Notes under the pieces: model-generated | Database searches by the model: none | What the model saw: the letters and a program-made list of their open reading frames with translations, nothing else | What the model was told of the DNA's origin: nothing | Shown here: one piece after another, positions 1-24,251 of the stretch | Position numbering within the stretch: position 1 is the stretch's first letter | How the letters are laid out: every line of letters starts with the position of its first letter | From: a virus | Strand: one strand, 5' to 3' | Virus record (IMG/VR): IMGVR_UViG_3300037262_000111 | Location: 1 to 24,251 of that record | DNA: 24,251 nucleotides | Translations under genes and position numbers: made by a program

Positions 1-53
1 GTCACAAGCATTTTGTTGTTGCCGTTGGCGCTGACTCAGAGGTGCCAAAATGA
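1..53 (+). CDS. V: C-terminal end of baseplate spike protein gpV (partial)
   Basis: Only the last 16 codons are in the window: frame 3 reads HKHFVVAVGADSEVPK and then TGA at 51-53. The stop overlaps the ATG of the next gene (ATGA at 50-53), as expected for a coupled operon. In P2 the gene before W is V, whose protein ends shortly after a T-H-K-H stretch forming the metal-binding HxH tip of the membrane-piercing spike. The HKH seen here fits that tip. The assignment rests on position, the HKH motif and the overlap only, because the body of the protein is outside the window. Confidence 0.55.
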   Translation, partial: HKHFVVAVGADSEVPK

Positions 54-391
54 TCGGCATGAATGCTGCGACAGGAAAGCAATTGGATGCGCTGGCCCAC
101 ATTCGCCAGTCGATTGCCGAGATTCTGACCACGCCCATTGGCAGTCGTGTCATGCGCCGCGCTTATGGTTCTGAAGTGCCTGAGTTGATCGATCAGCCTT
201 TAAATGGTGCTACCCAGTTACGCATCTATGCGGCAACCGCTGACGCAATCCAGCGTTGGGAACCCCGTATCAGCCTGTCCGGTGTTGCACTGGCATTCAA
301 TGCCCAAGGTGCTGCCACGCTAACGTTAGAAGGCGTTGCAGAGCAGCAGAGTGTTGAACTGTCAGTAGCAATCAAGGGAGATGATGCATGA
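50..391 (+). CDS. W: Baseplate wedge protein gpW (gp25-like)
   Basis: This 113-residue protein belongs to the GPW/gp25 family, which forms part of the baseplate wedge around the tail hub of contractile-tailed phages. The family signature is visible at about residues 30-55 (IGSRVMRRAYGSEVPELIDQ), where an arginine-rich strand is followed by an acidic turn. Length is close to P2 gpW (about 115 residues). The ATG at 50 is preferred over the one at 59 because AGAGGT lies 6 bases upstream and the start overlaps the preceding stop. The 3' end overlaps gene J by ATGA, so W and J are probably translationally coupled. Identification is secure at family level. Confidence 0.93.
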   Translation: MIGMNAATGKQLDALAHIRQSIAEILTTPIGSRVMRRAYGSEVPELIDQPLNGATQLRIYAATADAIQRWEPRISLSGVALAFNAQGAATLTLEGVAEQQSVELSVAIKGDDA

Positions 392-1287
392 GTAATTCCG
401 TCATTGATCTGTCCAAACTGCCGCCACCGGAATTCGTCGAAACGCTGGATTACGAAACCATCGTTGCCGATATGCTGACCGACTTTAAGACGCGGTATCC
501 GAAATACACCAACGTACTCGAATCCGATCCGGCCTACAAAATTCTGGAGGTCGCCGCCTACCGTGAATTACTGTTACGCCACAGGATTAATGAAGAAGGT
601 CGCGCCCTGCTGGTCGCCTTCGCCATGGACAGTGATCTGGATCATATCGGCATCACTTACTACGAAGGCGAGCAACGTCTGGTGATCACCCAAGCCGATC
701 CCACGACCCAACCACCGACTGAACAGGTCATGGAGGATAACGAAAGCTATCGCCGCCGTCTGCTGCTGAAAGACGACAGTTATTCCACCGCTGGCGCAGG
801 CAATGCGTATAAATTTCACGCCTTATCGGCTGATGGCAACATCAAGGATGCCTCTGTCACCAGCCCTCACCCTGGCACCACCGTGGTCACCATTTTGAGC
901 CGACTCGGTGACGGTACCGCGGACGAAGCCATGCTCGACAAGGTGCGCGCCAGACTCAACAGCGATGATGTGCGCCCACTTTCGGAAGAACTGATCGTGC
1001 AAGGTGCCGAGATTATCAACTGGGAACTGGACGCCGATATCACCACCTACAGCGGTCCAGATCAGACCATTGTGCTGAAAGCCGCACAAGAGAGTTTTGC
1101 TGCCTATTTGCTGGAACAGCAATTGCTGGCAGCGGACGTAACCGATTCCGCGTTGTCGCATGCTCTGCACGTGCCAGGCGTCTTCAAAGTGGTGCGGCAA
1201 GCGCCACTGGCGGACATCTCCTGTACGGCCCAGCAAGCGACCTGGTGTACCTCCGTCAATATTCGTATCGCGGGGACCAAATCATGA
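388..1287 (+). CDS. J: Baseplate assembly protein gpJ
   Basis: This 299-residue protein matches the Baseplate_J family (P2 gpJ is about 302 residues), which links the wedge to the tail fibre attachment region. The N-terminal part (residues 10-50, with PPPEFVETLDYETI and a following helix) and the stretch around MDSDLDHIGITYY are typical. The C-terminal half carries the alternating strands of the family, including the segment around residue 215 (ELDADITTYSGPD). It starts in an ATGA overlap with W and ends in an ATGA overlap with I, so W-J-I form one coupled translational unit. Nothing looks truncated. Confidence 0.94.
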   Translation: MSNSVIDLSKLPPPEFVETLDYETIVADMLTDFKTRYPKYTNVLESDPAYKILEVAAYRELLLRHRINEEGRALLVAFAMDSDLDHIGITYYEGEQRLVITQADPTTQPPTEQVMEDNESYRRRLLLKDDSYSTAGAGNAYKFHALSADGNIKDASVTSPHPGTTVVTILSRLGDGTADEAMLDKVRARLNSDDVRPLSEELIVQGAEIINWELDADITTYSGPDQTIVLKAAQESFAAYLLEQQLLAADVTDSALSHALHVPGVFKVVRQAPLADISCTAQQATWCTSVNIRIAGTKS

Positions 1288-1805
1288 CACGTTCATTATT
1301 ACCGCCCAACAGCACGCCTCTGGAACGGGCACTGGAACAAAGCACGGCCCGCATCGGAAGCATACCATTCAGTCTCGTCAACAACTGGAACGCGCAAACC
1401 TGTCCGCTTAACCTTTTGCCGTGGCTCGCATGGGCTGTCGGCGTCGAAGACTGGGACAGCACATGGCCAGCGCAGATGCAGCGCGACGTGGTGGCGTCGG
1501 CACGTGCCATCCGGCAAAAGAAAGGCACACCTTCCGCCATCAAACTGGCGCTGACCGCCCTATCGCATCCAAATGCCACCCTGATTGAGCGCAGTGGTGT
1601 AACCGATGGCGACGGCGAATGGGCAACCTTTGCGATCAAACTAACCAGACCGGTATCGAACCAACAGGCTGAACTGATTAAGCAGCGACTTGAAAACGTC
1701 AAACGCGAATGCTGCCATTTAACGGCACTCGATTTCACGTCCAATCCGATTAAACACAACGGCACGATCAAACGCGACGGCGCATACAGCCGTGGCGTGG
1801 TGTAA
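1284..1805 (+). CDS. I: Tail protein gpI (baseplate, fibre-proximal)
   Basis: This 173-residue protein belongs to the phage tail protein I family, which sits between gpJ and the tail fibre in P2 baseplates. The diagnostic segment is LPWLAWAVGVEDWDSTWP at residues 43-60, followed by the basic stretch RAIRQKKGTPSAIK. The reading frame is open further upstream to 1245, but the ATG at 1284 is chosen because it overlaps the J stop (ATGA) and begins the conserved N terminus MTRSLLPPNSTPLE. The stop TAA runs directly into AAGGA, the ribosome-binding site of the fibre gene. Length agrees with P2 gpI (about 176 residues). Confidence 0.92.
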   Translation: MTRSLLPPNSTPLERALEQSTARIGSIPFSLVNNWNAQTCPLNLLPWLAWAVGVEDWDSTWPAQMQRDVVASARAIRQKKGTPSAIKLALTALSHPNATLIERSGVTDGDGEWATFAIKLTRPVSNQQAELIKQRLENVKRECCHLTALDFTSNPIKHNGTIKRDGAYSRGVV

Positions 1806-1814
1806 GGAAATAGC

Positions 1815-2801
1815 ATGGCTGACCTAAAAGAAACCAACGAATGGGTACATGGCATTTATCAGCTCGAAAAGACTGACGACGTCATCGGCGGCGAGGATGG
1901 CATTGACAATTTGCAGGCTAAACAACTGGCGTCACGCACCACGTACCTGAAAGGCCGCGTCAGCGATCTGGAATTGGGTAAAACCGCCGCCGGCAAGGCG
2001 AGCAAACTGGCCGCAGCCCAGATTATCTCAATCAATGGCGAGGTGAATGGTCATGCCAGCTTTGATGGCTCAGACAACATCACCATCAACGTCACACCGC
2101 AATACAAATATCAACCATTCCTGGGATTTACTCCGGTTCAACAGGGCGGTGGCGTCGACCAATTGAACAACCTGGTTCGCATCGGCTGGAGTGCTGCGAC
2201 CAAACTAAAAGTCACCGTCGACACCGCTGATTTGGGGAATGTCGCGATGGAGACATGGGTGTTAGCCCAGGGCTATACCGGTTTTCCAACCGGAACCCGG
2301 CTTCTGTTTGCCCAAGCCGCGGCACCAACCGGATGGACACAAATTGTCGACGACACCGCCAATAACCGCATGCTGCGCGTGGTGAATGGGGGGGGTGGCA
2401 ATGTCGGTGGCACGCACAACCCGATTTTAAATAATGTGGTTCCGCCGCATACCCATAATTTCACGACCGGAGGACACAGCGCCGACCATACGCACGCGGT
2501 TCAAGATCCCGGCCACAGTCATAGCGTCTATGACCCAGGTCATGAACACACGAATTACGCGGGTGACGCGGGATCGGGCGCCAATTTAGGCTCAGGTAAC
2601 GCCAACAAGTATGGGCCACACAGTGGTGGGACAAGTTCCCGGACGGGTATCTCACTGTATGGAGCCGGTACCGGCATCTGGCTAAGCGGTGCAACCAGCA
2701 ACCACACGCACAGTGGCTCAACTGACAATGGCTCCTCGCAAGTGAGCTGGCAACCGCGCTATATCGACATGATTATTTGCAGCAAAAACGCAGGAGTTTA
2801 A
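1815..2801 (+). CDS. Tail fibre protein with collar-like domain and His-rich tip
   Basis: This 328-residue protein occupies the position of P2 gene H. The N terminus (residues 7-50, with NEWVHGIYQLEKTDDVIGG and NLQAKQLASRTTYLK) is the baseplate-binding segment common in P2-like fibres of betaproteobacteria. Residues 155-195 (FPTGTRLLFAQAAAPTGWTQ) resemble the phage tail collar domain. The tip has five HxH motifs, at H212/H214, H225/H227, H234/H236, H243/H245 and H297/H299, resembling the metal-coordinating needle of T4 gp37. The C terminus (PRYIDMIICSKN) is a usual ending of such fibres. It is much shorter than P2 gpH (about 669 residues). A G8 tract lies in codons 192-194. Host receptor is unknown. 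Confidence 0.85.
   Translation: MADLKETNEWVHGIYQLEKTDDVIGGEDGIDNLQAKQLASRTTYLKGRVSDLELGKTAAGKASKLAAAQIISINGEVNGHASFDGSDNITINVTPQYKYQPFLGFTPVQQGGGVDQLNNLVRIGWSAATKLKVTVDTADLGNVAMETWVLAQGYTGFPTGTRLLFAQAAAPTGWTQIVDDTANNRMLRVVNGGGGNVGGTHNPILNNVVPPHTHNFTTGGHSADHTHAVQDPGHSHSVYDPGHEHTNYAGDAGSGANLGSGNANKYGPHSGGTSSRTGISLYGAGTGIWLSGATSNHTHSGSTDNGSSQVSWQPRYIDMIICSKNAGV
2388..2395 (+). repeat. G8 homopolymer inside the tail fibre gene
   Basis: Eight consecutive G residues encode part of the Gly-rich turn Asn191-Gly4. Losing one G brings TAA at 2428-2430 into frame, and gaining one G brings TAA at 2432-2434 into frame. Either change would truncate the fibre near residue 205, before all five HxH motifs. 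Long G tracts are known slippage sites in phase-variable genes. Whether this one varies is inference. Confidence 0.9.
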
Positions 2802-3124
2802 TGATGACCCAACCCCAATCCGATATGCCTGAAGTAACAGCACAGAAAACGATCACGCTTACCGGGTACCAATACGGTGACTCTGGTCAATTTATCGGTC
2901 CCTATCAGTTCGAGAAAAACAAGGACAAGGAGGAAGTCCACCTGCCGCCCCGCACCACGCTCACGGCACCACCGTCGGCGCTAGCTGTGGATGAAGAGGT
3001 CTGGTTTGATGGCGAGGACTGGGCAGTCCGCAAACTAAACTTGTTCTGGTTGCCGGATCGAGAAACACCTGCCGACCCGCCGGATGAAGATGTTGGCGAT
3101 GGGAAGACCTGCAATGACGATTAA
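2801..3124 (+). CDS. Tail fibre assembly-like protein
   Basis: This 107-residue protein starts at an ATG that overlaps the fibre stop by one base (TAATG), with AGGAG at 2792-2796; a second ATG directly follows and is equally placed. It contains a pattern typical of fibre-assembly chaperone N termini: GYQYGDSGQFIGPYQF, then LPPRTTLTAPP, then a segment around EEVWFDGEDWAV. In P2 the gene after the fibre is its assembly chaperone G, and the context agrees. The protein is shorter than P2 gpG (about 175 residues), so the C-terminal part is missing or different. The C terminus is acidic and proline-rich and overlaps the next gene by 11 bases. Confidence 0.68.
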   Translation: MMTQPQSDMPEVTAQKTITLTGYQYGDSGQFIGPYQFEKNKDKEEVHLPPRTTLTAPPSALAVDEEVWFDGEDWAVRKLNLFWLPDRETPADPPDEDVGDGKTCNDD

Positions 3125-3461
3125 CACAATCACGACCTGCCCGCTGGGATCCCAGTGTGAGGAAATCAGGGATGGCAGCATCCACCGCTGCGCGTGGCAT
3201 ATCGAGCTGGCCGGAACGAATCCGACTACCGGCGAGCAAATCAATGAGCGAGGCTGCGCGATGCACTGGATGCCGCTTCTCCTGGTTGAAAACTCGCAAC
3301 AGCAACGCAGCACCAGTGCCGCGGTTGAATCGTTCAGAAATGAAATGGTGCAGGCCCATGACCAGAATCAGCGTCTATTTATGGCCGCGCAAACAGTCAT
3401 GGTGCCAATTTCAGATGCAACAGATCACCTCCAAGGCATGACCTTGGAAAACACGAATTAG
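3114..3461 (+). CDS. Conserved phage protein of unknown function with four cysteines
   Basis: This 115-residue protein is open from 3084, but the ATG at 3114 gives the N terminus MTINTITTCPLGSQCEE with GGAAG a few bases upstream. The N-terminal half holds four Cys in the order CPLGSQC, RCAWHIEL and GCAMHWMP, with nearby His, which could bind a metal ion or an Fe-S cluster. The second half (residues 62-100, with VENSQQQRSTSAAVESFRNEM) looks helical and polar. I recall proteins of this pattern from phage genomes without an assigned role, but that is memory and not a search. It lies between the fibre-assembly gene and the sheath gene, a common site for extra genes. No function is assigned. Confidence 0.75.
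   Translation: MTINTITTCPLGSQCEEIRDGSIHRCAWHIELAGTNPTTGEQINERGCAMHWMPLLLVENSQQQRSTSAAVESFRNEMVQAHDQNQRLFMAAQTVMVPISDATDHLQGMTLENTN
3430..3448. repeat. Inverted repeat near the end of the four-Cys gene
   Basis: TCCAAGG and CCTTGGA are separated by CATGA, giving a 7-bp stem with a 5-base loop 49 bases before the sheath start. No T-run follows, so it is not a standard terminator. It might act as an mRNA-processing or stability element between the baseplate/fibre genes and the highly expressed sheath and tube genes. It could also be chance. Confidence 0.3.
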
Positions 3462-3496
3462 CGTTTTAATCCACTCTCAATTTCTTGGAGAACAGT

Positions 3497-4669
3497 ATGG
3501 CAGATGAGTATCACCACGGCGTGCGCGTCATTGAAATTAACGAAGGCACGCGTCCCATCCGCACGATCAGCACCGCCGTCATCGGCCTGATTGCCGTTGC
3601 CGACGATGCCGATCCCGACACCTTTCCGCTCGATACTCCAGTCCTGCTGACCAATGTCAACACGGTGCTGGGCAAGGCTGGCACCAAAGGAACACTGCGT
3701 AAAACGCTCGAAGCAATTGGTTTGCAGACCAAACCGCTGACCATCGTGGTGCGCGTGGCGACAGGCGAAACCGAGGCAGAAACCACTACCCATGTCATTG
3801 GTGGTGCTGATTCCTCCGGCAAATATCTCGGGATTAAGGCGTTGCTGGCCGCGCAGGCACGCTTTGGCGTCAAGCCCCGGATTCTGGGCGCACCGGGCCT
3901 GGACAATCAGGCCGTGACCAATGCGTTAGTCGCTGCAGCCGAAACGCTGCGTGCCTTCGTCTATGCCTCGGCCTATTCGTGCACCACCAAGGAAGACGCC
4001 GTGAAATACCGTGCCGGGTTCGGCAAACGCAACCTGATGCTGATCTGGCCGGATTTCATCAGTTGGGACGCAGCAGCCAACGCTGAAGCGACCACGCCAG
4101 CCGTCGCCTATGCGCTCGGGCTGCGCGCAAAAATCGACCAGGAAACTGGGTGGCACAAGACCCTATCCAATATCCCGGTTAATGGGCCGACCGGGCTGTC
4201 CAAAGATGTGTTTTGGGATTTACAAGACCCGGCAACCGATGCCGGGTACCTCAACAGCAATGAAGTGACCACATTGATTAACAACAGCGGTTTCCGGTTT
4301 TGGGGATCACGCACCACGGAGGAACCGGAGTTTTTCTTTTTTGAAAACTACACGCGCACGGCCCAGGTACTGGCCGACACGATAGCCGAGGCCCATTTTA
4401 GCTACGTGGACAAGCCCATGCATCCGTCCCTGGTCAGAGACCTGATCGAGAGCATCAATGCCAAATTTCGCGATCTGAAGGTGCAAGGTTACCTCATTGA
4501 TGGCAGCGCCTGGTACGACGAGGAGGCCAATTCAAAGGACACGCTGAAGTCAGGTCAGCTGCGTATCGATTACGACTACACGCCAGTACCGCCGCTGGAA
4601 AATCTGGTGTTTCAGCAGCGTATCACCGACAGCTATCTGGCCGATTTCGCCAGCCGCATTACCGGCTAA
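3497..4669 (+). CDS. FI: Contractile tail sheath protein FI
   Basis: This 390-residue protein matches the P2 FI sheath (about 396 residues), whose polymer contracts to drive the tube into the host. The N terminus YHHGVRVIEINEGTRPIRTISTAVIGLIA is characteristic, as is the C-terminal part with LKVQGYLIDGSAWYDEEANSKD and DYDYTPVPPLENLVFQQRITD. The start at 3497 is preferred over an in-frame ATG at 3485 because GGAG at 3487-3490 is placed correctly for it and MADEYHHG is the usual beginning. A 35-base gap separates it from the preceding gene. In P2 this position begins a separate late operon (F), but I see no clear TGT-N12-ACA Ogr site upstream here. Confidence 0.96.
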   Translation: MADEYHHGVRVIEINEGTRPIRTISTAVIGLIAVADDADPDTFPLDTPVLLTNVNTVLGKAGTKGTLRKTLEAIGLQTKPLTIVVRVATGETEAETTTHVIGGADSSGKYLGIKALLAAQARFGVKPRILGAPGLDNQAVTNALVAAAETLRAFVYASAYSCTTKEDAVKYRAGFGKRNLMLIWPDFISWDAAANAEATTPAVAYALGLRAKIDQETGWHKTLSNIPVNGPTGLSKDVFWDLQDPATDAGYLNSNEVTTLINNSGFRFWGSRTTEEPEFFFFENYTRTAQVLADTIAEAHFSYVDKPMHPSLVRDLIESINAKFRDLKVQGYLIDGSAWYDEEANSKDTLKSGQLRIDYDYTPVPPLENLVFQQRITDSYLADFASRITG

Positions 4670-4692
4670 TTCATTTACAGAAGGAGAACACA

Positions 4693-5199
4693 ATGGGCTT
4701 ACCACGCAAACTGAAGAACTTTAACTTATTTAACGAAGGCCAATCGTATGTCGGTGAAGTGGCCGAAATCACGTTACCCAAATTGTCCAGAAAGATGGAG
4801 TCCTATTTAGCAGCCGGCATGGGCGGGCCGGTCATGGCGGATTTTGGTAACGAAGCACTGACGCTGGAATGGACGCTGAATGGTTTTGTTGAAGAAGCAT
4901 TGCTGCAGTACAGTGCCGCTTCGCATAACGCTGTGCAGTTGCGCTTTTGCGGCGCGCTGGACGATGACACGGGTGGATCAGACGCCGTCGAAGTCACCGT
5001 GCGGGGACGTCATCAGAGCATCGATATGGGAACCATCAAGCCTGGCACAGAAACGGCACACAAATATTCCACTGTGTGCAGCTACTACAAACTCAGCATC
5101 AATGACCGCACTTTAATCGAACTGGATTTTATGAACGGCATTTTAAATATCGGCGGCACGGACAGATATGCGTCTGTGCGCAAGGCAATTGGATTGTAA
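4693..5199 (+). CDS. FII: Tail tube protein FII
   Basis: This 168-residue protein corresponds to the P2 major tail tube protein (about 172 residues), which stacks in hexameric rings inside the sheath. The N terminus MGLPRKLKNFNLFNEGQSYVGEV and the segment KLSRKMESYLAAGMGGPV are typical of the family, as is the C-terminal YKLSINDRTLIELDFMNGI. A strong ribosome-binding site (AAGGAG) lies just before the ATG, 23 bases after the sheath stop, which suits a structural protein needed in high amounts together with FI. Confidence 0.96.
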   Translation: MGLPRKLKNFNLFNEGQSYVGEVAEITLPKLSRKMESYLAAGMGGPVMADFGNEALTLEWTLNGFVEEALLQYSAASHNAVQLRFCGALDDDTGGSDAVEVTVRGRHQSIDMGTIKPGTETAHKYSTVCSYYKLSINDRTLIELDFMNGILNIGGTDRYASVRKAIGL

Positions 5200-5267
5200 A
5201 ACGCGAATCACCGCAACGACAATTTGTAGAACTTATTCATTTACCGATCCCTTAAAGGAGTAACACC

Positions 5268-5582
5268 ATGTCAGAAGAAAATAGCGAAGTTGATACCGTA
5301 TCGGACAATAAATCTGTCACCGTCCAGCTGGATGAACCGATCCAGCGCGGTGAAAAATTGATTACAGAAATCCGTTTAAAAAAACCGAGAACGCAACAAT
5401 TGCGCGGCATTTCTCTGCTCGACATTGGGCAGCTTGATGTAAGCGCATTGCAGAAGCTCTTGCCACGTATCACCGAACCGGTGCTGACAACCAATGATAT
5501 CAATCGCCTGGACATGTCCGATCTGGCGGCGATAGCTGCGGCGGTAGCCCGTTTTTTGGCGCAGAAGGCGGATCTCAATTAG
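5268..5582 (+). CDS. E: Tail assembly chaperone gpE
   Basis: This 104-residue protein has the position and pattern of P2 gpE, a small chaperone for the tape measure protein. The core is LKKPRTQQLRGISLLDIGQLDV at residues 37-58, then LPRITEPVLTTNDINRLDMSDLAAIAAAVARF. AAAGGAG precedes the ATG. Near the end it carries the frameshift heptamer that produces the longer E+E' form. Ribosomes that do not shift stop at TAG 5580-5582. The two forms in a fixed ratio are a general property of tail chaperones of long-tailed phages. Confidence 0.92.
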   Translation: MSEENSEVDTVSDNKSVTVQLDEPIQRGEKLITEIRLKKPRTQQLRGISLLDIGQLDVSALQKLLPRITEPVLTTNDINRLDMSDLAAIAAAVARFLAQKADLN

Positions 5583-5725
5583 GGCTTCCCGAACACGTGG
5601 AAGACGCGATGGCCGACATTGCAGTGGTGTTCCATTGGAATCCCGCCGACATGTCGGATTTCACGCTCAGGGAGTTAATGGAATGGCGCGAACGGGCGCG
5701 GGTTAGAAGCACACCAGAGGAATAG
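5268..5725 (+). CDS. E': Tail assembly chaperone gpE+E' (-1 frameshift product)
   Basis: Translating E to the TTG at 5556-5558, slipping back one base and continuing gives a 152-residue protein: 97 residues of E followed by 55 of E'. The E' part reads GAEGGSQLGLPEHVEDAMAD, then IAVVFHWNPADMSD and FTLRELMEWRERARVRSTPE. Its motifs (hydrophobic-FHW, then a Leu-rich segment and a WRE-R-R ending) are those of the P2 E' extension. E' has no good start of its own, so a reader looking only at ORFs would leave 5583-5734 empty. It ends 9 bases before the tape measure ATG. The fusion form is expected to bind the tape measure and recruit tube subunits during assembly. Confidence 0.9.
5552..5558 (+). promoter_or_regulatory. 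-1 ribosomal frameshift site T TTT TTG
   Basis: The E frame reads CGT TTT TTG across this site, so the heptamer is in the exact X XXY YYZ register for simultaneous P- and A-site slippage. P2 uses the same T TTT TTG heptamer in gene E. After a -1 slip the next codon begins at 5558 and the frame is open to TAG 5723-5725. Confidence 0.9.
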
Positions 5726-5734
5726 GAATTAATA

Positions 5735-8269
5735 ATGGCTGATTTACGTCTGCAGGTCATCTTGACGGCACTGGATAAGGTGACCGGACCGCTCAAAAAA
5801 ATCCGCGATGCGACTAACCCCACCGCCAAGGCATTAAAAGCAACCAGTGACCGGTTAAAGGAACTGAACGCACAGCAGAAATCACTCAATCAGTTCCGCG
5901 CCTTGCGCCAAGGCTTGGACACCACGACCAAAACCTTTAACGAGGCACAAAGCAATGTGAACCGGCTGGCGAAAGAATTGCGTGGCACAGAAACGCCCAC
6001 GCGCGCCATGACCCGGGAATTCAATGCCGCAGTCAAGGCCGCCAAATCGCTTAAAACAGAAGCGTCACAGCAAGGCCAGCAATTGCAGGTGTTGCGCGAC
6101 CGCTTGTCCGGCGCTGGCATCAGCACCACCGAATTGGGTAAGGCACAATCGTGGCTGAAAAATAGTATTGGCTACGCCAACGCTGAACTAACGTCCCAAC
6201 AAGGCAAACTAACCGCCATTGCAGCGCAACAGCAACGCGTGGCCAATGCCAAACTGCATGCCGACAAACTACGCGGTGCCGCCGGTAACGTGGCCATTGC
6301 CGGCGCAGGGGCCATGGTGGCTGGCCGTGTAATGGCGACACCGTCCTTGGCCGGATTGAGTGAAGCCAAACACTACCAGACTGAGAACGCGCGCGTCATG
6401 TCACTCGGGTTGGGTGAAGAAACCAGCCAACAGGCCGAAGCGTTTGCACGCAATATGAAAACCTATGGCACCAGCAAACTGGACAATCTGGAGTTGGTCC
6501 GTGACAGCATGTCTATTTTTGGCGATCTGCATCATGCAGAGATGGTCGCACCGACGCTCGCCAAAATGAAGTTTGGTAACAAGGCGTTCTATGGCGAAGA
6601 GAAAGGGGAAGACAACGAACGCAAGTTCATGGATATGTTGAAAGTGATCGAAATCCGCGGCGGTCTTGCCAGTCCGAAAAAGTTTCATGAACAGGCCAAT
6701 ATGGTGCAGAAAGTGATTACCGCGACAGGTGGTCGAGTTGGACCAACCGAATGGCTCAACATGATTAAAACCGGCGGCGTGGCTGCAAAAGGGATGGACG
6801 ACGCTGCGTTCTACTATCAGATGGAGCCGCTGGTGCAAGAAATGGGTGGGCATCGAGTTGGTACATCGATGATGTCGGCATACAACAATTTATATCAGGG
6901 CAGAACCACCAAGCGTGCCGCCGCCAATCTGGGTAAATTAGGACTGATTGGCGACTATACGAAGGTCAAGTTTGACAAGGTTGGACAAACAGCACAGCTT
7001 GACCCTGGTGCGCTGCTGGGTAGCGATCTTTTTAAGAAGAGCCAGTTCGAGTGGATGGAAACGATATTGCTTCCGCAACTGGCCAAACACGGCATCACTG
7101 AAAAAAGCCAGATTCTCGATACGATCGGCGGCATATTCTCGAACCGTACTGCAAGTGACCTGCACGCCAATATGTACTTGCAGTCTGCGCAGATCCATAA
7201 AAATGAAAAGCTGAATGCGGGTGCTTTCGATATCGAACAGATTAATGCGTTGGGTCAGAAGCAGGCCAGCGGCCAGGAATTGGAAACGCTGTCCAAACTG
7301 GCCGACTTGAAACTGGCCATGGGTGAAAAAATCATCCCGATCTATATCGAAGCACTTGGCACATTGACCGACTCCATCAAACGGTTAAACGTCTTCATGC
7401 AGGAGAATCCGGCATTAGGCAAAGCGATGATCGTCGGCTTTTCTGCACTCGCTGCGATCCTTGTCGTCATTGGTCCATTGATGCTGGGGCTGGCTGCGTT
7501 GATGGGGCCGTATGCCATGTTGACGGTGATATTTACTAAACTGGGGATCGGTGGTGGTGTACTGATGCCGATATTGCGCGGGATCGGTACCGCTGTACTC
7601 TGGTTGGGACGGATCTTCCTTGTCGCTGGCAGAGCCTTGTTAATGAACCCTATTGGATTAATCATCACTGCTATTGCTGTGGCGGCTATGCTGATTTACA
7701 CCTACTGGGAGCCAATTAAGACGTTCTTCATCGATTTATGGTCGGGAGCTTGCAAGGTGTTTGAGGCAGCCAAATCAGCCATCGGGTCGACCATGAGCGA
7801 TCTGTGGGACAACATAAAAACCGGCTTCTTTGCCGTGATGCAGTGGTTTGCCGGACTGCCGACCGCATTCAGCGAATTCGGCAGCAATATGATGCGCGGC
7901 CTGGTTGACGGCATTACCAACGCGCTGGGGTGGGTGAAGGATAAGATCGTCGGTGCTGGCAGCACTGTCATGGGTTGGCTAAAGGAGCAATTTAACTTAT
8001 CCAGTTTATCCAAAACTGCGGCTCAGTTGGGCGCTGGTGTAGCGATTGGATCGGCCATGGTGCCGGCAGCCACGTTTGCTGCCAAGCCGCCGCTGCTGTC
8101 ACCCAAGGTCGCTGCCGCGCCGATTGTGCAGGGTGACAATATCCAGATCGCCATTACGCCATCACCTGGCATGGATGAGGCGGCGGTGGGCCGCGCCGTC
8201 CAGCAGGCGATGGAACAGCGCGACTACCAGAAGCGTGCACGTCTACGCTCTAACCTCTCCGATTATTGA
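5735..8269 (+). CDS. T: Tail tape measure protein gpT
   Basis: This 844-residue protein (P2 gpT is about 815) sets tail length and is threaded through the tube. Residues 1-170 are rich in Gln, Lys and Ala heptads, consistent with long helices or coiled coil (for example KATSDRLKELNAQQKSLNQF). The middle portion contains the core seen in the tape-measure family. Hydrophobic segments lie at about residues 565-600 (GFSALAAILVVIGPLMLGLAA) and 640-665 (NPIGLIITAIAVAAMLIYTYW), as usual for proteins that enter the membrane on DNA ejection. The C-terminal tail is short and basic. Long antisense ORFs lie inside this gene and are shadows. Confidence 0.95.
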   Translation: MADLRLQVILTALDKVTGPLKKIRDATNPTAKALKATSDRLKELNAQQKSLNQFRALRQGLDTTTKTFNEAQSNVNRLAKELRGTETPTRAMTREFNAAVKAAKSLKTEASQQGQQLQVLRDRLSGAGISTTELGKAQSWLKNSIGYANAELTSQQGKLTAIAAQQQRVANAKLHADKLRGAAGNVAIAGAGAMVAGRVMATPSLAGLSEAKHYQTENARVMSLGLGEETSQQAEAFARNMKTYGTSKLDNLELVRDSMSIFGDLHHAEMVAPTLAKMKFGNKAFYGEEKGEDNERKFMDMLKVIEIRGGLASPKKFHEQANMVQKVITATGGRVGPTEWLNMIKTGGVAAKGMDDAAFYYQMEPLVQEMGGHRVGTSMMSAYNNLYQGRTTKRAAANLGKLGLIGDYTKVKFDKVGQTAQLDPGALLGSDLFKKSQFEWMETILLPQLAKHGITEKSQILDTIGGIFSNRTASDLHANMYLQSAQIHKNEKLNAGAFDIEQINALGQKQASGQELETLSKLADLKLAMGEKIIPIYIEALGTLTDSIKRLNVFMQENPALGKAMIVGFSALAAILVVIGPLMLGLAALMGPYAMLTVIFTKLGIGGGVLMPILRGIGTAVLWLGRIFLVAGRALLMNPIGLIITAIAVAAMLIYTYWEPIKTFFIDLWSGACKVFEAAKSAIGSTMSDLWDNIKTGFFAVMQWFAGLPTAFSEFGSNMMRGLVDGITNALGWVKDKIVGAGSTVMGWLKEQFNLSSLSKTAAQLGAGVAIGSAMVPAATFAAKPPLLSPKVAAAPIVQGDNIQIAITPSPGMDEAAVGRAVQQAMEQRDYQKRARLRSNLSDY

Positions 8270-8282
8270 AAGGTCACTCGTT

Positions 8283-8810
8283 ATGATGATGATTTTGGGC
8301 ATGTTCGTTTTTAGTCTTTCTACCCTCGCCTACCACGATTTGCAGCGCCAGACTGACTGGAAGCATCCCAGCAATGCCATTGTGGGTGGGCGGGATATGA
8401 GTCAGTTCACCGGCAAGGGGGAAGATACGATCACGTTAAATGGCTGGATTGCGCCGCGTCTGGCAGGCATTGTGTATTCACTGGATGCTTTGCGCTTCAT
8501 GGCCGACTCTGGCAAAGCGTGGTTCCTGATTCAAGGTACAGGACGTATCTACGGCACTTTTGTGATCACCAGCATGACGGAGAGTAAAACCGAGTTGGCT
8601 AATAACGGGAATCCCGAGCGCATCAGCTTTTCGTTGGTATTAAAGCGGGTGGATCAGTCGGTACCAGACATGCTGAACAACCTGGGCGATTTAAGCAGCA
8701 TCAAAAGCATGATGAGTCTGGATGGCATGGCCAATATGGCCAACGATTTACTGGGCCAAGGTAAGACCATTTATGACAACGTGGGAAACAGCATCGGGAC
8801 GTTGCGATGA
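8283..8810 (+). CDS. U: Tail protein gpU (tube terminator/adaptor)
   Basis: This 175-residue protein belongs to the P2 gpU family (about 159 residues in P2). Characteristic segments are FSLSTLAYHDLQRQTDWKHP, then GEDTITLNGWIAPRLAGI and FLIQGTGRIYGTFVITSMTE. The frame is open upstream inside T, but GAAAGG at 8268-8273 and the run of three ATG codons at 8283-8291 set the start just after the T stop; any of the three could be used. The C-terminal extension (about residues 140-175) is Met- and Gly-rich. The gene overlaps D by ATGA. Confidence 0.92.
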   Translation: MMMILGMFVFSLSTLAYHDLQRQTDWKHPSNAIVGGRDMSQFTGKGEDTITLNGWIAPRLAGIVYSLDALRFMADSGKAWFLIQGTGRIYGTFVITSMTESKTELANNGNPERISFSLVLKRVDQSVPDMLNNLGDLSSIKSMMSLDGMANMANDLLGQGKTIYDNVGNSIGTLR

Positions 8811-10102
8811 AAGAGTACGATAGCCCCGCCTTTCAGGTTGTCGTGGATGACGAGGATATAACCAATAAAATCGCGCCACGCCTGATCAGTTTTACGTTGA
8901 ACGAATGCGGCGGTGACGAAAGCGACCAGCTCGACCTTGCCTTATCGGATGCGGACGGCATGCTGGCGATCCCACCTCGGGGTGCAGCAATCAACGTTCA
9001 AATCGGTTGGAAAAAGTCCGGACTGGTCGACAAGGGCGTTTTTACGGTTGATGAGGTAGAGCATAGTGGCACGCCGGATCAAATCACCTTACGCGCTCGC
9101 ACGGCCAATTTCACGGCCAGTTTCAGACAAGTGCAGACCGAGACGTTTCATGACACGACGCTGGGTGGCATCATCGAACTCATCGCGTTTAAAAATGAGC
9201 TGCGACCAGGTATATCTGAATCGCTCAGGAACGTCGTTGTGCCACACATCGATCAGACACGCGAATCCGATGGCGCATTCTTGCGTCGCCTGGGAAAGAA
9301 GTATGACGCCACGGCGACAGTCAAGAACGACACTCTACTGTTTATTCCAATTAACGCCTGCGAAACGGCGTCGGGCAAGCCGTTACCAGTCATCATAATC
9401 ACCCGCGATTTGGGAGACTGTCACCGGTATCAAAGCGCCGAGCGGGACAGTTATTCCGGCGTCAGGGTGTTTTGGCATGACACAAAGTCAACGATGCGCC
9501 GCAGTGTGGTGGCTGGCAGTGCCGGCAACACCAAGAACCTGCGTACCACCTACTCCACTGAAGCGGATGCCAGGCAGGCCGCCGTCGCGGAATGGCAGCG
9601 GATTCAGCGCGGACTGGCTACGTTTGAATTGGCGCTGGCGGAAGGAAATCCGCAATTGATGCCCAAGTCACCTGTCAAGGTCAGCGGGTTTAAACCGGCT
9701 ATCGATGCGGTGGAATGGCAGGCCACCAGGGTGTGCCATTCAATCACTAAAAACGGTTTTACAAGCCGGATAGAAATGGAGACAAAAACCGAAGAGGCCG
9801 AAGCCGAACGTGAGCCACAGTCCGATCCAGATATTGGCATTACCGGCGTCTTCGCCAAGTGGCGCGATAAGGTCAGAAATAAAACCGGTACGGCCATCGC
9901 GCCCACAACTGGCACCAGACAAAATCGCAAGCCCGTCGCGAGTGCCAGCAATAATCCGAAGATACTTTCTGCCAGCAACGGACATGAAGATGTCTACGAC
10001 AGTAAGGCTTCAGCGCAGCGCGCTGCCGATGTCGCTTGGGCGAATATTGTGGAGACTCGGGAAATTATTGCGGAAAATAATAATACTTCCGCACTTGACT
10101 AA
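8807..10102 (+). CDS. D: Baseplate hub / late control protein gpD
   Basis: This 431-residue protein matches the P2 late control gene D family (about 387 residues), structurally a gp27-like hub below the tube. The N-terminal half shows the family order: a beta domain ending in AAINVQIGWKKSGLVDKGVF, then LRARTANFTASFRQVQTETF and ESDGAFLRRLGKKYDATATV. The conserved middle part ends around residue 325 (GFTSRIEMETK). The last 100 residues are Glu-, Lys- and Asn-rich and are an extension beyond the conserved body. The final codons contain the -35 element of the toxin-antitoxin promoter. Despite the name, the role is structural. Confidence 0.94.
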   Translation: MKEYDSPAFQVVVDDEDITNKIAPRLISFTLNECGGDESDQLDLALSDADGMLAIPPRGAAINVQIGWKKSGLVDKGVFTVDEVEHSGTPDQITLRARTANFTASFRQVQTETFHDTTLGGIIELIAFKNELRPGISESLRNVVVPHIDQTRESDGAFLRRLGKKYDATATVKNDTLLFIPINACETASGKPLPVIIITRDLGDCHRYQSAERDSYSGVRVFWHDTKSTMRRSVVAGSAGNTKNLRTTYSTEADARQAAVAEWQRIQRGLATFELALAEGNPQLMPKSPVKVSGFKPAIDAVEWQATRVCHSITKNGFTSRIEMETKTEEAEAEREPQSDPDIGITGVFAKWRDKVRNKTGTAIAPTTGTRQNRKPVASASNNPKILSASNGHEDVYDSKASAQRAADVAWANIVETREIIAENNNTSALD

Positions 10103-10122
10103 ATATATCAATTTGATATAAT
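10095..10122 (+). promoter_or_regulatory. higBA promoter with palindromic operator
   Basis: TTGACT (10095-10100) and TATAAT (10117-10122) are separated by 16 bases, a strong sigma70-like promoter. A perfect inverted repeat, TATATCAA-T-TTGATATA, occupies 10104-10120, so it covers the spacer and most of the -10. This is the layout expected for autorepression by an antitoxin with a helix-turn-helix. The -35 overlaps the stop codon of gene D. The predicted transcription start is about 10129, one base before the higB ATG. Confidence 0.8.
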
Positions 10123-10129
10123 CGCACGC

Positions 10130-10432
10130 ATGCACATCATCTCACTTAAAATGCTTCGCGAATTCTGGCAAAAACACCCCGAAGCTGAAAAATTATTACG
10201 CGAATGGCACACCATTGTTGAGCATGCGGAATTCAAGGACTTTAACCATGTTAGACAGTTCTTCAATTCGGCCGACTATGTACCGCCTTACACAATCTTT
10301 GACATTGGCGGGAACAATTATCGGGTGGTGGTGCTCGTTCGATATAAATTCAAAAAAGTCTATGTCCAAAAAGTGATGACGCACCGTGAATATGATGAGT
10401 GGAACAAACTTTACAGGAAAGGCAAGGTGTAA
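10130..10432 (+). CDS. higB: HigB-type mRNA interferase toxin
   Basis: This 100-residue protein matches the HigB toxin family of the RelE/HigB fold, ribosome-dependent endoribonucleases. The recognisable pattern is MHIISLKMLREFWQKHPEAE at the start, AEFKDFNHVRQFF at residues 33-45, then NYRVVVLVRYKFKKVYV and the C-terminal MTHREYDEWN. The core basic residues (R64, R70) and H85 are present. Length is close to E. coli HigB (about 104 residues). No ribosome-binding site can lie upstream, because the predicted transcript begins at about the ATG. It is followed after two bases by higA, in the toxin-first order usual for hig systems. The toxin looks intact. Confidence 0.93.
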   Translation: MHIISLKMLREFWQKHPEAEKLLREWHTIVEHAEFKDFNHVRQFFNSADYVPPYTIFDIGGNNYRVVVLVRYKFKKVYVQKVMTHREYDEWNKLYRKGKV

Positions 10433-10434
10433 TT

Positions 10435-10863
10435 ATGCAAGCAATACAACCCAAATTTAACATCAAAGCGATTCAATCGTCCTGGCAGAAATTGGACGCT
10501 ATCGCGCACCTGCGGCCAATTCACAACGAAGAAGAGTATGACCGCATGGTGATGTTGATGAACTTTTTATTGGATGCTGCGGGAGAGGATGAAGACCATC
10601 CACTGTCCGGTTTGCTGGATTTGGTTGGCGATCTGGTTTCAAGGTATGAACAGGAACATTTCGTTATTGACCGGGCGGAGCCAAAAGACGCGCTGCGCTT
10701 TTTGATGGAGGCGCGAGGATTAAAGCAGGAAGAATTAGCCGGGATTATTCATCAGAGCAACCTGTCGGCCATTCTTGCCGGTAAGCGGAAAATTAGTGCG
10801 GCTCTGGCGGGGAAATTGGGTAAATTTTTTGGTATTAGTCCGGCGGTGTTTGTACCGAACTAA
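10435..10863 (+). CDS. higA: HigA antitoxin with C-terminal helix-turn-helix
   Basis: This 142-residue protein resembles E. coli-type HigA (about 138 residues). The N-terminal 80 residues (including EEYDRMVMLMNFLLDAAGEDEDHP) are the toxin-binding part, and residues 90-135 form an XRE-type helix-turn-helix (LRFLMEARGLKQEELAG, then SNLSAILAGKRKISAALAGKLG). The ATG at 10435 is chosen over an in-frame upstream ATG inside higB because AAGGTG at 10424-10429 is well placed. HigA should bind HigB and, alone or as a complex, repress the palindrome before higB. It ends 21 bases from the convergent kinase gene, with no clear terminator between. Confidence 0.93.
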   Translation: MQAIQPKFNIKAIQSSWQKLDAIAHLRPIHNEEEYDRMVMLMNFLLDAAGEDEDHPLSGLLDLVGDLVSRYEQEHFVIDRAEPKDALRFLMEARGLKQEELAGIIHQSNLSAILAGKRKISAALAGKLGKFFGISPAVFVPN

Positions 10864-10884
10864 GTTATAAGACCTAAGTCAGTG

Positions 10885-13203
10885 CTATTTCATAACGCGA
10901 TTCGATGGCCCAACCAGATCGCTTAACTTCTGAGCCAATTGATCTTTGCGGACCGGCTTTTGCAAGAAACTAGAAAACAGCTTGCGCTGATCCGGAGAGA
11001 TGTTTGTCGGCTCAGTGGCGCTTATCCAAATTATTGGTGTTTTCTTATTTGGACCATCCGTGTTTTGCACTTTAGTCGCAACAGCAAGTCCGTCCATGTC
11101 CGGCATATATATGTCAAGCAAAATGGCATCGTAGTGTTGCCGACTCAATTGGTCAACGGCATCCATCCCAGACGCAGCGACATCACATTCATAATCAAGC
11201 GCCTGAACTACAGACTGAAGCACAATGCGTACATCCTCAGTATCATCCACAAGTAAGATTCGATGGTTCGGTGCACTTTCAACTGAATGAATTGACTGAT
11301 CATTGACTCTGTCGGCACTCTCGACAGGGATGTGGACATCAATTATTGTCCCTTTACCCAGTTCCGAAGTTATCTTGATCGTTCCATTCAATGCATCAAG
11401 CGATTTTTTTACAATGGTTAGGCCCATGCCTACCCCTTCATGGCGACGTGTGCTGCTTTGATCGATTTGAACGAATGGTTCGAAGATTAACGGGAAGTCC
11501 TCCGCGCTTATGCCAATTCCGGAATCCTCAACTCGAATTTGTAACGCACAACTGGTACCGGTCGCATAACGCAATTGAATATTTACAATCCCTTGATCAG
11601 TATATTTAATGGCGTTTGAAATTAAATTATTGACTATCTGTTGAATTCTAAATACATCAGACCGCACGTTGAAGTTGGAAGATTCGATATTTGAAGTTAG
11701 CTTGAGTCCTTTATTTTCCGCCACTTCTTTGTAATCGTTTGCAATTTGATTGATAGCTTCAGATGCATCGAATTCACCCACGCGTAATTTCATTTTTCCC
11801 GACTCTAGTGAAGCGTAGTCAGTGAGATCTTTCATTTGCTTTTCCAGATACGCCGCCGCCAGATTCATTCGATTTATTATCTCGATTTCTTTGGGTTGCT
11901 TCAATTTTTCAGACAGCAAATCAATGGAGGAAGTAATGGTCTGAAGTGGCGTTTTCAATTCATGACTTACCATGCCGAGAAAGGTGTTTTTTGCGACCGC
12001 TGTTTCTTTCTCAATGATTTTCAATCGGTACGCCAAGGCAAGCGAAAAAATTATTGCCTCCCATACTGCGCCAATTTGAATCGCGTAGACAGTAAACCAA
12101 GTGGAGGGCAATAAACCTATTTGACGCAGGCAAAATACAATGATCATTAAGATGAACACGATCCATCCAGCGCTGTATACCTTAGCTGGCGCGTAACCTT
12201 GCTTTGACCTTACCAATCCCCCTAACAGCAAAAACGGAACCATGAACAAGGCGAGAAAATTCAATGCAAAATAAGGATTGAACGGCAGAACGACCGCGCA
12301 TATTCCACCTATGACAAACAACCACTGACAAGCTATAAGACAGCAATCTAACCAGCGAATGGATTGATTTAGAGAGAGGAATTTACGACCAAAAAGAATC
12401 ATCCCATGATTCAAAGCATAACCAAAAACAGCAAATAGTTTTTCATAAAATGTGTTCAGTTGGAACAGGAGGGGAACGAAACCATTCATGTACACAAACA
12501 GCCCAATAAAGCAGCCCAAGTAGTATACGTAATACGCATACAGACGACTACGTAAATAGATGCAGATCGCCAAGTTGTAAAACCACATCGCAGCCATCCC
12601 GCCAAAGAATAGCCCGAGCGCCATTTGTGCATTGTGAACATTTTCCAAAATACCTTTTAAGCTCGACCACGACAAATCAATATTTAGCGCATGTCCTTGC
12701 GGAGCGTATCGCACGTAGTAGACCGCCGTATTTGTTTCGGGAGTGGGAATCTTGAATAGGTAGTTATGGATATTAAAGGCGCGCTTGCTGGCAGGTTCTT
12801 CTTCAGACAGCTCTGATTTTGAATAGCCTGACTTGACTGGATAAAACAAACTTAGATTGCCAACGTGCTCATAATTCTGAGTCAGAAACCAATACGGGTC
12901 TGCATAGTCATGAAAATCAATTGAGAATCGAATCCACAAAACCTTTTTTTTGTATCCGTACCCCAAATTGTCTTTCAGGAGAGGCTTAAATTGTCCTGCA
13001 TTTCCGCTCGCAACTTGATCAATGGAGAATGTGCCATCCTCATCATCCAGATATTCAAGTTGCATCGCCAACGCCTGTTTTTGATCACCAATCGGTGTAA
13101 AAATTGGTAGTTCGCTTACTGCCTTGCAAAAGCTACTCTGCCAAAACAAAAAAAATGACAATAAGACTAAAGAGTTGCAAAATATTTTTTTTAATTTAGG
13201 CAT
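10885..13203 (-). CDS. Hybrid sensor histidine kinase with 7TMR-DISM sensor and receiver
   Basis: This 772-residue membrane kinase has an N-terminal signal peptide or anchor (NSLVLLSFFLFWQSSFC) and a periplasmic 7TMR-DISM extracellular-2 type domain at about residues 30-180. Seven hydrophobic segments follow at about 195-395, then a kinase core: H-box SHELKTPLQ with H414, N-box NNLISNAIKY, G1 DSGIGIS and G2 GVGMGL. A C-terminal receiver has acidic pair D653/D654, phospho-acceptor D697 and Lys749, so it appears catalytically complete. A TTG at 13212 is an alternative start; the ATG at 13203 is used, although neither has a clear ribosome-binding site. 7TMR-DISM sensors often bind carbohydrates, but this ligand is unknown. 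No HPt domain is seen. It is the last gene of a three-gene operon. Confidence 0.9.
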   Translation of the reverse strand: MPKLKKIFCNSLVLLSFFLFWQSSFCKAVSELPIFTPIGDQKQALAMQLEYLDDEDGTFSIDQVASGNAGQFKPLLKDNLGYGYKKKVLWIRFSIDFHDYADPYWFLTQNYEHVGNLSLFYPVKSGYSKSELSEEEPASKRAFNIHNYLFKIPTPETNTAVYYVRYAPQGHALNIDLSWSSLKGILENVHNAQMALGLFFGGMAAMWFYNLAICIYLRSRLYAYYVYYLGCFIGLFVYMNGFVPLLFQLNTFYEKLFAVFGYALNHGMILFGRKFLSLNQSIRWLDCCLIACQWLFVIGGICAVVLPFNPYFALNFLALFMVPFLLLGGLVRSKQGYAPAKVYSAGWIVFILMIIVFCLRQIGLLPSTWFTVYAIQIGAVWEAIIFSLALAYRLKIIEKETAVAKNTFLGMVSHELKTPLQTITSSIDLLSEKLKQPKEIEIINRMNLAAAYLEKQMKDLTDYASLESGKMKLRVGEFDASEAINQIANDYKEVAENKGLKLTSNIESSNFNVRSDVFRIQQIVNNLISNAIKYTDQGIVNIQLRYATGTSCALQIRVEDSGIGISAEDFPLIFEPFVQIDQSSTRRHEGVGMGLTIVKKSLDALNGTIKITSELGKGTIIDVHIPVESADRVNDQSIHSVESAPNHRILLVDDTEDVRIVLQSVVQALDYECDVAASGMDAVDQLSRQHYDAILLDIYMPDMDGLAVATKVQNTDGPNKKTPIIWISATEPTNISPDQRKLFSSFLQKPVRKDQLAQKLSDLVGPSNRVMK

Positions 13204-13218
13204 GGTAGTCAAGTTTGA

Positions 13219-13653
13219 TCAATCGATTTTTGACCAGAGGAATACGCCAACTAGCTGGGCTCCTGCGACGGGCATTGGTTCGGATTTAAGCTGGAGGATT
13301 GCGCCATTTTCCAAGAACTCAAAATACCTGCGTTGTAGAGAATTTGACTGATTAGGTATTAAACTTCCTTGCAAGTGATGAGTCACAAATTTTTTTTCTT
13401 CGTTCACTTCGTAAGTCCCGTAATACGCTACGTAAGTTTCAAATGCTGCTCTGATTTCGCTATCAGTTCCGGCTTGAAATCCGTCTTGAGCAAATCTTGG
13501 ACGCTCACTGTGATGCAGTTGAACTGACATCATGCCATTCTGTGAGTAGCTAATAAGTCCTTTGGGTGTATCGCCAAACGGTCTGCTGACACCACCGTCC
13601 TCGGCCTTCAGTTCAAATGATTTTAGTTTCCAATTTCCGATGAATTTCTTCAA
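13219..13653 (-). CDS. Lipocalin-like domain protein
   Basis: This 144-residue protein resembles the Lipocalin_5 (lipocalin-like) family. It shows the family order of motifs: FIGNWKLKSFEL, then PKGLISYSQNGMMSVQL, then AAFETYVAYYGTYEV and KFVTHHLQGSLIPNQ. The fold is expected to be a small beta-barrel that holds a hydrophobic ligand, but the family has no settled biochemical role. The frame is open to a TTG at 13695 that overlaps the upstream stop. The TTG at 13653 is preferred because AAAGGA lies 8 bases before it and it leads directly into the domain, whereas the upstream extension is a basic run. There is no signal peptide. It lies between regulator and kinase genes, so a role in signal sensing or modulation is possible but unproven. 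Confidence 0.82.
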   Translation of the reverse strand: MKKFIGNWKLKSFELKAEDGGVSRPFGDTPKGLISYSQNGMMSVQLHHSERPRFAQDGFQAGTDSEIRAAFETYVAYYGTYEVNEEKKFVTHHLQGSLIPNQSNSLQRRYFEFLENGAILQLKSEPMPVAGAQLVGVFLWSKID

Positions 13654-13691
13654 TTTAATTTTCCTTTGGTTTCGACGTTTGGCTTTAACGT

Positions 13692-14537
13692 TCAATTCAA
13701 ATCAAGCATTTTCATTACCTCTGCGGCGAGTATGGGAAGTCGAACTGGCTTTTCCTGACAAATGACATCAAAGCGCCGCATGAGACCAGCGACCTCCGTG
13801 TCATCAATTTTTCCAGTTAACATCTGCCCAGTCAAAAGTATTATTGGCGCTTCTTGTTGCCCTCCTTTTCGTATGAGATTTAAAAGCACCTCCGAAGTCT
13901 CACTCCCAACAAACCAATCCAAAATATAACCATCAAAGCCATCAGCTTGAATTGCTGCAACGGCAGCGGGAATATCGTAAAAAGCTTTTGATTTAAATCC
14001 AATGCCAATTAAATAGTCGCGAATGTTGTCGGCAGTTCCCGGATCATCATCAACCACTGCGATTGTCAGATTGTGAATTCGATCAGGATAAATCTCTATT
14101 TTTTCAACATTAAACAGTTCAAACTCGACTGGTGCATCCTTTGATTCGATTACATGCCATTCACCATAACGCTCGAACGCAACAAAGCTCGTTGGTTTGT
14201 TTTTCAGCACACCGATCTGGACGGTGCAAGGAAAATCTCTCCCTTTGATATTCAGCATCGCTTCATGTACAGAATTGGTTGATGCTTGCGCCGAGCCTTC
14301 CACCACTAGTGAATCCAAAAGTGTTCCAGGCCTCTCGTTGAAATGATTTGCCACAAGGATAATCTGAGAAACAGTCCAAGGACTGTCGCCGTTCATTTTC
14401 CGATGGGCTGCGGAAAAACCTAAGTTCAAAATGCGGCCAAGTTCGCTAGTTTGTTTGCGCTCCCCAATACCATGCCGCTCCATCAACTCACGAACCGTTT
14501 TAGCAATAGATTCGGATTCTATTTTCTCAATTGACAT
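13692..14537 (-). CDS. Response regulator with N-terminal BetR-like HTH and C-terminal receiver
   Basis: This 281-residue protein has a helix-turn-helix at about residues 10-75 (VRELMERHGIGERKQTSELG, then LGFSAAHRKMNGDSPWTVSQI), resembling the BetR domain. A middle beta-rich part at about 90-150 follows, then a receiver domain at about 157-280. Receiver residues are complete: D163-D165, phospho-acceptor D207 in YILDW, T236 and K263 in QEKPV. The order is reversed from most response regulators, where the receiver is N-terminal. It starts at ATG 14537 with no strong ribosome-binding site. It is first in the operon with the lipocalin-like and kinase genes, so the kinase is the probable phosphodonor. 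Targets are unknown. Confidence 0.88.
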   Translation of the reverse strand: MSIEKIESESIAKTVRELMERHGIGERKQTSELGRILNLGFSAAHRKMNGDSPWTVSQIILVANHFNERPGTLLDSLVVEGSAQASTNSVHEAMLNIKGRDFPCTVQIGVLKNKPTSFVAFERYGEWHVIESKDAPVEFELFNVEKIEIYPDRIHNLTIAVVDDDPGTADNIRDYLIGIGFKSKAFYDIPAAVAAIQADGFDGYILDWFVGSETSEVLLNLIRKGGQQEAPIILLTGQMLTGKIDDTEVAGLMRRFDVICQEKPVRLPILAAEVMKMLDLN

Positions 14538-14550
14538 TTAATTTTTCTAT

Positions 14551-14592
14551 AAGTTATTGGTTTATTGACAATGATCCAAACCTTTAAAGGTT
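14551..14592 (-). promoter_or_regulatory. Candidate promoter and palindromic operator of the regulator/kinase operon
   Basis: On the - strand, TTGGAT (14574-14579) and TAACTT (14551-14556) are spaced by 17 bases. Directly upstream of the -35 is the perfect 14-bp palindrome AACCTTTAAAGGTT (14579-14592). The gene starts 14 bases after the -10. The promoter boxes are only moderate matches. The palindrome could be a binding site for the helix-turn-helix regulator encoded by the first gene, but this is inference. Confidence 0.38.
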
Positions 14593-14978
14593 GTGATATT
14601 ACTAAAAATATAGATACGTGAACATCTAAAATTATGTTCAATTGCCACCATTAAATTCATTTCTTACGGGCGACGAATAAATTGGTTCACTAAATACTAT
14701 CCTTCCTTCAAATTCAAAATTTGATCCATCATTAGAAAATTCACCCTACACAAGTTGCCTGATAAGACAAATTCTAACAAATATAAATAATAACATCGCT
14801 TACCAAGCAACTATAAGATGGAACAAATTAATATAATGTCTTTACAATTGAATATTTAGATTCTAAAATTGCTTATCAAGACAGCATTTAATTGTTGTAG
14901 GTGACGACGCCGACCAGCAGTAAAGTCGCCAAATCGATCCAGTTCCAAGTACATGTTGTTCACAAGTGAAAGGAAACC
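14593..14978. other. AT-rich intergenic region between divergent genes
   Basis: No gene is visible in these 386 bases between the - strand regulator operon and the + strand ogr gene. Base composition is strongly AT-rich up to about 14880 and then becomes mixed. The region holds a good + strand promoter at 14841-14869 and a roughly 100-base leader before ogr. TTCAC-AA-GTGAA at 14959-14970 is a short inverted repeat next to the ogr ribosome-binding site. Confidence 0.6.
14841..14869 (+). promoter_or_regulatory. Sigma70-like promoter for ogr
   Basis: TTTACA (14841-14846) and TAAAAT (14864-14869) are separated by 17 bases, each matching the consensus at five of six positions. The expected transcript begins at about 14876 and has a leader of about 100 bases before the ATG at 14979. 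It would express ogr independently of the tail operon, which the inverted regulator/kinase operon separates from ogr. Confidence 0.6.
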
Positions 14979-15236
14979 ATGAGCGTCATAAGCATTCCAT
15001 GCCCTCACTGCAAAAGTCGTGTGCTAGCGAAAAAAAGCCGCACAATGAATTGTCTGATGAAAGAAATCACCTACGTGTGCCAGAACCCCGATTGTGGTCA
15101 CGTGTTTGTGGCTTCCTTAGAAGTATTGCGCACGCTATCACTGTCTTCCATGCCGAATCCTCAAATTCGTATCAATATTTCTCAACATGTACGCCAAGGC
15201 GCTGCCAATCAGCTGGCCTTTTCCCAAAACGATTAG
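14979..15236 (+). CDS. ogr: Ogr/Delta-type zinc-finger late transcription activator
   Basis: This 85-residue protein carries the Ogr/Delta zinc-binding pattern: C8-x2-C11-x22-C34-x4-C39 (CPHCKSR, then CQNPDCGHVF). The spacing is identical to P2 Ogr (about 72 residues). These proteins bind upstream of late promoters at TGT-N12-ACA sites and recruit RNA polymerase through its alpha subunit, switching on head, tail and lysis genes. AGGA at 14971-14974 precedes the ATG. In P2, ogr directly follows D. Here the toxin-antitoxin and regulator/kinase genes lie between them, but ogr keeps the same orientation. It might serve this prophage or, as in P4, act for a satellite. Confidence 0.93.
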   Translation: MSVISIPCPHCKSRVLAKKSRTMNCLMKEITYVCQNPDCGHVFVASLEVLRTLSLSSMPNPQIRINISQHVRQGAANQLAFSQND

Positions 15237-15305
15237 GAGCCCCCGCGTGATCCATCTACCGAATCCACCGTAGCCTTCCCCCCCGCTGTAAAACCCAGTG
15301 ATCTT

Positions 15306-15335
15306 CATGCCTTGAAACAGGCATGTTGATTTTTT
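15306..15335 (+). terminator. Probable rho-independent terminator after ogr
   Basis: CATGCCT and AGGCATG form a 7-bp stem around the loop TGAAAC, followed by TTGATTTTTT. It lies 69 bases after the ogr stop and 24 bases before the next small ORF, so it would separate ogr from the replication genes or attenuate read-through. Confidence 0.55.
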
Positions 15336-15358
15336 GCACCCTGAAAAAAGGAACCACC

Positions 15359-15517
15359 ATGCAATTAACTAAGCATCAGCAGCGCAAACACCTTCGCAAA
15401 ACATTCAACCCGGATCGCCTGGCCGTCATTCTCAGGCTCTGCGTTATCGATGTCATGTACGGCTTTGTTTTTCTGTTCCCCATGCTGGCTGCGCCACTTG
15501 GTCTGGTAAAGGATTAA
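15359..15517 (+). CDS. Small hypothetical protein, possibly membrane-associated
   Basis: This 52-residue ORF starts at ATG 15359 with AAAAGGA in a good position; the frame is open upstream to 15323 but crosses the terminator. The N terminus is basic (KHQQRKHLRKTFNPDR), and residues 20-48 are hydrophobic (LAVILRLCVIDVMYGFVFLF, then PMLAAPLGL), which suggests one membrane helix. I recognise no family. The strong ribosome-binding site and the close spacing to the next small gene make it a likely real gene. Confidence 0.55.
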   Translation: MQLTKHQQRKHLRKTFNPDRLAVILRLCVIDVMYGFVFLFPMLAAPLGLVKD

Positions 15518-15521
15518 AGCC

Positions 15522-15704
15522 ATGAACGAATTGGAAGAGTTATTCACACTTGTACCTGATTTTCGCCCCGTTATCCTTGGAATCATCCTGAGAGAATATC
15601 GTGAATGCCAAAGGCAGGGCTTTTGTTGGGCTGCGCATTTACTAGAGAAAGAGCTGCTGTGCCATTTTCCCGAGATCGTCGATGGCATTGAGCGCAAACA
15701 ATAA
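15522..15704 (+). CDS. Small hypothetical phage protein
   Basis: This 60-residue ORF starts 4 bases after the preceding stop, with AAAGGA at 15508-15513. The sequence contains acidic and aromatic positions (MNELEELFTLVPDFRPVILG, then REYRECQRQGFCWAAHLLEK) and is probably helical. No family is recognised. Its place before the replication gene suggests an early accessory function. Coding potential is supported by spacing and the ribosome-binding site only. Confidence 0.5.
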   Translation: MNELEELFTLVPDFRPVILGIILREYRECQRQGFCWAAHLLEKELLCHFPEIVDGIERKQ

Positions 15705-15718
15705 TCACGCACGACTGT

Positions 15719-15834
15719 CGCGTCGCCCAGCTTTATAAACGGCGACGCGCTCCGTCCGGTCAGCCCAACCAAATTTCCCTTATTTCATCTAAGGGAAGAC
15801 TTCAACAGGCATGCTGCCAAAGACTAGGCGGCAT
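15719..15834 (+). other. Three consecutive stem-loops before the replication gene
   Basis: Three inverted repeats lie one after another. The first is CGCGTCGCC/GGCGACGCG (15719-15727 and 15741-15749, 13-base loop). The second is TTCCCTTA/TAAGGGAA (15775-15782 and 15790-15797, 7-base loop). The third is ATGCTGCC/GGCGGCAT (15811-15818 and 15827-15834, one G-U pair, 8-base loop). None has a following T-run. The region fills most of the gap between the small ORF and the primase start, and may be a structured leader, an RNA gene or part of a replication origin. Confidence 0.55.
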
Positions 15835-15843
15835 TGATCGGCA

Positions 15844-18627
15844 ATGAATTGCCCACGTTATAAAGTGAATCCGATGGCATCGATCCAACAATTAAAAAAA
15901 AGAATCAACCTGCACGATCTGGCGGCACGGCTCGGCATGGTGCGCGGTAAGGGCGACAAAGCCAATTACCACAGTCCGCACCATCGAGATAAATCCCCTT
16001 CGATTGCTATAGACACAGATGGTAAAAGCTTCCGTGATTACAGCGCAGACGGAGTACCTTACGCCACAGGTTCAATTATCGATTTGCTGATGTATGTCAA
16101 AGGACTCCCCGATGTCGGTGATGCCATGCGATGGTTACATGAAGAGTATGCGATTCCATTTGACCTACCTTCCGAGGTGACACCGCCGCCCGAAAAATCA
16201 CGAGCTGAATTCATTGCTGATCGCTGCCTGATTGATCCGTCGCCGGTGCGCCCCTACCTCACTGGCCGCGGCATTAGTGAAAGCGTAATTGATGCAGCCA
16301 TTAGGAACAGAACGTTAGGCTTTAATAATTGGAAATCCAGCAAAGTGGAAGAAGGCCAAGTCGGTTACGGCGGCGATGCGGCCGCATTCATTGTGCGTCA
16401 CCCGCTCACTTCTGCAGTATTGGCCGTTGACCTTCGATACTTCAATCCCGGTTTGAATGGCGACGTTAAAACACAGACACAAGGTGACAAAGATGGTGTC
16501 ATCTGGACGTCCAACCCTGCACGCATAAAGAGCGCCAAACAAGTCTACATTGTTGAGTCAGCCATTAACTGCTTGTCGATTGAAACGGCTGATCCGTTTG
16601 CTTGTGCAATTGCATTGCGCGGACTGGGTAATGTTGATTTGGTCGATTGGTCATTCTTGCGAGGCAAACAAATTATTCTTTGTCTGGATAACGACATGCC
16701 GTTTCCTGAACAACATCGTCTGGCCGGTCAACGTCCAGGACCGGAAGCAGCATGGCGTTTAGTCGAACGACTAACCTCATTGAATATTGGTGTGATGTTG
16801 GTGGATCAATCGGAATGGTATACCAAAGATGGTGCGCCATTAAATGATGTGAATGATGTATTGGTGGCGCGCGACGCCAGCCAATTAAAGGTATGGCTGT
16901 CCAAGCTGGAACCGTGGCTAATTGCCGGATTGCGAGGCGAAGAAGGGCAACAAGGGCGCAAACGCATTTATCTTCCAGCGCATGATTTTGCTCAGTATTG
17001 GAAATTCCGCGTCCGGCCAGACTTCACGACTTACATCGGCAAGGTCGATGAACAATCGTGTGGCGATGGCGAGGTAGTCAAAACGCCCATCTATCAAGAT
17101 TTGGCCGGCTTCCGTGTCGCAGCGCTCAGTCGGGTTTCGATTGCCAGCGCGTCGTCCACCATGACCGGCGATCCGGATCAACAACCGGCTGTCTTTTTCG
17201 CTGTTTCTGTTCAGACCCCGCGTCATGGCGCCACACTTCAACGCCGCGTCATGCAGGATGAACAGTTGCACAATTTGGATGGCTGGAAGCGATTTGGCCC
17301 CGTGTGGAATGCAGGCGCATTCTCTCGCATGATCAATATTCTGGAGCGTACCGCCGATCTGGGCGCGCGCCAGGCTGCTAACTTCGTCGGCTTAGCATGG
17401 CGTGATGGCAAACTCATCGTCAACGAAGGAGCAGACTGCTACTTTACGGAACCAGAGAAACAATGCCCGTACCATAATCTGACCTTCCCAACCGGCACCG
17501 CGCGCAACGCCCGAGAAGTTATTCACGCATTTCAATCCACCTTTAAAAAGAATGCTGCGTTGCTGCCTTTGATTTGGTCGCTGGGAGGCCATTTAAAGGC
17601 GCTCCTGGGCTTCTGGCCTCACATGATGATTCAGGCCGACAAGGGTAGCGGCAAATCAACGCTGATCAAACGTTTGGAGCGCGCAATCGGCATGACGATG
17701 TTTTCGGGACAATCGCTCAATACCGAGTTCCGTTTGCTCACGTCGATTAGTCACACATCGCATCCAGTTGGCTGGGAAGAGTTATCAGCGCGTCGGCAAG
17801 ACGTGATTGATAAAGCTGTCGGTATGCTGCAGGAAAATTATCAATACACGATTACGCGCCGTGGTTCCGAGATGACTGAATATCTGCTTTCCGCTCCGGT
17901 ACTGCTGGCCGGTGAAGATGTGCCAGTACGTTCCCTGCTCGGTAAGATTATCCGCACCGATCTGACGGGCAAGAAGGGGCCGCTCATCCCGGACGACCTG
18001 CCGCGTTTTCCTGTCAAGGAATGGCTGACCTATCTCTCCGGATTATCAAAAAAAGAAGTTCTTAAACGGTATGCTGAAATTCAGACAGTGTGTCTGCATG
18101 CCTCACGCGCCAGCGGCGAAGATGAAGGCGCTTTGCGCATGTCAGGTAACTATGCCGCGATATATATGGCGTGGCTCTATCTGTGCGAATTTGCTGGCAT
18201 CGATACCGGCCAGGGCAACGTTGATCACGATTTGTTTGAGGAGATGAACCGGCACATCAGTGAAACCAGCGCCGACCGGGAACCATGGGTCTGGATTATG
18301 GAAATCGCCTTATCCGAAATCGCCGCAAATCGCTTTGCGTATCCATACTCATGGCAGCAAGAACCAACCCCTGCACTCCTGATACGCACCAGCCACATCA
18401 TGGATCACATTTCAACGACACCTTCGCTTCGTGAGAAATGGAACGGTCTGCCGGTAAAGAGCGATCGCGTGTTTAAAAAGCAAATGATCAACGCGGGAGT
18501 GATACCCGCAGACCAAAGCTGCGAACGCACCATCAACATGCAGCGCGTCTCGAATTTGCAAATTATTCCGATTGAAAAGCTAAGGCAGTTTGGACTGGAT
18601 GCCACACCTACGGCGCGTCTTCAATGA
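15844..18627 (+). CDS. Replication protein: Toprim primase and helicase-like ATPase
   Basis: This 927-residue protein likely starts replication of the element. The N-terminal part (residues 15-105, with LKKRINLHDLAARLGM, YHSPHHRDKSPS and GSIIDLLMYVKGL) has the CHC2 primase pattern, but the usual zinc Cys residues are absent. A Toprim domain follows: E238 in YIVESAINCLS and D282/D284 in ILCLDNDMPF. The C-terminal half is a helicase-type ATPase with Walker A ADKGSGKST (K604), the acidic pair E645/E646 in VGWEELS, and a later LLAGEDVPV. A second ATG at 15874 is also possible, and neither start has a strong ribosome-binding site. It could act like P4 alpha, though the domain order is not the same. 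Confidence 0.85.
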   Translation: MNCPRYKVNPMASIQQLKKRINLHDLAARLGMVRGKGDKANYHSPHHRDKSPSIAIDTDGKSFRDYSADGVPYATGSIIDLLMYVKGLPDVGDAMRWLHEEYAIPFDLPSEVTPPPEKSRAEFIADRCLIDPSPVRPYLTGRGISESVIDAAIRNRTLGFNNWKSSKVEEGQVGYGGDAAAFIVRHPLTSAVLAVDLRYFNPGLNGDVKTQTQGDKDGVIWTSNPARIKSAKQVYIVESAINCLSIETADPFACAIALRGLGNVDLVDWSFLRGKQIILCLDNDMPFPEQHRLAGQRPGPEAAWRLVERLTSLNIGVMLVDQSEWYTKDGAPLNDVNDVLVARDASQLKVWLSKLEPWLIAGLRGEEGQQGRKRIYLPAHDFAQYWKFRVRPDFTTYIGKVDEQSCGDGEVVKTPIYQDLAGFRVAALSRVSIASASSTMTGDPDQQPAVFFAVSVQTPRHGATLQRRVMQDEQLHNLDGWKRFGPVWNAGAFSRMINILERTADLGARQAANFVGLAWRDGKLIVNEGADCYFTEPEKQCPYHNLTFPTGTARNAREVIHAFQSTFKKNAALLPLIWSLGGHLKALLGFWPHMMIQADKGSGKSTLIKRLERAIGMTMFSGQSLNTEFRLLTSISHTSHPVGWEELSARRQDVIDKAVGMLQENYQYTITRRGSEMTEYLLSAPVLLAGEDVPVRSLLGKIIRTDLTGKKGPLIPDDLPRFPVKEWLTYLSGLSKKEVLKRYAEIQTVCLHASRASGEDEGALRMSGNYAAIYMAWLYLCEFAGIDTGQGNVDHDLFEEMNRHISETSADREPWVWIMEIALSEIAANRFAYPYSWQQEPTPALLIRTSHIMDHISTTPSLREKWNGLPVKSDRVFKKQMINAGVIPADQSCERTINMQRVSNLQIIPIEKLRQFGLDATPTARLQ

Positions 18628-18699
18628 CGTGCCAATTCGATTGAAACAAACGACAACCATATTCAGATGCCACACTAACCAGTAAAGGATATAACACCA

Positions 18700-18906
18700 A
18701 TGGACAAAAATCTCACATCGCACAACAAACTGATCGGATCGGCGGAGGTGATGCAACGGATTGGGATCAGCTACACCACTCTCTGGCGACTTGTGAAAGC
18801 ACAGAAAATCCCAACACCCAGAAAAGTTGGCAGCCTTAACCGCTGGCTGGAGGCTGACATTGAGCGTTATATTTCTCAACCAACCACGCCGACCACCATG
18901 CCATGA
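18700..18906 (+). CDS. alpA: AlpA-family DNA-binding regulator
   Basis: This 68-residue protein matches the AlpA/prophage regulatory family, with a MerR-like winged helix: LIGSAEVMQRIGISYTTLWR, then KIPTPRKVGSLNRWLEADIE. AlpA-type proteins control integrase expression or excision in cryptic prophages, and the related Vis of P4 has excisionase-like roles. AAAGGA precedes the ATG. Its 3' end overlaps the convergent integrase gene by 71 bases, so transcripts of the two would be complementary there. The nearby int promoter region holds an inverted repeat that is a candidate site for it. Confidence 0.88.
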   Translation: MDKNLTSHNKLIGSAEVMQRIGISYTTLWRLVKAQKIPTPRKVGSLNRWLEADIERYISQPTTPTTMP

Positions 18907-19990
18907 GTTCGCGTCGTTGCGGCAAATACTCTGCCCTGTTGTATGCCGCCCGAACTGCATCTTTTTCTTTATGTGCAAGCTGTCGCTCAATTACATCGCC
19001 ACTAAAAGGCGAGTACTGATTGAGCACAGAACTTGCCAGAGCACGAAACCCATGCACCGTCATTCTTCCGCGATAGCCCAGTCCGTAGAGAGCAAAAAGG
19101 AATGTGTTTTCACTGACTGGATGACCTGGCCTAAGAGGAGATTCAACGACCAGCCCGCTCCCACCAGAAAGGGCCTTTAATTCCTCCAAAATTGCCAATA
19201 CCGGCTGACTGAGCGGCACAACATGCGGCACGCGCATTTTCATCCGTTCGGCCGGAATCACCCATACCTGGTCGTCCAGTACCAGTTCATCCCACCGCAT
19301 ATTTCGCAATTCGTTAAACCGGACAAATGTGTGGGCGATCAGAAGCAATCCCAGCCTCGTGACAGGTTCTTGATAAGTCATGATTGCGCTTAGCAGTTGC
19401 CCCACTTCCTCGTGTGGAATCGATGGCATTGGTTTGGATTTTTTCTTCGGTAATACCCGTGACAATTTGGCTGCGCCATGCGACTCAATCACACCGATGT
19501 CCAACGCGTAGTTAAAAATCATATCTATGCGACCGCCGACGCGAGATGCTGTCTCCGGAATATGCGACAGTTTTTGTACCACGTCTACCAACAGCGTTCG
19601 TGGTATCGAGTCAATCGGAAGTTGGCCGATATAGGGGAACACATGCTCGCGCAAGGTGTTACAGACTTGAATCTGATGTTTAGGATTAGACAGGGTGGGC
19701 AGCTTAATTTCGAGCCATTCGTCCGCCACGGTTTGAAACGTCGGCATGCTGGACTTTCCAGTTTCAGATTTGCGCAACACATTCAACTTGCGGGCTTCGG
19801 CCAAGCTGATATCGGGATATCGCCCGTACGTGATAGTTTGTTGCTTGCCTGCGGCTGAATAATTGGCGCGCCAGGTTCGATTTCCAGTGGGAGCTATATG
19901 GAGATACAGTCCAGCCCCATCGGTTAGCTTATACGGCTTGTCCTGCGGCTTGGCGGCTTCAACGGTTTTTACGGTCAGTGGCATAGTCAT
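18836..19990 (-). CDS. int: Tyrosine integrase of P4 type
   Basis: This 384-residue site-specific recombinase has the N-terminal DUF4102 arm-binding domain (residues 1-85, with LTDGAGLYLHIAPTGNRTWR and TITYGRYPDISLAEAR). The catalytic part includes R224, K251, H313 and R316 in VHGFRALA, H340 in RQLAHKE and the nucleophile Y350 in AAYNRAEY. The set appears complete. The gene starts about 160 bp from the 3' end of tRNA-Ser, the usual target arrangement of this family. An ATG two codons inside the reading frame is an alternative start. The 3' end overlaps alpA. Proteins of this type often integrate islands and satellites as well as phages. Confidence 0.95.
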   Translation of the reverse strand: MTMPLTVKTVEAAKPQDKPYKLTDGAGLYLHIAPTGNRTWRANYSAAGKQQTITYGRYPDISLAEARKLNVLRKSETGKSSMPTFQTVADEWLEIKLPTLSNPKHQIQVCNTLREHVFPYIGQLPIDSIPRTLLVDVVQKLSHIPETASRVGGRIDMIFNYALDIGVIESHGAAKLSRVLPKKKSKPMPSIPHEEVGQLLSAIMTYQEPVTRLGLLLIAHTFVRFNELRNMRWDELVLDDQVWVIPAERMKMRVPHVVPLSQPVLAILEELKALSGGSGLVVESPLRPGHPVSENTFLFALYGLGYRGRMTVHGFRALASSVLNQYSPFSGDVIERQLAHKEKDAVRAAYNRAEYLPQRRELMAWWSAWLVEKYNAQCQPPASG

Positions 19991-20012
19991 GGTACGGTAG
20001 TTTTCGTACCAT
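19989..20012. promoter_or_regulatory. Inverted repeat covering the int start
   Basis: ATGGTACG (19989-19996) and CGTACCAT (20005-20012) form an 8-bp perfect inverted repeat with an 8-base spacer. It touches the integrase start codon, which reads on the - strand from 19990. A further ATGGTAT copy lies about 10 bases beyond it, next to a TATAAA. It could be an operator or an RNA hairpin masking the start. The binding protein, AlpA or Int, is a guess. Confidence 0.5.
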
Positions 20013-20093
20013 TATTTATACCATGATTGGATGTGAGCTAGGATGAAATTTAGTGAAATGACAAGAAATCAAAAAGACCGATTTCTCCTATGA

Positions 20094-20117
20094 AAAACGG
20101 CCTTAAAAGGCCGTTTT
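20094..20117 (-). terminator. Rho-independent terminator downstream of tRNA-Ser
   Basis: AAAACGGCCTT and AAGGCCGTTTT are 11-bp perfect arms around AA. On the - strand the hairpin is followed by a run of five T and lies 33 bases past the tRNA CCA end. It could also work in the other direction because of its symmetry. Confidence 0.8.
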
Positions 20118-20149
20118 GGAATACTTAGAAACTGCTTGAAACTCAATAC

Positions 20150-20190
20150 TGGCGGAGAGGGAGGGATTCGAACCCTCGGATGGGTCGCCC
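20150..20190. other. Probable prophage attachment site (tRNA-Ser 3' end)
   Basis: P4-type integrases mostly recombine in the 3' half of tRNA genes, and the int gene ends its control region next to this tRNA end. The core would include part of the T arm and acceptor stem. No second copy of this sequence is visible in the window, which fits a left att site beyond base 1. The exact core cannot be set from one end only. Confidence 0.4.
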
Positions 20191-20239
20191 CATCGCTTGA
20201 TTTCGAGTCAAGTACATTCGACCACTCTGCCACCTCTCC
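20150..20239 (-). tRNA. tRNA-Ser(CGA)
   Basis: The - strand folds into a class II tRNA of 90 bases with encoded CCA. The acceptor stem is GGAGAGG/CCTCTCC with discriminator G. The anticodon arm reads CTTGACTCGAAATCAAG with anticodon CGA. There is a long variable arm (CGATGGGGCGACCCATCG) and a T arm GAGGGTTCGAATCCCTC. The promoter lies upstream at 20298-20326. The integrase at its 3' side suggests that it is the attachment site. Confidence 0.97.
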
Positions 20240-20297
20240 GTATCAAGCATTTCCAGCCGTCTTGCAATTACTGCAAACAATCAGACCGAAGCGCGCA

Positions 20298-20326
20298 ATT
20301 ATACGGTTTTGACGGGTTAAATGCAA
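20298..20326 (-). promoter_or_regulatory. Promoter of tRNA-Ser
   Basis: On the - strand TTGCAT (20321-20326) and TATAAT (20298-20303) are separated by 17 bases and followed by TGCGCGC, a GC-rich discriminator typical of stringently controlled stable RNA promoters. The leader would be about 50 bases. It lies just beyond the kup stop codon. Confidence 0.75.
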
Positions 20327-20340
20327 TGTGGTTGTTCGCT

Positions 20341-22224
20341 TTAAATTTCAATTTGCGAACCAACCTCGATTACCCGATTACTTGGAATATGGTAGTAATC
20401 CGCCGCATCACGTGCAGTACGTGACATCATCACAAACAACCATTCACGCCAGGCCGACATTTCATGCTGCGGCCTCGATACGATGGTTTGCCGGGTAACG
20501 AAAAACGAGGTCTCCATGAGTTCAAATTTCAAACCTTTAGCCGCAGCCAACTCCAGCGCTTGCGGAATATCCGGTTCATTTTTAAATCCGTAAAAAACAT
20601 CCAGTTGATAACATTCATTACCTAAGGGTACAACCCGCACACGCTCAGAAAAGGGGACCCACGGAATTTCCTGGTTGTAGACCGTCAGGAAAATTACGCG
20701 ATCGTGCAAAATCTTATTGTGCGACAAATTATGCAACAGCGCGTGCGGCACGCCTTCTGAGGCACTGCGCAAAAATATCGCTGTTCCGCCAACCCGGTGC
20801 GGTGGCGTGATAAATAAGGAGGATAAAAACTCTTTCAGCGGGATAGCGTGAATCCGTAAATTTTTGAAAACCAGTTCACGGCCACGGTGCCAGGTCAGCA
20901 TGATGGTAAACATAATCGCACCCAACACTAACGGGAACCAACCACCATGCAATATTTTGAGCGCGTTAGCTGAGAAAAACGCTGCATCAATAATAAAGAA
21001 AAACCCGGTAGAAAAAATACAAAGCAACAGATTATATTTCCATGAATGACGAATCACAAAGAAGGTCAAAATCGTTGTAATTAACATGGTTGCTGTCACC
21101 GCAATACCGTAAGCCGCGGCTAAATTTGCAGACGAACCAAATCCGACCACCGCCGCCAGCACAACCAATAACTGCACCCAATTCACCATGGGCATATAAA
21201 TCTGGCCAATTTCTTTGACTGAAGTATGAATGATAGATAAGCGCGGCAGTAGTCCAACCGAAATCGCTTCTTTGGTCATTGAGTAGGTGCCGGAAATCGT
21301 CGCTTGCGATGCAATCACCGCGGCAACGGTCGACAAGGCTACCAGCGGGTAAATACTCCACGCACCTAGCTGATGGTAAAACGGATTGTCAGCAGCGCTT
21401 GGGTCAGTCAGGAGCAAACCACCCTGTCCCAGATAATTAAGCATGAGCGCCGGAAAAACGATGCTAAACCAGGCAATGCGAATCGGCTTACGTCCGAAGT
21501 GCCCCATGTCTGCATACAGCGCTTCTGCGCCGGTAAATGCCAGCACGACCGCGCCTAACGCAACAAATGCCAGCCACCCGTGGTCTAATAAAAAATCAAT
21601 CGCATGGATAGGGTTGAGTGCAATCAAAATAATGGGCGCTTTAATTATATTCAACACACCCATCGCAGCCAGAGCGGCAAACCACAGCAACATAATCGGA
21701 CCAAACCAATTGCCGATACCTGCTGTGCCTTTATATTGAAACGAATACAGCGCGATTAAAACGACGACAGTAATTGGCACGACCTTATTACTAAAATTCG
21801 GCGTCGCCACATTCAGGCCTTCGATCGCTGAGATAACTGACATCGCCGGGGTAATAACACCATCGCCATAAAACAGCGCGGCACCAAATAATCCCAGCAA
21901 CAGTAATGCAAAACTCCAGCGCGAATTTTTACCGACCGATTCCAGCGCCAGCGCCATTAACGCAATAATCCCGCCTTCACCACGGTTATCTGCCCGCAAA
22001 ATCAATGTGACATATTTGAGTGCAACAACAATGAATAAACCCCACATGATGAGCGAAACCACACCGAGAATATTTGGCGTTGTTAATTTCAAACCATATT
22101 CTGCTGAGAAGATGGTTTGCATGGTGTACAGGGGGCTTGTTCCGATATCGCCATAAACTATACCAACCGCAGCAACTGTCAAAGCCGTTGTGCTACTTTT
22201 CATTGGTTGAAATTGAGTGGACAA
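20341..22224 (-). CDS. kup: Kup potassium uptake transporter
   Basis: This 627-residue protein matches the KUP/HAK/KT family, which imports K+ with protons through the inner membrane. The N-terminal signature GIVYGDIGTSPLY is at residues 21-33, and GDGVITPAMSVISAIEGL, FTGAEALYADMGHFGRKPI and ISGTYSMTKEAISVGLLPR follow. About twelve hydrophobic segments fill the first two thirds, and the C-terminal 170 residues are cytosolic. The start is a TTG with AAGGT 6 bases before it; the next ATG at codon 8 has no ribosome-binding site. This is ordinary chromosome next to the prophage, with tRNA-Ser directly downstream. Confidence 0.97.
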   Translation of the reverse strand: MSTQFQPMKSSTTALTVAAVGIVYGDIGTSPLYTMQTIFSAEYGLKLTTPNILGVVSLIMWGLFIVVALKYVTLILRADNRGEGGIIALMALALESVGKNSRWSFALLLLGLFGAALFYGDGVITPAMSVISAIEGLNVATPNFSNKVVPITVVVLIALYSFQYKGTAGIGNWFGPIMLLWFAALAAMGVLNIIKAPIILIALNPIHAIDFLLDHGWLAFVALGAVVLAFTGAEALYADMGHFGRKPIRIAWFSIVFPALMLNYLGQGGLLLTDPSAADNPFYHQLGAWSIYPLVALSTVAAVIASQATISGTYSMTKEAISVGLLPRLSIIHTSVKEIGQIYMPMVNWVQLLVVLAAVVGFGSSANLAAAYGIAVTATMLITTILTFFVIRHSWKYNLLLCIFSTGFFFIIDAAFFSANALKILHGGWFPLVLGAIMFTIMLTWHRGRELVFKNLRIHAIPLKEFLSSLFITPPHRVGGTAIFLRSASEGVPHALLHNLSHNKILHDRVIFLTVYNQEIPWVPFSERVRVVPLGNECYQLDVFYGFKNEPDIPQALELAAAKGLKFELMETSFFVTRQTIVSRPQHEMSAWREWLFVMMSRTARDAADYYHIPSNRVIEVGSQIEI

Positions 22225-22298
22225 TTGAATACCTTGGAGTAATTAGTGCATTGCACAATAAGACAATCGGATGATCAAATCAAGCGATGTTTAACCTA

Positions 22299-22317
22299 TT
22301 TTTATACCGTATAAAAA
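22299..22317. promoter_or_regulatory. AT-rich palindrome upstream of kup
   Basis: TTTTTATAC-C-GTATAAAAA is a perfect 9-bp inverted repeat about 75 bases before the kup start. It includes a TATAAAAA stretch that could serve as a -10 on the - strand, although no good -35 accompanies it. It may be a regulator site or simply AT-rich sequence. Confidence 0.3.
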
Positions 22318-22529
22318 ATGGCATGATGCTTTAAAACCATCTTGTTACTTAACTAAAAAATATTCCACCATCAATTCAACAATTTAGCCTTGCGGGAGCT
22401 GAAGTTTATAAAAACAAACGGGTCAAGAGCGCATTTTGCCGTTGGGCACCAGTTTTTAATTTCGTTGATTATTAACAACAGTTTATACACCAATATCCTG
22501 AGAAACGAGCGTATTTAACCCGTTTATCC

Positions 22530-22561
22530 AAAAAAAAACCCGTAACGACAAGGTTACGGGT
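22530..22561 (-). terminator. Orphan rho-independent terminator (- strand)
   Basis: ACCCGTAAC and GTTACGGGT form a 9-bp stem with a 6-base loop. On the - strand the stem is followed by nine T. This is a strong terminator, but no certain gene lies upstream of it on that strand within the window. It points to a small transcript starting somewhere between about 22600 and 22800. Confidence 0.8.
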
Positions 22562-22738
22562 GAATTCTCTTTGGAAAGAATTGAGATACACGAACAGCAT
22601 AACGGCCAATTGTGACCCGGGAATGACAAGCACCACAGTTTTAAATAACGTTATCAAGATGCCGAGAGTGAACAAAATATCAAAATAAAATAACAACAAA
22701 GTTCTGCACATATACTGTGGATAAGTTTGCCGATCCAT
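22562..22738 (-). ncRNA. Candidate small transcript ahead of the orphan terminator
   Basis: The stretch before the terminator carries an ATG at 22738 with AGGAG 8-9 bases upstream and an open frame rich in hydrophobic residues (TLLLFYFDILFTLGILITLF). That frame continues through the terminator to 22472, which is unlike a normal gene. A small RNA, a leader peptide or a decayed gene would all fit. No known RNA family is recognised. The 5' end is not defined. Confidence 0.25.
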
Positions 22739-23026
22739 AGGAATTACTCCTACAAACCATTGATTATTATTGCTTTTAATAAAAAGCCTAAATTTTCAGC
22801 AGGCGGCAAAATCACAACAACGCCGCACGCAAAAAAAACGGCAAACGGCATCGTTGTCTGCGACACCTTTGTCAGGCAACGCGTATTTATTTATGAGTTT
22901 GATTTAACTATAGATCGTTAAGCGAAAGATTCAATGTCGATATGTATGACAAATGCAGCGCATTTTTTCAAACAAAAATATTTAATTTAACCGGCTGAAA
23001 TTCAAGCGCTGAGACCGAATTTGTTC

Positions 23027-23035
23027 TGATATAAT
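23027..23035 (+). promoter_or_regulatory. Extended -10 promoter of tRNA-Asn
   Basis: TGATATAAT is a perfect extended -10 (TG-N-TATAAT), followed by GCGCGTC, a GC-rich discriminator. No good -35 lies at 16-18 bases, which suits an extended -10. The leader to the tRNA would be about 67 bases. Confidence 0.65.
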
Positions 23036-23108
23036 GCGCGTCGTTGTAAAACATTGAGATTCGGGTAAATGCAAATTCATCTTTTAGCTCTTTGATTTTT
23101 TGCACAAT

Positions 23109-23184
23109 TCCCTGATAGCTCAGTTGGTAGAGCGACGGACTGTTAATCCGCAGGTCCCTGGTTCGAGTCCAGGTCGGGGAGCCA
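23109..23184 (+). tRNA. tRNA-Asn(GTT)
   Basis: This 76-base tRNA with encoded CCA has acceptor stem TCCCTGA/TCGGGGA, D arm GCTCAGTTGGTAGAGC, anticodon arm CGGACTGTTAATCCG with anticodon GTT, and T arm CCTGGTTCGAGTCCAGG. The second integrase begins 159 bases downstream, so its 3' end is the likely target of that element. Confidence 0.97.
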
Positions 23185-23205
23185 CAGAATAGTTTGAAAT
23201 GAATC

Positions 23206-23238
23206 AAGCCTTTGCGAGTAATCGCCGAGGCTTTTTTT
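23206..23238 (+). terminator. Terminator of tRNA-Asn
   Basis: AAGCCT and AGGCTT pair around an inner stem GCGA-GTAA-TCGC, with a TT/CG internal loop, and the hairpin continues into a run of seven T. It lies 22 bases after the CCA end and before the integrase gene. Confidence 0.8.
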
Positions 23239-23342
23239 ACGCCCTGCTCTTCCTCAATCTGTTCAAAAACTCGTATATGCCGGAAATCTGCCGGAGTGCC
23301 ACAATCAAATCCAAGCCTTTTACAACTCTTGGAGAATCTGTA

Positions 23343-24251
23343 ATGGCATACATTAAAGAACGTGGGGCCTACTGGCGCGCCGAAATTCGACGCAAAGGCT
23401 ACAAACCGACCTACCGCACCTTTGACACGCAGAAACAGGCCCAGCAATGGGCGCGGCGCGTTGAATCCGAAATGGATTCTGGTTTATACGTAGACCGAGC
23501 CGAAGCGGAACGTACGACGCTTCGTGAAGCCCTGGAACGGTATCGAATGGATATTGTTCCAACCAAACGGCATCCCTATCAGGAAAATTGTCGAATTAAT
23601 CGTTGGCTACTTAATGACCTAAGTTACCGGACATTGGCTAATTTGAAAGGCGCGGACTTTGCCCGATACCGGGACCTAAGGCGTGAGGCCGGTCGGGCTG
23701 AAAATACCATTCGACTGGAACTGCAATTAATTAGTCATCTTTATGAGATGGCCCGAAAAGAATGGGGAATGGAAAATCTGACCAATCCGCTAAATAACAT
23801 TCGCAAACCTTCAGGCAGTAAAGCCCGCAATCGACGGCTTGAGAATAGTGAATATGCCACCATCCGTGAAGCACTCAAACAAAGTGAAAACAAGTATGCG
23901 GCGTGCGCGTTCGATTTGGCGATCGAAACGAGCCTGCGCCAAGGAATGTTATTTTCATTGCGTTGGGAATGGGTTGATTTGGAGGCGCGTCTAATTCGGA
24001 TGCCAAACAGCGCCGTGTCGGTTTCAAATAAGGGAGTGCCCGCCGTATTGCCCTTGTCAAAACACGCAATTCAAACTCTAAAGGAAATTATCCCAAGAAG
24101 TGAAGACGGGGAAATCCCACCACTCGCCAACGGGATTATTTTAAAAACGACAACCAACGCCGTAGTTTGTATTTGGAAACGCGTTATGAAACGTTTGAAA
24201 ATAGAAAATTTGCGCTGGCACGACTTAAGACATGAAGCAACTTCCCGATTA
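23343..24251 (+). CDS. Tyrosine integrase of a second element (partial, 3' cut by window)
   Basis: The frame from ATG 23343 (GGAG 8 bases upstream) stays open for 303 codons to the window edge. The N-terminal part (AYIKERGAYWRAEIRRKGYK, then TFDTQKQAQQWARRVESEMD) is an arm-binding domain, residues 55-155 a SAM-like core-binding domain, and the catalytic domain shows R199 (ETSLRQGMLFSLRW), K230 and H293/R296 in HDLRHEA. The second catalytic His and the Tyr would lie beyond the window. It differs from the P4-type integrase at 18836 in sequence and in lacking DUF4102. It starts just after tRNA-Asn and its terminator, so it belongs to an island or prophage extending to the right. Confidence 0.9.
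   Translation, partial: MAYIKERGAYWRAEIRRKGYKPTYRTFDTQKQAQQWARRVESEMDSGLYVDRAEAERTTLREALERYRMDIVPTKRHPYQENCRINRWLLNDLSYRTLANLKGADFARYRDLRREAGRAENTIRLELQLISHLYEMARKEWGMENLTNPLNNIRKPSGSKARNRRLENSEYATIREALKQSENKYAACAFDLAIETSLRQGMLFSLRWEWVDLEARLIRMPNSAVSVSNKGVPAVLPLSKHAIQTLKEIIPRSEDGEIPPLANGIILKTTTNAVVCIWKRVMKRLKIENLRWHDLRHEATSRL

Follow-up and report, generated by a model that had tools for sequence, protein, structure and literature searches.

A response regulator and a hybrid kinase in the repressor position of a P2-like prophage: a candidate signal-responsive control module

Analysis of the window (the whole 24,251-nucleotide stretch of the IMG/VR virus record IMGVR_UViG_3300037262_000111) revealed three minus-strand genes between late control gene D and ogr of a P2-like prophage. 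They encode a response regulator, a lipocalin-like protein and a hybrid sensor kinase. We judge it somewhat probable that these genes form a signal-responsive control module which replaces the XRE lysogeny repressor of an AP3/KS5-like P2 prophage. The landmarks are as follows:

8807..10102, plus strand: late control gene D, left border of the interval (phrog_52 tail protein, 8.7e-131)
10130..10863, plus strand: HigB/HigA-type toxin-antitoxin pair in the D-side cargo position (Pfam HigB_toxin 1e-25, HTH_3 1e-7)
10885..13212, minus strand: hybrid sensor histidine kinase with extracellular 7TMR-DISMED2, 7TM, HisKA, HATPase_c and receiver domains
13219..13653, minus strand: lipocalin-like protein (Pfam Lipocalin_5 6.5e-33; longest reading frame from 13695)
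13692..14537, minus strand: response regulator of 281 aa, BetR HTH N-terminal, receiver C-terminal
14538..14978: divergent AT-rich control region, candidate operator/promoter (441 nt, GC 0.31)
14979..15236, plus strand: ogr late-gene activator (Pfam Ogr_Delta 7e-16; phrog_603 4.5e-22)
15844..18627, plus strand: primase (phrog_5629, 1453 bits)
18836..19990, minus strand: integrase (Pfam Phage_integrase)
20150-20239: tRNA-Ser(CGA) beside the integrase (ARAGORN)

The P2-like (Peduoviridae) assignment is based on W, FII, E, U, D and ogr in P2-type order, an integrase at a tRNA, and the domains GPW_gp25, Phage_tube, Phage_TAC_7, Phage_P2_GpU, D and Ogr_Delta. The prophage in the window is apparently intact, and D, ogr, primase, integrase and the three module genes are all open and full length. 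The record starts within the tail genes, and the window does not include the phage's left end. The tRNA-Ser(CGA) gene is likely to be the attachment site.

The first-pass annotation had described the three reading frames as one operon between D and ogr, and the coordinates (10885-14537, minus strand) and spacing agree with this. The earliest start open to the lipocalin gene overlaps the stop of the regulator gene; the TTG at 13653, eight nt past AAAGGA, is a better one. The lipocalin and kinase genes are six nt apart. The regulator gene starts at 14537 and not at 14592 as annotated before, and the interval between D and the operon is not empty, as it holds the HigB/HigA pair. This pair, which has partial PADLOC matches to PD-Lambda-2 A/B, is not counted here among the sensory genes. 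The operon (GC 0.426) and the 441-nt gap to ogr (0.311) lie below the flanks (0.51-0.54), as noted previously; however, this is a weak sign of foreign origin, because a lower GC in the D-ogr interval is usual across the related prophages (mean -4.8 points vs flanks). PADLOC gave no meaningful match for the three genes: the kinase matched candidate models only weakly, through generic kinase/receiver similarity, and the regulator and lipocalin matched none. An anti-phage defence system was rejected.

Pfam searches on the regulator identified BetR (1.6e-31) followed by Response_reg (2.3e-5; at 24.9 bits, under the Pfam cut-off of 30.2 bits). This HTH-first, receiver-last order, recognized previously, is an architecture known to Pfam, and the protein shows near full-length similarity to plasmid relatives of the same class. 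In an AlphaFold model the receiver domain matched solved receiver domains by Foldseek, and the middle strand region was poorly modelled. The phosphotransfer residues D163-D165, D207, T236 and K263 are conserved across relatives. The BetR half matched phrog_4583, a phage transcriptional-repressor family (2.3e-6). No window ORF matched the XRE repressor profile of the group; the regulator therefore does not belong to the XRE/CI family, and it may work like that repressor.

The kinase contains 7TMR-DISMED2 (2e-20), 7TMR-DISM_7TM (4e-33), HisKA (1e-9), HATPase_c (5e-27) and Response_reg (2e-19), which bears out the earlier call of a 7TMR-DISM hybrid kinase with receiver. HisKA and HATPase_c scored above their cut-offs, and H-box, N, G1 and G2 motifs were present among the motifs found (SHELKTP, NNLISNAIKY, DSGIGI, GVGMGL, ILLVDD, ILLDIYMPD and LQKP). 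Together with the regulator residues, these agree with the former statement that both proteins are complete for phosphotransfer. The sensor half is 38% identical to that of a Robbsia plasmid kinase adjoining a BetR-receiver gene, and the kinase core has its nearest matches among BetR-linked kinases of plasmids (44.8%). None of the ORFs scanned gave an HPt match, and the sister kinase from Robbsia has no receiver; from these we infer direct phosphotransfer from kinase to regulator. The pair occurs together at 79 of 80 chromosomal loci, which lends this transfer indirect support.

The Lipocalin_5 match upheld the lipocalin-like call. No hydrophobic stretch was found in this protein, so its sequence points to a probably cytoplasmic location. 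Its single-sequence structure model (pLDDT 41) was too poor and was set aside, and no solved structure related to it by sequence was found. Nowhere else was a lipocalin seen next to the regulator and kinase core; the third gene of sister modules usually encodes an Oxidored_molyb protein and in one case a thioesterase.

The position of the regulator was compared with 80 related prophage loci, mostly of Burkholderia phages, which were found in viral contigs by their primase (58-83% identity). The comparison was limited to the 66 prophages having both D and ogr (46 non-redundant intervals). A minus-strand XRE-family gene was present between D and ogr in 63 of the 66 (43 of the 46 non-redundant intervals), starting 282-773 nt (median 551) from ogr. 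The window regulator, a repressor-like HTH gene pointing away from the ogr operon, begins 441 nt short of ogr, with the strand and spacing of these 63 XRE genes. The KS5 record annotates the gene in this slot as a repressor, and the AP3 layout is identical. Repressor types do swap in the slot, because one locus (L194) has a CI/S24 repressor there in place of XRE. Two relatives, L143 and the closest one, L117 (83% primase identity), have no repressor in the slot; a vacant slot therefore need not be refilled.

The D-ogr cargo of the relatives varies (a glycosyltransferase, a membrane protein, LuxR/MFS/TenI) and lies on the D side, with the repressor gene beside ogr. In the window it is HigBA that stands at the cargo position, with the response regulator at the repressor position. 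The first-pass annotation had seen a sensory set in a P2-like prophage; its phosphotransfer completeness and possible ogr link stand, but plain sensory cargo is not supported, because the regulator lies where the relatives carry their repressor and not beside D. Apart from the HigA antitoxin, no HTH match was found among the other small window ORFs scanned, and the phage portion of the window showed no second repressor-like gene. The regulator, lipocalin and kinase were absent from all 80 related prophages, which rules out that they are the usual D-ogr cargo of these phages and leaves the three-gene set without recurrence as a regular feature of the interval. Viral contigs and phage records yielded no close relatives of the three, and the window is the only phage instance of the module in the data examined. 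A peptide tag, HGxVGQNxxG, considered as common to the XRE repressor and its neighbour, occurred only in the repressors of two loci that are nearly identical and was rejected as not general.

The BetR-receiver and kinase core recurs on Burkholderiaceae chromosomes and on conjugative plasmids. It was found in 142 of 299 genomes of the Paraburkholderia xenovorans family, and the regulator was matched in 472 plasmid records, mostly of Klebsiella, E. coli, Salmonella and Serratia (463 near full-length by tblastn). The concern that these genes might be an ordinary non-prophage locus thus holds for the core but not for the set of three, as no lipocalin was seen beside the core elsewhere. Since the core is mostly found outside prophages and in 0 of 80 relatives, a module of known type appears to have been recruited into the phage, rather than invented by it. 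In 8 of the 10 plasmid loci whose gene neighbourhoods were inspected (L003, L005, L006, L008, L199, L200, L201 and L262), the BetR-receiver gene diverges from a type IV secretion/tra operon. On enterobacterial plasmids the order is regulator, small gene(s), kinase on one strand, as in the window. In a tree of the regulators, the copies from Burkholderiaceae chromosomes branch off separately (support 97/99), and the window stays with the mobile copies.

Loci with an Oxidored_molyb gene were found on plasmids of Klebsiella, E. coli, Serratia, Paraburkholderia, Pandoraea and Janthinobacterium and on Burkholderiaceae chromosomes. They share with the window the regulator architecture (24-44% identity), a homologous kinase core (31-45%) and a small accessory gene beside the kinase, and their plasmid copies diverge from a transfer operon; however, they have another sensor domain, Oxidored_molyb for Lipocalin_5, and a plasmid or chromosomal location. 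Plasmid p2 of Robbsia andropogonis (L008) likewise has the 7TMR-DISM sensor, an adjacent BetR-receiver gene and a small accessory gene adjoining the kinase, with T4SS genes diverging from the regulator, but its accessory protein is a 4HBT thioesterase, its kinase and regulator are convergent, and it is a plasmid. The Burkholderia phages KS5 and AP3 (Peduoviridae) agree with the window in the slot used, in strand and in the distances to D and ogr, but have a single-domain XRE repressor with no receiver or kinase, and Arc-like and DNA-binding genes before ogr. Pseudomonas LadS/RetS resemble the window kinase as hybrid kinases with a 7TMR-DISMED2 and 7TM sensor (sensor identity 28.6%), but are chromosomal Gac-network regulators with no BetR partner.

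The best reading is that the regulator is the prophage's master switch under kinase control, and not passive cargo. The BetR-receiver protein would bind the 441-nt region and govern both the leftward operon to which it belongs and the ogr/replication operon running rightward, of which ogr is the first gene; we infer that it would repress rather than activate. The 7TMR-DISM kinase would sense a presumably small ligand outside the inner membrane and phosphorylate or dephosphorylate D207 of the regulator, shifting the element between dormancy and transfer. The lipocalin-like protein, in the place of the Oxidored_molyb protein or thioesterase of sister modules, is probably a small-ligand binder or modulator. 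A promoter-like site directed toward ogr lies on the plus strand at 14841-14869. Imperfect operator-like repeats within 14538-14978 did not exceed chance (39 against 38.2 +/- 1.0 in dinucleotide shuffles), and the upstream regions of chromosomal and plasmid relatives gave no common operator to carry over. The repeat result, the single phage instance, the two relatives with no repressor in the slot and a sample of relatives drawn mostly from Burkholderia phages weigh against a master switch. A divergent regulator may also activate instead of repress, and since the D-ogr interval carries cargo, a host-directed module may have been inserted beside a lost repressor.

It is unlikely, in our estimate, that the module is lysogenic-conversion cargo which relays an outside signal to host genes, the repressor being lost or outside the window. 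The variable cargo of the relatives, the ordinary chromosomal occurrence of the pair in Burkholderiaceae and the missing left end of the phage are consistent with such a role, but the D-side place of cargo is taken here by HigBA, the regulator stands at the repressor's strand and distance, and mobile copies elsewhere adjoin the transfer operon of their own element.

That the regulator activates or anti-represses the ogr operon on top of an undetected repressor (HigA, or one outside the window) seems improbable. Its divergence from ogr and the promoter-like site would suit this, and phosphorylated response regulators often activate transcription; against it are the resemblance of the BetR half to a phage repressor family and the lack, HigA aside, of any further repressor-like gene in the window's phage portion. 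It is very improbable that the module landed by chance in a prophage already decaying and has no selected role: the module is a single instance with GC below its flanks, but the module and phage genes are open and full length and every phosphotransfer residue is kept.

Temperate phages are known to set lysis or lysogeny by chemical signals, as with VP882 VqmA, phage LuxR proteins and arbitrium (PMC7790227). These receptors are cytoplasmic, and no transmembrane kinase paired with a receiver-domain regulator is among them, so the arrangement in the window would be a different route. In the literature searched, we found no description of a phage transmembrane sensor kinase wired to a response regulator in the repressor slot, and no paper on the BetR-receiver and kinase pair beside plasmid transfer operons. 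The latter matters equally, and because the pair occurs on conjugative plasmids, the question is testable in common laboratory plasmids.

Judging from the gene layout, the prophage may time its waking by an outside signal. We tentatively propose, as a possibility, that its lysis-lysogeny switch is a two-component system, in which a phosphorylatable repressor is set by the phage's own 7TMR-DISM kinase, and that the same family also controls plasmid conjugation. If true, the prophage would read an extracellular signal directly, and unrelated mobile elements would share a signal-gated transfer switch.

The window is a virus record from IMG/VR, 24,251 bases long. In it, a P2-like prophage is represented by its tail half, from a W-like gene at position 50 onward; the left end of the phage lies outside the window. 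Beyond the integrase and tRNA-Ser(CGA) there is host DNA carrying a kup gene. Analysis of the D-ogr interval revealed two separate units, a HigB/HigA pair and a three-gene operon:

Prophage gene order: W-like, FII, E, tape measure, U, D, ogr, primase, integrase
10130-10863, rightward, HigB/HigA toxin-antitoxin pair just after D
10885-14537, leftward, three-gene operon in the order regulator, lipocalin-like protein, kinase
Integrase, adjoining tRNA-Ser(CGA)

At 431 aa, the D protein (8807-10102) is longer than its counterparts in relatives (about 330-350 aa), with some 80 extra residues at the C-terminus. The HigB/HigA pair has a promoter-like site (10095-10122, 11 of 12), and PADLOC matched the pair in part to PD-Lambda-2 A and B.

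The first-pass annotation had placed a three-gene sensory operon between D and ogr, and our analysis confirmed it with the gene families as called. The response regulator has a BetR HTH first and the receiver after it, and the kinase is a 7TMR-DISM hybrid kinase. The full set of phosphotransfer residues claimed by that annotation was found. Its argument from AT-richness proved weak, because a lower GC content between D and ogr is usual in related prophages. The regulator stop codon overlaps the first possible lipocalin start, and a better start is the TTG at 13653, with AAAGGA upstream; six bases separate the lipocalin-like gene from the kinase. The AlphaFold model of the regulator was good in the HTH and the receiver and poor in the middle, and Foldseek found receiver domains with it. 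No hydrophobic stretch is present in the lipocalin-like protein, which is probably cytoplasmic.

We fetched 80 related prophages from IMG/VR with the window primase (58-83% identity), a sample that leans to Burkholderia. By tblastn, none of the 80 encodes any of the three operon genes. Both D and ogr were present in 66, and with a profile derived from a single recurrent gene cluster, 63 of these proved to encode an XRE-type HTH protein. Its gene lies between D and ogr on the minus strand in every case, with the start 282-773 nt ahead of ogr (median 551). When only dissimilar D-ogr intervals were counted, the XRE gene was found in 43 of 46. In PHROGs this protein falls among the transcriptional regulators and repressors of phages, and the record of Burkholderia phage KS5 annotates the gene as a repressor. 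Phage AP3 is arranged in the same way and has an annotated promoter between this gene and the rightward genes. The remaining three prophages differ: L194 carries a CI/S24 repressor in this slot, and there is no slot repressor in L143, which is short, or in L117, the closest relative (83% primase). L117 carries, from D to the primase (5668-9585), a LuxR-type regulator, an MFS transporter, a TenI-like protein, an AlpA-like gene and two ogr copies.

The window response regulator occupies the same slot, on the same strand as the XRE genes and 441 nt before ogr. Where the relatives carry other cargo, it sits to the D side of the repressor, which matches the position of HigBA in the window. The XRE profile found no match in the window, and by this test the regulator is outside the XRE repressor family, though it may work like an XRE repressor.

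In 19 of 63 relatives (L128, L133, L144 and L182 among them), the next gene after the XRE repressor, in the same orientation, encodes a single hydrophobic stretch; KS5 and AP3 have it annotated as a membrane protein. Pairing of the repressor with a membrane protein may be frequent among these phages. The XRE repressor, at its C-terminus, and a 224-aa protein encoded nearby, at its N-terminus, share an HG.VGQN..G-type tag (L118:5396-6971, L119), which suggests that the two might interact.

In the P. xenovorans family, the regulator was present in 142 of 299 genomes. It is rare outside this family: among 369 genomes of the class it was found only in the centre genome itself. The BetR domain as a whole scored over its cut-off in 11 of 399 genomes of the order. 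The regulator and kinase are a common pair on Burkholderiaceae chromosomes, where the kinase adjoins the regulator in 79 of 80 loci; the pair is usually convergent, and an Oxidored_molyb gene was present where checked. In the regulator tree the chromosomal copies form a clade apart from the mobile ones, and the window falls on the side of the latter (97/99); several branches are long and the deeper nodes lack resolution.

Among other chromosomal copies, no kinase was detected beside L007:6001-6855 or L113. The L007 regulator has Glu for the acceptor Asp (TEWL), possibly an always-on form judging from the residue. Two BetR-receiver genes, on opposite strands and about 54 kb apart, were found in each of G1065 (C1, 61440-62276 and 115515-116354), G1105 and G1114. 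In L264:6370-7972 a chromosomal BetR-receiver gene is divergent from an apparent Flp/Tad pilin gene, again beside a surface appendage. Several genomes (G1182, G1312, G1287, G1230, G1297 and others) have frame-split copies or copies with in-frame stops, as if decaying.

Regulator matches were found in 472 plasmid records, with identity up to 41%; 388 of these were typed conjugative, and the hosts were mostly Klebsiella, E. coli, Salmonella and Serratia. Ten plasmid loci were read with their neighbours; one of them, L262, is a contig that carries VirB-like genes and appears to come from a plasmid. In all ten, the regulator adjoins a hybrid kinase that is a homologue of the window kinase. In eight (L003, L005, L006, L008, L199, L200, L201 and L262) the regulator is divergent from type IV secretion/tra genes, an arrangement absent from L004 and L202. 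Enterobacterial plasmids carry, on one strand and in this order, the regulator, a hypothetical or glycosyltransferase gene, an Oxidored_molyb protein gene and the kinase. Only a Robbsia plasmid has the sensor type of the window: beside T4SS genes it carries a BetR-receiver gene, a thioesterase gene and a 7TMR-DISM kinase, which has a sensor half 38% identical to the window kinase and no C-terminal receiver. Since the kinase core and regulator occur together in all ten plasmid loci and 79 of 80 chromosomal loci while the sensor and third gene differ, the pair is stable and its sensor and third gene vary.

From the slot position and the module context, we infer that the regulator would bind the divergent region 14538-14978 and act as the switch of the element itself. 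The kinase would set its phosphorylation in response to an outside ligand. The window kinase possesses a C-terminal receiver, and no HPt domain was found among the ORFs scanned. Because of this, and because the Robbsia kinase lacks a receiver, the simplest reading would be that phosphate passes directly from the His of the kinase to the Asp of the regulator and that the kinase's own receiver has a modulating role. The lipocalin-like protein might, as a guess, be a ligand carrier or modulator. Several points weaken this reading: the module has a single phage instance, a search for an operator in the divergent region gave no repeats above chance, two relatives lack a slot repressor, the phage is incomplete at its left end, and the relatives sampled are biased toward Burkholderia.

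All the single parts (two-component system, BetR-receiver regulator, 7TMR-DISM kinase, Lipocalin_5 protein and P2-like prophage) are known. Open-access full-text searches, with abstracts screened, gave nothing on point for phage-encoded two-component lysogeny control, nor for BetR systems or plasmid tra control by such kinases in that literature. In known phage signal systems the receptors are cytoplasmic (PMC7790227). The combination is new to us as far as the open-access literature shows, and absence there is no proof. It should be filed as a BetR-receiver-type two-component system in the repressor slot of a P2-like prophage. On plasmids, the BetR-receiver regulator, hybrid kinase and small accessory gene are themselves a candidate conjugation control system.

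Follow-up and report, generated by a model that had tools for sequence, protein, structure and literature searches.

A folded untranslated leader before the Toprim primase gene of a P2-like prophage, and a terminator-like hairpin recurring downstream of ogr

Gene organization of the primase locus

The window analysed here, a virus contig of 24251 bases, carries P2-like tail genes, ogr, two small ORFs, a Toprim primase gene and an integrase gene. The Ogr/Delta-like zinc-finger gene (ogr) lies at 14979..15236 on the plus strand, and downstream of it on the same strand come a terminator-like hairpin (15306..15325), the counterpart of one that recurs in relatives, and then TTGATTTTTT. The two tiny ORFs that the initial annotation placed ahead of a series of stems are present, both on the plus strand, as ORF1 (15359..15517, 52 aa) and ORF2 (15522..15704, 60 aa). 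ORF1 is similar in DNA to locus L049 (79% over 67 nt, spanning the ribosome site and the start), and for ORF2 no relatives were found. An untranslated gap on the plus strand (15705..15873) separates the ORF2 stop from the conserved start of the primase gene (15874..18627, plus strand; Toprim_3; PHROG 5629), and beyond this lie an excisionase-like gene (18700-18906) and, on the minus strand and beside tRNA-Ser, the integrase gene (18836-19990). This places the element in the presumed early replication operon, in a prophage of P2-like type.

The PHROG 5629 match covers nearly the whole primase, which is 58-64% identical to its counterparts in 19 Burkholderia phage records, such as AP3, KS5 and KL3, and 54% identical to that of one Microcystis phage, these being the 20 matching records of 50,697 searched. 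L049 has the closest primase found among the matches listed, at 83% identity, and the Kup protein of the host is 72% identical to Kup of Herminiimonas contaminans, the genome of locus L002. AP3, KS5 and KL3 are P2-like Burkholderia phages of the Peduoviridae with primases 63-64% identical to that of the window; they share with it the order ogr, small ORFs, primase (PHROG 5629/Toprim_3), and AP3 also has the hairpin after ogr. All three differ from it in that a gene ends 2 nt before the primase start and the folded leader described below is absent (see also PMC3091744).

A folded leader between ORF2 and the primase gene

Three perfect or near-perfect stems of 9, 8 and 8 bp had been proposed at 15719-15834, and both their coordinates and comparison with shuffled sequences confirm that the stem-loops are real, in a fold far beyond chance. 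On the plus strand, stem-loop 1 (15719..15749) has perfect 9-bp arms (15719-15727/15741-15749) around a loop of 13, stem-loop 2 (15775..15797) perfect 8-bp arms (15775-15782/15790-15797) around a loop of 7, and stem-loop 3 (15811..15834) arms of 8 pairs including one G-U (15811-15818/15827-15834) around a loop of 8. An outer stem missed in the initial annotation (15756-15762/15835-15841; 7 bp, CCGGTCA/TGATCGG, with one G-U) encloses a GCC/GGC arm with stem-loop 2, plus stem-loop 3, in a plus-strand three-way-junction domain (15756..15841) that is flush, with zero unpaired bases at the joint.

Perfect stems of at least 8 bp with loops of 3-15 number two in 15705-15873 against a mean of 0.02, and two together occurred in 0 of 2000 dinucleotide shuffles. 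The folding energy of 15705-15843 is -51.5 kcal/mol (z -5.0, matched by 0 of 200 shuffles); the junction domain alone also reaches z -5.0 (0 of 1000), and 15719-15834 reaches z -4.35. Among 536 sliding windows of 139 nt along the record the leader is the most extreme fold, outranking those over tRNA-Ser and over the spacer between integrase gene and tRNA. As a DNA strand it folds too (z -4.2), and its minus strand folds less significantly (z -3.1). In a longer stretch (15705-15935, z -2.6) the three hairpins stay and the outer stem gives way to longer-range pairs; with ORF2 RNA included the outer stem all but vanishes (probability about 1e-5 to 1e-4) and 15625-15633 pairs with 15761-15769 in its place, a duplex that is not significant alone (38 of 500 shuffles as good). 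Since stem-loops 1-3 hold whether or not ORF2 RNA is present (pair probabilities 0.66-1.0) while the outer stem is replaced, the hairpins are robust and the outer stem depends on context.

The leader is non-coding. The gap has an off-frame coding score and no family match, and the open frame that crosses it (15692-15844) scores -0.170, against an off-frame mean of -0.167 and a true-frame value of 0.169 +/- 0.101 (minimum -0.088); the controls ORF2 (-0.021) and ogr (-0.027) are low too, yet above that minimum. A hidden gene in this frame, whose stop (15845-15847) overlaps the ATG at 15844, was rejected, as it has no ATG, GTG or TTG start, scores off-frame and yields a translation with no family match. 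Within the leader there is also an 8-codon ORF (15811-15837) with a Shine-Dalgarno (SD)-like stretch about 12 nt upstream (anti-SD pairing -5.3 kcal/mol).

The primase start and its accessibility

Relatives were compared at 128 loci, one search contributing its best 80 of 135, and 4 that were too short or matched too late were dropped. In 120 of the remaining 124, among the matches listed, a start codon stands exactly at the equivalent of 15874, and in 1 of 124 at that of 15844. The conserved primase start is thus 15874, not 15844, and the fold ends 32 nt upstream of it. The stems accordingly do not lie directly before the start, as had been supposed: stem-loop 3 ends 39 nt and the outer stem 32 nt before 15874. 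The further remark that the primase lacks a strong ribosome-binding site holds for this start, anti-SD pairing 5' of it being weak (-1.8 kcal/mol, vs -5.4 to -5.6 for ogr, ORF1 and ORF2).

To open the region from -20 to +12 around 15874 takes 6.1-7.9 kcal/mol in each of four contexts and 9.5 kcal/mol once the leader is removed; the non-conserved start at 15844 is buried (18-21 kcal/mol). Because 15874 opens cheaply with the leader and less so without it, the leader does not hide the conserved start. Of the translational control suggested initially, a general form is hence possible, and the simple form in which the start is hidden is unsupported.

Comparison with related loci

Among the matches listed, 97 of 124 relatives (36 of 58 after dereplication) have an ORF of 60 aa or longer whose end lies no more than 30 nt upstream of the primase start, so that coupling of such an ORF to the primase is usual and is missing here. 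No comparable fold was found at the leader position in any of 58 dereplicated relatives (z from -2.6 to 2.2), and stems before the primase were not in excess in 60 (10 perfect stems of at least 7 bp observed vs 12.3 expected). A blastn search with 15522-15873 in the upstream stretches of relatives gave, beyond self, a best match at E 2.8; with 15240-15873 in their loci, the leader was unmatched and only L049 (15318-15383, at the start of ORF1; E 2e-8) and a chance match to L139 appeared. L139 was also the only match in 392 genomes of the family of genome G001, and its 28 nt were rejected as a leader homologue, since they fall beyond the leader and within unrelated sequence. Phages and plasmids gave no match to the leader. 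The slot between ORF1 and primase varies among loci, and in L049 it holds only a 30-aa ORF.

Searches by structure gave a similar picture. Exact patterns for stems 2 and 3 had no matches in viral contigs; the hairpin-1 pattern occurred in six, all with flanks unrelated to the window, and the junction pattern in one unrelated contig, and these were discarded. The motif TCAACAGGCATGCKG is found in 44 contigs, with primase and ogr only in those of L050/L051 (as L161/L160). A covariance model built from the window sequence recovered no sequence but its own from 66+73+45 sources, where the next match had E 0.2, and none from 148 genomes; this is weak evidence of absence because a single-sequence model is insensitive to diverged structure. 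Since relatives share neither its sequence nor its fold and mostly have an abutting ORF instead, the leader occupies a variable slot as an orphan, and from these comparisons it appears to be specific to this prophage lineage.

A hairpin downstream of ogr recurs across the group

The hairpin at 15306-15325 sits about 400 bases upstream of the leader fold. Directly 3' of ogr, a hairpin with a T-tract occurs in 81 of the 93 loci with ogr among the matches listed, or 33 of 39 dereplicated ones against 2.7 expected, and in 0 of 39 for a control stretch inside the primase gene. Its Burkholderia consensus reads CCCCTCGCATCGTGCC-N-GGCGCGAGGGG-T-rich-GCC-GAAAAAAGGAG-ATG, and examples are seen in L011 (3648-3714) and L147 (2238-2280).

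Of the 34 sequences in alignment A2, 21 served for the covariation analysis and 13 were left out for inserts, divergence or poor fit (the window, L049, L050, L004, L007, L008, L014, L020, L027, L038, L059, L060 and L147). In these 21 sequences the outer stem is 97.8% paired and one of its pairs changes between C-G, U-A and G-C (7 cells, 0 of 500 shuffles); the count of pairs with two-sided changes is one, a number that 478 of 500 shuffles also attain. A second, inner register, which the outer one partly excludes, is 100% paired with no two-sided changes. The model from the 21 sequences recovers seven left-out loci at E 0.0017 or better, L014, L027 and L038 not being in the search; it matched L049 (E 0.34) and the window (E 0.47) at the right place, not significantly, and did not recover the hairpin of L050. 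The post-ogr hairpin recurs in most of the relatives, with some covariation.

To our knowledge, how replication is controlled and started is unworked in those P2-like phages that have a Toprim primase in place of P2 gene A. The window offers one testable structure at the primase gene. More useful is the terminator-like hairpin that recurs across the group after ogr, ahead of the replication genes, and predicts regulated read-through. For AP3, a single factor-independent terminator is reported in the accessible part of PMC5247547, which gives no position for it. In the accessible portions of the literature on ogr with terminators and this replication module, including PMC3091744, no description of the post-ogr hairpin was found, which is not proof of absence.

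What the leader may do

We tentatively favour, at less than even confidence, a structured untranslated intercistronic mRNA spacer that would compact the gap after ORF2 and keep the weak primase start accessible. The leader is non-coding, folds beyond chance and lies 5' of a start in an operon whose gene order suggests that it is transcribed. In the transcript, 117 of the 169 nt of the ORF2-primase gap would fold into stem-loop 1 and the three-way junction, with about 52 nt outside helices. Such compaction would hold the weakly marked start of the primase gene open and close to the stop of ORF2, for re-initiation or standby binding, and the spacer would stand in for the direct coupling apparently employed by most relatives. 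Pairing of ORF2 RNA with the leader, only when ORF2 is untranslated, could moreover make primase expression depend on ORF2 translation. Against a spacer, removing the leader in silico shifts the opening cost of 15874 only slightly (from 6-8 to 9.5 kcal/mol), and against its switch element, the ORF2-leader duplex does not stand out from shuffles when taken alone. Nor is a role as RNA singled out, because the DNA strand folds almost as significantly. It is very improbable that the junction is a full translation-sensing switch, in which translated ORF2 would allow junction and primase, untranslated ORF2 RNA would pair with 15761-15769 and open the junction, and AACAGGCATG may act on the post-ogr terminator; if true, that action would link replication to operon read-through.

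In another reading, a cassette slot of variable content holds a remnant or a neutral insertion, with a fold without function in this phage; we regard this as a serious, if rather doubtful, alternative. No similarity was found in the relatives searched, the 392 family genomes, phages or plasmids, the ORF1-primase slot differs between loci, and the leader holds a 12/13-nt copy of the right arm of the post-ogr hairpin that could mark a recombination joint; three intact stems, two of them perfect, and a flush junction are, however, not expected from decaying sequence. A place in a replication origin, where extruded or single-stranded hairpins would serve initiator or primase loading as do the pRN1 stem-loop or RSF1010 ssi, is unlikely, although the leader adjoins the primase gene and folds as DNA too. 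RSF1010 ssiA and ssiB are stem-loops next to a primase-bearing replication gene. In pRN1, according to the accessible part of PMC4234260, stem-loops beside such a gene, as here, are required for replication and functional when moved, and pRN1 is a fair precedent because its stem-loop is unconserved in sequence. The same source has pRN1 relatives keeping the stem-loop at the same place, whereas here the relatives show none there beyond chance, either by the count of stems given above or by fold (none of 58 with z below -2.7). Perfect stems of at least 9 bp are frequent up to 700 nt downstream of the primase gene (18 in 17 of 77 dereplicated loci vs 3.3 expected), but the window, one of the 77, has no such stem and those of relatives may be terminators. 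Several direct repeats near the replication gene, bound by the replication protein, mark a P4-type origin; at the settings used, no iteron family of at least 3 copies was found in 14500-18900, and the leader has no AT-rich tract or clear skew switch. L049, for all its 83% identity in primase, has only the 30-aa ORF in that place.

The stems might instead mark the 3' end of the upstream transcript or its processing, acting as terminator, stabiliser or RNase site, and so set the small ORFs apart from the primase; stable hairpins directly 3' of ORF2 and a terminator-like site on the minus strand (15797-15775) would fit such a role. This is improbable: an intrinsic terminator pairs a GC-rich stem with a U-tract, and on the plus strand of 15705-15873 none follows any of the three stems, while the minus-strand site has a poor tail. 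The P4-type immunity RNA raised in the initial annotation, a processed leader RNA that would pair with the nascent transcript and cause termination, is highly unlikely and finds no support. Phage P4 (CI RNA, seqA/seqC) offers a likeness in the accessible text of PMC4825925, having a structured untranslated RNA 5' of a Toprim-type replication gene and a short motif repeated up- and downstream. Here AACAGGCATG is common to leader and post-ogr hairpin, with its only exact copies in the window at 15804 and 15316, respectively; the best 13-nt match between the two is 12/13, reached by 0 of 500 leader shuffles in a post hoc test whose two regions were picked once the repeat had been noticed, and part of the leader copy is base-paired. 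L050/L051 carry CAACAGGCATG inside their post-ogr hairpin, and among 147 loci it occurs only there and in L129, which is the window. The sharing of AACAGGCATG is only suggestive, and unlike P4 immunity as that text has it, the leader has no Rfam match (the whole window gave two tRNAs only at gathering thresholds, and 15600-15950 one chance match at E up to 10), no promoter-like site on either strand and no significant seqA/seqC-like pairing, that possible with the terminator arm being only 7 bp by eye; its place in the operon, downstream of three ORFs, is also wrong.

Other features of the prophage and its relatives

Some Burkholderia prophages carry a GC-rich inverted repeat of the type GTGCGCCGATGCGCGCAGCA(A/G)TCGGCGCAC about 80-115 nt after the primase stop (L007, as a variant, L008, L011, L072 and L114), which forms part of the excess of strong stems downstream of the primase gene; those stems may be terminators or something more. 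L049 (3558-4585) has two consecutive ogr-like genes 5' of its primase gene with, by eye, a small helix-turn-helix-like ORF in between.

In the window, a HigB-like toxin gene (10130-10432, plus) followed by a helix-turn-helix gene (10399-10863, plus) is likely a toxin-antitoxin pair. The repressor position is occupied by a gene for a BetR-domain protein (13692-14537, minus) with a receiver-like C-terminus (Response_reg 24.9 bits, below the cut-off), near that for a hybrid histidine kinase with a 7TMR-DISM sensor (10885-13212, minus). Relatives of the BetR-receiver protein occur in 12 of 392 genomes; of 10 such loci fetched, 5 also have a similar kinase and 0 have primase or ogr within ~1.5 kb. 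The protein may link the prophage with two-component signalling, or it may be cargo. In the spacer between integrase gene and tRNA-Ser, a perfect 10-bp hairpin (AAAACGGCC/GGCCGTTTT, 20094-20117) is, by eye, terminator-like on both strands.
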